From contig NZ_JACXXN010000032.1 in assembly GCF_014904695.1 (NCBI RefSeq), positions 1-64,000 of the forward strand: a stretch of DNA of 64,000 nt, in the 5' to 3' direction. Of this stretch, positions 1 through 64,000 are shown piece by piece. The translations under genes and the position numbers were made by a program. The notes under the pieces were generated by a model that ran no database searches, had not been told where the DNA came from, and saw only the letters and a program-made list of their open reading frames with translations. Source of the stretch: Nostoc sp. MG11. GTDB lineage: Bacteria; Cyanobacteriota; Cyanobacteriia; Cyanobacteriales; Nostocaceae. Numbering within the stretch: the stretch's first letter is position 1; every line of letters begins with the position of its first letter.

Positions 1-635
1 AAAGTTTGCCATAACTCAGAGGTGTGATTGTAGATTAATTTAGGATAGCGGCGGGTAACATCAATCATCTTGCCTTGGCGATACTGCCAAATTTGTAAGG
101 GATAACCAGAAGCAGCATAGGCTGTAAAAGCATAAGCAAAGCGATCGTTTCGACTTTCAAACTCTGGTAAACCATCCTGATCTAAATCCCTAAGTCTATA
201 GCCACCATTACCCCATTCGTGACGAATCTTCTGGTACTGCTTGGATTGGCTGTTGTAGCGGTAAATTAATGAATAAGTACAACAGTGTGCTCCACCTGTA
301 TAGAAATCGGCAACTACTTCTGGTTCTTTGTTACCGTCCAAGTCTAGCACTGGTAACTTGTTTTCTTGTTCTTCAAATGATCCCCCCACAGGTCTATCAT
401 ATTCATTTTCTTGGGGTAGCTTTTGCTCGAAAACAGTATTACCTGCTCGAATAATTTTTAACAGTACATTTTTATACTGATATTCCTGTGGCTGATCGTA
501 AGATATTTCTGCCCGCACATTGCCCGATTGTCCAGTTATTGTTTCTGCTATAGCAGGCTGGCTGAATCTAGCCGCAGCAATCAAAAGAGCTAAACCGATT
601 AGAGATTGACTAATAAAGAAACGAATAGCCTTCAT
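1..635 (-). CDS. Secreted hypothetical protein, 3' end outside window
   Basis: An open frame runs from an ATG at 635 off the left edge, giving at least 211 residues with no stop. The N-terminus (MKAIRFFISQSLIGLALLIA, then an Ala-rich stretch ending in QPAIA) is a signal peptide. The mature part contains two Asp-rich stretches, DLDGNKEPEVVADF and RDLDQDGLPEFESR, which resemble the calcium-binding loops of FG-GAP/VCBS-type repeats, and a GGAHCCTY motif. This suggests a periplasmic or exported beta-rich protein. No enzymatic function can be assigned. The C-terminus is missing. Confidence 0.8.
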   Translation of the reverse strand, partial: MKAIRFFISQSLIGLALLIAAARFSQPAIAETITGQSGNVRAEISYDQPQEYQYKNVLLKIIRAGNTVFEQKLPQENEYDRPVGGSFEEQENKLPVLDLDGNKEPEVVADFYTGGAHCCTYSLIYRYNSQSKQYQKIRHEWGNGGYRLRDLDQDGLPEFESRNDRFAYAFTAYAASGYPLQIWQYRQGKMIDVTRRYPKLIYNHTSELWQT

Positions 636-686
636 TGTTGGTGTTGTATATAGTACAGTTAACTTTATACAACACCGTCAGCATGT

Positions 687-1859
687 TTAATATCGGAAAA
701 TCGCTGCAACTGCTGTGCTATATGGTATTTGTTCTGGTGGAACAGCGTAGACCGCACCACCATTTAGTAAGGTGTGAGCAGCAACAAAATCTAACAAATC
801 CTCATCACCGGTTTCTTTATCCTCATGTAAATAAACCGTTTCCGAACTTGGATCGAACAAACCCCATTGCTGTTGAGCAACTGCAACCAACAATGAATCT
901 ACTCGTTGGTAGTAAGCCGCTGGGATAATTTCTTTGAGGTTGTTGGTGGCTTTGCCAGTATCACCGCCAAACAGTTCATGAAAACGCTCTAAAACATCTT
1001 GTTGTGACTTTTGGAAATCAGCCTCGACAATGGGCCAAGCTTCTTGATGTAACTCTTGAGCACTGAGAATTTCTGGATTACCAGTGACACCTTCTTCCAT
1101 TAAATGCTGGTAAGTATTTGCCTGTCTATATAGAGGTAAGAGATACTCAACCCCAGCCAGTACCAAAGGCGCTTTTTGCTCTCGCAGTTTTTGGTGCAAT
1201 GCGCCATCAATGATGTGAAAAAATTCTAGGATGCTTTCTTGGTGCTTATCCTTGTCAGAACTTCCCTGGCCATGAAACTCACCCGGTTGTGAAGAAGAAT
1301 TGGAGGTTCCTCCTCTGGACATTCTGCTACGGAACTGACCCTCTTTGGCAGTCTCGTCTATTTGGAGAGCTTCATCTAGACTTTTAGGTAGATTTTTTAT
1401 CTCCACCTCGTTGATGCTATGGCGTGTTGCCTCAAAAAACCTAACATCTTGTTGACTCAAAGCCAGCAGGTAAAAACGACCATCGCCGTTTAAAATCGGT
1501 AGTAAAGGTTTGATGTGAAATCTGTCTGTCACCACTACCAACTCTTGAAAATTGAGTGGCATAGTATAGTAGCGAAAAATATCTTGAGAAATAAAAATCG
1601 CTAGTCCTTGCTCTCCCCTTTGCTCCCAAAAATCTTGGGTATCAAGTTCAGTGGCTTTTTGCAACAGTGCGATCGCTTCTTTCTGTTCTAAACCTGCATC
1701 AATTAAGCGATCCTCTGCCTCTTTAACCAAATTCTTAAGCCGAATTGGGTCTTGTCGCACTTCCTGCCCGGCTGGGTGCGTTGGCATATAAATTGAAACA
1801 CAATTTCCTTTTGGCTGTTCTAGTAGTGTCTTTATCTCCTCTCTAGAAATTAATTGCAT
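687..1859 (-). CDS. baeRF3-type release-factor-like protein
   Basis: This 390-residue protein has the look of the bacterial archaeo-eukaryotic release factor family 3 (baeRF3). Family members resemble eRF1 domains 2 and 3, and are proposed to act at stalled ribosomes or in ribosome hibernation. The N-terminus (CVSIYMPTHPAGQEVRQDPI, residues about 20-39) is the recognisable family signature. A low-complexity Ser/Gly/Gln stretch lies near residues 180-205. The C-terminal part (about 280-390) carries the LFDPSSETVYL and DLLDFVAAHTLLNGG segments of the L7Ae-like domain. The start has a good AGGAG ribosome site 7 nt upstream. It stands alone, with no partner gene close by. Biochemical activity in this family is inferred, not proven. 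Confidence 0.75.
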   Translation of the reverse strand: MQLISREEIKTLLEQPKGNCVSIYMPTHPAGQEVRQDPIRLKNLVKEAEDRLIDAGLEQKEAIALLQKATELDTQDFWEQRGEQGLAIFISQDIFRYYTMPLNFQELVVVTDRFHIKPLLPILNGDGRFYLLALSQQDVRFFEATRHSINEVEIKNLPKSLDEALQIDETAKEGQFRSRMSRGGTSNSSSQPGEFHGQGSSDKDKHQESILEFFHIIDGALHQKLREQKAPLVLAGVEYLLPLYRQANTYQHLMEEGVTGNPEILSAQELHQEAWPIVEADFQKSQQDVLERFHELFGGDTGKATNNLKEIIPAAYYQRVDSLLVAVAQQQWGLFDPSSETVYLHEDKETGDEDLLDFVAAHTLLNGGAVYAVPPEQIPYSTAVAAIFRY

Positions 1860-2200
1860 ATCATATTTCTCCTATCAAAGTGACTAGCTAAATCAAACAA
1901 GACCCACAATATCAAAGGCCTGATAGGACAACGTTATTCTCAAATGGTAGCGATTTCCGTCCAAGTGTTTGATTTATGTTTATTTCACCTCAAAAAGAGT
2001 TTAGTTTCATCTTTCTTTTGATAAGAAATTACCTACTGTATGTACTATTCTTTAGGTGGATAAATGGAAGATCGGAGCCAAGGGTCAAGAGTCAAACCAA
2101 CTCGCAATGAGCTACGCCCCGCTACGTTCTAAGCGAATCTATGCCGCAGGCTTTACGCAATTTGCAATGAGCTACACCTCTCAGTCCCCATTCCCCTTAA
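1860..2200. other. Intergenic region with short direct repeats
   Basis: This 341-bp gap holds no convincing gene. The part at about 2099-2180 contains a diverged direct repeat: CGCAATGAGCTACGCC and, about 60 bp later, TTGCAATGAGCTACAC. They flank a stretch (CTACGTTCTAAGCGAATC) of the interspersed-repeat type common in Nostoc genomes. Confidence 0.4.
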
Positions 2201-2863
2201 TTATCCAGCATTCGGAGTATTAGAATTTGCTTGTTGTGTCTTGATAGCATAACTACTTTGTGGTTGTCTAACAAAACCCAAAGTTACTCTTTTCATAATC
2301 CAGTAAAGCCCAACAAGTATCACAAAAGTAATAGCGATAATTACTAATGGCTGTTTACCAAGAATTTCCTCCACACCTCTAGTCAACACAGCATCGGGTT
2401 GAGTAATAAAATCCCAACTGTTGAAACGCAAAAACCGCCCCCAATAAACACCCACAGCACATAGAAAATGGGTAATTAATTCAACCCATAAAATCCATTG
2501 GCTCTTGCCAATACGGTGTAAATAGTAACCCCAATTAACTAAGGATATAACGTAAGCTTCAAATCCAGACAGAATTACTACCAAATAAACAGGGATAAGT
2601 ACTAGGGTAATCATCCACACCGATTGAATTGTGCGGATATCATCTATCAAGTGAATTACATCAGTCAATAAATATGGCGCATTCGGTAAGAAAGCATAGA
2701 ATACTAAGAATCCTAGCCACCACAGCCAAGAACGATTGCGCCTGATGCGAAATAGCCACACACTTAAAGCTAAAGGTATAAAAGCCAAAAATAAATTCCA
2801 AGTCATCCAACTCATATTAATTCGTAAGACTTGCAAAACTCTAGTTAGCAATTCTTCTTTCAT
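2201..2863 (-). CDS. DUF1361 membrane protein
   Basis: A 220-residue polytopic membrane protein of the DUF1361 family. It has about six hydrophobic segments, starting at residues 18-36, 47-66 and 82-105. The family hallmark FLPNAPYLLTDVIHL lies in the loop after the second segment (about 58-72). The C-terminal tail is polar and rich in Gln, Asn and Ser, and probably cytoplasmic. The role of the family is unknown. The ATG start fits the first membrane helix well. The gene is monocistronic, with more than 300 bp free on both sides. Confidence 0.8.
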   Translation of the reverse strand: MKEELLTRVLQVLRINMSWMTWNLFLAFIPLALSVWLFRIRRNRSWLWWLGFLVFYAFLPNAPYLLTDVIHLIDDIRTIQSVWMITLVLIPVYLVVILSGFEAYVISLVNWGYYLHRIGKSQWILWVELITHFLCAVGVYWGRFLRFNSWDFITQPDAVLTRGVEEILGKQPLVIIAITFVILVGLYWIMKRVTLGFVRQPQSSYAIKTQQANSNTPNAG

Positions 2864-3323
2864 AGTTACTTACTCTGAATATGTGTGATTTATCTAATTT
2901 TGCTCTGTAATATTTGTGTGATCAGTGATTAACTAATAAAGTTTTTGTGGCTTCTAGAAAATTTATTTGCTCAAACTCTAAACTAGATTTTGTGCCAGTT
3001 AAATAGCAAATGCACACTGATATATGTCGGAAACATAGAGTTTTTGGGTGTTTTATGCTGGGGGCTGACATTTATCAATCAATCGGCTTAAGCCACTAGT
3101 ATAGCCAGAAAATCATTAGGGTAAAATCTACCACAAAAAGGAAGTCTGAGCCGCAAAACCGCTGCTGATAACTTCGGGTGGAATTCCCTAACTGGATGTT
3201 GCCCTTATCCTAGCTATGATATTAGTTTCATTGTGTCCTGCTTAAGTTCCAGAACCATACAAAGCTTTTGCCTTCAGTTTGGAATAATTGTGCAACCCCT
3301 TACCAACTAATAATGCTACATGA
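2864..3323. other. Long intergenic region, no gene seen
   Basis: This 460-bp AT-rich stretch lies between the DUF1361 gene and the end of the Pro/Thr-rich protein gene. I looked for a cobalamin or other riboswitch because of the phrase GTCTGAGCCGCAAAACCGCT around 3150, but the conserved B12-box context is absent. No open frame with a ribosome site was found. Confidence 0.35.
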
Positions 3324-4418
3324 CTAACGCAACAGCACTCGGCTGCGAGGGCCGATCGCTTGCTTGGGTAAAGAGGGTTTTATACAGCTATTTCCAGAAT
3401 CTTGTGAACAAACATCTGAAGCAAGCGTTGATGGGTTGACAACCACCTGATTAACTCCAGCAGAATTACCGCTACTAAACTCGATATTGGGTGTAGCAGC
3501 AGGCGATGGAGAATTAGACTCAGATGTATACGCTGTAAGGGTTGGTGAAACTAATGTCTGCGGCACAGTTTCGGCGATCGCACTATCATTACTAACTACA
3601 GGTAAAGGTGTGGGTGTATTAACACTGCTAATTACTGGTGCAGGCGTGGGTATGCTACCACCGCCAATTACTGGTGTGGGAGTAGGTGTACTACCACCAC
3701 TAATTACTGGTGTGGGAGTTATGAGAGTTGCAGTTGTAGGTACTTTGATTGTCAATCTCGCTAAGGGGGAGTTAGTCATGTTCAAGGAAGTGACCTTTGG
3801 TGAACCTGGGATATCAGACTTGAAATCAAAGACTGTAGGACTTGCGCCACCATTGCGATCGCTATATCGTACTCCGTATCCACTCACTTCAAAAGTACCT
3901 TGATACTGGTTTCCAGTTTTTGGATCAGTGACAGTCCCAGTGTATAAAGCTTTTGTGAGATTAAATTCATCTTGAACTACTCCTTGAAATGTAGTTCCTG
4001 CTAATCTTCCCTGATATTTATAAGGCGTCAATTCACCACCTAAGAGAACTGGTGAAGTGACAACACCATTGAAAGAGACAACAGGAATGCCTTTAAAGTC
4101 AACGTAGTAATGTAGACTCCCATCTGAGCGTGTTCTTACCGCTACATAATCTGATTTGTACACAGGAACGTAATTGGGATTACTCCTAGAACCTATGTTC
4201 CGTGAGTATGTTCCTGTGTTATCAGTATCTACACGTGTAATGCTGCCATTGAAATTGGGATTAATGCTAGGAAGTTGAATAGTTCCTGACAATGTACCAG
4301 TACTTTGAATTGTGATTTGAGCAGAAGCGCTTGCTCCACTTAAACCGATGATGACTGCCACTAAACTGCTGCTGTTAACAACTGCACAACTTAGCTTAAT
4401 TGATGAATTTAATTTCAT
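3324..4418 (-). CDS. Secreted Pro/Thr-rich hypothetical protein
   Basis: I place the start at the internal ATG at 4418 (364 residues). An AGGAG site lies 9 nt upstream of it, and a clean signal peptide (MKLNSSIKLSCAVV up to ASASAQ) follows. A longer frame up to 4514 lacks both. Residues about 28-220 form a Ser/Thr/Gly-rich, beta-rich domain with repeated TGT/YQGT motifs. The segment encoded at about 3600-3720 is an imperfect tandem repeat of TPTPVIGGGS-like units, probably a flexible spacer. A tail with two Cys (DVCSQDSGNSCIKPS) follows. The function is unknown. It is separated by about 150 bp from a porin gene on the same strand. Confidence 0.7.
   Translation of the reverse strand: MKLNSSIKLSCAVVNSSSLVAVIIGLSGASASAQITIQSTGTLSGTIQLPSINPNFNGSITRVDTDNTGTYSRNIGSRSNPNYVPVYKSDYVAVRTRSDGSLHYYVDFKGIPVVSFNGVVTSPVLLGGELTPYKYQGRLAGTTFQGVVQDEFNLTKALYTGTVTDPKTGNQYQGTFEVSGYGVRYSDRNGGASPTVFDFKSDIPGSPKVTSLNMTNSPLARLTIKVPTTATLITPTPVISGGSTPTPTPVIGGGSIPTPAPVISSVNTPTPLPVVSNDSAIAETVPQTLVSPTLTAYTSESNSPSPAATPNIEFSSGNSAGVNQVVVNPSTLASDVCSQDSGNSCIKPSLPKQAIGPRSRVLLR
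3600..3722 (-). repeat. In-gene tandem repeat coding TPTPVIGGGS-like units
   Basis: Four to five imperfect copies of a unit of about 36-39 bp, reading ATTACTGGTGTGGGAGT on the plus strand, lie in frame in the Pro/Thr-rich gene. They encode a Pro/Thr spacer with Gly/Ser turns. Confidence 0.6.
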
Positions 4419-4568
4419 GGAAAATTTGCTCCTTTTATCACCTATAAAAAAAACACGCATGAGTTGATAGACAATTTTTCCTTGCTCAGACTGCGTGACG
4501 CTAGTATTCAACACTGATTACAGAGATGCAAAATCAGCGTATTTTATTACATTTACATCAGTATAAAA

Positions 4569-6440
4569 TTAAAACCGGAAGGTTGCTCTCAGCGCTCCGA
4601 CTATTAAAGGCTCATTAGCAGCGTTGTGATCAGGATTGAATATAACGAATACGCCTGGAGTCAAGGCAATGTTGTCATTCAACTGAGCGCGGTAAAACAG
4701 CTCTACGTGAATTGATGTGTCACTGCGTCCACCTGCTGTCCCGCCATCAGAAAAGTTGGGAAAATTAAATCCTTCAGGTAAAGTACTGGAAGTAATTTTG
4801 GGAGGTTGTCCTACGAGAACACCCCCTAAATTGCCAGGACGTAGCAAATTGGGAAAAGCAGCGAATACCAGCCAATTTGTGGTTTCCACACTTCCAGAAA
4901 GGTTGACTGCTTGGGAAGAAGAAAAACCACCCCAACCACCCAACTGCAAATTAGGGTTGATCCGCCAAGCAACGCTAGCGCCAATAGCTTGAGTATCGAA
5001 AGCTGTAGCATCTGCAAAAGGCGAAAGCAACTGATTATCGCCGATACCAGTTCCTAGTAAGCCATCAGGGGAGTGGGAGTAAAGATAATGCACTCCGACA
5101 TCAATATCATTGGTGGCAGCTAAACTTAGCTGAGCGCCAGCAGTCCATCTACCACCAAATAGACCGGCTTGGTTGATATTGCCTGGAAAATTGGGAATTT
5201 CTGCACTATAAACGCCCTGTAGACTGATGCGATCGCTAATTTGCCAGTCAAAACCTATACCACCTGTACCGTTGCCAATGCCTAAAATCGGGTTACGCTG
5301 ACCAAATAGAGAAATTGCGCCGTCGCCAGAACCTTCTAAAGGACTAATACCGCGAAAAGTGTTAACTGGGTTGACTCCCGCTGTACCTACAACAACTCCC
5401 AAGTTATTTGAGAGGGGAAATCTATAAGACAAGTCACTAATAACTAAATTGTTATCTGTATTTGACTCAAAACCCAACCGCCCCATATTAGTAGATACTA
5501 ACGATGCAGTAGAACCCAAATTACCCGCAGATAAGCCTGTTAGCAATAAATCTCGCCCTGTAAACGAAGTTGCTAACGTTAGTTGCACGCTATTGTTGAA
5601 AGTCAGATTCGTTTCTGCTTTGCGTTCAGGTACTCCATCTCTAGGAAATAAATCTACATCAGTGCTATTAGTTCCCTGCACGCTAAAAATGGCTTGACCA
5701 AATAGTCGAGTAGTTGTAGAAAACTGACTAGTTTGCAATTCACTTGTCCGTTCTTGAACAGTCTCTAAACGCTCTTGTAATTGCTTTAACTCTTCCTGAA
5801 ATTCGGCTTGCAACCTTTGCAGTTGAACTAAATCTTCATTATTAACAGTATTAATTTTATTGTTAGCAATAACTTCGTTAATCCTCTCCACGCAAGCATT
5901 TAAACCAGCAGCAAATTCATAACGGCTGATGGTACGGTTGCCTAGATAAGTGCCATCAGGATATCCAGCAATGCAGCCATAGCGCTCTACTAGAGACTGC
6001 AAAGCAGCAAAAGCCCAGTCAGAGGGTTGCACATCTTCAAGTTGCGACACCGATATAATTTCAGACATCTGGTTGTCTGAGTTTGAACTTATAGGTTGTG
6101 GAGAAGAGAATTCTTTTATGTTTTCTTGATTCTGTGCAACTTCTATTACAGGTTGAGAATTTTCGGATTCAGGTAAGTTATGAGAACTTTGGAATGGAAT
6201 TTTTTTTCTACTTTTTTCTAGTATATTTTTGTACTTAGTTTTTATAGCTGATGGGGAAGTTGGGATTCCATCTATTTGTATTAATTCGGGTGGTGTAATT
6301 TCAGCAGGCAGAACGACTTGAGGCAAATGTTCTTGCGCTGACTGCTGCACCAGCTTATCTGACTGAATTGCAGGCTGTTCTGGTAAATTGAGCGCAGATA
6401 TTGACGCTGTTGTTAGCACACCCGCTATCAGTAAACTCAT
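4569..6440 (-). CDS. SLH-domain OprB-type (iron uptake) porin
   Basis: A 623-residue cyanobacterial outer-membrane porin. The order is signal peptide (about 1-20), Pro/Gln-rich linker, SLH domain (residues about 133-190, LEDVQPSDWAFAALQSL and GYPDGTYLGNRTISRYEFA), coiled coil (about 200-243), then an OprB-type beta-barrel ending in the aromatic C-terminus RATFRF expected for outer-membrane insertion. The SLH domain anchors the protein to peptidoglycan-linked polymer. Homologues are annotated as iron uptake porins or SomA/SomB-like general porins, and substrate specificity cannot be read from sequence. It is transcribed alone from a region of about 370 bp. Confidence 0.88.
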   Translation of the reverse strand: MSLLIAGVLTTASISALNLPEQPAIQSDKLVQQSAQEHLPQVVLPAEITPPELIQIDGIPTSPSAIKTKYKNILEKSRKKIPFQSSHNLPESENSQPVIEVAQNQENIKEFSSPQPISSNSDNQMSEIISVSQLEDVQPSDWAFAALQSLVERYGCIAGYPDGTYLGNRTISRYEFAAGLNACVERINEVIANNKINTVNNEDLVQLQRLQAEFQEELKQLQERLETVQERTSELQTSQFSTTTRLFGQAIFSVQGTNSTDVDLFPRDGVPERKAETNLTFNNSVQLTLATSFTGRDLLLTGLSAGNLGSTASLVSTNMGRLGFESNTDNNLVISDLSYRFPLSNNLGVVVGTAGVNPVNTFRGISPLEGSGDGAISLFGQRNPILGIGNGTGGIGFDWQISDRISLQGVYSAEIPNFPGNINQAGLFGGRWTAGAQLSLAATNDIDVGVHYLYSHSPDGLLGTGIGDNQLLSPFADATAFDTQAIGASVAWRINPNLQLGGWGGFSSSQAVNLSGSVETTNWLVFAAFPNLLRPGNLGGVLVGQPPKITSSTLPEGFNFPNFSDGGTAGGRSDTSIHVELFYRAQLNDNIALTPGVFVIFNPDHNAANEPLIVGALRATFRF

Positions 6441-6811
6441 ATCACTCCTGGTATTTCATTTGACTTGCACCAATATTTCTTTTGACAAACAAATTTGGTG
6501 CGCGTCAGGAATATTTCTAGAAAAGTAGTGATAAAAGTTACTAATATCTCTGGATAGGTGATGAAGTTCCGCTATCTGAGATCTTGCGCTAGAGCATCGA
6601 TTCAGTAATTGCGAAAACCCGATTTCTTTTCAGTAAAACGACCAATTATCATTGACTGTAGAGACGTTGCAATGCAACGTCTCTACGAAATAATCAGTTT
6701 TTCTCGCCCCTATCTTAAAATACTGAATCGGTGTTCTAGTAGTCTGCCAAGAAAACTTGGCTGGGTAAAAGGGAAAGGTTTATTTCCTTATGAACCGATT
6801 TTCTAGATGGA
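6441..6811. other. Intergenic region with interspersed palindrome
   Basis: This stretch of about 370 bp contains the 29-bp palindrome listed separately. Apart from that, I see only AT-rich sequence. A plus-strand open frame across it (6609-6806) has no ribosome site and covers the palindrome, so I do not call it. Confidence 0.4.
6658..6686. repeat. 29-bp interspersed palindrome
   Basis: A perfect inverted repeat: two 14-bp arms (GTAGAGACGTTGCA and its complement) around a single A. This sequence is a familiar high-copy cyanobacterial interspersed palindrome. It lies between the porin and lipoprotein genes. Confidence 0.8.
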
Positions 6812-7297
6812 TTATTCTGGCTGGCTACAATATTTATTCAGATCTCTCACTAACGCATCCGATCGCTTACCAACAGTTGTAGCTGCTGTTGTCAGTGCTG
6901 AGTCAATTTCGGCTCTAGACTTTTGGATTTTTTCTCTACCAGATATTGAGGCTTCGGCTGTTTTAGCTGCGTTCAGAGCTTTAGCCGCCTTGGCGATCGC
7001 TTGATAGAGAGTTCCAAAAACTTTCACAAAACCGCTTTGAAATTCTTTCAGCTTAGGATCTTTTAAGTTCAGTTCCTTAATCGATTTAGTAATATACTCT
7101 AAATCCTTGGACAGTTGCACACTGGTTACAACCTGCTTTCCCTTATTTCCATCAATCAGAGAAGTTCCTGCATTCACAAGCTTAATTAGCCGCTGACACT
7201 GAGAGGTTTTATTATCACTGCAACTAGTAACCAACAATGCGATGCTCAGACTAACAGGAGCAATAACAGCACGTTTAAGCGACACAGATGTTAACAC
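6812..7297 (-). CDS. Small lipoprotein, helical
   Basis: A 161-residue protein with a lipoprotein signal peptide. The hydrophobic segment ends in the lipobox LVTSC, with the lipidated Cys near residue 26. The mature protein is Lys/Ala-rich and predicted helical, with two long amphipathic stretches (about 50-100 and 105-150) and a terminal Cys. The first codon is GTG at 7297, and an in-frame GTG at 7285 would still leave a full signal peptide. I do not recognise a characterised family. Likely an inner- or outer-membrane-anchored periplasmic protein of unknown role. Confidence 0.65.
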   Translation of the reverse strand: MLTSVSLKRAVIAPVSLSIALLVTSCSDNKTSQCQRLIKLVNAGTSLIDGNKGKQVVTSVQLSKDLEYITKSIKELNLKDPKLKEFQSGFVKVFGTLYQAIAKAAKALNAAKTAEASISGREKIQKSRAEIDSALTTAATTVGKRSDALVRDLNKYCSQPE

Positions 7298-7359
7298 TTT
7301 AATAGCACTTATACTTAATTAGTAGTATTCAATATTACGAGCAAAAGTAGTATTTGAGG

Positions 7360-7628
7360 TAGGGAGCGGAGGGGCAGTGCTTCGACTGCGCGGCAGTTGA
7401 GCGTAGTCGAAACTCAGCAACCGGGGCGGAGGGGCATGATCTGCGATAAAAAAGACTCATTCACGAGTATCAAAGACTTATTCACGAGTATCAAAGACTC
7501 ATTCACGAATATCAAAAACTCATTCACGAGTATCAAAGACTCATTCACGAGTATCAAAGACTCATTCACGAGTATCAAAGACTCGTTGTTGCATTCTAAA
7601 ATATATCTCCTTCTTCACTCTGGCAAAA
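7360..7628 (+). repeat. Composite G-rich/21-bp-repeat element, copy 1
   Basis: A G-rich block (GGGAGCGGAGGGGCAG, 7363-7378) is interrupted by another short interspersed repeat (CTTCGACTGCGCGGCAGTTG and following) and resumes at about 7423. Six perfect-length 21-bp units (7460-7585, consensus TTCACGAGTATCAAAGACTCA) follow, then the tail TTGTTGCATTCTAAAATATA. Each unit contains CGAGT...ACTCG-like arms and could form a small hairpin. Copies 2 and 3 lie at 22594-22870 and 47229-47394. The 21-bp period keeps a frame open (FTSIKDS heptads), but I see no ribosome site and treat it as a repeat, not a gene. Confidence 0.75.
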
Positions 7629-8393
7629 TCACCAATCTACTGGCAAACCCAACTGATCTAAAGTATCCCCGTCTTGCAAAAGTGACTGAATGTTGCCGTC
7701 TATTTGAATGTGACCAGCAGATAGTACTAAAGCACGCTGAGTCACTCTGCCCAACCAATTTAAGTCATGGGAGGCAATTAACATTACCTGCACAGGCAAC
7801 TTTAACAATACTTGCGCCAGGTGACGCCGCCATGATGGATCAAGACCGTTGGTCGGCTCATCCAAAATTAGAATTGTTGGTTCTAGGGATAAAATTGCAG
7901 CTAAAGCAGCAAGGCGTCTTTGTCCACCAGAAAGTTCGTGAGCGGAACGGTTGGCGTAGGCTTCTAAACCAAAATCAGCTAATAACTGCCGGGCCCGATC
8001 AGTTGCCACGGCTGGTGGTACGCCATAGTTGCGTGGCCCAAAGGTTACATCTTCTAAGATGGTTGGCATAAATAGTTGGTCGTTGGCATCTTGGAAACTA
8101 AAGCCAATTTGACGACGCACTTGAGGCAGAGTTGTAGGTTCTACTGGGATGCCATTAATCCAAATTTTGCCAGTTCGTGGTTGTTTTAAGCCAATCAGGT
8201 TTTCCAGCAAGGTGCTTTTTCCAGAACCAGTAGCTCCCATTAATGCGACGCGATCGCCTCTATTCAAGGTAAAAGAAATTTCTTGTAATACTGGTTCTTG
8301 CTGGGAATAGGCATATCCCAAGTTTTGAACTTCGACCACAGCATGGTGGGAGTTACCGATTGGAGTTTGGGGATTAGATGTCAAAGATTTCAA
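7629..8393 (-). CDS. ECF nickel/cobalt transporter ATPase (CbiO-like)
   Basis: A 254-residue ABC ATPase and third gene of the nikM-type set. Walker A (GATGSGKST) lies near residue 53, the Q-loop follows (FSFQDANDQLFMPT), and the ABC signature is HELSGGQRRLAALAAILS. Walker B and D-loop are LILDEPTNGLD, and the switch His is in IASHDL. The FQDANDQLF motif after the Q-loop is characteristic of ECF-type ATPases that bind an EcfT/CbiQ coupling helix. The gene starts 28 bp after the CbiQ gene, and the composite repeat begins right after its stop. It should energise metal uptake together with the two upstream membrane genes. Confidence 0.9.
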   Translation of the reverse strand: MKSLTSNPQTPIGNSHHAVVEVQNLGYAYSQQEPVLQEISFTLNRGDRVALMGATGSGKSTLLENLIGLKQPRTGKIWINGIPVEPTTLPQVRRQIGFSFQDANDQLFMPTILEDVTFGPRNYGVPPAVATDRARQLLADFGLEAYANRSAHELSGGQRRLAALAAILSLEPTILILDEPTNGLDPSWRRHLAQVLLKLPVQVMLIASHDLNWLGRVTQRALVLSAGHIQIDGNIQSLLQDGDTLDQLGLPVDW

Positions 8394-8421
8394 GATTCAC
8401 AACTCAAAATTCACAACTGGG

Positions 8422-9075
8422 CTAAATTCTGTAAGAAGTTAAGGTCAAACAAGCAGCGATCGTCCAGGCTACTAGCAATATAAGACGCTCTTTTGGTCTG
8501 AAGCTGGAATCTATGGGCAGTTGTCCATTGTAACCACGAGTTACCATCGCCGCGTAGACTCGCTCTGCTCTATCTAATGTACGGAGATACAAGGCTCCAA
8601 TCATGGCAGCACTGGCGTAACGCAGCCATCCCGCAGTTCCATTCAAACCCCGTAATTGAGCGCTGCGCTGCATTCGCGTCACTTCTGAGAGCAAAATTTC
8701 CATATATTGCCCAGTTAATAGCAAGTTTTCCTTTAAAGGTGCTGGTACTGGTAAGCTTTTGAGAGCGATGCCGAAACTATGCGGCGGTAAGGTCAACAAA
8801 AAACTATTCATGGTGATTAGACAAATGAGGGAACGTACCAGCAAAAAACTGGCTCGTTCCCATCCCAAGGGCAACGCCAGTAATGACAGGAAAATCAATT
8901 CTGTACCGAGTAATCCGCCCATGCGGCGAATTGGTACGCGTAATAATACAACCCATAAAAGAGCGATCGCCCCATATACGCACAAGCTAGACCAAGCATG
9001 ATACTTTAACAAAGCTGCCCCCACCACAATCACCAGAGATAGTTGCAACCTTAACGGCAAAGAAAGTTTAAGCAT
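8422..9075 (-). CDS. ECF transporter T component (CbiQ-like)
   Basis: This 217-residue membrane protein is the transmembrane coupling subunit of the first ECF metal transporter. It has about five hydrophobic segments. The two cytoplasmic coupling motifs are visible: RSAQLRG (about 135-141) and VYAAMVTRGYNG (about 172-183). Both follow the Ala-Arg-Gly pattern that docks in the ATPase. It overlaps the upstream CbiM-type gene by 8 bp, which indicates translational coupling. The CbiQ family (TIGR02454-like) serves cobalt and nickel systems alike. Confidence 0.88.
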   Translation of the reverse strand: MLKLSLPLRLQLSLVIVVGAALLKYHAWSSLCVYGAIALLWVVLLRVPIRRMGGLLGTELIFLSLLALPLGWERASFLLVRSLICLITMNSFLLTLPPHSFGIALKSLPVPAPLKENLLLTGQYMEILLSEVTRMQRSAQLRGLNGTAGWLRYASAAMIGALYLRTLDRAERVYAAMVTRGYNGQLPIDSSFRPKERLILLVAWTIAACLTLTSYRI

Positions 9076-9991
9076 TATTCGGTTTCACAACTTTGGCAAT
9101 TCCAAAGGCGACAGCAAAGCAAACCGCAGCTCCCACAAGTCCAGCAATACTAGTGCCAATAGGCCCCAAACCTTCAATACCATAGTCAGCTAGTGGTGTC
9201 GGCACAGTTACCCGCATTTGCTCAGCTAAGTCGATGAAGCCTAAATTCTCTGCAACTCTCTCTAAACCATCAGGCCATGCTGAGGCAAACAGTGACAGCA
9301 CACCTGCAATCAGAAAAATGCTGACAATGGGCACTGACCATCCGCGAAACTCTTGCTGTTCTCCTGGTAGCAAATCTGGTCGTGCTGTGGATAGGTAAGT
9401 TAGCACACCCCCAGTAATCAACCCTTCGCCAATGCCAATTAGAATATGCACACCAGTCATTGCTGGTAAAACTATGGCTACGGGTGCAGTTCCAGATAGA
9501 ACTAACTCAATGGCACAAGCTAAAGCTGCTGCCACTACACTCACACCAGCTGCTATACCAGCAGCCAAGGGTAAACGTCCTTTAGAACCCCCAAACAGCC
9601 GTTGTAAAGTTTGAGTTAATCCCCAGCCAACCCAAACACCAATTACTGCCATGTTTAAAATATTCGCCCCTAAAGCTGTAATCCCACCATCGGCAAACAG
9701 CACAGCTTGAATAATTAAAACCGTAGCAATACATAACGTCCCCGCCCAAGGACTGCCCAAAACGATCGCGGCTAAAGTTCCTCCTAATAAATGACCACTA
9801 GTACCTCCTGCTACAGGAAAATTGATCATCTGAGCGGCAAAAATAAAGGCAGTGGTTAGACCCAGTATGGGAGCACGACGGACACCAAAGGCCTGTTGCG
9901 ATCGCCCAAAAGAAATGAAAAGCGCTGCCGCACTCAACAAACCAGTAGCCGCTGCCACTGGTGGAGAAACAAACCCATCAGGTATATGCAT
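9068..9991 (-). CDS. CbiM-PDGLE fusion, Ni/Co substrate-binding subunit (NikMN type)
   Basis: A 307-residue integral membrane protein. The N-terminus MHIPDGFVSP is the metal-binding segment of the CbiM/NikM family, in which the amino-terminal Met-His region coordinates the ion. Residues 1-210 are the CbiM core, including the NFPVAGGTSGHLLGG motif. Residues about 220-307 form a PDGLE-type domain (ASAWPDGLERVAENLGF) with two further helices, replacing a separate NikN/CbiN protein. This architecture is typical of NikMN-type ECF systems, so nickel is the more likely substrate, but cobalt cannot be excluded. It is the first gene of a three-gene operon. Confidence 0.9.
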   Translation of the reverse strand: MHIPDGFVSPPVAAATGLLSAAALFISFGRSQQAFGVRRAPILGLTTAFIFAAQMINFPVAGGTSGHLLGGTLAAIVLGSPWAGTLCIATVLIIQAVLFADGGITALGANILNMAVIGVWVGWGLTQTLQRLFGGSKGRLPLAAGIAAGVSVVAAALACAIELVLSGTAPVAIVLPAMTGVHILIGIGEGLITGGVLTYLSTARPDLLPGEQQEFRGWSVPIVSIFLIAGVLSLFASAWPDGLERVAENLGFIDLAEQMRVTVPTPLADYGIEGLGPIGTSIAGLVGAAVCFAVAFGIAKVVKPNNA

Positions 9992-10423
9992 AATTCGTCA
10001 CGTATTTAATATGTTTATTTAGGCAAAATAATACCAATTCTCTGTAAACTTGCACTTCATGATTACTCTTCCATCTTGGCGTACTTGGCGTACTTGGCGG
10101 TTCGTTAAATAAATATTAAGTACATCCTCATAGCAAATTGGTCTAAGTAATATAACTACGGTATCAAATTAATAACAAACAAGATTTTACCTCCTTTTGC
10201 AATGCCCTACTGGGGGATTTCTATAGTGTTACTTAAGATAGATAGACAATAAAATCTGCGTCAAATAAGATATTTGTCTTTTTTAAAATAAATTTTTATT
10301 CATCATATTTTTTGATTGAGCATTCAGCGCTAGAAAATTCAAAAAATAAAAAAAATTGATATTTCAGTAATTACTTTAAAATTTGCCTACACTTAATTAA
10401 ATTGAGTATTTTGGACTTTCGAC
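9992..10423. other. AT-rich intergenic region between two ECF operons
   Basis: This 432-bp region carries the upstream sequence of the NikMN-type operon. It contains a short perfect tandem repeat, TTGGCGTACTTGGCGTACTTGG, at about 10077-10098 and long A/T runs near 10260-10400. I see no riboswitch and no small gene. The promoter of the first ECF set should lie here, but no clear -35/-10 pair stands out. Confidence 0.35.
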
Positions 10424-11254
10424 TCAAAAGTAACGGAACAGACTCAATATTCTCTGCCGCAACCGTTCTAAAACTGGCCCTTCTTCAGCTACTCCTTCAG
10501 TAAATAACATCTCATATATCAACGGTACTCCTAGCTGTAAATCTTCAAGAACACCACGTTGAGTAAAAACATCCTGCGGTTTCCCCTCAATCACAAGTTG
10601 TCCCCGATCCATAACCAAAACCCAGTCTGCCCAGCGATAAACTAAATCAAGGTCATGGGTTGCCATTAATATTGTTGTGCCAGCTGCATGAATATTTTTC
10701 AAGGTTGCCATTAAGTTACGAGTATGTAACCTATCTAAATACGCCGTTGGTTCATCTAGTAATAGCAGTTGCGGTCTTAGCACCATCACATCAGCTATAG
10801 AGACTCGCTTTTTTTGTCCTAAGCTGAGATGATGTACAGGTCTTTCTGCTAGTTCAGTCAGTCCAAATTCAACTAAGGCTTGCTCAACTCGCTGCTTAAT
10901 TTCTCCTGTAGGCAATCCTAAATTACACAAGCCATAAGAAATATCTTCTTCAACAGTAGAGGCTACTAATTGTTGCTCTGGATCTTGAAAAACTAGCCCG
11001 ACTTGTTGACGTAATTTCATCAAAGATTGACGGTCGTATTGTAGAGGCTTATCTTGCCATCTCACACTACCTTTATGTGGTTTATATAGACCATTAGCTA
11101 ATAAAAAAAGTGTGGTTTTACCACAACCATTTTGACCGATTAATGCACATCTTTTATTAGCAGGAATTTTCAGAGTTAAACCATTCAACGCTGATTGCTT
11201 TGCACCGGGATAAGTGTAATGTACCTGCTCAAATGCGAGTAAAGATTGCTGCAT
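10424..11254 (-). CDS. cbiO: Cobalt ECF transporter ATPase CbiO
   Basis: A 276-residue ABC ATPase, last gene of the cobalt-type operon. Walker A is GQNGCGKTT (about residues 38-46), the Q-loop region is FQDPEQQLVASTVEEDI, the signature is HHLSLGQKKRVSIADV, and Walker B is LLLLDEPTAYLD. The signature reads LSLGQ in place of LSGGQ, a known variant in CbiO proteins. The start overlaps the CbiQ gene by 26 bp. A C-terminal extension of about 35 residues follows the switch region. Confidence 0.9.
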   Translation of the reverse strand: MQQSLLAFEQVHYTYPGAKQSALNGLTLKIPANKRCALIGQNGCGKTTLFLLANGLYKPHKGSVRWQDKPLQYDRQSLMKLRQQVGLVFQDPEQQLVASTVEEDISYGLCNLGLPTGEIKQRVEQALVEFGLTELAERPVHHLSLGQKKRVSIADVMVLRPQLLLLDEPTAYLDRLHTRNLMATLKNIHAAGTTILMATHDLDLVYRWADWVLVMDRGQLVIEGKPQDVFTQRGVLEDLQLGVPLIYEMLFTEGVAEEGPVLERLRQRILSLFRYF

Positions 11255-12038
11255 TATACCAATCCACTGCTATTAATACTGCACATCCGATAATTGCTTC
11301 TATTGCATACCGCTTGGATAAATGATAGCGATGAGGATGCCAAACCTGAAATTCTCCATTAAAGCCTCGTGATGCCAAACTCAAGGAGACTTGACGGTAG
11401 TTTTCTAGAGTGCGCTTGAGTAACTGACTAATTAATAGAGCTAGACTTTTCATCGCAATATTAAAAGTGCGGTAGCCACCACGAGCTTGTTGAGCAGTCC
11501 ACAACTCTGCGGCTGTATTTAATAGAACGAAAATAAAACGGTACATCAGTAATAACAGGTCTGTTAAAAGTACAGGTAAACCGACGCGACGTAGAATTTG
11601 TAGAAGTTCGGTAAAGGGGATAGTTAGTATGATGAAGTATAAGCAAGAAAGAGAAGCGATCGCTCGTGTTAAAATTGTCAATCCCTGTTCAATTCCGTGA
11701 ACGCTGATATATACATAATAAGAACCTACAGTCAGCCCAATTACTGAGTCTTGTTGTACTAAATGCAGATGAGCAATATCTATGCCATTAATTATTAAAG
11801 CTGGTAAACTTGTTAACCAGAAAAGAGTAGCAATGTAGACTAATTTTAGATAAGTTTTAGCAGGAATTCCTGCATAGATGATTGTCCAAGTACTAATCCA
11901 GATTGCAATCAAAATTTGAGCTAGAGGATGAGTAAAAGCAGTGATGATTAGCAGAGCGATCGCAAAGAGCAATTTCTGCTCAGGCGCTAACCACCGCAAC
12001 CGATTAGTATAAGCTAGCGTATCTATTTGCAGAGTCAT
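11229..12038 (-). CDS. cbiQ: Cobalt ECF transporter membrane subunit CbiQ
   Basis: A 269-residue membrane protein with about six hydrophobic helices. The coupling motifs QQARGGYRTF (about 184-193) and LSLASRGFNGEF (about 220-231) carry the Ala-Arg-Gly and Ser-Arg-Gly signatures of T components. It overlaps CbiN by 4 bp (ATGA-type stop/start) and CbiO by 26 bp, so the whole operon is translationally coupled. It works with CbiM, CbiN and CbiO in Co2+ uptake, probably for cobalamin synthesis. Confidence 0.9.
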   Translation of the reverse strand: MTLQIDTLAYTNRLRWLAPEQKLLFAIALLIITAFTHPLAQILIAIWISTWTIIYAGIPAKTYLKLVYIATLFWLTSLPALIINGIDIAHLHLVQQDSVIGLTVGSYYVYISVHGIEQGLTILTRAIASLSCLYFIILTIPFTELLQILRRVGLPVLLTDLLLLMYRFIFVLLNTAAELWTAQQARGGYRTFNIAMKSLALLISQLLKRTLENYRQVSLSLASRGFNGEFQVWHPHRYHLSKRYAIEAIIGCAVLIAVDWYNAAIFTRI

Positions 12039-12337
12039 TCCTTCTTCCTTTGCTGCTGGGAACGCCCCTTGTATAATCCAATCACATAACCAATAACTCC
12101 AGCACCTAAAGCAGCTTGAGAGGTAAATAATAAACTTTCCACTTCACCACTAGGTGGTTCAAACAGTGGCTTAAACCAGGGTTGATATCCGGGTTGTACT
12201 TCACTAATTGCTTTTTCAGCTTCGCCATCCGAACCAGTAAATTCTGCCCCACGCACAAATATTAAGGGCACGACTGCTAAAGTTATCACTGCCAATACCA
12301 ATAGCCAGTTACTCAATCCCTTTTTAGACTGATTCAT
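12035..12337 (-). CDS. cbiN: Cobalt transporter accessory subunit CbiN
   Basis: A 100-residue protein with two transmembrane helices (about 10-28 and 70-88) and a periplasmic loop containing [15 protein letters not shown] and [15 protein letters not shown]. Both are typical CbiN signatures. CbiN transiently contacts CbiM and helps load Co2+. Its presence, with a separate CbiM, marks the operon as a cobalt rather than a nickel system. It overlaps cbiM by 14 bp and cbiQ by 4 bp. Confidence 0.9.
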
Positions 12338-13109
12338 TGTGTTGAGGTTCCCGTTTGATTAATTTCAAAAGTTCCAATTCTTGAGGAGTGTAGGATTGTA
12401 GCCAGTTCCACACCAGCACAGTCAGCAAACCTTCACTAATTGCTAGAGGGATTTGGGTAATTGCAAAAATCCCAGCAAACTTGATAAATGAAGCAATAAA
12501 CCCACCTACAGGCGAAGGGAAAGCCAAGGCGAGTTGCACCGAAGTAATGAGGTAAGTAAGTAAATCTGCTAAAGCGGCTGCTAAAAATATGGCGATTTTT
12601 TGCTTACCAGTTAGTCTCATCATCAGATGATATATCCAGTAAGCGGCAAATGGCCCAGCGATCGCCATCGAAAAAGCATTTGCCCCTAATGTTGTCAAAC
12701 CACCATGCGCTAGAAGCAAGGCTTGAAACAGCAGAACTAAACTACCTAGCACCGACATCGCTAAAGGACCAAATAGGACTGCGCCTAATCCTGTACCTGT
12801 GGGATGAGAGCAACTACCTGTGACTGAAGGCAGTTTTAACGCCGACAACACAAAAGTAAAAGCTCCCGCCAAAGCCAAGAGTAATTTTAGTTCTGGATTG
12901 GTCTGGGTAATGCGAGTTAGCGATCGCAATCCTAAAACAAAAAATGGTAATGCCACTACCCACCAAAAAAGCGCCCAACTTCCCGGTAAATAGCCTTCCA
13001 TAATGTGCATTGCATAAGCTGGTGCAGATGCTCCAACGATCAGATAAAAGCTTAGAAGCCCTATTAGAATTAGCGATACGCTTTTTGACTTGAGAACAAT
13101 TCTTGACAC
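12324..13109 (-). CDS. cbiM: Cobalt transporter substrate-binding subunit CbiM
   Basis: This 261-residue protein has a cleavable-looking N-terminal signal ending in APAYA, directly before [10 protein letters not shown], which would become the mature N-terminus. That segment donates the metal ligands in characterised CbiM/NikM proteins. The motif [15 protein letters not shown] (about 105-119) is a CbiM hallmark with the conserved His of the metal site. About six further helices follow. It is the first gene of the cbiMNQO operon, which starts opposite the multicopper oxidase gene. Confidence 0.92.
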
Positions 13110-13259
13110 GCTTTATACCTTGCAGATGCATTTCAAAGACTTAGTTTAAATCGGTGGACGCCCTAACAAACAATTCAAAATTAAAAATTAAAAATTAATG
13201 TCTTGCTTTCGTCCAGATCCGAGGTTGTCATACTCCTTAAGTAGCGGGTTTGAAGTATT

Positions 13260-13274
13260 TGAGAATGATTGACA
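13260..13274. promoter_or_regulatory. Candidate Zur/Fur-family operator
   Basis: TGAGAATGATTGACA matches the Zur-type consensus TGATAATNATTATCA at 11 of 14 defined positions. It overlaps the -35 element of the oxidase promoter and lies 150 bp upstream of cbiM. The match is imperfect on the right half, so the regulator identity is inference. Confidence 0.35.
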
Positions 13275-13295
13275 ATAGTTCTGGCTCCTTATAAT
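13269..13295 (+). promoter_or_regulatory. Promoter of multicopper oxidase gene
   Basis: A perfect -35 box TTGACA (13269-13274) and a perfect -10 box TATAAT (13290-13295) are separated by 15 bp, slightly short. A TAATAT three bases further right would restore 18 bp. It lies about 60 bp before the oxidase start codon. Confidence 0.55.
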
Positions 13296-13355
13296 ATACA
13301 CAGAGGTAATTGCAAATATTTTGCAACTTTTTTGCACTAACCGTAATTGCATGTT

Positions 13356-14372
13356 ATGCCCAACAACTTCGCTCTAGGTAAGGAAAAACTTTGGAGCCGC
13401 CGTCAATTACTGAAGCTGGGCTTAGCAAGCACTGGTATGATTGGTGCAGCTGCACTGTGGCAAGTGCTAAATAATTCACAAAGTAAGTCAATAGTCAAAG
13501 TACCGCCAATGGACATGAGCATATCAGAAGGCGTTGCAAGCCCCATGACGATGCTAAGAAATTTTGATTATGGGACACTTAAACAAGAAAACGGGCGCAC
13601 CATCCGAGAATTTGAATTAATTGCTGGTACTTCGATAATTAAACTTAATAGTGCTGTATCTTACAATATCTGGGATTTAAACGGTCGCATACCAGGGCCA
13701 ACGCTACGGGCAAAACAAGGCGATCGCGTACGAATATTGTTTCTTAATCGGGCAGGACATTCTCACTCTCTACATTTTCACGGCGTTCATCCAGCCGAAA
13801 TGGACGGTGTTCGCCCAGTCAGCAACAACAAGGCCACAATTTACGAATTTGATGCCGAACCCTACGGCGTTCACTTGTACCACTGCCATATTGAACCAGT
13901 CACCCGTCACATTGCCAAGGGGCTGTACGGAATGTTTATCATCGATCCACCGACTCCCCGTCCCCCAGCTGATGAGATAGTACTAGTCATGGCTGGTTAT
14001 GACGTGAATGATGATAGCCATAATGATTATTATGCCTTCAACGGTCTGCCGCATTACTACATGAATCATCCTGTTCGGATTTATCAAGGTCAGTTGATTC
14101 GGCTGTATGTCCTCAACATCATTGAATATGATCCAGCAGTAACGTTTCATTTGCACGCCAACTTCTTTGATGTTTATCGCTATGGGATGAGCATGACTGC
14201 TAGCGAAAAAACTGATGTAATTACGATGGGTATAGCTGAGAGACACATCTTAGAATTTGCTTTTCGCTATCCGGGTAAGTATATGTTTCATCCTCACCAA
14301 GATGCGATCGCTGAAAACGGTTGCATGGGCCAATTTGAAGTAGTTGCTAACAACAACTCTAAAAATTCTTAG
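13356..14372 (+). CDS. Tat-exported multicopper oxidase
   Basis: A 338-residue protein starting at the ATG at 13356 (an upstream in-frame TTG at 13347 is less likely). A twin-arginine signal, [14 protein letters not shown], occupies residues about 13-30. All four copper-ligand His motifs are present: HSLHFHGVH and LYHCHIEP in the first cupredoxin domain, [10 protein letters not shown] and [20 protein letters not shown] in the second. The domain count and length suggest a two-domain or short multicopper oxidase (laccase or nitrite-reductase-like architecture). Export by Tat implies cofactor loading in the cytoplasm. It could oxidise Fe(II), Mn(II), Cu(I) or phenols. Divergent from cbiM. Confidence 0.88.
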
Positions 14373-15931
14373 CATCCATCCCACTCAGATTTTGCAGTCG
14401 TTATCTTGCTTTGATACTGGATCTGAGTGCATTTCATTTGCGATTCCAAAATCTCAATCTTTTGTAAAAGCGACACTCCCCACACTATAGAAATCACAAG
14501 CTTGATAGTCATGCCAAGAAGCAGGAGTGCCACTATTCTTGTATATTTTTTCTGTTGAGCCAGCCTTTTTTGCTGTTCTGCAAGTCGTGCTTCAACTTCT
14601 TTAGCACGTTCGGACTCCAATGCTTGCTGCATTTCTCGCCGATCTAATTCTTCACTAGCAGCTAAAAATTGATAATCTAAGTTGTTTAAGCTTTTGCCAT
14701 TGGCCCAAGTTTGGGCATCAATCAAGGCTTGTCCACGCAATAGACGAGATTCATCCTTCTGCTTTGAGGCTACCCATGCATTGAAAGTTTGGTAGTAGGG
14801 GCGCAAGTAAGCTAATTTTTTTTCAACCCATTCTTGATTAAAAACTTCTTGATAAATTCGGTTTTTGACTTTTAGAAAACCTTGCTTTTTAATCACTAAG
14901 CCAGATAGCAATAGTTCTACTTGTTCTCGACTATCGTCAACTGGCACTTCAAATCCTTGGAGGATTTGTTGATAAGTTCCCAACGATCGAGCGGTAGATT
15001 GTTCATTTCTAAGGATGCGATCGCGAATTGTCCGCAAATGCTCTGGTTCATCTTGTGATTCCCACTTGTCTATCATGCGCGATCGCACCACATTTTCTAT
15101 CCAAAATGCTTCCGTACCAGGGGGAATTGTTAGCTTTCTGCTCGCATCAGCTTCAGATAAACTTACAAGCAGCCGACACAGCTTTTGCGTAAGAAATGGT
15201 TGTCCTTGTGTCCAAGCCAATATTTCTTTCAAAACTTTTTGGGGATGAACGGCAATCATCCCCAATCCTTTGGCTAGTGGTTCAGCTTCTTCAAACGTGA
15301 AACCATCTACTTCTATAGCTTTACCAATATTAAACGGGGTAGTATGATTTTGATATAAAATTAAGTCTGATGGTGTAGCAACGCCTAAAATTACAAATGT
15401 TATTCGATGATATTCTGGAGCGATCGCTCGTTGATTATAAAAGAATCTAATCAAGCTAAAAAAGTCATCGATAGAAAAATCAAGGTTAAGAATACTATCA
15501 ATTTCATCAATAAAAATGAATAGTCTTTCGTTGGGAAACTGAGCTAAAAGTATTTCCGAAATAAATCGACTAACTTTCTGAATTAAAGAAATATCATTTT
15601 GTTCCTGCCACCAAGATTTTAAATTAACTTTTCTTAGCAGTTTAAAACTCAACCATAAATCGCTTACAATTCCTTTGTACCATTGCTCTGGAGTTATATT
15701 TTCACAACCAATATTAGTCATATCAACTATGGCACATTTAAAGCCTTCTTGTTGCAAGCGATGCTTTGTTTTTACCATCAGAGAGGATTTGCCCATTTGC
15801 CTACAACTGAGGATATAGCAAAATTCACCTTGCTTTAAAGCTTCGTAGAGTTCCACATCTGCACGTCGCTCAACATAGCTAGGAGCATCACTAGTGAGTG
15901 TGCCACCAACTTGATATCGATAATTATTCAT
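14369..15931 (-). CDS. AAA-like (AAA_35) ATPase with C-terminal membrane helix
   Basis: A 520-residue protein of the AAA_35 group that is expanded in cyanobacteria. The N-terminus [20 protein letters not shown] is the group signature. Walker A is CRQMGKSSL (about 43-51) and Walker B is [12 protein letters not shown] (about 140). A winged-helix-like segment lies around residues 290-370, a Glu/Gln/Arg-rich coiled coil at about 425-455, and a single transmembrane helix ([19 protein letters not shown]) near 462-482, with a short C-terminal tail. The WD40 or TPR effector often attached to such proteins is absent. It overlaps the end of the convergent oxidase gene by 4 bp. Likely a signalling or conflict-related ATPase; its partner is unknown. 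Confidence 0.75.
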
Positions 15932-16176
15932 TTTGTTTTAAATTGAGAATTTGTACTTTGTATAAATACGAAAGATAGTATTTATTTAACAGCATTAATC
16001 AATATTAAACTTCTTGCAAAAATGCTAATAATTTAAAAAGGAAGTATACATAAACACAGAGACAAGTCTGAGCGCTAACTTTTGGTAATCAAAACTTCGA
16101 TTAAACACAGATAATTTGTCTATAGTTTTATTTGTATAACATCGACTTTTGCAAGAGGTTTATTTTTTGACAGGTG

Positions 16177-17607
16177 TTACAATCCCATCTGCTGGCTAAA
16201 ATAAAGACGATATAATTCACAGCTAGCGCAGGCTTGATTGCCATTTAGTTGAACCAAACCCATGCTTTCTAATTTATAAGCAGCGATCGCGTCTAACTCT
16301 ACTGTTACATTTGTTGCTATCACCTGTTGCATTGCTGAAATTAATTCTGGTTCTTCTTGAAGTAGAGCCAGCAGTTCTCTAAGATGCTGACTGTAAATAC
16401 CACCTGGTGTAGATGCAGTTTGTAATAACACCTCTAGCGTCATCTCTCCCTGAAATAGATAATAAAGTGCAAGGTTCACCAGATAGGGATGTCCTCCTAC
16501 CATTACTTGTAGAGGTGCAAGGCGTTTTTCCCCTTCCTCGTCTGCCCAATCCAGTCCGTAACACAACGCTAAATCCTGTACTTGCTTGAGCGTAAACGGT
16601 GGCAAGGTAACTGTTATCCCTACATTAAAAGGAGATTGATTGAGCTTGAGCGGAACATAAACTTCTGTTGTATGAACCACGACTAACCGCAGTTTTTGCC
16701 AAGTCTGATCCTGCTTTGCTTGTTCGTGCCAAAATCGCAACATTGGCAGGAAGTCTTGGGCAATATTAGAATGTTCAAAAACCCGATGGAGTTCATTCAA
16801 AGCCAAAACTACAGGGCTACTATCAATGTACTGTAATAGATACGCCTCGAAATAAATTTTGCAGCTGACCTTGCTGCCCATTTCCATATCCCAAAAATCA
16901 TCCAAACTGGGAAAGAGATTCAACTGCTTGCTGACATAAGCACAGAACCAACGCAAAAATTTATCAAGCGAAGCAAAAACGTCTTCGTCAGCTTCCCGAA
17001 AGTCTAAATAGACAATTTGATAACCCTGCTCTTTCGCATGAGCAATCATCCGGTTAAGCAGCGAACTCTTCCCCATCTTCCCAGGTGCTTTGATCCGGAT
17101 TAAGCAACCAGGATGAAAAATCTCGTTACAAACAAGTTCTTCCAGTGGGGGGCGAGCGATGTAAAGAGGAGAATCCAGGGGTAAAGGGCCGCTGGGAAAA
17201 TCTATGTTGCTTACTGAAAGCAAGTCTGGAAAAACTTTTTCTAAGCTAGATTTTTTACAGAACTCCTGTTCCAGCGTTCTCTCCTGCTTAACTATCCCCT
17301 TTTGCAGGTATTTCCTCAAGACTATATGCAGATTTTTTTTCGTTACTCTCTTTCCAAGTGTGGCGGAAAGGTCTTGCCACAACTGAGAGCCAACCTCCTT
17401 TATGTAGTCGTTGCCATAGCCTGATGCCTGTGCCATTTCACTGTAAGTCTTGCCCAACCACGCTTGATGGAGCACAAATCGGTGAATAGAACCGAAAGGC
17501 TTATCTTGCAAAATTTTTTCTATACCTTGCAGAGGATCTTCCACGGTTATAAAAGTTAAATATCTAGTAGATTTACTTATGTGCTTTGGTCTAGTAATAA
17601 TATACAA
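16177..17607 (-). CDS. vMAP-type HTH plus AAA_35 ATPase
   Basis: A 476-residue protein. Residues about 20-110 form the helix-turn-helix domain found at the N-terminus of vWA-MoxR-associated proteins (LHQAWLGKTYSEMAQASG, GSQLWQDLSATLGKRV). Residues about 145-450 are an AAA_35 ATPase with Walker A APGKMGKSSLL, a Walker B region reading VVLALNELHRVF (Asn where Asp is usual, as in many AAA_35 proteins), and a winged-helix tail. It lies 245 bp upstream of a second AAA_35 gene on the same strand. Such proteins are thought to sense and relay a signal in multi-component conflict systems, but no MoxR or vWA gene is in this window. Confidence 0.75.
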   Translation of the reverse strand: MYIITRPKHISKSTRYLTFITVEDPLQGIEKILQDKPFGSIHRFVLHQAWLGKTYSEMAQASGYGNDYIKEVGSQLWQDLSATLGKRVTKKNLHIVLRKYLQKGIVKQERTLEQEFCKKSSLEKVFPDLLSVSNIDFPSGPLPLDSPLYIARPPLEELVCNEIFHPGCLIRIKAPGKMGKSSLLNRMIAHAKEQGYQIVYLDFREADEDVFASLDKFLRWFCAYVSKQLNLFPSLDDFWDMEMGSKVSCKIYFEAYLLQYIDSSPVVLALNELHRVFEHSNIAQDFLPMLRFWHEQAKQDQTWQKLRLVVVHTTEVYVPLKLNQSPFNVGITVTLPPFTLKQVQDLALCYGLDWADEEGEKRLAPLQVMVGGHPYLVNLALYYLFQGEMTLEVLLQTASTPGGIYSQHLRELLALLQEEPELISAMQQVIATNVTVELDAIAAYKLESMGLVQLNGNQACASCELYRLYFSQQMGL

Positions 17608-17840
17608 CCGAATAATTACTGTAAAACAGAAAAAATAAATTTGTATTAATACAATACATTCAAATTTGACTCTATACCCTGCGAGAAGCCAAGTTACAGC
17701 ATGACATTTTTGACTTATCAGACATCCTCTAACGCTCTTTGTATTGCTCTTGGGAAATTATCACATGAGGCTGTGATCAAGAATTAAACGCTTCTACTCC
17801 ATTATCTGCAAACGTAAAAAATTTTAGTGTGACATCTGAG

Positions 17841-17873
17841 GTGGGAAAAGTAGGTTTTAGTGGGAAAAGTAGG
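17841..17873 (+). promoter_or_regulatory. Paired direct repeat, orphan copy
   Basis: GTGGGAAAAGTAGG occurs twice without mismatch, at 17841-17854 and 17860-17873 (19-bp period). It is the same motif pair that precedes precursors 1 and 2, but no promoter is seen at the expected distance. Confidence 0.5.
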
Positions 17874-18168
17874 AAATATTCTCGGTAATCAAGTATTTTT
17901 ATTTAATTTCTGTACCTTGATAAGTAGTAGTTATTACTATAAAAACTTAGCGTATAAAGCCTTATTGCTTCCCATCAAGATGCGATCGCTATTAATCTTA
18001 TCTAAACTGTATTGCCCGTTGTAATCTTTAGCCAATAAATTTGGCAACGCACTTAAGTCATCACAACTTAAGAAGTATTGAGTATCTTTAGCGAACTTAA
18101 TACTACTATTATCACAGTTTTAATATGTACTCATAAAATATTTAAAATTTGTAGTTTGGAACTGTAGA

Positions 18169-18200
18169 GTAGGAAAAGTATGTTTAGTAGGAAAAGTAGG
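18169..18200 (+). promoter_or_regulatory. Paired direct repeat upstream of precursor 1
   Basis: GTAGGAAAAGTATG (18169-18182) and GTAGGAAAAGTAGG (18187-18200) form an 18-bp-period direct repeat. The second half-site starts 31 bp before the TTGACA box. This is the layout expected of an activator that binds as a head-to-tail dimer. Confidence 0.5.
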
Positions 18201-18217
18201 ATCTTTGGTATAAACTG

Positions 18218-18245
18218 TTGACAAGCTATTAAATAAACTGTTATC
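18218..18245 (+). promoter_or_regulatory. Promoter of precursor 1
   Basis: TTGACA at 18218-18223 is followed by a conserved AAGCTATTAAATAA.CTGTTAT block. The -10 region is probably TGTTAT or GTTATC, at 15-16 bp spacing. The block is nearly identical at 19009 in front of precursor 2. Confidence 0.5.
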
Positions 18246-18296
18246 CATGAATACATGTTCAGGTACAAAATGCATACGTAATTTCTGGAGAAACTT

Positions 18297-18488
18297 ATGA
18301 CTAACGAGAAGAATTTGACACAACTCAACAATCAAGAAGCTATTGTCGAGGAAATTAATGAAGAGGAATTAGAGGGAGTAGTGGGAGGATTTTTAGAGGA
18401 TTTACTTGGAAGTGTTGGCTTCATTCTTGATAATACCTTATTCGGACTTGCTAGTGGCATAGGAGGGGTTACTGCACCTCGTCAATAA
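18297..18488 (+). CDS. Double-glycine leader peptide precursor 1
   Basis: A 63-residue precursor. The leader (31 residues) is acidic and ends in EEINEEELEGVVGG, the Gly-Gly cleavage motif recognised by C39 peptidase ABC exporters. The core (32 residues, starting FLEDLLGSVGFILDN) is hydrophobic and Gly-rich, without Cys or Trp, and ends in VTAPRQ. That composition suits an unmodified, membrane-active bacteriocin-like peptide. The start has a CTGGAG ribosome site 7 nt upstream, identical to that of precursor 2. The exporter genes lie about 2.7 kb downstream on the same strand. The biological activity is unknown. Confidence 0.8.
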   Translation: MTNEKNLTQLNNQEAIVEEINEEELEGVVGGFLEDLLGSVGFILDNTLFGLASGIGGVTAPRQ

Positions 18489-18637
18489 TGCTCTAAAGTA
18501 ATTGAGCTACCGAACCCAACGAAATAAAGTGTAAGAGGTGTAATTTCTAAGACATGAAGTGAATTTGAGCGAACCAACTTCATAAAACAACTCAAGGTGT
18601 TTCTTGAGAGGTAAATAAACGCAAGAAACCAACTAGC

Positions 18638-18742
18638 ATGAAGATATTAGCCCGCAAAGGTTGTAATTTTTATGAAAGTTTGTTGACAGAAGAGAATACT
18701 ACAAATTCATCTTTGTTGTCGCTCAGCCAATACCTAATGTAA
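18638..18742 (+). CDS. Possible 34-residue ORF in duplicated cassette
   Basis: An ATG frame encodes a 34-residue peptide beginning MKILARKGCNFYESLLTEEN. A homologous segment follows precursor 2 at about 19478-19575. There the frame is broken early by a stop, but the downstream part still reads KGC.F...LVEESTTNSSSLSL against LTEENTTNSSLLSL. Conservation of the segment is clear; coding function is uncertain because no ribosome site is visible. It could also be a conserved 3' untranslated region. Confidence 0.3.
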   Translation: MKILARKGCNFYESLLTEENTTNSSLLSLSQYLM

Positions 18743-18777
18743 CCCCAATTATACACTCCTCATTATTTCTTTGGTAC

Positions 18778-18821
18778 AAGAGTCAGAAGTCAGATATATC
18801 TTTGACTTCTGACTCTTTTTA
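18778..18821 (+). terminator. Rho-independent terminator after precursor 1 cassette
   Basis: A 15-bp stem (AAGAGTCAGAAGTCA and its complement) with a 10-nt loop is followed by TTTTTAT. It would end the precursor 1 transcript. Confidence 0.75.
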
Positions 18822-18959
18822 TGTGACTTCTCTGTTCACAAAAAATTGATTTGTGCTCAAAGCTTAAAGCTTGAATTGAGATTAAATTTATTGCATAAAT
18901 GCTTAAATCGTCATGTTGAGCGCAGTGAAACAAAGTATGAAAAGTTATAAGTTAGAAAA

Positions 18960-18991
18960 GTGGGAAAAGTAAGATAAGTAGGCTAAGTAGG
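18960..18991 (+). promoter_or_regulatory. Paired direct repeat upstream of precursor 2
   Basis: GTGGGAAAAGTAAG (18960-18973) and GTAGGCTAAGTAGG (18978-18991) form an 18-bp-period pair. The second half-site starts 31 bp before TTGACA, exactly as at precursor 1. Confidence 0.5.
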
Positions 18992-19008
18992 ATCTTTAAT
19001 CTAAACTG

Positions 19009-19036
19009 TTGACAAGCTATTAAATAACCTGTTATT
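19009..19036 (+). promoter_or_regulatory. Promoter of precursor 2
   Basis: TTGACA at 19009-19014 is followed by AGCTATTAAATAACCTGTTAT, almost the same as the precursor 1 promoter. The sequence identity extends upstream through GTAGGATCTTT. Confidence 0.5.
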
Positions 19037-19085
19037 GGTGAATATATCTCAGACAAAAACTGTCTATATATTTCTGGAGTAAGTT

Positions 19086-19367
19086 ATGGCTAATATCAAC
19101 AGAGTTGATTTCAAATTCACCTCTAACAAAAAAGTTCTTGTTGAGGAACTGATAGAGGGTGAATTAAAGGGAATAGTGGGAGGAGTTAGTTTTAGCTTGT
19201 CTGGCTCAGACATATCTGAAACTCCGTTTATCTATGAGCAATCCATTCTGGACGAATCTAAGGGAAAAAAAAGAACAGTTAAAACAAAAACAAAGAAGGT
19301 TTTGGGTGAAACAATAGAACAAACGCAAGAAGTATTGAACTACGTTGATGGAATTCTGACTTCCTAA
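19086..19367 (+). CDS. Double-glycine leader peptide precursor 2
   Basis: A 93-residue precursor. The 33-residue leader ends in VEELIEGELKGIVGG. The 60-residue core starts VSFSLSGSDISETPF and is hydrophilic, with a very basic centre (KGKKRTVKTKTKKVLG) and an acidic end. It shares the leader and promoter with precursor 1 but has a completely different core, so the two cores diverged or were swapped after duplication. No Cys is present. The ribosome site TCTGGAG matches precursor 1. Probably exported by the NHLM-type machinery downstream. Confidence 0.75.
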   Translation: MANINRVDFKFTSNKKVLVEELIEGELKGIVGGVSFSLSGSDISETPFIYEQSILDESKGKKRTVKTKTKKVLGETIEQTQEVLNYVDGILTS

Positions 19368-20204
19368 CTAAATAGAAGCGAAGCAAGAAGAGAGGGATGT
19401 ATAGATGTAGGAAGATGTGGGAGAACTTGTGCAAGTTTACATCGAAAGAGGTAAGAGCATTTGAAGTACCAGCTAGCATGAAAATATCAGACTGAAAAGG
19501 TTGCAGTTTTGATAAAAATTTCTTGGTCGAAGAGAGTACTACAAATTCATCTTCGTTGTCGCTCAAATGATACCTGGTACAACTCCAGTTCTGCATCCCA
19601 TTTCCTCTAACACCCCATTATATCTCTTGCATAAATGCTTAAAATGGCATTCACGACAACTCAACTTAAACTTACAGTTATTGCATCTAACTCAAAGCAT
19701 AGATCCCCGACTTATAAAATAAGTCGGGGATCTTATTTATTACGAATGATTTGGTATAACTAGCACATTCATTAGTAGAACTGCTTTTTGATTATTTAAC
19801 TATTTACTTATTAAGATTTCATAGCAATGATATGGTTTAAACAGTTTATATAATCATCCTATTTTCCCCACCTTTCCTACTTTTATTACCTTGAATTTTT
19901 ATCCATAGTTTGTAACTTTTAAAAATACCAATCTTTAAAAATTTTACTCCTAACTTTACTATCTCTTTATATAAATCTCTTTCAAATAAACGTACTATTT
20001 AAACATAGTGAAATTAAAAAATTAACCAATAATTAAATATTGTTAGATGCATTAGTTTAGTGTTTTCTAACGACAAGGCTAATAAAAAGTTGGCAGATAC
20101 TAGATATTTTAAGTATCTTATGACTTGTGGTATTAGCAATTACTGGTTAAGTAAAAGAAAGATTTCACTACCCAAAAATCATTTTGTACAAGGAAGGAAT
20201 TTTT
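19368..20204. other. Region between precursors 2 and 3
   Basis: These 837 bp hold the decayed copy of the 34-codon segment (about 19430-19600), a strong terminator (19702-19741) and an inverted copy of the GTAGGAAA motif (CCTATTTTCCCCACCTTTCCTACTTTTA, split at 19858-19885). The rest, to 20180, is very AT-rich and should hold the precursor 3 promoter. Confidence 0.4.
19702..19741 (+). terminator. Rho-independent terminator after precursor 2
   Basis: A perfect 14-bp stem (GATCCCCGACTTAT and complement, 19702-19715 / 19719-19732) with an AAA loop is followed by TTATTTATT. Confidence 0.8.
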
Positions 20205-20465
20205 ATGTCAGTTGCAACACTTGAGCAAGAAACACTCGTAGTTATGACAGAGTTAGCTGATGAAGAAATCAGTGGAATTGTAGGAGGAAGACGCGGAGAT
20301 TTCAAAGCCAAAAAAATAGATATCGACATCGACGTTAAGTCTAAGGTTTCTGGCGGTAAATATTCAAGAGTAGCTAATGGCACTTCTATTGCCGTAGCAT
20401 TCAATGGAGATGCTAAAGCCAATGTAGATATCGATCAAAGCAACGATCGCGCATACTTTAAATAA
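20205..20465 (+). CDS. Double-glycine leader peptide precursor 3
   Basis: An 86-residue precursor starting at the ATG at 20205, preceded by an AAGGAAGG ribosome site (a longer frame to 20184 has none). The 28-residue leader ends in TELADEEISGIVGG. The 58-residue core begins RRGDFKAKKIDIDIDVKSK and shows an alternating Asp/Lys/hydrophobic pattern, with no Cys or Trp. It resembles a beta-strand protein more than a pore-forming peptide. The leader differs from those of precursors 1 and 2 except for the Gly-Gly region, and its promoter is not shared, so it is a separate family member feeding the same exporter. Confidence 0.75.
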   Translation: MSVATLEQETLVVMTELADEEISGIVGGRRGDFKAKKIDIDIDVKSKVSGGKYSRVANGTSIAVAFNGDAKANVDIDQSNDRAYFK

Positions 20466-21153
20466 TTAGTTCTATTGGTTATGGTGGGTACTAGGTTACT
20501 TTTATAGTACTCCTTGTATTGATTATCACCTCAACCAAAAGTCACTACAGCAGTTTGTGTTGCCAAAAATTTCTATATCATGATTTGTATTGTTACTACA
20601 AATCAAAATAGCACTAAGCTAATAAGCGTGTAAGTTGTACGTTATTTCGTTAAGACCGTTATTAACTAGTAGTCGATTATCTGTTGCTGCTAACAACTGA
20701 TAAAAGACGAAAAGCAGTCTTTATGAATAAGTACACAAACGTCTTAGTAACATAGTGCCATTACAATCCCTGGCATCACAATCCATTACAACATCACACA
20801 AACATTGACGGATGCAAGCTGGATAAAAGCGATAAAGTCAAAGGGTAAGAGACTTTTGCTGATTATCCCTTGCTTCTTACCCATCCGTCAATGTTTCCCT
20901 AAAAAATTAACAAAATCGTGATTCTGACAGGAGCTACTCCTCGTCTACGCGGAATTCAAAAATAAAAAGTTTTTATCTTGTTAGCTTCCGACCTCTCATC
21001 AGATGGTGGGTTGATTTTTGTATATGAACAATAGTATCCAATTGAGTACTAGAAATTGGGGCAGTCTTTGGAAATTTTGGGTTATGAAAATTTTCTATTG
21101 TCAACTCAATATCCAATTCCCTTTTAATCCCATTCAAACTGGGATGGTGTTCG
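20466..21153. other. Region between precursor 3 and exporter genes
   Basis: This 688-bp region contains a long structured inverted repeat (20800-20896) and, at 20930-21150, AT-rich sequence that should carry the exporter promoter. No gene was found. A minus-strand frame at 20973-21173 overlaps the HlyD start and has no support. Confidence 0.4.
20800..20896. repeat. 97-bp long hairpin element
   Basis: Perfect 15-bp outer arms AAACATTGACGGATG (20800-20814) and CATCCGTCAATGTTT (20882-20896) enclose inner arms GGTAAGA (20844-20850) and TCTTACC (20875-20881), with a 29-nt one-sided bulge between outer and inner stem on the left arm. It could be a structured RNA, an attenuator before the exporter genes, or a small mobile palindrome. 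Confidence 0.55.
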
Positions 21154-22593
21154 GTGGTTAGACAAACAAACAATCTATTCCGGGAAGAAGCTTTAGAGCG
21201 TGCTTCTTCTCCTGAAGAACTAGATCAAATTATGCAGGTAGTCAGCGCGAAAAAGTGGCTACCTTTAGTTGCTGCTGGTTCGTTGGTGGCAGCTGGGCTA
21301 ACTTGGAGTGTTCTAGGTCAAATTCCAATTACGGTAACGAGTCAAGGAATAATAGTCTATCCCAGTCTGCTGGTGTCGTTCCAGTCACCGATCGCAGGTA
21401 AGTTGCGAACAGTAAACGTCCGTGTTGGCGACTTTGTCAGGAGAGGAGATGTGCTGGCGACGTTAGACCAAGGCGAACTTTTAAAGCAGCTACAGCTAGT
21501 ACGCGGCCAACTAGCAGAACTACAAGCACAGGATCGCAATAGCAGATCAGTACAACTACAGCGGCAGGATGCAGACAAACAGGCAATGCAACAACAACGC
21601 CAAACTTTGCAGCAAAGCCTTGAGGCAGTAAAGAAGCTAACGCCGATTTTAAAGGAAAAAGGGCTGGACTCGATTAAACGCGATCGCGATAACCAAACAC
21701 AACGCTTGCAAGCCCTTCAAAAACTGCTACCTACCATCAAAAAGAGATTGGACAACCGCCAGCAGCTGTTGCAGCAAGGAGCAATTGCTGGTGATACACT
21801 CCTACAGGCAGAGCAAGACTACTTAAATTCTGTGACACAAGTTAATGAAACAGAATCACAGCTTAAGCAACTGGATGTCAAAGAAGCAGAAGCACAACAA
21901 CAATACCTAGAGAACCTGAACTCAATCAAAAATTTGCAAGCGCAGTTGAAGGAACTAGATAGCAAACAAGCTACTTTAGCGCAACAAGACTTAGAAGCAG
22001 CAAATAATCGGAAAAAAGAAATTCAGGAAGTCCAGCGAAATATTACTCAATTGGCACTGCAATTGATGAATAGCACCCAGATAAAGAGCAATTTCAACGG
22101 ACGGATTATAGAAATCTCTGCAACTCCAGGACAGATTGTTGTCCAGGGAACCCCGTTAGGATCTATCTCCGCACAAAAGCGATCAACTCAACCGATGAGC
22201 GTGGCATTTTTTCCCGTTGGTGATGGCAAAAAAATTCAACCGGGAATGAAATTACAAATCACGCCTTCCACAGTACAAAGAGAACGCTTTGGTGGCATTG
22301 TTGGTTTAGTCACCGATGTTTCAGCTTTTCCCGTGACTAAAGAAGGTGCATTAAATGTCGTGGGCAATGCCGAAGTCGTGCAAAGTTTAATGTCCCAAGG
22401 GCCGCAAATCCAAGTTACTGCCCGAATGCAACCAGACACTTCCAACTTCAGCGGCTACAAATGGTCTTCTTCCCAAGGGCCACAACTGAAAGTAACTTCT
22501 GGAACCACTACCCAGGTACAAGTCACCGTGGAAGAACGCGCCCCGATTACTTTCGTCATCCCGCTCTTAAGATCCTGGAGTGGGATTTATTAG
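21154..22593 (+). CDS. NHLM-type HlyD membrane fusion protein
   Basis: A 479-residue periplasmic adaptor of the NHLM bacteriocin export systems. The start is GTG at 21154. The N-terminus NLFREEALERASSPEELDQIM is the family signature, followed by one membrane helix (about 35-55), a biotinyl-lipoyl-like segment (VSFQSPIAGKL...VGDFVRRGDVLATLD), and a long Gln-rich coiled coil (about 110-310). The second lipoyl half (GRIIEISATPGQIVVQGTPL) and a beta-barrel domain end in RSWSGIY. It links the inner-membrane ABC exporter encoded next to an outer-membrane channel, which is not in this window. Confidence 0.88.
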   Translation: MVRQTNNLFREEALERASSPEELDQIMQVVSAKKWLPLVAAGSLVAAGLTWSVLGQIPITVTSQGIIVYPSLLVSFQSPIAGKLRTVNVRVGDFVRRGDVLATLDQGELLKQLQLVRGQLAELQAQDRNSRSVQLQRQDADKQAMQQQRQTLQQSLEAVKKLTPILKEKGLDSIKRDRDNQTQRLQALQKLLPTIKKRLDNRQQLLQQGAIAGDTLLQAEQDYLNSVTQVNETESQLKQLDVKEAEAQQQYLENLNSIKNLQAQLKELDSKQATLAQQDLEAANNRKKEIQEVQRNITQLALQLMNSTQIKSNFNGRIIEISATPGQIVVQGTPLGSISAQKRSTQPMSVAFFPVGDGKKIQPGMKLQITPSTVQRERFGGIVGLVTDVSAFPVTKEGALNVVGNAEVVQSLMSQGPQIQVTARMQPDTSNFSGYKWSSSQGPQLKVTSGTTTQVQVTVEERAPITFVIPLLRSWSGIY

Positions 22594-22870
22594 GGGCAGG
22601 GAGGGGAGGGGCAGGGGGGCGGAGGAGCAGGGGGGGCAGGGGGAGCAGGGGAGGCGAGTGTAAAAGACTCGTCCACGAGTATCCAAGGCTTGTTCACGAG
22701 TATCAAAGGCTTGCTCACGAGTATCAAAGACTCGTCCACGAGTATCAAAGGTTCATTAACGGAGTTCGTAGCTCCATTCACGAGTATCAAAAGCTCATTG
22801 TTGCATTGCAAAATATATTTCCTTTGCTCCCCCTGCCTCCCCTGCCTCCCCTGCCTCCCCCTGCCCCTCT
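22594..22870 (+). repeat. Composite G-rich/21-bp-repeat element, copy 2
   Basis: Right after the HlyD stop, a G-rich block (22593-22655, GGGGCAGGGAGGGGAGGGGC and similar) is followed by exactly six 21-bp units (22671-22796, consensus GTTCACGAGTATCAAAGGCT, one diverged as ATTAACGGAGTTCGTAGCTC), then ATTGTTGCATTGC, and a C-rich block (22829-22865, repeats of CCCCTGCCTC). G-rich and C-rich ends are complementary, so the whole element can fold into one large hairpin. The G block also fits a G-quadruplex pattern. Confidence 0.8.
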
Positions 22871-22907
22871 ATCTTCACGATGATCTCACTCTCTCACCTT
22901 GCTCTCT

Positions 22908-25900
22908 ATGATGTTATGGCGGAATTTACAAAGCCGACTAAGGCGTAAAAGTAAGCGGTGTCATACTCCTACTCTGCTACAAATGGAGGCAGTAGAATGT
23001 GGTGCTGCTGCTTTGGGAATTATTCTAAGTTACTACGGTCGCATTGTGCCGCTGACGGAACTTCGGCAAGCGTGTGGCGTATCGCGGGATGGGGTGAGCG
23101 CTTTAAATATCATTAAAGCTGCAAGAAACTATGGGCTAACTGCTAAGAGCTTTAAGACAAACTTAGCTGGCTTGTGGGAGCTAAAATCTCCCTACATCGT
23201 ATTTTGGAACTTTAACCATTTCCTAGTCGTAGAGGGATTGGGCAAACGGCAACTTTTTCTCAATGATCCCGCTACCGGACGGCGCACTGTTTCCCTAGAT
23301 GAATTCAGCGGCGCTTACACGGGTGTCGTGCTAGCTCTAGAACCTGGGCCAAACTTTCAGCGAGGGGGACGTAAACCCAGCACTATCCGAGCTTTGTGGT
23401 CACGGCTGCAAGGCTCTGTTGGCGCAGTGCTTTACTGCGTGCTGGCAGGATTTTTATTAGTAATTCCCGAATTGGCGATACCTGTATTCTCCCAGGTGTT
23501 TGTAGACAATATATTAATTCAGAGAAAAGATGAGTGGTTGCGTCCGCTAATATTGGGGATGATTTTCACAGCCGGACTAAATGGATTTTTGACGCTGTTA
23601 CAGTTGCAGTTTTTGCGTCAGCTGAAAATCAAGTTGTCCGTAAGCATGAAGAGTAATTTTCTCTGGCACATTTTACGCTTACCCATGAGTTTTTATGATC
23701 AGCGGTTTGCTGGGGAGATCAGTAGCCGTATGCAACTCAACGACAGTATAGCTGATATACTTTCGGGTCAGTTAGCTACCACGGTGATTGCCGCAGCGTC
23801 AGTATTTCTTTATGTAATAGTGATGCTGCAATATGATGTGGTACTAACCTTAATTGCGATCGCCTTTGTGGCTGTGAACCTGGCTGCCTTGCAGTGGGTG
23901 AGAGGGCGGCGCACAGACGCCAATATTAAACTCATGCAAGAACACGGAAAAGTCAGCGGCGTAGAGATTTCTGGTCTTCAGAGTATAGAGACAATAAAGG
24001 CATCAGGGTTAGAGTCAGATTTCTTTTCCCGGTGGGCGGGTTACTATGCCAAAGCCATCAACACGCAGCAGGAGTTGCAGACAACAAACCAAGTACTAGG
24101 CATTTTACCAACCTTTTTATCAGCGATCGCCTCCATGCTCCTTTTAGCTATAGGCGGTTTGCGAGTGATAGATGGAGCTATGAGTATCGGGATGCTAGTA
24201 GCCTTTCAAGGCATGATGCAAATGTTTCTTGAACCGGTAAGTAATCTCGTCAACTTAGGTAGTGACCTCCAAGAGATGGAAGGTAATCTGACTCGCCTCG
24301 ATGATGTCTTGCGTAACCCCATTGATCGGCAGTTGGAGCGGGGAAGAGGTAGGGGAGCGCAGGGGCAGGGGAGGCAGGGGGAGCAGGGGGAGCAGGGGAG
24401 CAGAGAGGAAGTTGTAGTCAGTCTTTCCCCTTTGCCTCTTCGCCCCCCTTCCCATCTACCAAAACTACGGGGTTATATTGAATTACGCAATGTGACATTT
24501 GGCTATAGCCGAATTGCCCCGCCGCTGATTGAAAACTTTAATCTCTCGCTCAAGCCTGGGCAGCGAGTGGCTTTAGTAGGTGGAAGTGGTTCTGGGAAGT
24601 CTACCGTTGCCAAACTTTTGTGTGGGCTGTACGAACCTTGGCAAGGAGAAATCTGGTTCGACGGCAAACCCAGAGAGCAAATTTCTCGCCAGGTGCTAGC
24701 CAATTCTATATCTGCCGTCGAGCAAGAGATTTTGTTGTTTGCTGGCAGCGTCAGAGACAACTTGACACTTTGGGATACCACTATACCCGACAGTCATCTA
24801 GTCCGAGCTTGTCAAGACGCAGTAGTCCACGATGTTATCCTCTCTCTGCCAGGAGGCTACAATGCCGAACTCTTAGAGGATGCCACCAATTTGAGCGGTG
24901 GTCAACGGCAACGGCTGGAAATTGCTCGTGCTTTAGTGAATAATCCGATGATACTGATCATGGATGAAGCCACCAGCGCCCTTGATGCCGAGACAGAAAA
25001 GAACGTCACTCGGAATCTGCGCCTGCGCGGTTGCACTTGTATCATCGTGGCACATCGACTCTCAACCATCCGAGATTGTGACCAAATTATTGTTCTTGAT
25101 CGCGGCAAGATAGCCCAACGGGGAACCCATGAAGAACTACAGCAGGTTGAGGGGCCGTATTTACAATTAATTCGTAGCGAGGGCGATGGGGAGCAGGGGG
25201 GCACAGGGGCACAGGGGCAGGGGAGTGGAGGGGCAGGGGGGGCAGGGGAGGCAGGGGAAGAAAATACTTCTTTGTCTTCCTCATCCTCGTTAAATCTCTC
25301 AGGGCAACAGTATTGTTTTCAATGTAATGAGTCATTATTGCTAGATGACTTAGAGACAATTTGGGTAGTGAAATCTGGTGAATTGGCGCTATTTGCATTC
25401 AATGATCACATCCCAGAAGCAACTCGCCACTACTTATTTAGTAGTACAGCGGGACAAGCGATGTTTGCCACTGCACCAAATTTAGAGGGCAAGCAGCACC
25501 AGATTTTAGCGGTGGCGATCGAGGAGACAGAACTGATCAAAGTATCAAGAACAGACTTTGCTCAGTTTTTCGCTGATGCTAATACAGAGGCAGTGGCTTT
25601 AATCGAGGGTTGGATTTGTCAACTTGGTACAGGAGTTGGTGCTGGCACCACGAGGTCAACAGCATCAATATCACCTGAAGGAATCTGCTACTTTTCCTTA
25701 GTCAAAAACCAAATCTTCCAGCCGCATCACAACTATATATTATGGGTGCAAATCCTCAAAGGGCGTGCTAACTGGATGGGGTTTGCAGAACTGCCTTTAA
25801 CTCCTGTCTCTGGAATGTTGCCTATAAATGCAAATATATGGTTGCAAGCAGATGACACAGTTGAGTTGAAAAGCTCTAACAGCCTAGAGATTCAAGATAT

Positions 25901-28193
25901 AGATTCCTTGTTAGGCGGTTTGTCCCAATTACAAACCTATTTCCTCCACTACATTGCTCTGCTCCAACAGCGGGAGATGGATGCAGAATTACTCAGATTT
26001 CAAGCCAGGGAACATCTTGAACGCCAGGTGATGAAGGAGACATTGGCAGAACTGGCATCTGTATTGCCAGATCTAGGGTCAGCCAAGCCCAGTACTAGTT
26101 CCTCTCACCCAGATCAAGCCTTACTAATCGCTGCTGGTACTGTAGGTAAAGCTTTAGGAATCGAGATTCGTCCCCCAGCGGCGTCGGAAGATCTTAAACG
26201 AGTGCAAGATCCTGTAGAGGCCATCGCTCGTGCTTCGCGTATCCGAGTCCGGCGGATTAAGTTGCGGCACAACTGGTGGCAAAAGGATTGCGACCCGATG
26301 CTAGCATACATGCTTGAGGACAAGCTACCAGTGGCACTGTTACCAGTGTCTGATACTCGTTACGAAATCTATGCTCCTGGGAAACAGACCCGCATCCCTG
26401 TAGATGAACGCACAGCAGAGATGTTAGCTTCAACTGCCTACGTATTCTATCGACCTTTACCCAATAAACAGATCAAAAGTCTGGACTTACTTCGGTTTGC
26501 ACTCCAGGGACATTACAAAGAGCTGATTGTAGTTTTCTTGACGGGAATTATCTTTACCCTATTGGGAATGCTGTCGCCTCAAGCTACAGCTATCTTAATC
26601 GACAAAGCTATCCCAGATGCTAATCGGGGGTTGCTGAACCAAATTACTTTTGGTCTAATAGCTGCCGCTTTTGGCGGAATGCTGTTTCAACTAGCCCAAG
26701 CGCTTGCGATTATCAGGCTAGAAACTTTTACCGATTCCTCTATCCAAGCGGCAGTGTGGGATCGATTGTTAAATCTGAAGACTTCTTTTCTTCGCCAGTT
26801 CTCAGTTGGTGACTTGAATTCTAGAGTTACAGCGGTTACTCAAATTCACCAGAGACTGGGTAATACAGTGTTAAAAACAATTTTTTCTAGTTTGTTCTCG
26901 TTACTGAATCTGGGATTATTATTTTACTACAATGTTTCTTTAGCTTTGATAGCTTGTGTGGTGGCACTGGTAAATATTGCCGTCACTATCATCTCTGGTA
27001 TTCTTATTGTCCGTAAAGTTCGCCCTTTACTAGAGCTACAAGGACAAATTTTTGGCGTGATGGTGCAATTGATCAATGGAGTTGCCAAGCTCCGAGTTGC
27101 CAAAGCTGAAGCCCGCGCCTTTGCCTACTGGGGTAAACAGTATACACATCAACTGAAATTAATGCTAAGTACCCAAGGCATTGAAGACAGCCTTGCAGTA
27201 ATCAATCAAGTATTACCTATATTAACAACTGCCGCCCTCTTTTGGTTTGCTACTAGCTTAATTGGGCAATCCCAAACTTCTGGAGGAGGTGGTTTATCTA
27301 CTGGCACTTTCTTAGCGTTCAACGTTGCTTTTGGCACGTTTATTAACGGAGCTACTAGCTTAAGCAGCATAGTTGTGGAAGTTTTGCAAGTCTTACCCTT
27401 GTGGCAACGAGCTGAACCAATTTTACAAGCTGAACCAGAAATTAATTCTGCTCAGGCAGATCCAGGTAGGCTATCGGGCAGATTAGTTGTAGACCGTTTA
27501 ACTTTTCGCTATCGTGACGATGGCCCCTTGTCGTTGGATGATGTCAGTATCCATGCTGAGCCAGGAGAATTTATTGCCATTGTTGGGCCTTCTGGCAGCG
27601 GTAAATCAACTTTATTAAGGTTACTTTTGGGGTTTGAATTCCCCAAATCTGGGACGATTTACTACGACGGACAAAACTTAGCTTCTTTGGATGTCCATGC
27701 TGTGCGCCGCCAATTGGGTGTAGTACTGCAAAATAGTCGCTTGATGTCAGCCTCTATTTTCGAGAATATTTCCAGCAGTGCGCTGATTACCATGAACGAA
27801 GCTTGGGAAGCAGCCCAGATGGCAGGTTTTGCGGATGATATTGCGGCGATGCCAATGCAGATGCATACAATCGTCAGTGAAGGAGGTAGCAATCTTTCTG
27901 GTGGACAACGACAGCGGCTGTTAATTACCAGGGCATTGGTGTTGAAACCCCGGATTTTGCTGCTCGATGAGGCGACTAGCGCTTTAGATAATAGAACGCA
28001 GGCAATTGTCAGTCAAAGTTTAGCGCAGTTAAAGGTGACTAGGGTAGCGATCGCTCATCGTCTCAGTACCATCCACAACGCTGACCGAATTTACGTACTC
28101 GAAGGTGGCAAAGTAGTGCAGCAGGGTAGTTTCTCTGAGCTAGCAAATCAACCAGGGCTGTTTGCACAACTCATGATGCGACAGATGCTTTAG
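22908..28193 (+). CDS. Fused NHLM-type dual ABC exporter (C39 peptidase-ABC1 + ABC2)
   Basis: A 1,761-residue protein from the ATG at 22908 (a TTG nine bases upstream is possible). The first half (to about 760) is a C39 peptidase-ABC exporter. The peptidase has Cys in QMEAVECGAAALG (near residue 31), His in WNFNHFLVVEG and Asp in LNDPATG. Then come six membrane helices and an ATPase with GGSGSGKST, NLSGGQRQRLEIARAL and LIMDEATSALD. The second half (from about 800) is the NHLM ABC2 partner, with its N-terminal region of about 350 residues (FQCNESLLLDDLETIWVV), membrane domain and ATPase (GPSGSGKST, NLSGGQRQRL, LLLDEATSALD). These are normally two genes. Here they are joined by an in-frame G-rich repeat at 25185-25262, and another such repeat splits the first ATPase from its membrane domain (24340-24420). 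It should cleave the Gly-Gly leaders and export the peptides. Confidence 0.88.
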   Translation: MMLWRNLQSRLRRKSKRCHTPTLLQMEAVECGAAALGIILSYYGRIVPLTELRQACGVSRDGVSALNIIKAARNYGLTAKSFKTNLAGLWELKSPYIVFWNFNHFLVVEGLGKRQLFLNDPATGRRTVSLDEFSGAYTGVVLALEPGPNFQRGGRKPSTIRALWSRLQGSVGAVLYCVLAGFLLVIPELAIPVFSQVFVDNILIQRKDEWLRPLILGMIFTAGLNGFLTLLQLQFLRQLKIKLSVSMKSNFLWHILRLPMSFYDQRFAGEISSRMQLNDSIADILSGQLATTVIAAASVFLYVIVMLQYDVVLTLIAIAFVAVNLAALQWVRGRRTDANIKLMQEHGKVSGVEISGLQSIETIKASGLESDFFSRWAGYYAKAINTQQELQTTNQVLGILPTFLSAIASMLLLAIGGLRVIDGAMSIGMLVAFQGMMQMFLEPVSNLVNLGSDLQEMEGNLTRLDDVLRNPIDRQLERGRGRGAQGQGRQGEQGEQGSREEVVVSLSPLPLRPPSHLPKLRGYIELRNVTFGYSRIAPPLIENFNLSLKPGQRVALVGGSGSGKSTVAKLLCGLYEPWQGEIWFDGKPREQISRQVLANSISAVEQEILLFAGSVRDNLTLWDTTIPDSHLVRACQDAVVHDVILSLPGGYNAELLEDATNLSGGQRQRLEIARALVNNPMILIMDEATSALDAETEKNVTRNLRLRGCTCIIVAHRLSTIRDCDQIIVLDRGKIAQRGTHEELQQVEGPYLQLIRSEGDGEQGGTGAQGQGSGGAGGAGEAGEENTSLSSSSSLNLSGQQYCFQCNESLLLDDLETIWVVKSGELALFAFNDHIPEATRHYLFSSTAGQAMFATAPNLEGKQHQILAVAIEETELIKVSRTDFAQFFADANTEAVALIEGWICQLGTGVGAGTTRSTASISPEGICYFSLVKNQIFQPHHNYILWVQILKGRANWMGFAELPLTPVSGMLPINANIWLQADDTVELKSSNSLEIQDIDSLLGGLSQLQTYFLHYIALLQQREMDAELLRFQAREHLERQVMKETLAELASVLPDLGSAKPSTSSSHPDQALLIAAGTVGKALGIEIRPPAASEDLKRVQDPVEAIARASRIRVRRIKLRHNWWQKDCDPMLAYMLEDKLPVALLPVSDTRYEIYAPGKQTRIPVDERTAEMLASTAYVFYRPLPNKQIKSLDLLRFALQGHYKELIVVFLTGIIFTLLGMLSPQATAILIDKAIPDANRGLLNQITFGLIAAAFGGMLFQLAQALAIIRLETFTDSSIQAAVWDRLLNLKTSFLRQFSVGDLNSRVTAVTQIHQRLGNTVLKTIFSSLFSLLNLGLLFYYNVSLALIACVVALVNIAVTIISGILIVRKVRPLLELQGQIFGVMVQLINGVAKLRVAKAEARAFAYWGKQYTHQLKLMLSTQGIEDSLAVINQVLPILTTAALFWFATSLIGQSQTSGGGGLSTGTFLAFNVAFGTFINGATSLSSIVVEVLQVLPLWQRAEPILQAEPEINSAQADPGRLSGRLVVDRLTFRYRDDGPLSLDDVSIHAEPGEFIAIVGPSGSGKSTLLRLLLGFEFPKSGTIYYDGQNLASLDVHAVRRQLGVVLQNSRLMSASIFENISSSALITMNEAWEAAQMAGFADDIAAMPMQMHTIVSEGGSNLSGGQRQRLLITRALVLKPRILLLDEATSALDNRTQAIVSQSLAQLKVTRVAIAHRLSTIHNADRIYVLEGGKVVQQGSFSELANQPGLFAQLMMRQML
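24337..24447 (+). repeat. In-frame G-rich insertion between ABC1 membrane and ATPase domains
   Basis: Repeats of GGGGCAGGGG/GGGGGAGCAG (24337-24405) encode a Gly/Gln/Glu linker (RGRGRGAQGQGRQGEQGEQG). A pyrimidine-rich part (24420-24447) encodes Ser/Pro/Leu. The sequence is of the same type as the G-rich ends of the composite elements. Family ABC1 proteins pass here from the membrane domain to the ATPase through a short linker. Confidence 0.7.
25185..25262 (+). repeat. In-frame G-rich repeat at ABC1/ABC2 fusion point
   Basis: A 78-bp run of GGGGCAGGGG/GGAGGGGCAG units encodes GDGEQGGTGAQGQGSGGAGG and a little more. It lies exactly where the stop codon of ABC1 and the start codon of ABC2 would be expected. 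A Ser-rich stretch (25270-25297) follows before ABC2 homology begins. Confidence 0.7.
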
Positions 28194-28239
28194 TTGACTA
28201 CTTCTTTGTCAATTGAAAAAGTTATTAAATTCTAACAAA

Positions 28240-28265
28240 GTTTTTATCAACTAGTTGATAAAAAC
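28240..28265. promoter_or_regulatory. 26-bp perfect palindrome
   Basis: A perfect palindrome without a loop: arm GTTTTTATCAACT and its complement, meeting at CTAG. It lies 47 bp after the exporter stop and 108 bp before the iron lipoprotein gene. It could be a terminator hairpin for the exporter (flanking A/T arms) or a dimeric repressor operator for the iron genes. Confidence 0.5.
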
Positions 28266-28326
28266 TCTCATTATATGCAACAGTAAAATCTATGACGCAG
28301 CGTCAAACCTAACTGCTGATAGTAGT

Positions 28327-28354
28327 TTAAAAGGTTTTAATTATTACCTTTTAA
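28327..28354 (+). promoter_or_regulatory. Inverted repeat before iron lipoprotein gene
   Basis: TTAAAAGGT (28327-28335) and ACCTTTTAA (28346-28354) are perfect 9-bp arms with a 10-bp spacer. They end 8 bp before the AGGAG ribosome site of the next gene. This suits an operator or a translation-controlling hairpin. Confidence 0.45.
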
Positions 28355-28372
28355 GTATCCCTAGGAGTAAAA

Positions 28373-29413
28373 ATGATAAAATTTCGCTATATCTGTTTAA
28401 CTGTTGCAACTGCGGCAATAATTAGCTTAAGTGCTTGTAACAGTACGCCTACAGCAGAAAATCCATCTGCACCAGCCGCTAATTCCAACCCCCAGGCTAC
28501 AGAGGCAGTAAGTCAGAACAATCACAGCGGTCATGGTGGCAAAGCGAAAGTTAACATTAATACTGCTATCTTGTCAGAGTTGGATAAGTTTGAAGCCAAG
28601 CTAGGTATCCCAGCTTTATCGAACAAAATTCAGGCGAATCGTCCCTACGCTAATTCAGAAGATTTAGTTACAAAAAAAGTCATTACTCAAGAGCAATTCG
28701 ACCAAATAAAAGACCAGGTTACTATTCAGGAAGTAGTACTTACGGGTGAAGCAAAAGATGTTGACTACATGACTAAATTGGGATTAATGAAAGGGCATCT
28801 TTTTGTAGCACAAGAATTGCTAGATCAGAATCAGCCAAAACAAGCAGAACCTCATATCGGGCATCCAGTTGAGGAGATTTATGTTGATGTAGAAGATCAA
28901 CTAAGCGATCGCAAAGTCAAAGAATTTAAGACAACTTTGGTAAGTTTACAAGATTTAGTAAAATCCAAGCCCAAGGATGCCAAAGTAAAAACTGATTTTA
29001 CCTCTTCGATGCAAGCAGTTGACGGAGCGATCGCAGCTTTACCAGCAGATCAACGCTCGAAACCGGGATTTGTGTTACAGACAATTAATGGGTTGTTAGA
29101 TGCAGCCAACTCAGAATATGGTGCAGCGATCGCAGATGGCAAAGTGACCGCACCAATTGAATATCAAGATTCGCGTGGCTTTGTTCTCTACGCTGATGAA
29201 TTATACAAAGGGATTTCTAGCCAAGTAGCTCAACAAAATCCCGAAGCACACAAAGCGATCGAGGTCAGTATGGTTGAACTAATAAAAGTTTGGCCCTCTG
29301 CTATTCCACCAGCTAAAGCAGTCAAGACTCCTAATGATGTTACCAAGCTAGTGAAAACCATTGAGCAAAACTCTCAAAAAGTAATCGACTCCACTACCCA
29401 AGCTAAACAATAG
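28373..29413 (+). CDS. Lipoprotein with HHH domain, probable periplasmic iron-binding protein
   Basis: A 346-residue lipoprotein: signal peptide with lipobox SLSAC (Cys near residue 22), then a low-complexity linker containing NNHSGHGG. A ComEA-like helix-hairpin-helix region (VNINTAILSELDKFEAKLGI, about 60-120) and a helical domain with EPHIGHPVEEIYVDVEDQL (about 161-180) follow. The His/Glu cluster resembles the metal-binding helix of EfeO-type imelysin-like proteins. Together with the ferritin-like and FTR1 genes just downstream, it is probably the periplasmic iron-delivery component. The HHH part is unusual here, because it normally binds DNA. The AGGAG site and ATG start are clear. Confidence 0.7.
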   Translation: MIKFRYICLTVATAAIISLSACNSTPTAENPSAPAANSNPQATEAVSQNNHSGHGGKAKVNINTAILSELDKFEAKLGIPALSNKIQANRPYANSEDLVTKKVITQEQFDQIKDQVTIQEVVLTGEAKDVDYMTKLGLMKGHLFVAQELLDQNQPKQAEPHIGHPVEEIYVDVEDQLSDRKVKEFKTTLVSLQDLVKSKPKDAKVKTDFTSSMQAVDGAIAALPADQRSKPGFVLQTINGLLDAANSEYGAAIADGKVTAPIEYQDSRGFVLYADELYKGISSQVAQQNPEAHKAIEVSMVELIKVWPSAIPPAKAVKTPNDVTKLVKTIEQNSQKVIDSTTQAKQ

Positions 29414-29591
29414 CAGCCCAACTTAATGGGAAGCTCAGAATAAGAAGTTTAAAATGAGTGATAAGTGAGGAAATAGTTAGGAGTTAAAAGTGAGAATAAC
29501 GCCTATATTCTTAACACCTAGGCGGAGTATAACACCTAACTCTTAACTTAATTGCTCATGACGCTCCATTCGTAAATTGAATTAACAACTA

Positions 29592-30026
29592 ATGCAAGAG
29601 CTTGACCAGAAAAAAACCATTGACCTGCTGAACGCGATTATGGAATTTGAACTAGCGGGAGTAGTGCGCTATACACATTATTCTCTGATGGTGACTGGTC
29701 CCAACCGCATTCCAATTGTAGGTTTTTTTAAAGCACAGGCGAGTGAGTCTTTACTTCATGCCCAACAAGTAGGAGAAATTCTTACAGGTTTAGATGGGCA
29801 TCCTTCACTGAAAATCGCCCAAATGGAAGAGACTTATAAGCACACAGTCAAGGATATCTTGGCAGAAAGCTTATCTCATGAAAAGAAGGCATTGGATCTG
29901 TATAAAAACCTGCTTGAAACTGTCACCAACGCCAGTATTTATCTGGAAGAATTCGCGCGGGGCATGATTGGACAAGAAGAGATGCATAATCTCGAATTGA
30001 AAAAGATGTTACGCGATTTTAGCTAA
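29592..30026 (+). CDS. Ferritin-like/bacterioferritin-like protein
   Basis: A 144-residue four-helix protein of the bacterioferritin type. Expected metal ligands are Glu20 in EFELAG, a Glu52/His56 pair in ASESLLHAQQ, Glu92-region residues in AESLSHEKKAL, and a second ExxH in IGQEEMHNLEL near 128-131. The first pair is spaced ExxxH rather than the usual ExxH, which may alter the di-iron site. No heme-ligating Met at the usual position near 52 is evident. It lies between the lipoprotein and FTR1 genes and should store or pass on iron. Confidence 0.75.
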   Translation: MQELDQKKTIDLLNAIMEFELAGVVRYTHYSLMVTGPNRIPIVGFFKAQASESLLHAQQVGEILTGLDGHPSLKIAQMEETYKHTVKDILAESLSHEKKALDLYKNLLETVTNASIYLEEFARGMIGQEEMHNLELKKMLRDFS

Positions 30027-30086
30027 TAGCTAATAGTCACTAGTCCCTAGTCATTAATTATTGGCTAGGGACTAATGACGACTAAG

Positions 30087-30188
30087 GACAAAGCGAAAAG
30101 TTTGAGCCGAGGTTTCCGACGCTCGTTCCTCTCTACGAGACGCTGCGCTATCGGATCAAAACTTTTCAAGAGAAGACAAAGGACAAAA
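30087..30188. repeat. Interspersed hairpin repeat, copy A
   Basis: Outer arms GAAAAGTTTGAGCCGA (about 30093) and TCGGATCAAAACTTTTC (about 30152) enclose a variable loop containing CTCTACGAGACGCTGCGC. The flanks GACAAAGCG on the left and GGACAAAAGA on the right recur in the copy at 36729-36838. Confidence 0.6.
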
Positions 30189-30189
30189 G

Positions 30190-31158
30190 ATGAATTTTAG
30201 TACAGCCTTACCTACTTTTGTGATTACACTCCGGGAAGGAGTAGAAGCTGCCCTTGTTGTTGGCATTGTGCTAGCTTTGCTGAAAAAAGCCAAACAATCC
30301 CGACTCAATTCTTGGGTATATGCTGGTGTCGGCGTTGGCATTATTGTTAGTGCATTTATCGGTGTGCTATTTGGTTGGGTAACTCAAGCACTAGGCAAAG
30401 CTTATCCGCAATACACGGGAGTTATTGAGCCAGCACTGGAAGGTATATTTAGTGTGTTGGCGATTATTATGCTCAGCTGGATGCTAATCTGGATGACCAA
30501 ACAAGCCAGATTCATGAAAGCTAGTGTTGAAGGATCTGTTACCAACACCTTGGCACAAAACGCTAACGCTGGATGGGGTATTTTTAGTTTAATTTTTGTT
30601 GCCGTTTTACGTGAAGGTTTTGAAACTGTTCTGTTTATTGCTGGTAGTTTTCAGCAAGGATTAATGCCTACTATTGGCGCTCTTAGCGGTCTTGTAGTAG
30701 CAGTAGCAATAGGTGTGCTTTTATTTAAATGGGGTATTAAAATTAATATTCGCTTGTTTTTCCAAGCAATGGGCGTTTTATTAGTGTTGATTGTCGCTGG
30801 TTTAGTAGTGACAGCGCTGCAACGATTTGATGAAGCTGTTGCTAGCGTTGCTCTCAGCAGTCGCGCTTCAGAAGACCTTTGTTTTTACTACGAACGCTTT
30901 ACCAGAATTCACTCTTGCATTCTAGGCCCAATGGTTTGGAATACTTCCAAAATTTTGCCTGACGAACAGTTTCCTGGCATTATTTTCAAAGCTTTGTTTG
31001 GCTATAGGGAGAATCTCTATATTGTGCAAGCAGTGGGATATGTAGTATTTTTATTCACCGTCGGCGGACTTTATTTCCGCAGCCTCATTCCTGCTTCTCC
31101 CAAAGATAGAAAAAATATTTCTGTTGCTAGAAAAACGATTGGTTCTGCAAAAGATTAA
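30190..31158 (+). CDS. FTR1-family iron permease
   Basis: A 322-residue membrane protein of the FTR1/EfeU family with seven predicted helices. Both iron-binding REXXE motifs are present: REGVEAALVVG (residue about 13) and REGFETVLFIAG (about 139). In the family these Glu residues pass oxidised or elemental iron through the membrane. A Cys-containing loop (EDLCFYYERFTRIHSCILG, about 225-245) precedes the last helices. The gene follows the lipoprotein and ferritin-like genes on the same strand, separated from the latter by an interspersed hairpin, so an iron-uptake role is well supported. Confidence 0.88.
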   Translation: MNFSTALPTFVITLREGVEAALVVGIVLALLKKAKQSRLNSWVYAGVGVGIIVSAFIGVLFGWVTQALGKAYPQYTGVIEPALEGIFSVLAIIMLSWMLIWMTKQARFMKASVEGSVTNTLAQNANAGWGIFSLIFVAVLREGFETVLFIAGSFQQGLMPTIGALSGLVVAVAIGVLLFKWGIKINIRLFFQAMGVLLVLIVAGLVVTALQRFDEAVASVALSSRASEDLCFYYERFTRIHSCILGPMVWNTSKILPDEQFPGIIFKALFGYRENLYIVQAVGYVVFLFTVGGLYFRSLIPASPKDRKNISVARKTIGSAKD

Positions 31159-31175
31159 GGAATTTTCAATTAAGA

Positions 31176-32099
31176 TTATACCTTTGACAAAGCTTGTTTA
31201 AGCTGCTGACAAGCCTTTTCGATTGCATCTATACTACCTGGATTTACCAAACCGAAATAATCAAACACATAGACTCGGTTGTTTTTAGTCGCTTGCAGTT
31301 GTTGCCAAAAAGCTTCTTTTTTCAAGGAATCCAAAAGCGCTGCTTCTGAGTTTCCTTGTGGAGGATTCACTAAAATTATTACCTCTGGATTTGCTTCTAG
31401 AACTTTCTCCGCCGAAAGCGTCACATACCCACTAATAGGGCTTTTTCCTTGTAATTCTGCTGCCAGATTTTTCGCCTGGAATTTTGCAAGTAAATCCCCT
31501 GCCCAACTATTTTTATTCGGCGCTAGAATTGGTTGACGGCTAACCAGCACTAAAGCAGAAGTCTGAGTTGGTTCTTCTGGTAAAAAATTTTTATAACGAT
31601 TTAATAAAGGCTGAGGATTAGCATCAATTGACTGAGCCAGTGTTTTGGTAAGTTGTTCTAGAGATTCCCAGTTATTTACCTTGGTGAGAAAGGTCGGAAT
31701 TCCTAACTGCTGGAGTTTTTGAATTGGTACGTTAGAAAAACCTTCAGCCCCAATAACTAAATCTGGTTTCAGCGCCACAATTTTTTCTAAATTTGGAGGG
31801 CTTTGACCTTCGCTAACGCGAGGAATATCTTGAAATTGTGGAGCATTATTAAATAATTTACTGCCAGTAATTCCTACAATTTTGGTTTTATCAAGTTGAG
31901 AAATAATATCAGCCGATAGTGAAGAAAGAGCAACAATTCTTTTTGCTGATCCTTTTGGTAATTGCTGAAAGTTCGTGTTAGTTGTTTCAGTAATATTTGC
32001 CACTTTTGCTTGTGGCTGTTGAGTATTTGCAGTAGTGCAAGCAGCTAAAACTACACTTAACAAAATTGCTAAAGCTGATAGAATCCAACGGCGATACAT
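31176..32099 (-). CDS. FecB/BtuF-like periplasmic binding lipoprotein
   Basis: A 307-residue lipoprotein (lipobox VLAAC, Cys near 21) of the type III periplasmic binding family (PF01497). It shows the family course: KRIVALSSLSADIISQL (about 53), LKPDLVIGAEGF (about 109), QLGIPTFL, and the C-terminal RVYVFDYFGLVNPGS. Ligands of this family are ferric siderophores, heme or cobalamin. The convergent position to FTR1 suggests an iron complex, but cobalamin cannot be ruled out. No permease or ATPase is adjacent, so it must share a transporter encoded elsewhere. Confidence 0.78.
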   Translation of the reverse strand: MYRRWILSALAILLSVVLAACTTANTQQPQAKVANITETTNTNFQQLPKGSAKRIVALSSLSADIISQLDKTKIVGITGSKLFNNAPQFQDIPRVSEGQSPPNLEKIVALKPDLVIGAEGFSNVPIQKLQQLGIPTFLTKVNNWESLEQLTKTLAQSIDANPQPLLNRYKNFLPEEPTQTSALVLVSRQPILAPNKNSWAGDLLAKFQAKNLAAELQGKSPISGYVTLSAEKVLEANPEVIILVNPPQGNSEAALLDSLKKEAFWQQLQATKNNRVYVFDYFGLVNPGSIDAIEKACQQLKQALSKV

Positions 32100-32135
32100 A
32101 ATTTAATTAAACCTTAAGGTAATGCCTCAAATGCT

Positions 32136-32786
32136 TCAATCCAGCCTATGGTAATTGTCAAAAGCCAAGTCTTCTGGTGTATTACAGTTAAACAACATTT
32201 CTGGTTCTGGTAAGGGCAAAACTTCTACAGGATTTTGCTCAAGCCATTGCTGAAACGATCGCCCCCCTTGGTTGATAAACTCTAAGAGTTGTGGCAAACA
32301 GCGACGGCGATAAAAACCACACAGAGGTTCCCAGCCTTTAGGATGATGAGCCAAAGCTGCGATCGCTTCATCCCCTACCTTATCAAGTCTAGTTGCCCAA
32401 TCTTGCAAAACTTCAACCCGCAACTTCGGCAAGTCGCAAGCTAACAGTAGCACCCAATTTGTTTTTACTTGCGCCAGTCCTTGGGCAAACCCAACTAATG
32501 GCCCGTGGGTATGGGCAGAAGGGGAGATGTCCTGTATTCCCACCTCTTCATCCGCTGGGGGCAAAGCCACTTCTTGGATAAATTGGCAACTAGAACCAAG
32601 TAAGTCTTGATAGCGTTCTGGCCAAGGAGTGACTACATAAACAGTATCGGCACAGCTTTGAGCAATGCCATAAACTATTTGCAACAAAGGCACTCCTTGA
32701 ATGGAAATCAGGGCTTTATCCTGACCCATGCGAGAACTCTTACCACCTGCTAACACAATAGCGGTTAACTTGCCGGATTCGTCCAT
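32136..32786 (-). CDS. mobA: Molybdenum cofactor guanylyltransferase MobA
   Basis: A 216-residue nucleotidyltransferase. The GTP-binding motif LAGGKSSRMGQDKALI (about 12-27) is complete, and LLACDLPKL supplies the Mg-binding Asp. The enzyme attaches GMP to molybdopterin to form the guanine dinucleotide cofactor for enzymes such as nitrate reductase. It lies 25 bp downstream of the DUF255 gene on the same strand, so the two may be cotranscribed. Length is normal for the family. Confidence 0.88.
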   Translation of the reverse strand: MDESGKLTAIVLAGGKSSRMGQDKALISIQGVPLLQIVYGIAQSCADTVYVVTPWPERYQDLLGSSCQFIQEVALPPADEEVGIQDISPSAHTHGPLVGFAQGLAQVKTNWVLLLACDLPKLRVEVLQDWATRLDKVGDEAIAALAHHPKGWEPLCGFYRRRCLPQLLEFINQGGRSFQQWLEQNPVEVLPLPEPEMLFNCNTPEDLAFDNYHRLD

Positions 32787-32810
32787 CAGTCCCCCTTATC
32801 TCCCGTCTCG

Positions 32811-34916
32811 TTACGCCCTAGTCTGACTCTGCTGGACTTGCTGCCACAACTGCTCTATACTTTCTGCTGGTGCAAGGCACTTCAAACCTTGGCAAACTAA
32901 CCCAACGCTCCCCTCTGGTAAATCAGATGTTACGATGAACACAGCCGTTGGTAAGTACTTGGAAATAAGAGAGTTGATTTGCTCTGTTGTGCTGCGAATC
33001 AAGTTAGAGTTACGATACCAATCTAAAGCTGTAAACAAGCTGGGACAAGCTTGAGGAGCACGATTCATCACACTCCTAAAAGCTTTTAAGCCCTGCTCGG
33101 CTAAATCCAAATAATCTAAATTATCGGTGAGTAATGCGAGACGGACAAGGTTAGCGATCGCTATTCCGTTGGCTGATGGTGTAGCATTGTCTGCGTAACT
33201 CCGCTCACGCACAATTAAATCTTGACTAGAATCACTTGATGTGTTATTATAGCCACCTAATTCCACACTCCAGAGAAACTCGTCGAATTCATCTTGGATA
33301 GCGATCGCCTTTTCTAACCACAAAGAGTCCTGATGGCTCAATTGTTTTTCATCTCGTGTCAATGAAACCTGATATAAATCCAGCAATGCTTTGATAAACA
33401 AAGCGTAGTCTTCAGATTGCGCTAAAACTGATGGTTCACCTTGATAGTTGAGTCGATGGAAACGCCCATCTACAAACTGATGGTTCAGGATGAAATTCGC
33501 TGCTTGCGTTGCTAATTCTAGGTATAACGATTGTTTAAATACCCCAGCAGCTCTTGCTAACCCAGAAATCATCAAGCTATTCCAAGCGACAATCATCTTT
33601 GTATCTGTCACCGAGGGAATACGACCTGGCCAATTGTGAGTTTTTGCCTCTTGATTATTGCGTGCAGGCGGAAAAGTCTCCAGTGAATCAGGTACAACAC
33701 CATAACGAGCAGTAAACAGCTTGCTCAGTGCAGTTTCTAGCGTTGCACTCAATTGCCCTTGATGACGCCTTTGCAAAACATTCTGTCCTTCAAAGTTGCC
33801 GTTAGGGGTCACTGTAAACTGCTGTTGTAATTCCGTTAGTTCATCAGGTGTTAACAGTTGTTCTAATTCGCTGTAACTCCAAACGTAAAAAGCTCCTTCC
33901 TCTGGTTCTACTGCGGTGGGGTTAATGAAGCTGTCAGCATCTTGAGCTGCATAGAAGTAACCTTCAGGCGCAGTCATTTCCCGCTTTAGCCATTGCACAG
34001 TACCAGCAACCGCTCGTTCAAAAGCTGGTTCTTGTATTTCTGCACTCCACAAATTTGCGAGATACTCAACAATCTGTCCATTGTCGTAGAGCATCTTTTC
34101 AAAGTGAGGCACAGTCCAAGTAGGGTCAACAGTGTAGCGATGAAAACCACCGCCCACATGGTCATAAATCCCGCCCAGTGCTAAGTCTAACCCTCGCTGG
34201 GTAAAAATATGCTTGCCATCATACCGGGATTTCTGTTCCCACACCGAGCCAGGAAACAAGAACCGAGTTCCCCGCAACACTAATTCCGCACAAGGAATCA
34301 TCGGGAAGCTATTGCCGTCTTGCCTAGGAGTAATTATGCTTGTGCTAGTTTCCCAACCTTGCCAGAGTAATTCATCGTCTTCTAGCTCTTTTGTAGCGCC
34401 GTCTTGCAATACCGCAGACGTGAGCAGCGACTCAATAATTAAGGCTTTGCGTTGCTGTAAGTCCTCTTTTTCTGTATCGTAATAACGGCGAAGCGCTTGC
34501 AACACTTGCAAAAAGCCAGGACGACCATAGCGCGGCTCCAAAGGAAAGTAAGTACCAGCGTAAAACGGCACTAAATCTTCTGGGGAAAGAAAGACATTCA
34601 AAGGCCAACCCCCTTGACCACTCATCATCTGCAAAGCCTGCATATAGATGCTATCGAGGTCAGGTCTTTCTTCCCTGTCTACTTTAATGGGAAGGAAGTT
34701 GGCATTCATGTACTCGGCAATAGCTGGATCGGAAAAAGCCTCGCCTTCCATCACAGTACACCAGTGGCAACTAGAGTAGCCAATGGAGAGAAAAATCGGT
34801 TTATTTTGCCCTCTTGCAGTTGCAAGTGCTTCGTCACACCAAGACCACCAATCAATCGGGTTTTCGGCGTGTTTGCGGAGGTAAAGGCTCTTAGCTTCAG
34901 CAAGGCGATTAGTCAT
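32811..34916 (-). CDS. DUF255 thioredoxin-domain protein (YyaL/SPATA20-like)
   Basis: A 701-residue protein from the ATG at 34916 (a TTG four codons upstream is less likely). The N-terminal thioredoxin-like domain has SIGYSSCHWCTVMEGEAF (residue about 45-62), with the redox motif CHWC, and NFLPIKVDREERPDLD. The rest is a six-hairpin glycosidase-like (alpha/alpha) domain, including GGIYDHVGGGFHRYTVDP and WPGRIPSVTDTKMIVAWNSL. The family is widespread from bacteria to man, and its biochemical function is unresolved. It precedes mobA by 25 bp. Confidence 0.85.
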   Translation of the reverse strand: MTNRLAEAKSLYLRKHAENPIDWWSWCDEALATARGQNKPIFLSIGYSSCHWCTVMEGEAFSDPAIAEYMNANFLPIKVDREERPDLDSIYMQALQMMSGQGGWPLNVFLSPEDLVPFYAGTYFPLEPRYGRPGFLQVLQALRRYYDTEKEDLQQRKALIIESLLTSAVLQDGATKELEDDELLWQGWETSTSIITPRQDGNSFPMIPCAELVLRGTRFLFPGSVWEQKSRYDGKHIFTQRGLDLALGGIYDHVGGGFHRYTVDPTWTVPHFEKMLYDNGQIVEYLANLWSAEIQEPAFERAVAGTVQWLKREMTAPEGYFYAAQDADSFINPTAVEPEEGAFYVWSYSELEQLLTPDELTELQQQFTVTPNGNFEGQNVLQRRHQGQLSATLETALSKLFTARYGVVPDSLETFPPARNNQEAKTHNWPGRIPSVTDTKMIVAWNSLMISGLARAAGVFKQSLYLELATQAANFILNHQFVDGRFHRLNYQGEPSVLAQSEDYALFIKALLDLYQVSLTRDEKQLSHQDSLWLEKAIAIQDEFDEFLWSVELGGYNNTSSDSSQDLIVRERSYADNATPSANGIAIANLVRLALLTDNLDYLDLAEQGLKAFRSVMNRAPQACPSLFTALDWYRNSNLIRSTTEQINSLISKYLPTAVFIVTSDLPEGSVGLVCQGLKCLAPAESIEQLWQQVQQSQTRA

Positions 34917-35101
34917 GATCAAATGCAAAGTAGTTGCCTTCTTTGCTCAGTCTACCTTGTTCCTAGGAGTGTTAGCTTTATGTGCCTGTTATATATAGCC
35001 AATAACCCCCAAGAGTGATTTAACTCTTGAGCAGTAAACTGCCACAGAGGTACAAAATGCTTAAAATTATTACTTAAATCTGTGCAATTTGTAAAATATT
35101 T
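34917..35101. other. Intergenic region, no gene seen
   Basis: About 185 bp between the DUF255 start and the small ORF stop. It is AT-rich, without recognisable structure beyond the likely promoter of the DUF255-mobA pair. Confidence 0.3.
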
Positions 35102-35257
35102 TTACTGGAAAGGGCGCAACAGCAAGCTAACGATAGGTGTTGACACTTCCGGCACAGGTGATGCTGTTTGTGTTTGAATTCTAGTATTTGGGCTAAGTCC
35201 TGCTATCAGGTGGAGTAAGAAGGTGATGATAGCGGCTTGTAGAAATTTTTCCCGCAT
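35102..35257 (-). CDS. Small 51-residue hydrophobic/secreted protein
   Basis: An ATG at 35257 with an AGGAGACG ribosome site 4-5 nt upstream opens a 51-residue frame. MREKFLQAAIITFLLHLIAG is a signal peptide or single membrane anchor. The remaining 30 residues are Thr/Pro/Ser-rich (SPNTRIQTQTASPVPEVST) and end in LLLRPFQ. The clear ribosome site and signal-like start favour a real gene. It is not part of a larger frame, and I know no family for it. Confidence 0.5.
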   Translation of the reverse strand: MREKFLQAAIITFLLHLIAGLSPNTRIQTQTASPVPEVSTPIVSLLLRPFQ

Positions 35258-35796
35258 GGCACGTCTCCTCTAAAGGGATAGCATTTCAAATGCAACTGGT
35301 TATTCTAAATACACCTCGTGATGTTGATTTATCGAAATTCTACAAAAATAATCGGATAATTGCTTAGGAAAATACCGAAAAAATGTTGAAAATATTACAA
35401 ATATTTGGCAGAATTTCACCAGCAATTTGTATTCAGTTATCGGTTTAGTAACCACATTGCTAAAGTTGTGCAGCAAACGCCGAGATGTGAGATTACTGAC
35501 ATTGGAGGTTTTTTTGATTTGCTCCTCTGCAAATGTGGATATTCTTTGTAGACTGCTTTCGTGGCTGAAAAGTGCCCTTAAAAATTAAACAAGATGGGGG
35601 ACTGAGAGAGCTTGTAAGGTTGAGCATTGAATGCTCACCTTACTATGGTCTATTCTTATGGAACCTACTGTAAGCGATCGTCCTTGACCAATTTCTACAG
35701 TAAGTCCATGATTGTATCTGTCCAAAAACCGGAGAAATGCACTCCAGTTTAAGGCTGTCATCGATAAAATGTACTTAATATAGCTACGTTATTTCC
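35258..35796. other. Upstream region of clpP, no gene seen
   Basis: This 539-bp region contains no plausible frame. It has AT-rich tracts at 35280-35420 and should hold the clpP promoter. No clear -35/-10 pair was seen. Confidence 0.3.
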
Positions 35797-36408
35797 ATGA
35801 TTCCTATCGTTATTGAACAATCGGGTCGAGGTGAACGCGCCTTCGATATCTACTCACGGCTGTTGCGTGAGCGCATCATCTTTTTAGGACAACAAGTTGA
35901 TAACAATATCGCTAACTTGATTGTTGCCCAACTGCTGTATTTGGATGCTGAAGACCCGGAGAAAGATATTTACATGTACATCAATTCTCCCGGTGGTTCA
36001 GTGACGGCTGGTATGGGCATTTTTGACACGATGAAGCACATCCGCCCTGAAGTTTGTACCATTTGCACCGGATTAGCGGCGAGTATGGGCGCTTTTCTCC
36101 TCAGTGCTGGTGCTAAGGGTAAGCGGATGAGTCTACCTCATTCGCGGATTATGATTCATCAGCCTTTAGGTGGTGCTCAAGGACAAGCGACTGATATTGA
36201 AATTCAGGCGCGGGAAATTCTTTACCACAAGCGGCGACTAAACGACTATTTAGCAGAACACACTGGTCAACCAATTGAGCGTATTGCTGAAGATACTGAA
36301 CGTGACTTCTTCATGTCGCCAGAGGAAGCCAAGGAATATGGCTTAATTGACCAAGTGATTGACCGTCACGCTGCTGGTAGCCGCCCAGCAGTCGCAGTTG
36401 TCAGCTAA
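35797..36408 (+). CDS. clpP: ATP-dependent Clp protease proteolytic subunit
   Basis: A 203-residue ClpP. The catalytic Ser lies in [11 protein letters not shown] (about 100), the catalytic His in [11 protein letters not shown] (about 125) and the Asp in the [17 protein letters not shown] region (about 174). The handle helix and IGR-like loop are normal. It degrades substrates delivered by ClpC/ClpX. Cyanobacteria carry several clpP paralogues, and which one this is cannot be decided here. No clpX follows: a terminator and a gene fragment in opposite orientation come next. Confidence 0.93.
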
Positions 36409-36464
36409 TAGTCAATAGTCAGTAGTCAGTAGTTCATTCCCCCTGGACTCCTGACTATTGACTA
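36409..36464 (+). terminator. Terminator/hairpin after clpP
   Basis: Perfect arms TAGTCAATAGTCAG (36409-36422) and CTGACTATTGACTA (36451-36464) enclose a 28-nt loop with repeated AGTAGTC. It lies between convergent genes and may serve both. There is no long T tract, so termination is inferred. Confidence 0.5.
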
Positions 36465-36465
36465 A

Positions 36466-36676
36466 TTACAACCCTGCTACTTGGTCTGGCTGAGATTCCA
36501 AGTATTTCAGGAAATCTAGCAATTCTGCTTCTGTTAGCCAAATGCGCGATCGCTTACTGTTATAAGTTTCAGTAAAATATTTCTGTCCCCACTCTACTTT
36601 CAAGCCTAAGCGCTGCATAACGCTGAAGTTCGACATCAATTTGAGCAAGTACTTCAGAGAAATTCACAGGTTCCAT
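36466..36676 (-). pseudogene. Frameshifted fragment of the neighbouring gene's C-terminal domain
   Basis: From an ATG at 36676 the frame reads MEPVNFSEVLAQIDVELQR, then shifts. The following LGLKVEWGQKYFTETYN...FLKYLESQPDQVAGL is in another frame. Both parts match the C-terminus of the 302-residue protein just upstream (AEPVDLSDVIAKTDVELQR, then LGWTPEQGREHL...FLKYLQSQPDPIAGF). Removing ten bases (TTATGCAGCG, about 36614-36623), which look like a slipped copy of CTTCAGCG, restores one continuous frame. It is therefore a partial gene duplication inactivated by a 10-bp insertion, or a sequencing error. Confidence 0.75.
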
Positions 36677-36728
36677 AGCTTGGTTAGTGTTTCAATAGTC
36701 AACGTCTTTTGTCATTAACCTTCACCAA

Positions 36729-36838
36729 TGACAAAGCGTAAAGTCTGAGCGGTTCGCGCAGCGTCTGTCTGCGACACGCTGCGCGAACGTAAAAAGGCTT
36801 CCTCCGCTCAGAATTTTGTAAGAAAGGACAAAAGACAA
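36729..36838. repeat. Interspersed hairpin repeat, copy B
   Basis: Outer arms AAAGTCTGAGCGG and CCGCTCAGAATTTT enclose a strong inner hairpin, GTTCGCGCAGCGT (36752-36764) with ACGCTGCGCGAAC (36776-36788). The flanks GACAAAGCG and GGACAAAAGA match copy A at 30087-30188. Confidence 0.65.
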
Positions 36839-36839
36839 A

Positions 36840-37748
36840 TTAAAATCCCGCTATCGGGTCAGGCTGAGATTGGAGGTATTTGAGGAATCCATGCAGTTCC
36901 TCTTCAGTCAGCAAAGTGCGTCCTCGCTTACCATAGGTTTTAATTAAATGCTCTCGTCCTTGTTCTGGTGTCCACCCCAAACGCTGAAGTTCGACATCTG
37001 TTTTAGCAATTACATCAGACAAATCCACGGGTTCAGCCTTCTTTTTTTTCCTACCTGTCCCCGTTTGGGGAACTACATCCTCTGGAGGGCTATAACTGCG
37101 CGGCGTAAATGGTGTGACATTACTAGCAGAAGTACTTAGCAAGGATTGAATTTCCAGTTGATTACCAGAGATCATTTCCAAGTTTTCGACTGGGGTATCG
37201 AATTGGGATTCTCGGTTAGCAGTCACAGAAAACTGTTGGTCTAATTCCTGGCTATAGGTATCGCTTTTAGCTGCGCTTCGCGTGTCAGGTGTCAGTTGCA
37301 CCACAGGAGAAACTGCTGGCGCGTCTAAGCTATCTGTTGCTATTGCAGTTGATTTAATTTTCTGTCCGCTAGAGGATGGTATAGATATTTCTTTGTCACT
37401 ACTCACTGGCCAAGGACTACTGGCAAAATCCCCATCTTTTGCAGCAAAGGAGTAGACATCATTCAATTCGCGTTTTGTGCTTGGGGAAGGGTTAAGTTGC
37501 GCCTGCGAGATTGGATTTAAGGAAGTTACTGATTCCTGTGGCGCATTCTTGATACCTAAAACTGTTAGCGCTCTGGTTATGGCTTGGTCTTCTGCTGCTT
37601 CTACTGTTTCTGCCGCTGCCATACCAGTAGCGCGGGTTACACCTTCAATTTGTACACTTGCCCGGACAATATATTTTCCTTGAAAAATTTGCACTAATTC
37701 AGAAATAAGACTGCCGTTGGGATACAAGCTCTGGAATTGAGCCAACAT
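36840..37748 (-). CDS. Hypothetical cyanobacterial protein with C-terminal repeat-family domain
   Basis: A 302-residue protein that I do not recognise by function. The N-terminal 75 residues (VQIFQGKYIVRASVQIEGVT...AETVEAAEDQAITRALTVLG) form an alpha/beta domain that resembles the Rad52/double-stranded-RNA-binding fold in its ending, with an Ala-rich helix. Residues about 80-235 are Ser/Pro-rich and disordered, with KKKKAEP near 236. The C-terminal 60 residues (VDLSDVIAKTDVELQRLGW and the TLLTEEELHGFLKYLQ stretch) form a separate helical domain that is duplicated in the pseudogene next door. Possibly nucleic-acid binding; this is inference. Confidence 0.7.
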   Translation of the reverse strand: MLAQFQSLYPNGSLISELVQIFQGKYIVRASVQIEGVTRATGMAAAETVEAAEDQAITRALTVLGIKNAPQESVTSLNPISQAQLNPSPSTKRELNDVYSFAAKDGDFASSPWPVSSDKEISIPSSSGQKIKSTAIATDSLDAPAVSPVVQLTPDTRSAAKSDTYSQELDQQFSVTANRESQFDTPVENLEMISGNQLEIQSLLSTSASNVTPFTPRSYSPPEDVVPQTGTGRKKKKAEPVDLSDVIAKTDVELQRLGWTPEQGREHLIKTYGKRGRTLLTEEELHGFLKYLQSQPDPIAGF

Positions 37749-38369
37749 AATACTGCCACCAATCTAACTCTGTTTAATTACGGGGTTGATGCTATCTGTG
37801 TGCCTTAGCTAGGTATCACTGCTTTGTGACATCCTCTCAAACCCAAATTTTAAACGAAGCTTTGCTTTATTTAAAACTCTGGTAAGAGATGACTAACTTT
37901 ATTCTAAGTGGATACTTAGAAGCTTTTTAATACATCCACTAACTACCTTGTGGATATAAAAGGATTTAGCAAAAAGCTTTTAGCTTTTTTTGTGTCGCCA
38001 GTTTCCTTGCAGGTGATGAGCATTAGCTCATCAAGGTGCTATTCGTGTCTTGTCCTGTGTCCCAATTGTAGCAGTAGCTCTTTTTTAAAGAAATTTTTAG
38101 CTAGTGCTGACATACCTGGGTAGTCTTGCTGATAATGCTATACTAATTACCCAACTCGCTATCCAGAACTATTTTCTGGAAGTGCGCTCTAAATCGACAA
38201 TAATGAAGATAAGGTTCGCCCTCACTGCTTATTGGACTGCTTACCTAATTGTTACCGATTCTACGTATGGGAAAATTGGGTTTACCGGCAGTTTCTCCTA
38301 GTTAAACATCAGAGTCTAATGGCGTAAGATTACCTTCAGTCTAGACAATCAAACACCTGTGGTTTCCAC

Positions 38370-38410
38370 GCCACTTGCTCCACTTGGGGAGACCCCAAGA
38401 CCGCAGTGGC
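38370..38410. repeat. Nested hairpin repeat
   Basis: Outer arms GCCACT/AGTGGC (38370-38375, 38405-38410) and inner arms CTTGGGG/CCCCAAG (38383-38389, 38393-38399) with an AGA loop. The sequence type (CCACTTGCTCCACTTGGGG) is a common Nostoc interspersed repeat. Confidence 0.65.
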
Positions 38411-38519
38411 TCCCCTGCATAACGCTTTTGGAAAGCATGGATTCTCTAAACCCAGCTTCTCAAAAAACCGTTGCATAATTACCTAGTAGGGCGAAATTTT
38501 AATCAGGCGTACTTTCTAA

Positions 38520-38740
38520 GTTTGGTTAGATGGGGGGACTTAAACGCAGGCGAACTCTGAGAGCGTCGTGCAGTGAGAAGTCCAAGGGTCGGCTTCCTTC
38601 TCTTGGAACTTCGGGAGCCTTGCCGCAGGGCAATTCGTTTCCAGTTAGTGTCTGTAAGCCGTGAGGGCATACAGGAAAGAACCAGATGAAACAACGGATA
38701 CTTTGCAAAGGCGGAGGGAAACCCCCGCATGCAAGTTTTA
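38520..38740 (+). ncRNA. Candidate structured RNA / leader upstream of RNase R-type gene
   Basis: Several hairpins are packed in about 220 nt: TTGCC-GCAG-GGCAA (38620-38633), CTGTA.GCC-GTGA-GGC.TACAG (38652-38674), the palindrome CTTTGCAAAG (38701-38710) and GCGG.GGG-AAA-CCCCCGC (38711-38728). GC content is higher than in the flanks. It ends about 40 nt before the RNase start codon. I do not recognise it as a known RNA family; it may be a mobile repeat, an intron relic or an autoregulatory leader. Confidence 0.4.
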
Positions 38741-38778
38741 TCAAAAAATGATGTTTTGACCAAAGGTCGGTTCACTGC

Positions 38779-41133
38779 ATGGAATTTTCAATCGCTACAC
38801 TCCTTGCCAATTTCACCGATGATAAATTGGTAGCTCGTAAAGTTTTAGAAAAGAAACTTGGTTGCGAGGATGAAGACAGTTTACAAAAACTTCACATTGC
38901 CTTGGATGTTCTGGAAAAAATCGGTATTTTAGTAAAAGAACGAGGCAAGTACCGCCGTGTTACAGAAGAAGGAATAATTGAAGCAAAACTTCGTTGTTCG
39001 AGTAAAGGCTTTTGCTTCGCTATTCAAGATGTGGAAGGAGCCGAAGATATTTACATCCGCGAAAGTCATTTGAGTAATGCTTGGAATGGCGATCGCGTTT
39101 TGGTAAGAGTTCTCAAAGAAGGTAGTCGCCGCCGCTCTCCCGAAGGAGAAGTCAAGCTAATTTTAGAACGCTCCAACCACACTTTACTAGCACGGATCAA
39201 GCAGGTAGAAAGCGGTTTCCGGGCTGTACCCTTAGATGATCGACTGTTGTTTGAACTCAAAATCCAGGCCAATGGTGCGAAATTAGAAGAAGCGATCGAC
39301 CACCTTGCTCACGTAGAAGTCCTGCGTTACCCATTGGCACAATATCCCCCATTGGGCCGGGTAGTCCAAATCCTCGGCAGCGATGCTGAAGCCGCTGCTG
39401 ATATAGATTTAGTAACATGTAAACATGACCTTTCCCGTAATTTCCCGGATAATGTGCTCGAAGCAGCAGCAAAGTTACCCAAAAGATTGCTAAAAGCAGA
39501 CCTGAAAAATCGTCTGGATTTACGTAATTTGTTTACCCTAACCATCGCAGGGGTGAATGGTGACTCTAAGGTTATGGAAAATGCTTTCAGCTTGGAAAGA
39601 ACCTCATCCGGAAATTGGCTTTTGGGCGTTCATACCAGTGATGTTTCCCACTATGTTCAACCCGACGAACCCCTAGATAGAGAAGCATTTAAGCGAGGAA
39701 AGTCAGTTTATCTGGGAGAGTTAATGCTGCCAATGCTGCCAGACACCGTAGCAGAACGCTGTTCTTTAGTACCTGGAAGCGATCGCCTAACCATCTCTTT
39801 TTTAATTACCATTGACCCACTATCAGGACAAGTAGTGGAGTGGGAAATTCAATCCAGCGTCATTAAAGTAGACACAGCATTAACTACAGAACAAGCTCAA
39901 GCAATTCTAGCGGGTCAACCTAAAGAGAAATCCGCAGAGGTGATCGAGACACTGCAAGACCTGCAAACTTTGCAAAAAGCAGTAAAACAGTCACGGTTAG
40001 CTCGTGGGAGCCTACAGTTAAATCTTCCACCCAGCCAAAATCCCTACTATGATGAGGGAATTCTGGGAGCCGTGGTAGTGAATGATTTACCTGTGCGATC
40101 ACTATTAACGGAGTTCGTACTACTAGTTAATCAACTAGTAGCAAACCACTTAAGCGCCCTAGGTATTCCCGCTATCTGGCGAGTCCAAGGCTCACCGGAT
40201 ACCGAAGATGTCCAAGAAATGCTGAAATTGGCAATCAATTTAGGCGTGGAACTGTCACTAGATCCAGAAGTAGATATCCAACCCCTCGATTATCAACAGT
40301 TGACCAGAGCTTTTGCAGAATCTCCTTCTGAGCAAGTTCTAACTTACTTGTTGCAAGACACACTCAAGCCAGCTGTGTATACCACCACCAAAGGATCTCA
40401 CTTTGGTCTGGCGCTACCGCAATATACCCACTTTAGCGCACCCTTACGGCGTTACCCAGATTTGCTGATGCAGAGAGTGTTTTATTCGCTACTTGAACAT
40501 GGGCGCGATCGCCGTAATACCCGTGTCAAAGAACGTGTGAATCTTCGCCACTCCTCTTGTCATCAGGAAATCAACTGGAACGTTTTACCCCCAGAATTGC
40601 AACAAGAACTTCAAAGCGATTTGACTAGGGTAATTGTCCAAATCAACGACCGGGAAAAAGAAGTCCAAGAAGCCGAAGCTGATTTAGCAGGACTGCAAAA
40701 AGCCCAACTGATGAAACAGCGCATCGGTCAAGTCTTTCAAGGCGTGATTACTGGTGTTCAATCCTACGGTTTCTTTGTAGAAATTGAAGTACCAGCAACA
40801 GAAATTGAGTCCAGCGGTAATCCTGGTGTGCCTTTGAGGGTTGAAGGACTAGTACACGTCAGTTCACTTAAAGACGATTGGTATGAATATCGTGCCAGAC
40901 AACAAGCACTGTTTGGTCGCAAAAATCGCGCTTCCTATAGATTAGGCGATCGCGTTGCTGTACAAGTTAAAAGTGTCGATTATTACCGTCAGCAAATTGA
41001 TTTGGTAACTGTCGGTAGCGATGGTGTAGCTAAAGGTTCATCTCTAGGTGGTTCCAATGATGATCCTTCAGATCTCTACTTACCCAATGACATTGAATCT
41101 GATGACATAGACCCTTATGGTGAGGATGAGTAA
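38779..41133 (+). CDS. RNase II/R-family exoribonuclease
   Basis: A 784-residue 3'-5' exoribonuclease. An N-terminal winged-helix/cold-shock region (1-200) is followed by the RNB catalytic domain (about 230-560). HTSDVSHYVQPDEPLDREA and SVYLGELMLPMLPDTVAERC belong to the active site, and FSAPLRRYPDLLMQRVF closes the domain. A C-terminal S1 domain (GQVFQGVITGVQSYGFFVEI, about 650-740) precedes an acidic tail. The length and S1 domain fit the RNase R/RNase II group in cyanobacteria. It degrades structured RNA. It is followed 17 bp later by ubiX, so both may share a transcript. Confidence 0.88.
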   Translation: MEFSIATLLANFTDDKLVARKVLEKKLGCEDEDSLQKLHIALDVLEKIGILVKERGKYRRVTEEGIIEAKLRCSSKGFCFAIQDVEGAEDIYIRESHLSNAWNGDRVLVRVLKEGSRRRSPEGEVKLILERSNHTLLARIKQVESGFRAVPLDDRLLFELKIQANGAKLEEAIDHLAHVEVLRYPLAQYPPLGRVVQILGSDAEAAADIDLVTCKHDLSRNFPDNVLEAAAKLPKRLLKADLKNRLDLRNLFTLTIAGVNGDSKVMENAFSLERTSSGNWLLGVHTSDVSHYVQPDEPLDREAFKRGKSVYLGELMLPMLPDTVAERCSLVPGSDRLTISFLITIDPLSGQVVEWEIQSSVIKVDTALTTEQAQAILAGQPKEKSAEVIETLQDLQTLQKAVKQSRLARGSLQLNLPPSQNPYYDEGILGAVVVNDLPVRSLLTEFVLLVNQLVANHLSALGIPAIWRVQGSPDTEDVQEMLKLAINLGVELSLDPEVDIQPLDYQQLTRAFAESPSEQVLTYLLQDTLKPAVYTTTKGSHFGLALPQYTHFSAPLRRYPDLLMQRVFYSLLEHGRDRRNTRVKERVNLRHSSCHQEINWNVLPPELQQELQSDLTRVIVQINDREKEVQEAEADLAGLQKAQLMKQRIGQVFQGVITGVQSYGFFVEIEVPATEIESSGNPGVPLRVEGLVHVSSLKDDWYEYRARQQALFGRKNRASYRLGDRVAVQVKSVDYYRQQIDLVTVGSDGVAKGSSLGGSNDDPSDLYLPNDIESDDIDPYGEDE

Positions 41134-41150
41134 AATCAACTAATACATTC

Positions 41151-41771
41151 GTGTTAAATAACACTAAACCGCTAATTTTAGGTGTATCAGGCGCATCTGG
41201 TCTGATTTACGCTGTTCGTGCTATCAAGTTTCTATTAGAAGCGGAGTACAGGATTGAACTAGTTGCTTCTAAATCAACTTACATGGTTTGGCAATCGGAG
41301 CAGGATATCCGTATGCCACCAGAACCCACTGCACAAGAGCAATTTTGGCGAGAGCAAGCCGGAGTTGCACTTTTAGGTAAACTACGCTGTCATCCTTGGA
41401 GTGATGTCGGAGCTAATATCGCTAGTGGTTCTTTTTCCACTCTAGGGATGATTGTCATGCCATGTAGTATGAGTACAGTGGCAAAGCTAGCAGTTGGCTT
41501 AAGTTCCGACTTACTCGAACGGGCCGCAGATGTCCAACTCAAAGAAGGACGAAAGCTAGTCATCGTCCCCCGTGAAACTCCTTTTAGCCTGATTCATCTG
41601 CGTAACTTAACAACTTTGGCAGAAGCCGGAGTCAGAGTTGTCCCTGCTATTCCCGCTTGGTATCACAATCCCCAAACCATTGAGGATTTAGTTGATTTTG
41701 TAGTCGCCCGTGCTTTAGATCAACTCGATATTGACTGTATCCCAATTCAGCGGTGGCAAGGTCGTCGTTAA
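41151..41771 (+). CDS. ubiX: Flavin prenyltransferase UbiX
   Basis: A 206-residue flavoprotein of the UbiX/Pad1 family. It makes prenylated FMN for UbiD-type decarboxylases. The flavin-binding GVSGASGLIYAVRAIKFL (about 11-28), SDVGANIASGSFSTLGMIVMPC and RKLVIVPRETPFSLIHLRNL are all typical. The start is GTG at 41151, 17 bp after the RNase stop, without a strong ribosome site. The pathway is probably plastoquinone or other quinone synthesis. Confidence 0.9.
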   Translation: MLNNTKPLILGVSGASGLIYAVRAIKFLLEAEYRIELVASKSTYMVWQSEQDIRMPPEPTAQEQFWREQAGVALLGKLRCHPWSDVGANIASGSFSTLGMIVMPCSMSTVAKLAVGLSSDLLERAADVQLKEGRKLVIVPRETPFSLIHLRNLTTLAEAGVRVVPAIPAWYHNPQTIEDLVDFVVARALDQLDIDCIPIQRWQGRR

Positions 41772-41878
41772 AGTATGAAGTATGTAGTGTGAAGGATGAA
41801 GTATGAAGTAGAAAATTTCAGTATTCAGCCTTTAGCCTTCATTACTTTATTCTTTATCCTTTATCCTTTCCTAATCCT

Positions 41879-42586
41879 ATGGCTGTAATTCGTTTAATTC
41901 TGTTGGTGGCTATACTAGGGGGACTAACGTTATTGTTAGTCCAAAATTGGTCACCTGCCCTATCGCTAGTATTTTTGGGTATGCGAACTCAACCCTTACC
42001 ACTAGCGATGTGGATTTTATTTAGTACTGCCACTGGTGCTTTCACATCTATAGCGATCGCTACTTTGTTTAAATTATCCAATTATTTTGTCGGAGGGCAA
42101 CGCCAAAGCTCTTATAAATCAACAGCAACTTCATCACGTGCAAAAGCAACTCGTAGAGAAGAACCTACACCCTCCCCTGCCAGTCCCCCACCACCAGCTA
42201 GTAAAACAAAATACCCTACCAGTGATGAATTTGATGATTGGGAGACAAATAGTAGCGGAGATGATGATTGGAACTTTGATGAAAAGCCCGAACAACAGCC
42301 TACCCCAAGTGCTAAAACTCAACAGGTTCAAGACTCTCAAACCTACGAACGTCAACAACCAGAACCTAAAAGCAGCTCTCAGTCTGGTTCGGTTTACTCC
42401 TACAGCTACCGGGAGCCAAAAAATACTGCTGCGGGAAAAACTGAATCAATTTACGATGCCGATTACCGAGTAATCATCCCCCCTTATCAACCACCAGCTG
42501 CGAATCAAGCGGATGCCGATGATGATGATTGGAAATTTTTTGATGATGACGATTCAGAGGATGGAGATCAACGCTCCCGTCGATGA
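41879..42586 (+). CDS. LapA-domain membrane protein
   Basis: A 235-residue protein. The first 70 residues form two membrane helices (MAVIRLILLVAILGGLTLLL and PLAMWILFSTATGAFTSIAI) joined by a short loop, matching the LapA/DUF1049 domain. The remaining 165 residues are hydrophilic and disordered: a Pro/Ser-rich stretch, then Asp/Trp motifs FDDWETNSSGDDDWNFD and DDDDWKFFDDDDSEDGD. The acidic tail may bind cations or a partner. The function is unknown. Preceded by about 100 bp of GAAGTATGAAGTA-type repeats. Confidence 0.75.
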   Translation: MAVIRLILLVAILGGLTLLLVQNWSPALSLVFLGMRTQPLPLAMWILFSTATGAFTSIAIATLFKLSNYFVGGQRQSSYKSTATSSRAKATRREEPTPSPASPPPPASKTKYPTSDEFDDWETNSSGDDDWNFDEKPEQQPTPSAKTQQVQDSQTYERQQPEPKSSSQSGSVYSYSYREPKNTAAGKTESIYDADYRVIIPPYQPPAANQADADDDDWKFFDDDDSEDGDQRSRR

Positions 42587-42590
42587 ATGT

Positions 42591-42785
42591 CTATTTGATA
42601 CCACAACGCTCTCTGGATTCTTGCTTGACCTTACCAGTCATCGCAGCTTCCTGCAAAGTCATGAAAGCATTAAAATCTTCCAAGTCATAGCGAGTAGTCA
42701 ACAGTTGTCTTAGTTGATTTTCTGCTTCCACAGTCAAATAGCCAGTTGCTAAAGCTCTCTGTACAACGTCACGAATTCGAGTCAT
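42591..42785 (-). CDS. Small conserved hypothetical protein
   Basis: A 64-residue protein from the ATG at 42785, with AGGTGG 6 nt upstream (a longer frame to 42800 lacks a site). It starts MTRIRDVVQRALATGYLTVE and has a helical, charged composition with NQLRQLLTTRYDLEDFNAFM following. It looks like a conserved small cyanobacterial protein. Its role is unknown. It lies convergent to the LapA-type gene, with 4 bp between stops. Confidence 0.6.
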   Translation of the reverse strand: MTRIRDVVQRALATGYLTVEAENQLRQLLTTRYDLEDFNAFMTLQEAAMTGKVKQESRERCGIK

Positions 42786-43253
42786 GGTTTGCCACCTCAT
42801 TCATACTACATTTATTGATTTGGGCTTACTCAGGTGGAATATGCAGTAGTTTTTGTGCCTAAACCATCAAATAGGCAAATATTGCTTGTACAATGTCGGA
42901 AATTTAGTCATTATTTACACCTTTATCGGAAACATTTTGTTGATTAGGGCCTGTTATTACTAAACTTTTAGAAGTTGCACACTGTGCCACTAAAAACACA
43001 GTATTTTTTAAACCTAAAATTGCCCTACCAGACATAGAGTCTTGGTTGTTTGTGTAGACAGAAATTGTTTGGATAAAGTTTCCAACAAGCTTTGTTAAAT
43101 TTCCGTTAAGCCTAAAGATACCTAAGCAACAACGCCAAGTCACCTAACGATAGTTACTAAATTCGTTATAAATTTATCGTTTATTTATTCTGGTTTTATA
43201 GAAGAATCGTTAATATATTGCCTTAGTTACTTTAAATACATAAATAAACGGTA
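42786..43253. other. Intergenic region upstream of STAND ATPase gene
   Basis: This 468-bp AT-rich stretch has one minus-strand frame (42904-43143, 79 codons) with no ribosome site or recognisable domain, which I do not call. Nothing else is seen. Confidence 0.3.
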
Positions 43254-44939
43254 ATGGCAACGCTTGATTCAAATCAAATAGAAGATGAATTTATCGAAGC
43301 GAAAAATAATTGGGAGTTAGAAAAGTTATACGTAGATTTGGCATCTGCAAAGGGAAAAGCCTTGACACCTGTTGAAAAAAAATTCCTCAGAGGTTTACTT
43401 TGTGGTTGTAGTCCTGCCGAAATTGCTAAAATTGTTTATCAAAGTCGTAGTAGCAGTACTGTTAGAGTTTATCTTTCTAACGGAGTATATAAATACATAG
43501 AAGAAATGCTGAGTGCCCAATCAGGCTACTCAGTCAAAGTAAAAAACTGGAGTCGCGTGACTTATTTACTAGAAAAAGCTGGGTATAAAAAAGGTTGGTT
43601 GCAAATACAACCAGCAATCACTCCAGTAAAAAATTCCAAAGAAAAAGACACTGATTCAGGAATTACATCAGTTCAGATACAAGATTGGGGTGAAGCTATT
43701 GATGTTAGTGCATTCCACGGAAGAACAACAGAACTAACAACAGTTCAAAAATGGATTGTTCAAGAGCGTTGTCGGTTGGTGCTACTTTTGGGTATGGGGG
43801 GAATTGGGAAAACTGCTTTTTCAGTAAAACTGGCAGACGAAATTAAAGATAAGTTTGAGTATGTCATCTGGCGATCGCTACGTCTTGCGCCACCACTAGA
43901 GATGATCTTAAATCAACTCATGGAAGTTTTATCCTTACCAGAGACAAAAAGTACAGAAACTTTGGACAGTAGAATTTCGCAACTGATTGATTGTTTGCGC
44001 TCCTCTCGTTGTCTGATTGTTTTAGATCATATTGACTCTATTTTGTGTAATAGCTATGACAATGAGACACGAGAATATCCTACAGTATCAGCCGATAATT
44101 CAAGTATAAAAAATACCTTCTCACTCGTTCCTCAGATTCAATATCGTCAAGGTTATGAGGGTTATGGGGAATTAATTAAAAGACTGGGAGACTCACAACA
44201 TCAAAGCAGCCTAGTGTTAACAAGTCGGGAAAAACCCCCCGAATTTCAAGCAATAGAAGGAGAAAAATTACCTGTTCGCTCTTTGAAATTAACTGGTTTA
44301 AGTCAGGTAGAAAATATCCTCATCCTCAAAGCTAAAGGATTTACCAGCTTAAAAGAAGAAGAATGTAGAGTATTGAACTACTGGTATGCAGGCAACCCAT
44401 TATTTCTTAAGTTAATTGCTACTACTATTCAAGAATTATTTGGTGGCAATATATATGAGTTTATCCAACAGGGTACTGTCGTTTTTGGAGAGATTCGGGC
44501 AATTTTAGACCAACAGTTTAGTCGGTTGTCTGAGTTAGAAAAGCAAATTATGTACTGGATTGCTCTCAATCAAGATCTTGTCTCAGTACGGGAGTTACAG
44601 AAAGAAATTATATCAGGGTTTTCCAAAAGATTATCGCAAAGATTAATCTTGGAGGCTATGGAATTATTACAAAAGCGATGTCTAATCGACAAAGCTTCTC
44701 TACGAGAGGCTCCGCCAACGCCTACGCTTATCGAGAAGGCTCCAACTACGCTAATTGAACAGGAAGTATCCAGTTTTACCCAAACCCCAGTATTAAAAGA
44801 GTATATAATCGAACACTTAATTGAAGAAGATTTTAAATTAAGTGAAGATAAAGAGAGCTATTTATTGATGAGCAATACAATTTTTGCAGCACAACTGAAA
44901 AACCATATTCAAGAAAGTTACCTGAATGCGGAGACGTAA
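43254..44939 (+). CDS. HTH plus NB-ARC/STAND ATPase
   Basis: A 561-residue protein. Residues about 1-115 form a helix-turn-helix domain of the vMAP type (LTPVEKKFLRGLLCGCSPAE, then YQSRSSSTVRVYLSNGVYKY). Residues about 150-440 form an NB-ARC-like STAND NTPase with FHGRTTELTTVQKWI, Walker A GMGGIGKTAF and Walker B CLIVLDHIDSIL (His after the Asp instead of Asp/Glu). A winged-helix stretch follows. WD40 or TPR sensor repeats usual in such proteins are absent. Near the C-terminus an interspersed repeat is inserted in frame. Possibly a transcriptional or signalling switch. Confidence 0.72.
   Translation: MATLDSNQIEDEFIEAKNNWELEKLYVDLASAKGKALTPVEKKFLRGLLCGCSPAEIAKIVYQSRSSSTVRVYLSNGVYKYIEEMLSAQSGYSVKVKNWSRVTYLLEKAGYKKGWLQIQPAITPVKNSKEKDTDSGITSVQIQDWGEAIDVSAFHGRTTELTTVQKWIVQERCRLVLLLGMGGIGKTAFSVKLADEIKDKFEYVIWRSLRLAPPLEMILNQLMEVLSLPETKSTETLDSRISQLIDCLRSSRCLIVLDHIDSILCNSYDNETREYPTVSADNSSIKNTFSLVPQIQYRQGYEGYGELIKRLGDSQHQSSLVLTSREKPPEFQAIEGEKLPVRSLKLTGLSQVENILILKAKGFTSLKEEECRVLNYWYAGNPLFLKLIATTIQELFGGNIYEFIQQGTVVFGEIRAILDQQFSRLSELEKQIMYWIALNQDLVSVRELQKEIISGFSKRLSQRLILEAMELLQKRCLIDKASLREAPPTPTLIEKAPTTLIEQEVSSFTQTPVLKEYIIEHLIEEDFKLSEDKESYLLMSNTIFAAQLKNHIQESYLNAET
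44692..44755 (+). repeat. Interspersed repeat inserted in frame in STAND gene
   Basis: GCTTCTCTACGAGAGGCTCC (44695-44714) with CTACGAGAGGCTCCGCCAAC and GAGAAGGCTCC is a Nostoc-type palindromic repeat (arms GCCT/GCTTCTC...). It encodes SLREAPPTPTLIEKAPTTLI inside an otherwise unrelated C-terminal region. Confidence 0.55.
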
Positions 44940-44945
44940 AGTAGA

Positions 44946-45491
44946 GTGAGCAGCTTATTACAAGGAGTTAATCTGTACTTAATTGGCATGATGGGCGCTG
45001 GTAAGACGACGGTAGGACGTTTACTGGCAAAACATCTAGGTTATGGATTTGTGGATACAGATGATGTCATTGTCAAAGCAGCAGGTAAATCCATCAATCA
45101 GTTATTTGCCCAAGAAGGTGAAGCCGGGTTTCGCCAGTTAGAAAGCGACGTGCTGGCACAAATCTGTGCTTATACAAAGTTGACTATAGCAACTGGCGGA
45201 GGTATCGTGTTGCGGCGAGAAAACTGGGGTTACTTGCACCACGGTTTGATCGTGTGGCTAGATGTCCCACTTGATCTACTTTACAGCCGTTTAGCTGAGG
45301 ATACCACAAGACCACTCTTGCAAGACGCTGATCCCAAGGGTAAATTGCGATCGCTCCTTGAACAACGAACACCACTTTACTCCCAAGCCGATTTGCACAT
45401 CACCGTGCAAGAGGGAGAAACACCTGAAGAAATTGCCAAGCGAGTACTTGGGGCAATTCCTAGTGTTCTCAAAACACAAGTTTCTCATTGA
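44946..45491 (+). CDS. aroK: Shikimate kinase
   Basis: A 181-residue kinase of the shikimate pathway, phosphorylating shikimate at O3 on the way to chorismate. Walker A GMMGAGKTTVGRLLA (about 14-28), the shikimate-binding DTDDVI (about 38), the GGGIVLRREN motif (about 80-89) and RPLLQ (lid, about 118) are complete. The start is GTG at 44946, 6 bp after the stop of the STAND gene. It ends 12 bp from a convergent gene. Confidence 0.92.
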   Translation: MSSLLQGVNLYLIGMMGAGKTTVGRLLAKHLGYGFVDTDDVIVKAAGKSINQLFAQEGEAGFRQLESDVLAQICAYTKLTIATGGGIVLRRENWGYLHHGLIVWLDVPLDLLYSRLAEDTTRPLLQDADPKGKLRSLLEQRTPLYSQADLHITVQEGETPEEIAKRVLGAIPSVLKTQVSH

Positions 45492-45502
45492 GAAGACTCA
45501 AG

Positions 45503-46111
45503 TTACCAAATTTTAGCCATCCGTAAGATAAACCCTGGTAATTCTGGATTGCCAGTAACTACTTCGGGATTTTCCAAAATTTCAAGTTCTTGATTAAGAC
45601 AGTAAATGTAGACTTTTCGATTCTGCCGATCAATTAACCAGCCTAGTGATGCACCGTTATCGATGTACTCCTGCATTTTGTCTTGTAATTTTATCAGGCG
45701 ATCACTGGAGGAGCGTAACTCAATCACAAAGCTAGGACAAACTGGTGCAAATGAAGCTTTCTGTGAATCTGTTAAGGCGTTCCAGCGCTCCAGTTCAATC
45801 CAAGATGCATCAGGGGAACCCATAGCTCCATTGGGTAGCGTAAAACCTGTACCAGAGTCAAAGCCTATGCCAGTGCCATCTTGTTCTGTCCAATTCCCAA
45901 GCTGTGCAGCAATATAAAAGTTACGGTTGCCCGTATCTGAAAAAGCTGCGGAGATAATGATGACTTCCCCATTGGCAGTACGCTCAATTTGCAAATCTTC
46001 ATTGGCTTGGCAAAATTCGTAGAATTGCTCATTTGTCATCTGCACAAGCGCGGGAAAATTGACTTTTAAAGGTGTGCTTTCAGTTTGGATTAGCAGCGTG
46101 GTCATTCTCAT
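45503..46111 (-). CDS. Uma2-family (DUF820) putative endonuclease
   Basis: A 202-residue protein of the Uma2/DUF820 family, which is greatly expanded in cyanobacteria and has a PD-(D/E)XK nuclease fold. Visible active-site elements are GSPDASWIELERW (the Asp of the PD motif) and PSFVIELRSSSDRLIKLQ (E-x-K-like region with Glu). The core pattern LERTANGEVII and GWLIDRQNRKVYIY also fit. The function is unknown, with a suspected mobile or defence-related role. It is single and convergent with aroK. Confidence 0.8.
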   Translation of the reverse strand: MRMTTLLIQTESTPLKVNFPALVQMTNEQFYEFCQANEDLQIERTANGEVIIISAAFSDTGNRNFYIAAQLGNWTEQDGTGIGFDSGTGFTLPNGAMGSPDASWIELERWNALTDSQKASFAPVCPSFVIELRSSSDRLIKLQDKMQEYIDNGASLGWLIDRQNRKVYIYCLNQELEILENPEVVTGNPELPGFILRMAKIW

Positions 46112-46331
46112 TCCCTAGCTTTCAGCCTGCAATGGGGACGTTATGGGTGGCTTAGACCCGAATGATTTCAATTTTAGAGGTTTGAAGCAGCGATCGCTTG
46201 TTTGTTGTGTCGGGTAATGGGGGAATAGTGATTTATTTAGTAACAGTTATTCTGAACATTAGAGATTGTTACAGGTTCCAAAGTCTTCTACACTGACTGG
46301 AATAGGTTTTAACTCTTAACGGCGGCTCCTC

Positions 46332-47228
46332 ATGACGGTCAACGATACTGAGTACATCAGGCAAGCTGAAGCAACTCGTGTGCAAGTGTTAAGCGAAGCA
46401 CTACCTTACATTCAACAATTCGCCGGTCGCACTGTTGTTGTGAAATATGGTGGCGCGGCGATGAAAGATAGCACACTCAAAGATCAAGTCATCCGCGACA
46501 TTGTATTTTTATCCTGCGTCGGTTTGCGCCCAATTCTAGTACACGGTGGTGGCCCAGAAATTAACAGTTGGTTAGATAAATTGGGAATCGAAGCGCAATT
46601 TAAGAATGGTCTACGTGTCACAGATGCCCCCACAATGGATGTGGTGGAAATGGTTTTAGTCGGTCGAGTCAATAAAGAAATTGTCTCTCTAATTAACCAA
46701 GCTGGAGGCTTAGCAGTAGGACTTTGCGGCAAAGACGGTAATCTATTTACAGCCCGTCCCCAAGGTCAAGAAGGCATCGGCTTTGTAGGGGAAGTCAGCA
46801 ATGTAAATATCAAGGTTTTGGAGACTTTAGCTAGCAATGGCTATATTCCAGTAGTGTCGAGTGTAGCCGCCGACGAGTCGGGACAAGCTTACAACATTAA
46901 CGCCGATACTGTGGCTGGCGAAATAGCAGCAGCGTTAGGGGCTGAGAAGTTGATTTTATTGACTGACACTAGGGGTATTTTAAAAGATTACAAAGACTCC
47001 TCTACCTTGATTGCGAAAGTAGATATTCGTGAAGCCCGCGATCTGATTGCCAATGGCGTAGTCAGCGGTGGGATGATTCCAAAAGTCAATTGTTGTGTGC
47101 GATCGCTTGCTCAAGGAGTACGTGCAGCCCACATCATTGATGGACGTATTCCCCACGCCCTGCTACTAGAAATCTTTACTGACGTTGGGATTGGTACTAT
47201 GATTCTCGGTTCCCAATTTACCTTTTAG
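46332..47228 (+). CDS. argB: Acetylglutamate kinase
   Basis: A 298-residue enzyme catalysing the second step of arginine synthesis. The motifs [11 protein letters not shown] (about 35), [18 protein letters not shown] (about 67), GGMIPKV (about 238) and the terminal DVGIGTMIL are complete. In cyanobacteria the enzyme is regulated by PII, and an N-terminal extension with a PII-contact helix is present (about 1-27). It lies alone, and its stop is followed at once by the third composite repeat element. Confidence 0.95.
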
Positions 47229-47394
47229 GGGGGCAAAGGGGCAGAGGGGCAAAAGAGTGGAGTTTTTATGTTTGTTCACGAGTATCAACGACTCGTTAAC
47301 GGAGTTCAAAGGTGGATTAATGAGTATCAAAGACTCATTGTTGCATCATAGAGTATATCTCGTCTGCTCCCCTGCTCTCCACCCATCTGCTTCC
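47229..47394 (+). repeat. Composite G-rich/21-bp-repeat element, copy 3
   Basis: A G-rich block GGGGGGCAAAGGGGCAGAGG (47228-47249) is followed by three 21-bp units (47274-47336: GTTCACGAGTATCAACGACTC; GTTAACGGAGTTCAAAGGTG plus one G; ATTAATGAGTATCAAAGACTC), ATTGTTGCATCATAGAGTAT, and a C-rich end at about 47367-47396 (CTCCCCTGCTCTCCACCC). Same order and orientation as copy 2, and again directly behind a stop codon. Confidence 0.75.
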
Positions 47395-47799
47395 CTATCG
47401 GGGATAAGTGATGATAACGCGCGATCGCCCCCGATTAAATGGCGTCCGACGCCAGGAATTATTTATAATCACGGGATTAACTAGCGTTGAGTCTCGAATT
47501 GTCGGATTAGTCAAAGTTGGATTAATCAGCGTGGAATTGTCCACATTCTGCCTTAAGCGGGGGTAGAAATCGGGGTGATTAATGCGTCTGGGCATTAGCC
47601 CCGTTGCTGGATCTACAGGCATAGGAGTGGGAATCGGACTACCATAAATAAATGAACCAACAGCAGGCGATCGGCTGACTCCAGAAGCGCCATCAATCAC
47701 GATTACAGGCTGGGCAAAAGCTGGGGCAATTGCGCTCATAACTGCTAAACTTATGCTTGCTCCCAATAAATTTAGTTGCGAATGCTTGATTTTCAGCAT
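47395..47799 (-). CDS. Secreted hypothetical protein
   Basis: A 134-residue protein with a signal peptide (to about residue 29, APAFAQ). The mature part is Pro/Asn-rich, with YGSPIPTPMPVDPATGLMPR and a repeated pattern STLINPTLTNPTIRDSTLVN near 87-106, resembling a pair of pentapeptide-like turns. An Arg-rich end follows. I do not recognise the family. It lies convergent to the repeat element after argB, and its stop overlaps the C-rich end. Confidence 0.6.
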   Translation of the reverse strand: MLKIKHSQLNLLGASISLAVMSAIAPAFAQPVIVIDGASGVSRSPAVGSFIYGSPIPTPMPVDPATGLMPRRINHPDFYPRLRQNVDNSTLINPTLTNPTIRDSTLVNPVIINNSWRRTPFNRGRSRVIITYPR

Positions 47800-47980
47800 A
47801 TTTTGCTCACCTGCATTTGATAAATTGCCATAATTAACACCAAAGACTTAGAAAATAGCTGCAACTACTTGGTTAAAATTTTAAAAGTTTATCAACGTCA
47901 ATATTGCCAGCTTCTAAAAAGATTCCAAAAAGATTGCTGGCATTGGCAAAATAAAAGCAGTGCTGATTTGTGTGTAGAAC

Positions 47981-48517
47981 GTGAATGCAGAAAGTTTAGA
48001 AATTGCCAAAACTCGCTACCAGAGTGGCAAAATTGCCTTTGAAAGTGGGCAATACCGCGAAGCCGTGGAAAATTTAGAAAAGGCAAGTGCCTTATTGGCT
48101 CGCAATTCTCGCCTTGGCGGTGAAGTAGAAATTTGGTTGGTGACAGCTTATGAAGCAGCCGGGCGTAACGATGATGCGATCGCTCTTTGCGAGAGACTTA
48201 AACGCCATCCTTATTCAGAAACCAGCAAACAAGCGCGGCGGTTGCTTTACATCTTAAAAGCACCAAAGTTGGTAAGACCGAGCGAGTGGATGACCGAAAT
48301 TCCTGATTTAGGCACACTCCCTGACAATGACCTCAAAATCCGTGCAGCTGGCAAACCTATCAAATCTTCTCAGCCGCGGAAACCTGCTGAGCCAGAATTC
48401 ATTGATCTCAGTCAGGTCAATACCAGAGATAATCGCTTTATCTGGGTGGCGCTGATTGTCATTGGTTTAACCATTTCGTATTTAGTTTGGTTGAGTTTTT
48501 CAGGAACCCCTGTCTAA
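47981..48517 (+). CDS. TPR-like protein with C-terminal membrane anchor
   Basis: A 178-residue protein starting with GTG. Residues about 1-85 hold two TPR-like helical pairs (AKTRYQSGKIAFESGQYREA and EIWLVTAYEAAGRNDDAIAL). A Pro-rich linker (PKLVRPSEWMTEIPDLG) follows, and a single helix near the C-terminus (WVALIVIGLTISYLVWLSF). It should sit on the cytoplasmic face of a membrane as a scaffold. No function is known; conserved-looking in cyanobacteria. Confidence 0.7.
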   Translation: MNAESLEIAKTRYQSGKIAFESGQYREAVENLEKASALLARNSRLGGEVEIWLVTAYEAAGRNDDAIALCERLKRHPYSETSKQARRLLYILKAPKLVRPSEWMTEIPDLGTLPDNDLKIRAAGKPIKSSQPRKPAEPEFIDLSQVNTRDNRFIWVALIVIGLTISYLVWLSFSGTPV

Positions 48518-48694
48518 CACCAAGATTAGGACACTTCTCTTTACCCGCGGCGACTCCATTAAAACGTAGAGCCGTTTCATTTCCCCTCAATTCTTCCAAG
48601 ATTGGGGGATTAACAAGCTAACTAAAACGTATTGCGTCGCCCAGAGATAGAAGTCAAGATTAGTTAAGATGTTTGACTTTTGGGGAGATTGATA

Positions 48695-49645
48695 ATGTTG
48701 AATTTTTCTACTCTAGAAAAGATTTTCGTGTGGTTAATTAAACCATTTAGTTTTGTACTAGCAAAATGGGATTTGTTCACAAAACTGATTCCTAAAAATA
48801 CAATTAATCGCGTCTCGATTCAAAATCTGCTCGTTCTTAAAACTGGGAAAAGAGACGGAGTAAAAATCCCAAAACCTATTTGGTCTCTGGTGCTGTTAAT
48901 ATCTCTGCTGTTGTCTGGGTGTGTCCAGTACGACGTAGGGGTTAACTTTGACAACTCAAATAGTGGCGAACTGGTACAGCATATTAAGTTGGGAGAGCGG
49001 CTAACCAGTTTTAGTAGCGATTATGTCTACGAATGGTTAAATAGCATAGAGCGTCGCGCCCGTAAAATGGAAGGCAAAATCCGGCGGCTTTCCAAAGAAG
49101 AAATTACTGTGACAATTCCCTTCAGTAATGGTGAGGAATTGCAAGAGAAATTCAACGAATTTTTTAACTCCCGTGTTAATCAACCTCCTGAGTCTGTGCA
49201 GAACGAATCTGACTCAGAATTGCCAAAAATTGAATCAAACTTACTTTTGGAGCAGAACTTTTTTTTACTTGTAGTACGAAATCGGCTGATTTATGATTTG
49301 GATTTGCGATCGCTCTCGCTAATTTCCAACAAAGGTAACGTTTTGGCTAATGCTGGTTCAATTCTGGATTTGGAATTTAGCTTGAAAACCCCTTGGGGAG
49401 CTAGGAACATTCAAAAAACTGAAACTGCTATTGAGCCAGAAAAAAATGGCAAGCAACTGGTGTGGAAACTTCAGCCTGGTGAGCTAAACCACATAGAAAC
49501 AGTCTTCTGGCTTCCTAGTCCCCTTGGTATTGGTACGTTGTTGATTATCCTGTTTATCGGGGGAGGATTGTATTTAAGATACAGTTTCATGCCAGACCCC
49601 AGGATTCAGTTTGCACCAAAAGCCGCAGCTGCACAGGAACAATAG
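48695..49645 (+). CDS. DUF3153 lipoprotein/membrane protein
   Basis: A 316-residue protein from the ATG at 48695, with a GGGGAG site 7-8 nt upstream. A longer TTG-initiated frame is unlikely. A hydrophobic segment ends in the lipobox LLLSGC (near residue 75), followed by VQYDVGVNFDNSNSGELVQH and a region (QHIKLGERLTSF) matching DUF3153. A second membrane helix (LGIGTLLIILFIGGGLYL) lies near the C-terminus. The 75-residue N-terminal extension before the lipobox is unusual, and the true start may lie further in. The function is unknown. Confidence 0.72.
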   Translation: MLNFSTLEKIFVWLIKPFSFVLAKWDLFTKLIPKNTINRVSIQNLLVLKTGKRDGVKIPKPIWSLVLLISLLLSGCVQYDVGVNFDNSNSGELVQHIKLGERLTSFSSDYVYEWLNSIERRARKMEGKIRRLSKEEITVTIPFSNGEELQEKFNEFFNSRVNQPPESVQNESDSELPKIESNLLLEQNFFLLVVRNRLIYDLDLRSLSLISNKGNVLANAGSILDLEFSLKTPWGARNIQKTETAIEPEKNGKQLVWKLQPGELNHIETVFWLPSPLGIGTLLIILFIGGGLYLRYSFMPDPRIQFAPKAAAAQEQ

Positions 49646-49724
49646 ACTACTTAACTTCCCAGCGTGGATTACTTCTTTTAGCCATGCTGGTGCATTCTCC
49701 ATTAAAGTTAAAACTCAGCACCAC

Positions 49725-50369
49725 TCAGGGTGATAACCGTTCAATTTTCCAACTGTTATTATCCAAGCGAGTATAGAGCAGGCGATCGTGCAGGCGGCTA
49801 GAGCGTCCTTGCCAAAACTCAATTTCTGAGGGGATCACTCGTAAACCTCCCCAATGAGATGGTCGGGGAATTTCTTGATTTTCATATTTGCTCTGAAATT
49901 CCTGCAAACGTTGCTCTAAAACTTTTCGGCTTTTGATCACCTCGCTTTGATTAGATACCCACGCACCCAGGCGACTATTGGCAGGGCGGCTATGAAAATA
50001 CTGATCCGATTCGGTTTCGGAAACTTTCTCTACATAGCCAGAAATTCGGACCTGGCGTTCCAGTTCTGCCCACCAAAAAACTAAAGCTGCTTGGGGATTT
50101 TCTGCTAGTTCTTGCCCTTTATGACTGTTGTAATTAGTGAAAAAGACAAAGCCCCGTTCATCAAAATCTTTTAGTAGCACCATTCTGGCTGAAGGTGTAC
50201 CTTCTGGTGTAGCGGTGGCAATAGTCATAGCATTGGGTTCCGGGAGTTGCGCCGCTAGTGCCTGATCGAACCATTTTTTAAATTGTATAAAAGGATTAGG
50301 ATCAATTTCAGTTTTGCTCAAACCTTCTAAGGTGTAGTCTTTACGAAGGTCAGCTATGGTTTTGTCCAT
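49725..50369 (-). CDS. pdxH: Pyridoxamine 5'-phosphate oxidase
   Basis: A 214-residue FMN enzyme that oxidises pyridoxamine or pyridoxine phosphate to pyridoxal phosphate. Motifs are complete: [20 protein letters not shown] (about 40-59), [13 protein letters not shown] (about 75), [15 protein letters not shown] and the C-terminal [17 protein letters not shown] that binds FMN and substrate. Length is normal. It is monocistronic, with about 80 bp to the convergent gene before it. Confidence 0.93.
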
Positions 50370-50495
50370 CGTGATTTGCTTCCTTGTGAGCAGATACTCT
50401 TATACACGTCTTTGATAAAATATCTATGATCATGACCAGCCCCAACACCAGTTTTACAAACTCTGTCAAGGAATATCTAAAATAGGTTGCATCAG

Positions 50496-51581
50496 ATGCG
50501 CCGTTCGGCCTCCCTTCAACGTTTGTTAATCTATGGTCTGAGCGGCCCGGTTATTGCTCTTAATATCTGGCTGCTGTCTGTACTTTTTCGCTATTTCCAG
50601 CATCCCATCACCATTCTGAGCGCTGCGGCGATTCTGGCTTTTCTACTAAATTACCTCGTCAAATTCTTTGAACGCGCTTTAATTACTCGCACTCAGGCGG
50701 TGATTATTGTTTTACTGGCAACTTTAACCCTTTTGATCATTCTGGGTGTCACATTAGTGCCGTTGGTGATTGATCAAACCATCCAACTGTTAAATAATAT
50801 TCCTGATTGGTTAACCGCCAGTCAAGCAAATCTCGAACAGTTTGAAAAATTCGCAAAGCAAAGACGTTTGCCCCTTGATTTGACGGTTATGAGCAATCAA
50901 ATCAATGCCAATATTCAGAATTTGGTACAACAGCTAGCTTCTGGTGCTGTAGGATTTGCGGGGACGCTGCTATCAGGATTACTGAACATAGTATTAGTGG
51001 TAGTGCTGGCGTTTTATATGCTTCTGTATGGCGATCGCGTGTGGTATGGTCTAATCAACCTTTTGCCGTCTAATATTAGCGTCCCCTTGAGCAGATCCTT
51101 GCAGCTAAATTTCCAGAACTTTTTCCTCAGCCAGTTGTTGCTGGGGCTATTTATGATGGTTACTCTCACCCCAATTTTCTTGGTTATGAGAGTACCGTTT
51201 GCTCTGTTATTTGCCATACTCATAGGTCTTTCCGAACTTATTCCTTTTATCGGGGCAACTTTAGGCATTGGTTTAGTGACAATTTTGGTGCTATTACAAA
51301 ATTGGTGGTTAGCAGTTCAAGTGGCCTTGGTGGCAGTTCTGATGCAGCAACTCAAAGACAACCTGTTAGCTCCCAAGTTACTGGGTAACTTTATCGGACT
51401 AAATCCAATCTGGATTTTTGTAGCTATTTTGATGGGGTTCGAGATTGCTGGGTTTTTGGGGACATTGGTTGCTGTGCCAATTGCCGGTACTATCAAAGGT
51501 ACTTTCGATGCTATCAAGAGCGGCAAATCCGATAATTTTGTATCAACTGTCACTATTGCTCATGACCCGCCCGAAAATTGA
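50496..51581 (+). CDS. AI-2E family transporter (UPF0118)
   Basis: A 361-residue membrane protein from the ATG at 50496 (a TTG at 50487 is also in frame). It has about eight helices. The family signature PFALLFAILIGLSELIPFIG (about 238-257), GATLGIG and the LNPIWIFVAILMGFEIAGFL region are present. Characterised relatives export autoinducer-2, glycine betaine or sodium in exchange for protons, so the substrate cannot be named. The C-terminus overlaps the start of a small membrane protein. Confidence 0.85.
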   Translation: MRRSASLQRLLIYGLSGPVIALNIWLLSVLFRYFQHPITILSAAAILAFLLNYLVKFFERALITRTQAVIIVLLATLTLLIILGVTLVPLVIDQTIQLLNNIPDWLTASQANLEQFEKFAKQRRLPLDLTVMSNQINANIQNLVQQLASGAVGFAGTLLSGLLNIVLVVVLAFYMLLYGDRVWYGLINLLPSNISVPLSRSLQLNFQNFFLSQLLLGLFMMVTLTPIFLVMRVPFALLFAILIGLSELIPFIGATLGIGLVTILVLLQNWWLAVQVALVAVLMQQLKDNLLAPKLLGNFIGLNPIWIFVAILMGFEIAGFLGTLVAVPIAGTIKGTFDAIKSGKSDNFVSTVTIAHDPPEN

Positions 51582-51837
51582 GACAGAAGTCCAGAAATTA
51601 AAGGCAAAAAAGCCAAAATTCTTTCTTTTAATTTTGAACTTTGTAATACTATGTGGTTGTCTGAGTACAACACTAATTTATTTTCCGTATAAAGTGGAAA
51701 TTCATTTGTTGAAATTTATGCGATCGCCATCTGGCAATCCCTTAATAGAAGCAAGCACAAGCGAATGTGCAGAATATATGAGCACACGCTCAAAAAATTT
51801 ACAGTTGAATTTATCGTCTTTGAATCTTATTACTTAA
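51562..51837 (+). CDS. Small membrane protein, uncertain
   Basis: A 91-residue frame with an ATG at 51562, inside the last codons of the AI-2E gene (20-bp overlap). A Lys-rich N-terminus (RPKIETEVQKLKAKKPK) is followed by one helix (FFLLILNFVILCGCLSTTLI). A short polar tail has one Cys (STSECAEYM). A coupled stop/start is suggested by the overlap. I do not recognise a family, and a 91-codon open frame could be chance. Confidence 0.4.
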   Translation: MTRPKIETEVQKLKAKKPKFFLLILNFVILCGCLSTTLIYFPYKVEIHLLKFMRSPSGNPLIEASTSECAEYMSTRSKNLQLNLSSLNLIT

Positions 51838-51851
51838 CTTAGAACTGGTTG

Positions 51852-52682
51852 ATGGATGCTTCCGAGCTATTAGAAACAATTACATTACTGATTGAGCAAG
51901 CTGAACGGGGAGAAATTGATCCCTGGGATGTCCAAGTAATCGAGGTGATTGACCATTATTTAGAACTAATGGCACCAGAAGCAACAGAAAGGGGCTATGA
52001 AGCCGACTTGTCTCAATCTGGACAGGCTTTTTTATCAGCATCAATGCTAGTTTTATTCAAAGCAAACACCTTGATGCAATTGTCTTCAGGAGCAGATGCC
52101 CAAGAAGGTGTAGCAGATGATGCAATCTTAGAAAGTGAAGACGGGATATTAGATAAGGCTCATCGTCTGCCATTAGAACGACAATTACGTCGTCGCCCAG
52201 CAGCAATGCCACCACCAAAACGCCGTGTCACTCTGCAAGAGTTAATTGAGCAATTGCAGATCATGGCGAACCAGCTAAAACTTGTACAGAAAGCCAGTAA
52301 ACCTGTTCGACCCAAACGTCAGCCTAGTGTCCAAACGATGCGGGAAGCACTAGAGTTAGCTCACCAAGAAAATCTGACGGAAGTAGCTGGGGAACTAGAA
52401 CAGGTGTTATCTCTTTCAGCAAGAGAGTTACATTTAGAACAAAATTGGTTAAATCTAGAACAACTTGTAGAGTTGTGGTCAAAGACAAAGCAGTCCTACC
52501 ACAATGGTTCTGGCCATGAATCAAAACACAGTCACCTAGTTAGTGTTTTTTGGGCACTACTACTACTTTCGGCTCAATCCAAAGTAGAGCTATTTCAAGA
52601 GGATTTTTACCATGAGATTAAAATTCGCTTACTTGCAGATACAGCTAACACCTACAAGTCCTTCGAGCGACCGATGAACTAA
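51852..52682 (+). CDS. scpA: Segregation and condensation protein A
   Basis: A 276-residue ScpA kleisin from the ATG at 51852. The N-terminal ETITLLIEQAERGEIDPWDV (about 7-26) is the conserved SMC-contact region, and the C-terminal winged helix (LVSVFWALLLLSAQSKVELF, then QEDFYHEIKI) binds the other SMC arm. A charged linker (PLERQLRRRPAAMPPPKRRV) joins them. It forms a condensin complex with SMC and ScpB for chromosome segregation. scpB is not in this window. Confidence 0.88.
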   Translation: MDASELLETITLLIEQAERGEIDPWDVQVIEVIDHYLELMAPEATERGYEADLSQSGQAFLSASMLVLFKANTLMQLSSGADAQEGVADDAILESEDGILDKAHRLPLERQLRRRPAAMPPPKRRVTLQELIEQLQIMANQLKLVQKASKPVRPKRQPSVQTMREALELAHQENLTEVAGELEQVLSLSARELHLEQNWLNLEQLVELWSKTKQSYHNGSGHESKHSHLVSVFWALLLLSAQSKVELFQEDFYHEIKIRLLADTANTYKSFERPMN

Positions 52683-52915
52683 GTAAGTCAAAAGCAGCTC
52701 TACAGATAATTTACAGATTTTTGCTTCAGCCCCAAAATCCGGGTAAATTGAAAAGATAACTGATCGCTTGTCATCTAGCCATATCGAATGGTTGCAATAA
52801 CCAGCAAATTCCCGTTATTCCTGTGTTTAGGGATAACTTAGAGCAGAAATAAAAACTGATGATTAAGTATCACTCGATGAAAGTAAACTGGCTTGTGGTT
52901 GAGGAATAAACTTTT

Positions 52916-54085
52916 ATGAAAGCGATGATTCTCGCGGCGGGCAAGGGTACTCGCGTTCGTCCGATTACCTATACAACTCCCAAACCGATGATTCCTATCC
53001 TGCAAAAGCCAGTGATGGAATTTCTACTAGAACTGTTACGCCAACACGGTTTTGACCAAATTATGGTCAATGTTAGTCACTTGGCTGAAGAAATAGAAAA
53101 CTATTTTCGTGATGGGCAGCGGTTTGGTGTACAGATTGCCTATTCTTTTGAAGGGAAAATTGATGACGACGGTAAACTGGTGGGTGAAGCAGTCGGTTCT
53201 GCTGGAGGGATGCGCCGCATCCAAGATTTCTCTCCATTTTTTGATGATACCTTTGTGGTGTTGTGCGGCGATGCTTTGATTGATCTGGATTTGACTGCGG
53301 CGGTAAAGTGGCATAAATCCAAAGGCTCAATCGCCACTATCATTACAAAATCTGTCCCACAAGAAGAAGTGTCTAGTTACGGTGTGGTCGTCACCGATGA
53401 AGATAGTCGTGTCAAAGCTTTCCAAGAAAAACCTTCAACCGAAGAAGCTCTGAGTACTAACATCAATACGGGTATTTATATCTTTGAGCCAGAGGTGTTT
53501 AATTACATTCCCTCTGGAATAGAGTACGACATCGGTAGCCAATTATTTCCCAAACTAGTGGAAATCAAAGCCCCATTTTACGCCATCCCTATGGACTTTG
53601 AATGGGTAGATATTGGTAAAGTACCAGACTACTGGCGAGCGATTCGTGGTGTGCTACTGCGCGAAATCAAAAACGTACAAATTCCAGGTCATGAAGTCGC
53701 TCCTGGAATCTACACTGGTTTAAATGTTGCCGTAAATTGGGACAAAGTGGATATCACAGGCCCAGTGTATATCGGTGGTATGACCAGAATAGAAGACGGA
53801 GCTAAAATTGTGGGCCCAGCCATGATTGGCCCCAATTGCTGGATATGCAGCGGTGCAACAGTAGAAAACAGCGTTATTTTTGAATGGTCACGCCTGGGGC
53901 CAGGAGTCCGCTTAGTTGATAAGTTAGTGTTTGGGCGTTATTGCGTAGATAAAACTGGCGCTGCGATCGATGTCCAAGCTGCTGCTTTAGACTGGCTGAT
54001 TACCGATGCTCGTCAGACACCACCATCCCAGACACCAGTTGAGCGACAAGCGATCGCGGAATTACTGGGGACAAATACAAATTAG
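52916..54085 (+). CDS. Sugar-nucleotide pyrophosphorylase (mannose-1-P guanylyltransferase-like)
   Basis: A 389-residue protein. The N-terminal nucleotidyltransferase domain has AAGKGTRVRPITYTTPKPMI (about 7-26) and LCGDALIDLDL (about 115). The C-terminal half carries left-handed beta-helix hexapeptides (GAKIVGPAMIGPNCWICSGA, about 302-321). It uses a nucleoside triphosphate and a sugar phosphate, probably mannose-1-phosphate with GTP or glucose-1-phosphate, for polysaccharide precursor synthesis. Some relatives carry a phosphomannomutase domain at the C-terminus; none is present here. Confidence 0.85.
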   Translation: MKAMILAAGKGTRVRPITYTTPKPMIPILQKPVMEFLLELLRQHGFDQIMVNVSHLAEEIENYFRDGQRFGVQIAYSFEGKIDDDGKLVGEAVGSAGGMRRIQDFSPFFDDTFVVLCGDALIDLDLTAAVKWHKSKGSIATIITKSVPQEEVSSYGVVVTDEDSRVKAFQEKPSTEEALSTNINTGIYIFEPEVFNYIPSGIEYDIGSQLFPKLVEIKAPFYAIPMDFEWVDIGKVPDYWRAIRGVLLREIKNVQIPGHEVAPGIYTGLNVAVNWDKVDITGPVYIGGMTRIEDGAKIVGPAMIGPNCWICSGATVENSVIFEWSRLGPGVRLVDKLVFGRYCVDKTGAAIDVQAAALDWLITDARQTPPSQTPVERQAIAELLGTNTN

Positions 54086-54098
54086 TTAAGAGTCAAGG

Positions 54099-54139
54099 GT
54101 CAAGAGTAAATATTTTGAATTTTTGACTCTTGACTTTTT
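54099..54139 (+). terminator. Terminator between convergent genes
   Basis: Arms GTCAAGAGT (54099-54107) and ACTCTTGAC (54126-54134), extended by A/T pairs, are followed by TTTTTG. It is built from the GAGTCAAGAGTCA-type short repeat that recurs in this genome. Confidence 0.65.
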
Positions 54140-54151
54140 GACTCTTGACCA

Positions 54152-56194
54152 TTAGCTATTTAGATACGTATATCGTCGTAGACTCTGCTCGTAGGTTTGC
54201 AGTAATCGCTGAGATTCCGCTAGAGTAATGCGTTTTTCTTCCAAAGCTTTCTCGCAACGCTGGCGGATATTTTCCACCATATCTTCGGAGTCATACTGCA
54301 CGTAGCTCACTACTTCGCTCATGGTGTCACCTTTGACAACGTGTTCAATCTGGTAGCCTTTGGGGGTCAACTGGATATGAACTGCGTTGGTATCACCAAA
54401 AAGGTTGTGTAAATTGCCCATGATTTCTTGATAAGCTCCATTCAAGAACATTCCTAGATAATAGGGTTCTCCGGGCTTATAGGGGTGCAGTTCTAAAACC
54501 GATTTGACATCACGCAGGTCAATAAAGCGGTCGATTTTACCATCACTATCACAGGTCAGGTCTGCTAAAATGCCCCGCCGCGTTGGTTCTTCATCTAGGC
54601 GGTGTATGGGCAGGATTGGAAATAACTGGTCGATCGCCCAGCAATCCGGTGCTGATTGAAACACAGACATATTAACGTAGTATATGGAAGCCATGATTTT
54701 TTCTAGGTCTTCCAATTCATCGGGTACGTATTCTTGCTGTCTAGTGATGTCAAGAATTTTTTGACAACAAGCCCAGTAGAGTCGCTCGGCTTTGGCTCGT
54801 TCTTTGAGGCGTAAAATTCCTAAATTGAAGCGGCTGATAGCTTCTTCTTTGAATTGAGTAGCGTCGTGGTAGAACTCCTGGTAATTCTCGATGTTAATTG
54901 ATTGGTAGGTTTCCCAAAGGTAATTAATGATTGGGGATTCTCCCTCTTGCGGTGGTTCTGGTGCATTCAGGGGGACATCACTGGTACTGAGAACGTCAAA
55001 AATTAATACCGACTGATGGGAGGCGATCGCTCGCCCACTTTCGCTAATCAGTGTTGGTACGGTAATTTGCCGCTCAGCACAGGTATCCTTTAACTCTGCC
55101 ACAATATCGTTGGCATAGTTCTGCATGTTGTAATTTTTCGAGGTGTAAAAATTGGTTTGGGAACCGTCGTAATCTACACCCAAGCCACCACCAACATCGA
55201 GGTATTTCATATCTGCCCCCAGCATCGCCAATTCTACGTAGATGCGGCTAGCTTCTTGGATGGCATCTTTAATCACATTAATGGCAGAGATTTGTGAGCC
55301 AATGTGGAAGTGCATCAACTGCAAAGAATCGAGCAAATCAGCTTCGCGTAACTTGTCAACCGCCTCCATTACTTCAGGCATTGTCAGACCAAATTTAGCG
55401 CGATCGCCGCTAGAAGTTCCCCAACGTCCCATGCCTTGGGTACTGAGTTTAGCGCGAACTCCCAAAATCGGCTTAATACCTAATTGGCGGTTAGCGGCAA
55501 TTACCAGATCGACCTCTTCAATCTGTTCTAAAACGATAATCGGTGTTTGCCCTAGCCTTTGGGCTAACATTGCCGTTTCGATGTATTCCTGGTCTTTGTA
55601 GCCATTGCAAACTAGCAATGCTCCTGGTGTATCCAAGGTAGCCAGAGCAATCATTAATTCTGGCTTAGAACCAGCTTCTAGACCAAATTGATGTGGCTTG
55701 CCAAATTTTACTAAATCTTCAATCAAGTGCCGCTCTTGGTTACACTTGACGGGAAACACGCCACGATAGACGCCAGGGTAGTTGTAGCGGGCGATCGCTT
55801 TAGCAAAACAAGCGTTCAACCGCTCAATTCGATTTTCCAAAATATCGGAAAATCGAATCAAGATGGGAAGTCCTAAACTACGCTGCTTCAAAGAATTGAC
55901 TAATTCAAACAAGTCCAGAGAACCCCCGCGATCGCCTTTGGGGGAAACAGTGACATGACCAGCAGCGTTAATCGAAAAATAAGGCTGTCCCCAACCTTCA
56001 ATGCGGTACAGGGCTTCGCTATCCTCTATTTTCCAGAAGCGAGGTACATCTCCTGTGGTAGTACTAGGTGGTAACAGCTTTTTTTGCTTGTGATTTTTCA
56101 CTTCAGATTTGTGTCCATTGGACGGTACTTTTACCACCTCGTCAGATGTAGCAGTTGACTCAACACCCATTTCTTCCTGACCTCTGTGTTTCAC
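54152..56194 (-). CDS. speA: Biosynthetic arginine decarboxylase
   Basis: A 680-residue PLP enzyme that converts arginine to agmatine for polyamine synthesis. The PLP lysine is in YRGVFPVKCNQERHLI (about 142-157), the Gly-rich phosphate site is YLDVGGGLGVDYDG (about 335), the HIGSQ motif follows LMHFHIGSQIS, and LISESGRAI and SVFQSAPDCWAIDQLFPILP close the active site. An N-terminal extension of about 50 residues (EVVKVPSNGHKSEVKNHKQ) is polar. Length matches the family. Confidence 0.95.
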   Translation of the reverse strand: MKHRGQEEMGVESTATSDEVVKVPSNGHKSEVKNHKQKKLLPPSTTTGDVPRFWKIEDSEALYRIEGWGQPYFSINAAGHVTVSPKGDRGGSLDLFELVNSLKQRSLGLPILIRFSDILENRIERLNACFAKAIARYNYPGVYRGVFPVKCNQERHLIEDLVKFGKPHQFGLEAGSKPELMIALATLDTPGALLVCNGYKDQEYIETAMLAQRLGQTPIIVLEQIEEVDLVIAANRQLGIKPILGVRAKLSTQGMGRWGTSSGDRAKFGLTMPEVMEAVDKLREADLLDSLQLMHFHIGSQISAINVIKDAIQEASRIYVELAMLGADMKYLDVGGGLGVDYDGSQTNFYTSKNYNMQNYANDIVAELKDTCAERQITVPTLISESGRAIASHQSVLIFDVLSTSDVPLNAPEPPQEGESPIINYLWETYQSINIENYQEFYHDATQFKEEAISRFNLGILRLKERAKAERLYWACCQKILDITRQQEYVPDELEDLEKIMASIYYVNMSVFQSAPDCWAIDQLFPILPIHRLDEEPTRRGILADLTCDSDGKIDRFIDLRDVKSVLELHPYKPGEPYYLGMFLNGAYQEIMGNLHNLFGDTNAVHIQLTPKGYQIEHVVKGDTMSEVVSYVQYDSEDMVENIRQRCEKALEEKRITLAESQRLLQTYEQSLRRYTYLNS

Positions 56195-56269
56195 CCACGA
56201 ATTAACAATTTAGCGCATTCATTTGCGAACGGATATGCACCTAAAGATAATTTCTGAGATAAACTCTGA

Positions 56270-56345
56270 TTGGTCAAGAGTCAGGAGTCAACAGTCAATA
56301 GTCAAGAGTTAAAAATCTTTTGACTTTGGACTGTTGACAAAATAA
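56270..56345. repeat. GTCAAGAGTCA-type short repeats upstream of ndk
   Basis: Units GGTCAAGAGTCAGGAGTCAA, CAGTCAATAGTCAAGAGT and the reverse TTTTGACTTTGGACTGTTGAC form a short repeated array that can fold. The same type occurs after clpP and near 54099. Confidence 0.5.
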
Positions 56346-56404
56346 TGCGTTAAATACCTGACAATTGACTAGATAAAAAATTTATTAAGTTTTGGGAGTT
56401 AGCT

Positions 56405-56854
56405 TTGGAACGCACATTCTTAGCAATTAAGCCTGACGGTGTACAGCGTGGATTAGTGGGTGAAATTATCCGTCGTTTTGAAACTAAAGGCTTTACCCTC
56501 GTTGGCTTGAAGTTTCTGAAAGTCAGCCGGGAATTAGCTGAACAGCACTATGATGTTCACCGCGAAAGACCTTTTTTTGGTGGTTTAGTCGAATTTATCA
56601 CTTCTAGCCCAGTCGTAGCGATGGTATGGGAAGGAGATGGCGTCGTTGCTTCTGCCAGAAAGATTATTGGTGCGACGAATCCCCTGACAGCAGAACCAGG
56701 AACAATTCGGGGCGATTTTGGCCTTAATATTGGTCGCAACTTAATCCACGGTTCTGATGCTCAAGAAACCGCACAGCGAGAAATTGCTCTGTGGTTTAAA
56801 GATGAAGAATTAGTCAGTTGGCAACCGCACTTGACCCCTTGGTTGCACGAGTAG
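56405..56854 (+). CDS. ndk: Nucleoside diphosphate kinase
   Basis: A 149-residue kinase that equilibrates nucleoside triphosphates. It starts at a TTG (no in-frame ATG precedes it) with a GGGAG ribosome site. The [19 protein letters not shown]-terminus, the Kpn-loop (REREPFF-like: [11 protein letters not shown]) and the phospho-His motif [20 protein letters not shown] (His near 117) are complete. Length is normal for prokaryotes. Confidence 0.95.
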
Positions 56855-56931
56855 TTAAGAGAAGGAAGCAATAAGAGGAGATAGGGAGAGGAGACAAGAA
56901 AATTTATTCTATTGACTCCCCCACTCTCTTC

Positions 56932-57654
56932 TCACTTCGATACTTCAGTTTTTTCAGGTTCTTCTTGGGGCAATTCGATGACAGTACGCTTCGTAAATCC
57001 CCAGGCTAAGATGAGTCCGATCGCGGTAATCATAAACCATTCTGGTGGGACTAAAGCATCATTCACCACTTTCAATAACAGCCGCAGGCCTACCAAAGCT
57101 ACAGTTACATAGCCTGCATCCTCTAGGTTTTCAAATTCATCTAGCCAACGGATAAATAATCCCGCCATAAATCTCAGTGTAATAATACCGATTGTTGCAC
57201 CTGTCAATACCAGCCACCTTTCTTGAGAAACAGCGATCGCAGTTGTCACGCTATCCAAAGAAAATGCTAAATCTGTAAATGCAATCACGGGGATCGCTTG
57301 CCATAGTGAGTTGAAGCGGGGGCCGTGATGATGATCGTCCTCAGTTTCTTGAGAGCTAAAGTGTTGGAATACCAGCCACAGCAAGTATGCAGCTCCCAAA
57401 AATTCAAATTGCCAGAATTTTTGCACCCAAGTTGCAGTTAGAATCAGGGAGATTCGCAGAATATATGCGACGACCAAACCAAAGTTGAGTGCCTGACGCT
57501 CAAGTTTTTTGTCCTCCAGTCCTTGGGCGATCGCAGCGAGGGCGATCGCATTATCAGCGGATAGTACTGCCTCTAAAAATATCAGGATGAGCAGGACTAT
57601 AGAGGCTTCAACGCTGAAATGAAAGTGCAGGTAATCAAAAATTTGGTCTAGCAT
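56932..57654 (-). CDS. TerC-family membrane protein
   Basis: A 240-residue membrane protein with about seven helices. Two TerC signatures are present: FLEAVLSADNAIALAAIAQG (about 28-47) and VIAFTDLAFSLDSVTTAIAV (about 121-140), both carrying metal-binding Asp/Asn. A His-rich loop (TEDDHHHGPRF) lies between them. TerC relatives are linked to manganese export or metalation of exported proteins. The tail QEEPEKTEVSK is cytoplasmic. Confidence 0.85.
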   Translation of the reverse strand: MLDQIFDYLHFHFSVEASIVLLILIFLEAVLSADNAIALAAIAQGLEDKKLERQALNFGLVVAYILRISLILTATWVQKFWQFEFLGAAYLLWLVFQHFSSQETEDDHHHGPRFNSLWQAIPVIAFTDLAFSLDSVTTAIAVSQERWLVLTGATIGIITLRFMAGLFIRWLDEFENLEDAGYVTVALVGLRLLLKVVNDALVPPEWFMITAIGLILAWGFTKRTVIELPQEEPEKTEVSK

Positions 57655-57923
57655 TCCGGGTTCTCAAACAGTGAAAATTAAAAATTAACAGAATCAGAGA
57701 TTTTCATATCGAAATAGTGCAATAAATTGCGACTTTAATCCAGCTTAGCGCGATCGCAACTCTGTTTCTTATTCCTTGCAGATTGCTTCTAGAGTAAAAA
57801 CGCTTAGCTCGGATGGCGTCAATTCGGCAACTATTCATGATGCCTGATTTACTTAGAGTCGAGATTCATGTGACAATGTGTAATTATGGCTGAAAGTCAT
57901 ACTTAATACTAAGAGAATCTAAC

Positions 57924-58358
57924 ATGAGTATTGGTAACACTAAGTTGCATTCCAAGAAATTACTTTTGTGTCTGAGTTTGGCATGTGGAGTGTTGGGTGT
58001 AATGATTCCCAATACTGTGTCTTCTCAAACTACTCCTATAATACGCATTTTAAGGGTTACGGCTGCTAGAGGTACGACTTTCAAGCGGGAAGAAAGCTGG
58101 TATCTACAAGCACGTAACATAACACAGGCAGATCAAAAGTGCGCCGTTAGATCAGGTGAAAAATTTTTTGTCTCGTCTATTCTAAGTAGTAATAATAGCC
58201 AGGAAATGAGTCCTAACGGTAATGGTGAGCGCCTCAGAGATTACTGGGAAGTAACATTTGAGAAGCCACTTCCTTGTGATCAGCAAGGTAATGGTAGACC
58301 AACCTGGTTTGTTTTTAAAGCTCATGTACAACAATTACAAGCTGTTACCGTGCGTTAG
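57924..58358 (+). CDS. Secreted hypothetical protein
   Basis: A 144-residue protein with a signal peptide of about 34 residues (LLLCLSLACGVLGVM, VSSQ). The mature part has two Cys (DQKCAVRSGEKF, EKPLPCDQQG) that could form a disulfide, and a short beta-rich pattern: RDYWEVTFEKPLPC and GRPTWFVFKAHVQQL. It resembles small SH3-like or lectin-like periplasmic proteins, but no family is assigned. Confidence 0.65.
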   Translation: MSIGNTKLHSKKLLLCLSLACGVLGVMIPNTVSSQTTPIIRILRVTAARGTTFKREESWYLQARNITQADQKCAVRSGEKFFVSSILSSNNSQEMSPNGNGERLRDYWEVTFEKPLPCDQQGNGRPTWFVFKAHVQQLQAVTVR

Positions 58359-58751
58359 TGGTGAAGTAATTTAGTATTCTTAATTCTGTAAAGATAAGAT
58401 CAAAATTGCATTGATGCAAATCAGGTATTAACGCTAGCGATCGCATTTTTGTTTAGTACTACCTACTCTGCAAAAACGCTTCTCTACAAGATTAAGGCGA
58501 ACTCAAACAGCATAACAATAACGTTACACACCACATTCAATACATTTTCTTGTTTAAGAATTGGGTGTACGACGTAGAAGAAAAACTTCAATATTTAGAT
58601 TCATAACAGGTGTTGGACTGTTCATCACCAAGTCAGTAAATCAAAGAACAGAATTCTATCTATGCATACCTAGGGAAAATATTTATGAAGAAATTGTTAC
58701 AAAGTTTAGTAGAATAACTTCATTCACAAATAAGTATTTTTTCTTATTGAC
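58359..58751. other. Upstream region of ndhD
   Basis: This 393-bp AT-rich region contains one short frame (58561-58755) starting at TTG and overlapping the ndhD start, which I do not accept. The ndhD promoter must lie here, but no boxes stand out. Confidence 0.3.
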
Positions 58752-60437
58752 ATGATAGCGGATCGATTTCCTTGGCTTACGGCGATCGTTTTGCTGCCAC
58801 TCGTTGCTTCGCTGCTGATTCCTGTGCTGCCTGATAAAGACGGCAAGCGCGTGCGATGGTATGCACTGGGTGTAGGTATTACAGACTTTGCCTTGATGTG
58901 CTACACCTTTTGGAAGTATTACGATGCGAGCAGTGCTAGTTTTCAACTCGTGGAGAATTATGCTTGGATACCTCAGTTAGGTCTGAACTGGTCATTATCG
59001 GTCGATGGACTTTCAGTACCGCTTGTGCTTTTAGCAGGATTTGTCACCACGCTCTCGATTTTTTCAGCATGGCAAGTTGATCACCGCCCCCGCCTCTTCT
59101 ATTTCCTAATGCTTGTGCTGTATTCCGCACAGATAGGGGTATTCGTCGCCAAAGACTTGCTGCTATTTTTCATTATGTGGGAAGTAGAGCTAATTCCCGT
59201 ATACCTACTAGTCTGCATTTGGGGTGGGCAGAGACGTCGCTATGCAGCTACAAAATTCTTGCTGTATACAGCAGCGGCTTCTATATTTATTTTGGTGGCA
59301 GCCTTGGCAATGGGGCTATATGGCGGCGGTAATATGACATTTGATATAACCGCACTCGGCATGAAGGAATATCCCCTGGGTCTACAACTGCTACTTTATG
59401 CAGGATTGTTGATTGCATTTGGCGTCAAGCTTGCTGTTTTCCCCATGCATACCTGGTTGCCTGATGCTCATGGCGAAGCATCCTCTCCTGTGTCAATGAT
59501 TCTAGCTGGTGTGTTATTGAAGATGGGAGGATACGGACTGATTCGTCTAAATCTTGAACTGCTACCCGATGCACACATTTACTTTGCGCCGGTTCTAGCC
59601 ATTCTGGGTGTTGTCAATATTATTTATGGTGCATTAAACTCCTTTGCTCAGACCAACATGAAACGGCGTTTAGCTTATTCGTCGATATCTCACATGGGGT
59701 TTGTACTGCTTGGGATTGCGTCCTTCACTGATTTAGGAATCAACGGCGCGATGTTGCAGATGATCTCGCATGGTTTGATCGCCTCAGTGCTGTTCTTCTT
59801 GGCAGGTGTTACTTACGATCGCACCCACACAATGATAATGAAAGATATGGGCGGTATTGGTCAAGCCATGCCCAAAGTATTCGCCCTGTTTACAATCGGA
59901 GCGATGGCATCCTTAGCCCTTCCTGGTATGAGCGGCTTTGCTGGCGAACTTTCGGTATTCGTTGGTTTGACAACCAGTGACGTTTACAGTTCAGCTTTCT
60001 GCACTGTGACGGTTTTTCTCGCCGCAGTTGGAGTCATCATTACACCTATCTATCTCCTTTCCATGCTGCGACAGGTATTTTATGGTAAGGGTGCAGCGCT
60101 CGTATGCGACATTAATAATGTAGGCTTAGAAAATCAAGAGGGTGAGGGAACAGTTTGTTTTGGTACAGACTGCCTTGTGCCAGAGGAGGCAGTCTACAAC
60201 GATGCTAGACCGCGTGAAGTATTTATCGCTGCCTGTTTTCTGCTGATGATTATTGGTATTGGTTTCTATCCCAAGATGGCTATGCAGATGTACGACGTCA
60301 AGACTGTTGCAGTCAATGCTCGTGTTCGCCAGTCTTATGCCATAGTCTCACAAACAAAACCCCAGATCTATGCCAATAGATCTTTAGTTCCACAAATCTC
60401 AGAGGCGGAGGGAACGTCCGTTTTGGGAACTTTTTAG
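58752..60437 (+). CDS. ndhD: NAD(P)H-quinone oxidoreductase subunit 4 (NdhD)
   Basis: A 561-residue proton-pumping subunit of NDH-1, with about 14 helices. The conserved Glu in [20 protein letters not shown] (about 136-155), the Lys-containing [20 protein letters not shown] and [19 protein letters not shown] follow the antiporter-like fold. It lies alone, as cyanobacterial ndhD paralogues often do. Which form it is (D1/D2 for respiration, D3/D4 for CO2 uptake) I cannot tell. A short hydrophilic C-terminal extension ends in [10 protein letters not shown]. Confidence 0.92.
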
Positions 60438-60450
60438 ACAGTTAAGGGAA

Positions 60451-60487
60451 AAAAGCGATCGCTCCTAATGGTGAGGTGATCGCTTTT
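60451..60487 (+). terminator. Terminator after ndhD
   Basis: Arms AAAAGCGATC (60451-60460) and GATCGCTTTT (60478-60487) enclose a 17-nt loop. The stem incorporates a HIP1 core. Confidence 0.6.
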
Positions 60488-60543
60488 ACACATCAAAAGA
60501 TTGTATTAACATAGGAATTAAAGTAATATTTATAACATTTATT

Positions 60544-61677
60544 ATGGCTATGCGAGACGCAGACAAGGATCGTCGCAAAAATCGCCCTGTCAATAATCCT
60601 CACCCACCTGCGAAAGAACCACTTTCTTATCATGAGCTTAAACAGTTATGGACAAATGCTCGTGCCAAAGCGCTTCAATGGGAACAATGTGCAAAAGAAA
60701 ATCAGGATGCAGCATCTCAACTGACTCAAGTTCAGCAAGATATCCAAACTTACCAAGTTGAGGTTAATGAGTTAAGAGAACGTGCGGCACACAATTACCA
60801 GATATATCTTAATGAACAAAAAAATTATCAGCAGGCTTTATGCCTCTACAACGGAGAAAAAACGAGAGCAACTGAATTAGTTGCCCAACGTGATGAATGG
60901 CAACAACGTGCAAAAGAAAATCAAGATGCAGTATCTCAACTGACTCAAATTCAGCAAGATATCCAAACTTACAAAGTTAAGGTTAACGAGTTAGAAAAAC
61001 GTGCAGCACACAATTATTTAATCTATGTTGATGAAAAAGAAAATTATCAGCAGGCTCTAAATCGTTACAATGAAGCAAAAGCGAAAGCAACTGAATTAAT
61101 TGCTCAACGTGATGAATGGCAACAACGTGCAAAAGAAAATCATGAAGCTGCATCCCAACTAACTCAAATTCAGCAAAATGTGCAAATTTATCAAGTTGAG
61201 GTCAATGAGTTAAGAGAACGTGCAGTACACAATTACCAAATATATCTTGATGAGCAAAAAAATTATCAGCAGGCTCTACATCGTTACAATAAAGAAAAAG
61301 CCAGAGCGGCTGAATTACTTGCCCAATATGAAGAAATAAAGTCTGAGCGAGATAACTATTTAACTCTATATAATGAGGCACAAACACAACTTAGATTTGA
61401 GCGACGTTCCAAGGCTGGTATTAAAGGATGGGAAACTCGTCGTAAAGCTGAGAACGAAAGGCTAAAACGGGAAATTGCTGAGATGGTTGTTATACTGCGC
61501 GAATCCCTTGCAAGTAAAGATGAAGCAATAAATAACCTCTACGTTGTAGCAGAGCGTATGGATCGAATTCAATTCCTGGTGGATTCAGTGGAAGAAGAAA
61601 CAACAGGTAATCCTGTAGGTCTGGTACAAAAGTTTAAGCGCATCTGGCTTGCTATTAAAGAGATACTTTCAGAGTAA
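60544..61677 (+). CDS. Coiled-coil protein with three 73-residue repeats
   Basis: A 377-residue, highly charged protein. After a polar N-terminus, three tandem repeats of 73 residues each begin at Trp: WEQCAKENQDAASQLTQ, WQQRAKENQDAVSQLTQ and WQQRAKENHEAASQLTQ. Each contains VNELRERAAHNYQIYLNEQK and NYQQAL. All are coiled-coil forming. A distinct C-terminus (GIKGWETRRKAENERLKREI, then a helical end) follows. No membrane segment or signal is seen. It precedes a second helical gene by 12 bp. Possibly a filament or scaffold protein; function unknown. Confidence 0.7.
   Translation: MAMRDADKDRRKNRPVNNPHPPAKEPLSYHELKQLWTNARAKALQWEQCAKENQDAASQLTQVQQDIQTYQVEVNELRERAAHNYQIYLNEQKNYQQALCLYNGEKTRATELVAQRDEWQQRAKENQDAVSQLTQIQQDIQTYKVKVNELEKRAAHNYLIYVDEKENYQQALNRYNEAKAKATELIAQRDEWQQRAKENHEAASQLTQIQQNVQIYQVEVNELRERAVHNYQIYLDEQKNYQQALHRYNKEKARAAELLAQYEEIKSERDNYLTLYNEAQTQLRFERRSKAGIKGWETRRKAENERLKREIAEMVVILRESLASKDEAINNLYVVAERMDRIQFLVDSVEEETTGNPVGLVQKFKRIWLAIKEILSE
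60679..61335 (+). repeat. Three 219-bp in-gene tandem repeats
   Basis: Units start at TGG at 60679, 60898 and 61117, an exact 219-bp period without indels. The close DNA similarity indicates recent duplication or ongoing homogenisation. Confidence 0.85.
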
Positions 61678-61689
61678 ATAAGCATCTTT

Positions 61690-62244
61690 ATGAGCAAAAA
61701 ATCAGCATCAACCATAGGAACTCAAAGTCAAGGTAAGTTAGGGGAGCAAATTCGTAATATTGCCTATAGACTTAAACAGGAAACTGAGGTACAGATCAAA
61801 GCCACCTCCCGTATTTTGGGTGCTGCGGCTCAATTTTCCAAAAATCATGACCGACTTATTAATGAGGTGGTTGATATGGTTGAGGAAGACCTTAATAAAC
61901 AAACCCAGATGTATCAAAAGGATATTTATACGGTTGATATTCTAAAGCAACAGTTTAAAACATTACGTGAAGCAAAGGATTACTTTAAGCGGAAAGCAGC
62001 TAGTTGGGAATCCCTTGCTAACAAACTAAATGATTTATCTTCCCAAAATCTTATACCTGAAACTAAACCTCAGTCATATCAAGTTTTGGAAAGTAACGGT
62101 ATGGTAAAACTTGAGGATGATAGTAAAAACTCTAAAGGTTTGACAGTTCATTTAGAAGCAGATGTCGTAGAAATGTTTCCCAATGCTCAAGCAGTAAATG
62201 AAGCTTTACGTTTTCTAATTAGAGTTACGAAGAAAAGTCGCTAA
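61690..62244 (+). CDS. Helical hypothetical protein
   Basis: A 184-residue protein 12 bp downstream of the repeat coiled-coil gene, probably in one operon. It is helical and charged, with SQGKLGEQIRNIAYRLKQET (about 14-33) and NKQTQMYQKDIYTVDILKQQ (about 74), and a Lys-rich C-terminus (NEALRFLIRVTKKSR). The C-terminal part (TVHLEADVVEMFPNAQAVNE) looks like a small separate domain of CopG/Arc-like type. No family is recognised. Likely a partner of the preceding coiled-coil protein. Confidence 0.6.
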   Translation: MSKKSASTIGTQSQGKLGEQIRNIAYRLKQETEVQIKATSRILGAAAQFSKNHDRLINEVVDMVEEDLNKQTQMYQKDIYTVDILKQQFKTLREAKDYFKRKAASWESLANKLNDLSSQNLIPETKPQSYQVLESNGMVKLEDDSKNSKGLTVHLEADVVEMFPNAQAVNEALRFLIRVTKKSR

Positions 62245-62477
62245 AACAGTGAATTTAACAGTCAAACATTTATAATGAATTTTATCACATGATATCCTAT
62301 ATTTCAGCCCTCCAGGGATGATTTCTGAGCTTGTCGAAGGACTGAGTTTTAAGCTTACCGAGCGTTTCTATAAATTAAAAGATGGTGTGATCAAAGTATC
62401 CTCAAAACCGAGCAAAAACTCATCCAAATCAACCCTTTACATGAGATGCTGGTTGATTAATTAGTGAGTATTTGCAG

Positions 62478-63401
62478 ATGTCTGTTGTTTCTAGTGTCAC
62501 TGTTACCGTTCCTGCCACAACTGCTAATTTGGGGCCTGGTTTTGACTGCATCGGTGCAGCTTTAACGCTGTACAACGAGTTTAAGTTCACTCGCCTACAA
62601 GAGGGTGCGTTAACTATTCATGTCACAGGTGCGGAAGCAGAACGGGTACAAACTGATGAGAGCAATCTTCTCTATCAAGCATTTTTGAAGTTATATCAAT
62701 ATATAGAGCAAACGCCGCCATCAGTGAAAATGGAGATTCGGCTGGGTGTTCCGCTGGCGCGGGGTTTAGGTAGTTCGGCGACAGCAATTGTTGGGGGATT
62801 GGTTGGTGCTAATCAACTTGCGGGTGCGCCTCTGAGTCAATTGCAGGTGATGGAATTAGCGATCGCAATGGAAGGACATCCTGATAATGTAGTTCCAGCT
62901 TTGTTGGGGGGATGTCGTCTGGCTGCAACCAGCAGCACAGGTTGGGAAATCTGCGAGATTCCCTGGCATGGGGATATTGTGCCTGTGCTGGCTATTCCTG
63001 ATTTTGAACTTTCTACTTCAACAGCGCGGCGCGTTCTACCAACTGAGGTGAGTCGTGCAGATGCGATTTTCAATACGGCGCATCTAGGGTTGTTATTGCG
63101 CGGCTTAGAAACTGGTAAGGCAGAATGGTTAAGGACGGCTTTGCAAGATAAGTTACATCAACCTTATCGCAAAGCCTTGATTCCTGGTTACGATGTTGTC
63201 AACATAGCAGCTGTGGCTGCTGGTGCTTATGGCATGGTAATTAGCGGTGCGGGGCCGACACTATTAGCTTTGGCAGATACAACACAGTCACAGGCTGTAG
63301 AAATGGCGATGTTAACCACTTGGCAAGAAGCAGGAATTACAGCTGTTGTGCGATCGCTTTCTCTAGATACCCAAGGTGCAAGCAGCTTTCACGAAGGATA
63401 A
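62478..63401 (+). CDS. thrB: Homoserine kinase
   Basis: A 307-residue GHMP kinase from the ATG at 62478 (an in-frame TTG lies two codons upstream). [20 protein letters not shown] (about 7-26), the ATP-binding [16 protein letters not shown] (about 93-108) and the C-terminal [15 protein letters not shown] are complete. It makes O-phosphohomoserine for threonine synthesis. It is followed 9 bp later by a coiled-coil gene. Confidence 0.95.
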
Positions 63402-63410
63402 ACAAGAATT

Positions 63411-63920
63411 ATGCAGCAAATTCAGGCAGAAATAGCAGCACTTAACTTTCAAATTCAAGTTCTCCAGCAAGAACGTGCAGCACTCAATATTAATAATGCA
63501 ATATCTGGCGAGAATGATTCACCCCTAGCCACAGTTGAGGCGTACCGTCGCCATGCTAGAGAAAATCCTCAATTATCTGCTGAACTTAAAGGCATAGATG
63601 ATGCGATCGCCGCGTTGGAAGTGCAGCTACATCATAAACAAGCTGAATTAGCATGTTGCCAAATTGAATCAAAACAACTTACTCAACAGCAGCAATTAGA
63701 TGAGGCCAAAAGAGTAGCTCAGGTTCATGCTCAACGCGTTAATCAACTTGCGGGAGAACTATCCACAGAAATCCGTCTTCTGAAAGCTTGCGCCGATTAT
63801 CTAAGTCCAATGTATTGGCAGGTATATTACAAGCCTTTCATTACCGGGTTCAAAACCATATCAGTTCCTTATGTTCGCTCAGATGGGGAAGTATGGACAA
63901 TTGTCAATCGTATCGTTTAA
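63411..63920 (+). CDS. Coiled-coil hypothetical protein
   Basis: A 169-residue protein starting 9 bp after thrB, hence probably cotranscribed. Residues about 1-120 are a Gln/Leu-rich coiled coil (IQAEIAALNFQIQVLQQERA, QLHHKQAELACCQIESKQLT). A C-terminal segment (CADYLSPMYWQVYYKPFITG, then FKTISVPYVRSDGEVWTIVN) forms a small aromatic-rich end. No domain family is recognised. Confidence 0.6.
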   Translation: MQQIQAEIAALNFQIQVLQQERAALNINNAISGENDSPLATVEAYRRHARENPQLSAELKGIDDAIAALEVQLHHKQAELACCQIESKQLTQQQQLDEAKRVAQVHAQRVNQLAGELSTEIRLLKACADYLSPMYWQVYYKPFITGFKTISVPYVRSDGEVWTIVNRIV

Positions 63921-64000
63921 AAGTGTAGTTTCAAGTCTTATTTAGCAGTTGTCTGCATCTGAAAAAGCAGTCATATCTTGAGGCGGTGGCATTAGTCACC
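63921..64000. other. Right edge, nothing seen
   Basis: The last 80 bp hold no recognisable feature. Confidence 0.3.

Follow-up and report, generated by a model that had tools for sequence, protein, structure and literature searches.

A predicted single-chain NHLM-type exporter in Nostoc sp. MG11 with a hypervariable, repeat-coded linker

Are the two ABC subunits of an NHLM-type peptide exporter joined into one polypeptide in Nostoc sp. MG11, and did the G-rich repeat at their join bring this fusion about? Both questions are raised by one gene in the window, the stretch of 64,000 nucleotides that was analyzed here as a whole. The initial annotation presented this gene as a rare case in which insertion or expansion of a repeat removed the ABC1 stop codon and thereby created a new protein architecture.

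Architecture of the fused gene

Translation of the forward strand yields a single open frame of 1,761 codons (22908-28193), which is open back to position 22884 and has two candidate starts, TTG at 22899 and ATG at 22908 (Table 1). Both halves match their NHLM family models over the full length: ABC1 matches TIGR03796 (1468.7 bits against a cut-off of 853.3, model positions 1-710 of 710), and ABC2 matches TIGR03797 (1355.9 bits against 709.4, model positions 1-686 of 686). The annotation of ABC1 and ABC2 in one frame was thus confirmed, and the complete Walker A, signature, and Walker B motifs that it had listed for both halves were found as well, together with the H-loops. The peptidase of ABC1 has the Q..C and H motifs of the C39 family (PF03412) and is the sole stretch of the fused protein with a Pfam C39 match; in ABC2, the C39 position is occupied by a mixed domain that lacks such a match. 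A published description of peptidase-less ABC halves assigns them, in its accessible text, a CAP_ED domain, which is the probable identity of the N-terminal domain of ABC2.

The structure predicted by AlphaFold from residue 757 onward, a model that is poor overall (mean pLDDT 64.4, pTM 0.36), begins with an unstructured linker (model residues 1-38, pLDDT under 50), continues through a pair of beta-rich domains and one mixed domain, and ends in long helices and an ATPase. The best Foldseek matches of the ABC2 model were HlyB and PCAT1. The sequence architecture supports the assignment of the fused protein as a single-chain NHLM exporter, which is presumably made as one chain and would work uncut.

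Table 1. Coordinates of the fused exporter gene, its parts, and neighboring features in the window
Feature	Position	Strand	Basis or remark
Candidate cargo, 63 aa, double-glycine leader ..EELEGVVGG/F..	18297..18488	+	family matches only below cut-off
Candidate cargo, 93 aa, double-glycine leader ..GELKGIVGG/V..	19086..19367	+	no family match
Candidate cargo, double-glycine leader MSVATLEQ..EEISGIVGG/R..	20184..20465	+	family matches only below cut-off
NHLM HlyD-type membrane fusion protein, TIGR03794, 396.9 bits (cut-off 156.2)	21154..22593	+	family model
HlyD-ABC1 spacer: G-rich array, 21-bp repeats, C-rich array	22592..22865	+	repeat detection
Fused NHLM exporter (C39 peptidase-ABC1, linker, ABC2), 1,761 aa	22908..28193	+	ORF and family models
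ABC1 half: C39 peptidase (residues 21-148), permease, ATPase; TIGR03796 at residues 19-756	22908..25181	+	family models
Second repeat-coded insert, at the permease-ATPase junction of ABC1, G-rich then C-rich	24340..24460	+	same build as linker
Interdomain linker, 144 nt / 48 aa, ..LIRSE to NESLLLDD..	25182..25325	+	predicted unstructured
G-rich tandem array of linker	25188..25257	+	tandem repeat detection
Linker core GGGGAAGAAAATACTTC	25254..25270	+	shared with one further clade member and with unrelated genes elsewhere in Nostocaceae
ABC2 half: two beta-rich N-terminal domains, mixed domain, permease, ATPase; TIGR03797 at residues 1069-1760	25326..28190	+	family and structure models

The join and its unfused counterparts

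The join itself is a G-rich array (about 25182-25270) that makes up the first half of the linker and is followed by GAAGAAAATACTTC and a C/T-rich half (about 25271-25300). In two unfused paralogs from the same genome, C157 and C160, the ABC1 protein ends in ..LIRSEGEALQEA and ..LICTEGEALQEG, respectively, and a spacer and the ABC2 start follow; in C160, a short G-rich stretch lies directly past the ABC1 stop. Since both paralogs carry stop, spacer, and start at this point, the repeat of the window occupies their place, just as the annotation had put it. At 17 further loci of the clade, both halves are likewise encoded in a single frame. The insert at the permease-ATPase junction of ABC1 varies among relatives, and similar inserts are present in the unfused C160 and G006b.

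The window comes from a draft assembly of 238 contigs, and its G-rich stretch contains G homopolymers of up to 7 nucleotides, which would fit a sequencing or assembly artefact at the junction. The 17 other fused loci, however, have different linkers, and some of them lie in assemblies of under 10 contigs (G153, G026, and G214). Because relatives share the fusion, we regard an artefact as extremely improbable.

Fused relatives and the age of the fusion

An ABC2 match at an E value of 1e-150 or better was found in 138 of 217 genomes of the family. We read the DNA of 40 loci from Nostocaceae genomes (among the matches listed), of 26 of the 44 loci from a named collection, and of three loci from a search of the order. 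An ABC2 tree was built for 61 of 72 loci, 11 being left out as duplicates of genomes already included. The ABC1, ABC2, and concatenated trees comprise 54 of 84 loci; among the 30 left out, 12 were duplicates or similar cases (NMS4 included), and in others a half was missing or too short or the sequence was near-identical to one retained (for example, G143).

In the 61-row tree, the window falls within a Nostocaceae clade of 20 ABC2 rows with support 100, 18 of which are fused and two are not; support was again 100 in the set of the concatenated tree, where 18 clade rows were kept. The fused members include Nostoc sp. NMS9, JL34, and NMS4, Brasilonema sp. UFV-L1 and CT11, B. angustatum, and Amazonocrinis nigriterrae CENA67. 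A reading of the fusion as unique to the window was ruled out by these relatives. With 18 of 20 clade rows fused, and with 'group VII' fusions in print since 2011, the gene is not an isolated case; the single-chain exporter holds as a sequence architecture in a family otherwise described as three genes, but not as a singular one. In the window's own genus the fusion was found in one of five genomes, so its distribution is patchy.

Three fused members (G135b, G121, and G143) are of a shorter type, designated type 2, that has lost most of the ABC2 N-terminal domains. This type is found at loci L066, L067, and L068, and G135 carries both types. In the fused homolog of Nostoc sp. NMS4 (L132), the region of the C39 cysteine is missing, along with most of the ABC2 permease; this homolog may be decaying or misassembled.

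In the two remaining clade members, G007 and G117, ABC1 and ABC2 lie in different frames, and the break falls within the linker repeat. Both nest among fused rows, as sisters of the fused G006 and G116, and a grouping of the fused Nostocaceae rows that excludes them was rejected (AU p 4e-45). This rejection implies that the fused state is older and that the two breaks are either secondary or errors in G-runs. On the evidence of the trees, the fusion is ancestral to the Nostocaceae clade. Its deepest sub-branch differs among trees: in the concatenated tree, the first split separates G214 and the type-2 members from the remaining rows, which have support 93, whereas in the ABC1 tree G006/G007 are outermost.

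Purifying selection acts on both halves, with dN/dS of 0.08-0.31 in nine pairs (18 estimates). For G007/G006 the values are 0.13-0.15, and for G116/G117 0.08-0.09, the latter from few changes; judged by these ratios, selection on both halves of G007 and G117 looks unrelaxed.

A second, independent fusion

Five further fused proteins (G362, G495, G530, G489, and G518) belong to another family of the order and are 41-53% identical to the halves of the window protein. They were found by searching 386 genomes and then 61 genomes of that family, 21 of which had a match at 1e-180; ten loci of the family were read, and five proved fused and five separate. A previous reading that no fusion exists outside Nostocaceae (388 genomes, E limit 1e-280) was overturned, as its limit had hidden this group. 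Six loci (C157, G077, G439, G472, G526, and G533) turned out to encode separate halves when their DNA was read, despite their computed open-frame values.

In each of the ABC1, ABC2, and combined trees, the five proteins group together (support 100) and apart from the Nostocaceae clade, and a single clade of all fused rows was rejected (AU p 7e-5, for a grouping named after the trees had been seen). By these trees, the fusion would have arisen at least twice, in two families. The linkers of three of the five proteins contain, as judged by eye, other repeats with AGTCAGG-type and GAAGGAAG-type units, and palindromes such as GGACGTTGCATGCAACGTCC were likewise seen by eye in linkers of this group. 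The second-clade proteins may correspond to the fused kind listed by Wang et al. for Trichodesmium.

Linker turnover and maintenance of the frame

The linker is hypervariable: its tandem or palindromic repeats change, while the frame is mostly kept. Across the 20 clade rows its length ranges from 96 to 252 nt, and parsimony requires at least 15 length changes and two frame changes. Frame keeping to this degree has P 3e-5 if each change keeps the frame with a chance of 1/3, a simple null, as several of the units are 9 nt long and keep the frame unaided. The tethers of the clade are 32 to 84 residues long and very different in sequence. In the pair G116/G117, the flanks are nearly identical (97.3% on the 5' side, where 2,000 columns contain 10 mismatches and a single 45-nt gap, and 99.5% on the 3' side), and the arrays between them are of different unit types, that is, the linker was replaced wholesale. 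NMS4 has a different, long inverted repeat where its sister G153 has its array. Linkers without clear repeats occur in four of the 18 fused clade members.

Seven of the 20 linkers were folded and compared with dinucleotide shuffles. A hairpin is supported in four of them (z -4.12 in G153, -4.13 in G006, -4.45 in G116, and -2.86 in G126) and weakly in G214 (-1.74), whose palindrome was equaled by 10 of 200 shuffles; it is not supported in the window (-0.54) or in G135b (+1.67). Since the linker of the window folds no better than its shuffles, the claim of a palindrome rests on the relatives.

This record bears on two alternative readings of the gene. In the first, changes in units or G-runs shift the frame and act as a contingency switch, by which the exporter would alternate between a single chain and a broken or two-part form. 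The two out-of-frame rows among 20, each beside a fused sister and without relaxed selection, are consistent with such a switch, as are the long G-runs and the replacement of a linker within a very short divergence. The frame was nevertheless preserved in more of the changes than under the simple null, and sequencing errors in G-runs could account for both breaks, so that we consider a switch quite unlikely. In the second reading, which we hold to be unlikely as well, if somewhat less so, the halves act as two proteins, either because the linker is cleaved or because ABC2 is also initiated at an internal codon. Of the 18 fused rows, 14 carry an in-frame ATG, GTG, or TTG in the linker (TTG in the window), and a linker predicted to be unstructured would be exposed; against this, the methionine at which ABC2 starts in unfused relatives has disappeared, the internal codons lie at no conserved place and are lacking in G135b, G121, G143, and G126, and frame keeping across 15 length changes would be needless.

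Did the repeat make the fusion?

The core of the repeat, GAAAATACTTC, is exact in three of the 20 linkers (window, G135, and G126), is found with at most one mismatch in seven and with at most two in eight, and is unrecognizable, with three or more mismatches, in the other 12. The core-bearing rows belong to the window lineage and to several lines of its large sister group, so the core is fairly old within the clade. G-rich sequence is also present between unfused genes. In a survey of 41 unfused pairs, which skipped pairs with far or opposed halves, at least two G-runs were found in 14 of the 39 spacers outside the clade, including that of C160 in the same genome, and in 15 of all 41 if G007 and G117 are included.

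It is possible, although we doubt it, that the repeat came first: stop, spacer, and start would have been deleted when a repeat, G-rich and palindromic, inserted or expanded at the ABC1 stop, or through recombination of two copies across the spacer, and the repeat would later have been lost or replaced in some lineages. The related cores in the window lineage and in several lines of its large sister group, the G-runs in unfused spacers, and the weak palindrome in the G214 linker are in line with this scenario. On the other hand, the linkers of G214 and of three type-2 members, all fused, contain no run of four or more G, and in the concatenated tree these rows lie together on one side of the first split; the core is unrecognizable in 12 of the 20 linkers; and two of the five second-clade proteins, G362 and G518, have ordinary linkers without clear repeats. 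Either the repeat was present at the start and then decayed in the G214/type-2 group, or it arrived later. The proposal that repeat insertion or expansion removed the stop is not supported as it was put, since the fusion is ancestral to the clade and some fused members have no G-runs; a part of the repeat in the origin of the fusion is possible but not established.

The repeat is not confined to exporters. The exact core GGGGAAGAAAATACTTC was found at 15 sites in 14 of 208 genomes of the family, and a reversed control gave none. Five of the sites lie in long forward (+) frames of four kinds of gene, four are antisense in long frames, and six lie in no long frame. In the sense orientation the core is always read in the same frame (..GEENTS..), in two fused exporters and in genes for a DICT-domain histidine kinase, a MalK-type ATPase, and a type III pantothenate kinase; the antisense copies lie in a methyltransferase gene and in one further gene, with two genomes for each. 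Long frames of unrelated Nostocaceae genes that contain the core were observed at loci L143, L146, L147, L136, L139, L138, and L145. Among the relatives of the pantothenate kinase (24 of 25 loci listed), the insert varies in length and content at one place, and several relatives have no ENTS motif; the insert in relatives of the MalK-type sugar ATPase likewise varies in length and content at one place (18 of 20 loci listed). One could imagine a coding palindromic repeat family of Nostocaceae that serves as a mutable source of linkers, that joined the exporter subunits, and that now forms a fast-mutating hinge switching the pump between one chain and a broken or two-part state, a combination to which we give little credence.

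Neighboring genes and proposed function

The HlyD gene lies directly upstream of the fused gene, and three ORFs with double-glycine leaders precede it (Table 1). Leaders similar to that of the third ORF occur upstream of other fused loci. An HlyD match was found upstream at all 20 clade loci, partial at two among the matches listed. Double-glycine leaders, recognized by eye and with one regular expression, were found in ORFs at 10 of the 20 loci, and the other 10 had none by that expression. The contig of the exporter has no match to NHLP (TIGR03793) or Nif11 (TIGR03798); TIGR03793 has one match and TIGR03798 three, two of them over the cut-off, on other contigs of the genome.

Several other features of the window were observed. 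Very similar 21-bp tandem units of the CGAGTATCAAAG.. type are present at 7451-7584 and 22655-22751. Downstream of the exporter, 28373-31158 encodes a helix-hairpin-helix protein, a ferritin-like protein, and an FTR1 iron permease. A 219-bp unit is repeated three times at 60677-61326, inside an ORF of 377 aa (60544-61677). A megablast search of positions 18-36 kb against 72,556 plasmid records, from which the records of the source genome are possibly absent, gave no match.

We consider it probable that the locus encodes a single-chain peptidase-ABC exporter for double-glycine peptides, in which a fusion ancestral to the clade is held by a flexible tether that repeats rewrite. The cargo and the export mechanism are deduced from the genes. 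The exporter would operate as follows: (i) ABC1 would cleave the double-glycine leader of the peptide cargo, (ii) ABC1 and ABC2 would pair inside one chain to form a pump of two permeases and two ATPases, and (iii) the cargo would be handed on to the product of the adjacent upstream HlyD gene. The fusion would have occurred once in the ancestor of the Nostocaceae clade and again, independently, in the other family. The linker would be a flexible cytoplasmic tether, and repeats would turn over in it because selection would keep it open while its sequence and length would be hardly constrained; short repeats, both tandem and palindromic, would invade, expand, and replace one another there, and likewise at the permease-ATPase junction of ABC1. 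The turnover of repeats within an open frame that is mostly kept suggests that, in these genomes, repeats usually regarded as noncoding are a steady source of protein linkers.

Comparison with known systems

Wang, Fewer, and Sivonen (2011; PMC3140520) described, in the available text, 'group VII' bacteriocin clusters as a direct fusion of a C39-ABC protein with a peptidase-less ABC protein, derived from group V via a recent domain fusion, with three members from Cyanothece PCC 7425, N. punctiforme PCC 73102, and Trichodesmium IMS101. Group VII is presented again as a fusion in PMC4558948, which in its accessible part reports none in Subsection V. The window locus has the features that define group VII, namely, the direct fusion of C39-ABC and peptidase-less ABC and the HlyD gene. 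Since the group VII fusion has been in print since 2011, the architecture is known, and the window exporter is a further member of this fused kind with an unusual linker. As far as the published account goes (PMC3140520), the present proteins differ from it in their origins, at least two, and in the hypervariable repeat linker of most of the Nostocaceae clade; the available main text of that paper contains no word starting with 'repeat' or 'linker'. The NHLM transport cluster of Haft, Basu, and Mitchell (2010; PMC2887384), in the text available, consists of three genes; all three of its components (TIGR03794, TIGR03796, and TIGR03797) score above cut-off in the window, which differs in that ABC1 and ABC2 are predicted to lie on one chain.

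The repeats have counterparts elsewhere. Rickettsia palindromic elements and intragenic REPs (PMC3733652, accessible text) are short palindromic repeats that lie in frame within functionally unrelated genes, where they may form linkers or loops; the Nostocaceae element resembles them in its in-frame copies in unrelated genes and appears to differ in its G-rich and C-rich tandem arms around a GAAAATACTTC-like core. The STRR hairpins of filamentous cyanobacteria (PMC2670836) are similar in their short tandem units able to form hairpins, but in the part of that report available they are described between genes, whereas the exporter repeat lies inside a reading frame. Repeats in the linker of such exporters have no description that we found in the open-licence literature, which is weak evidence; nor did that literature, as far as it was searched, yield a description of the two origins, of the hypervariable linker coded by repeats, or of the breaks in frame.

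PCAT1, ComA, and HlyB are dimers of separate chains. The halves of the window protein resemble them in fold and domain order, and its single-chain plan is that of the eukaryotic ABCB1 and of the yeast a-factor exporter, which were the best PDB matches by summed score. With two independent fusions, the 23 single-chain bacterial peptide exporters read here provide a test series for the joining of a two-part exporter.
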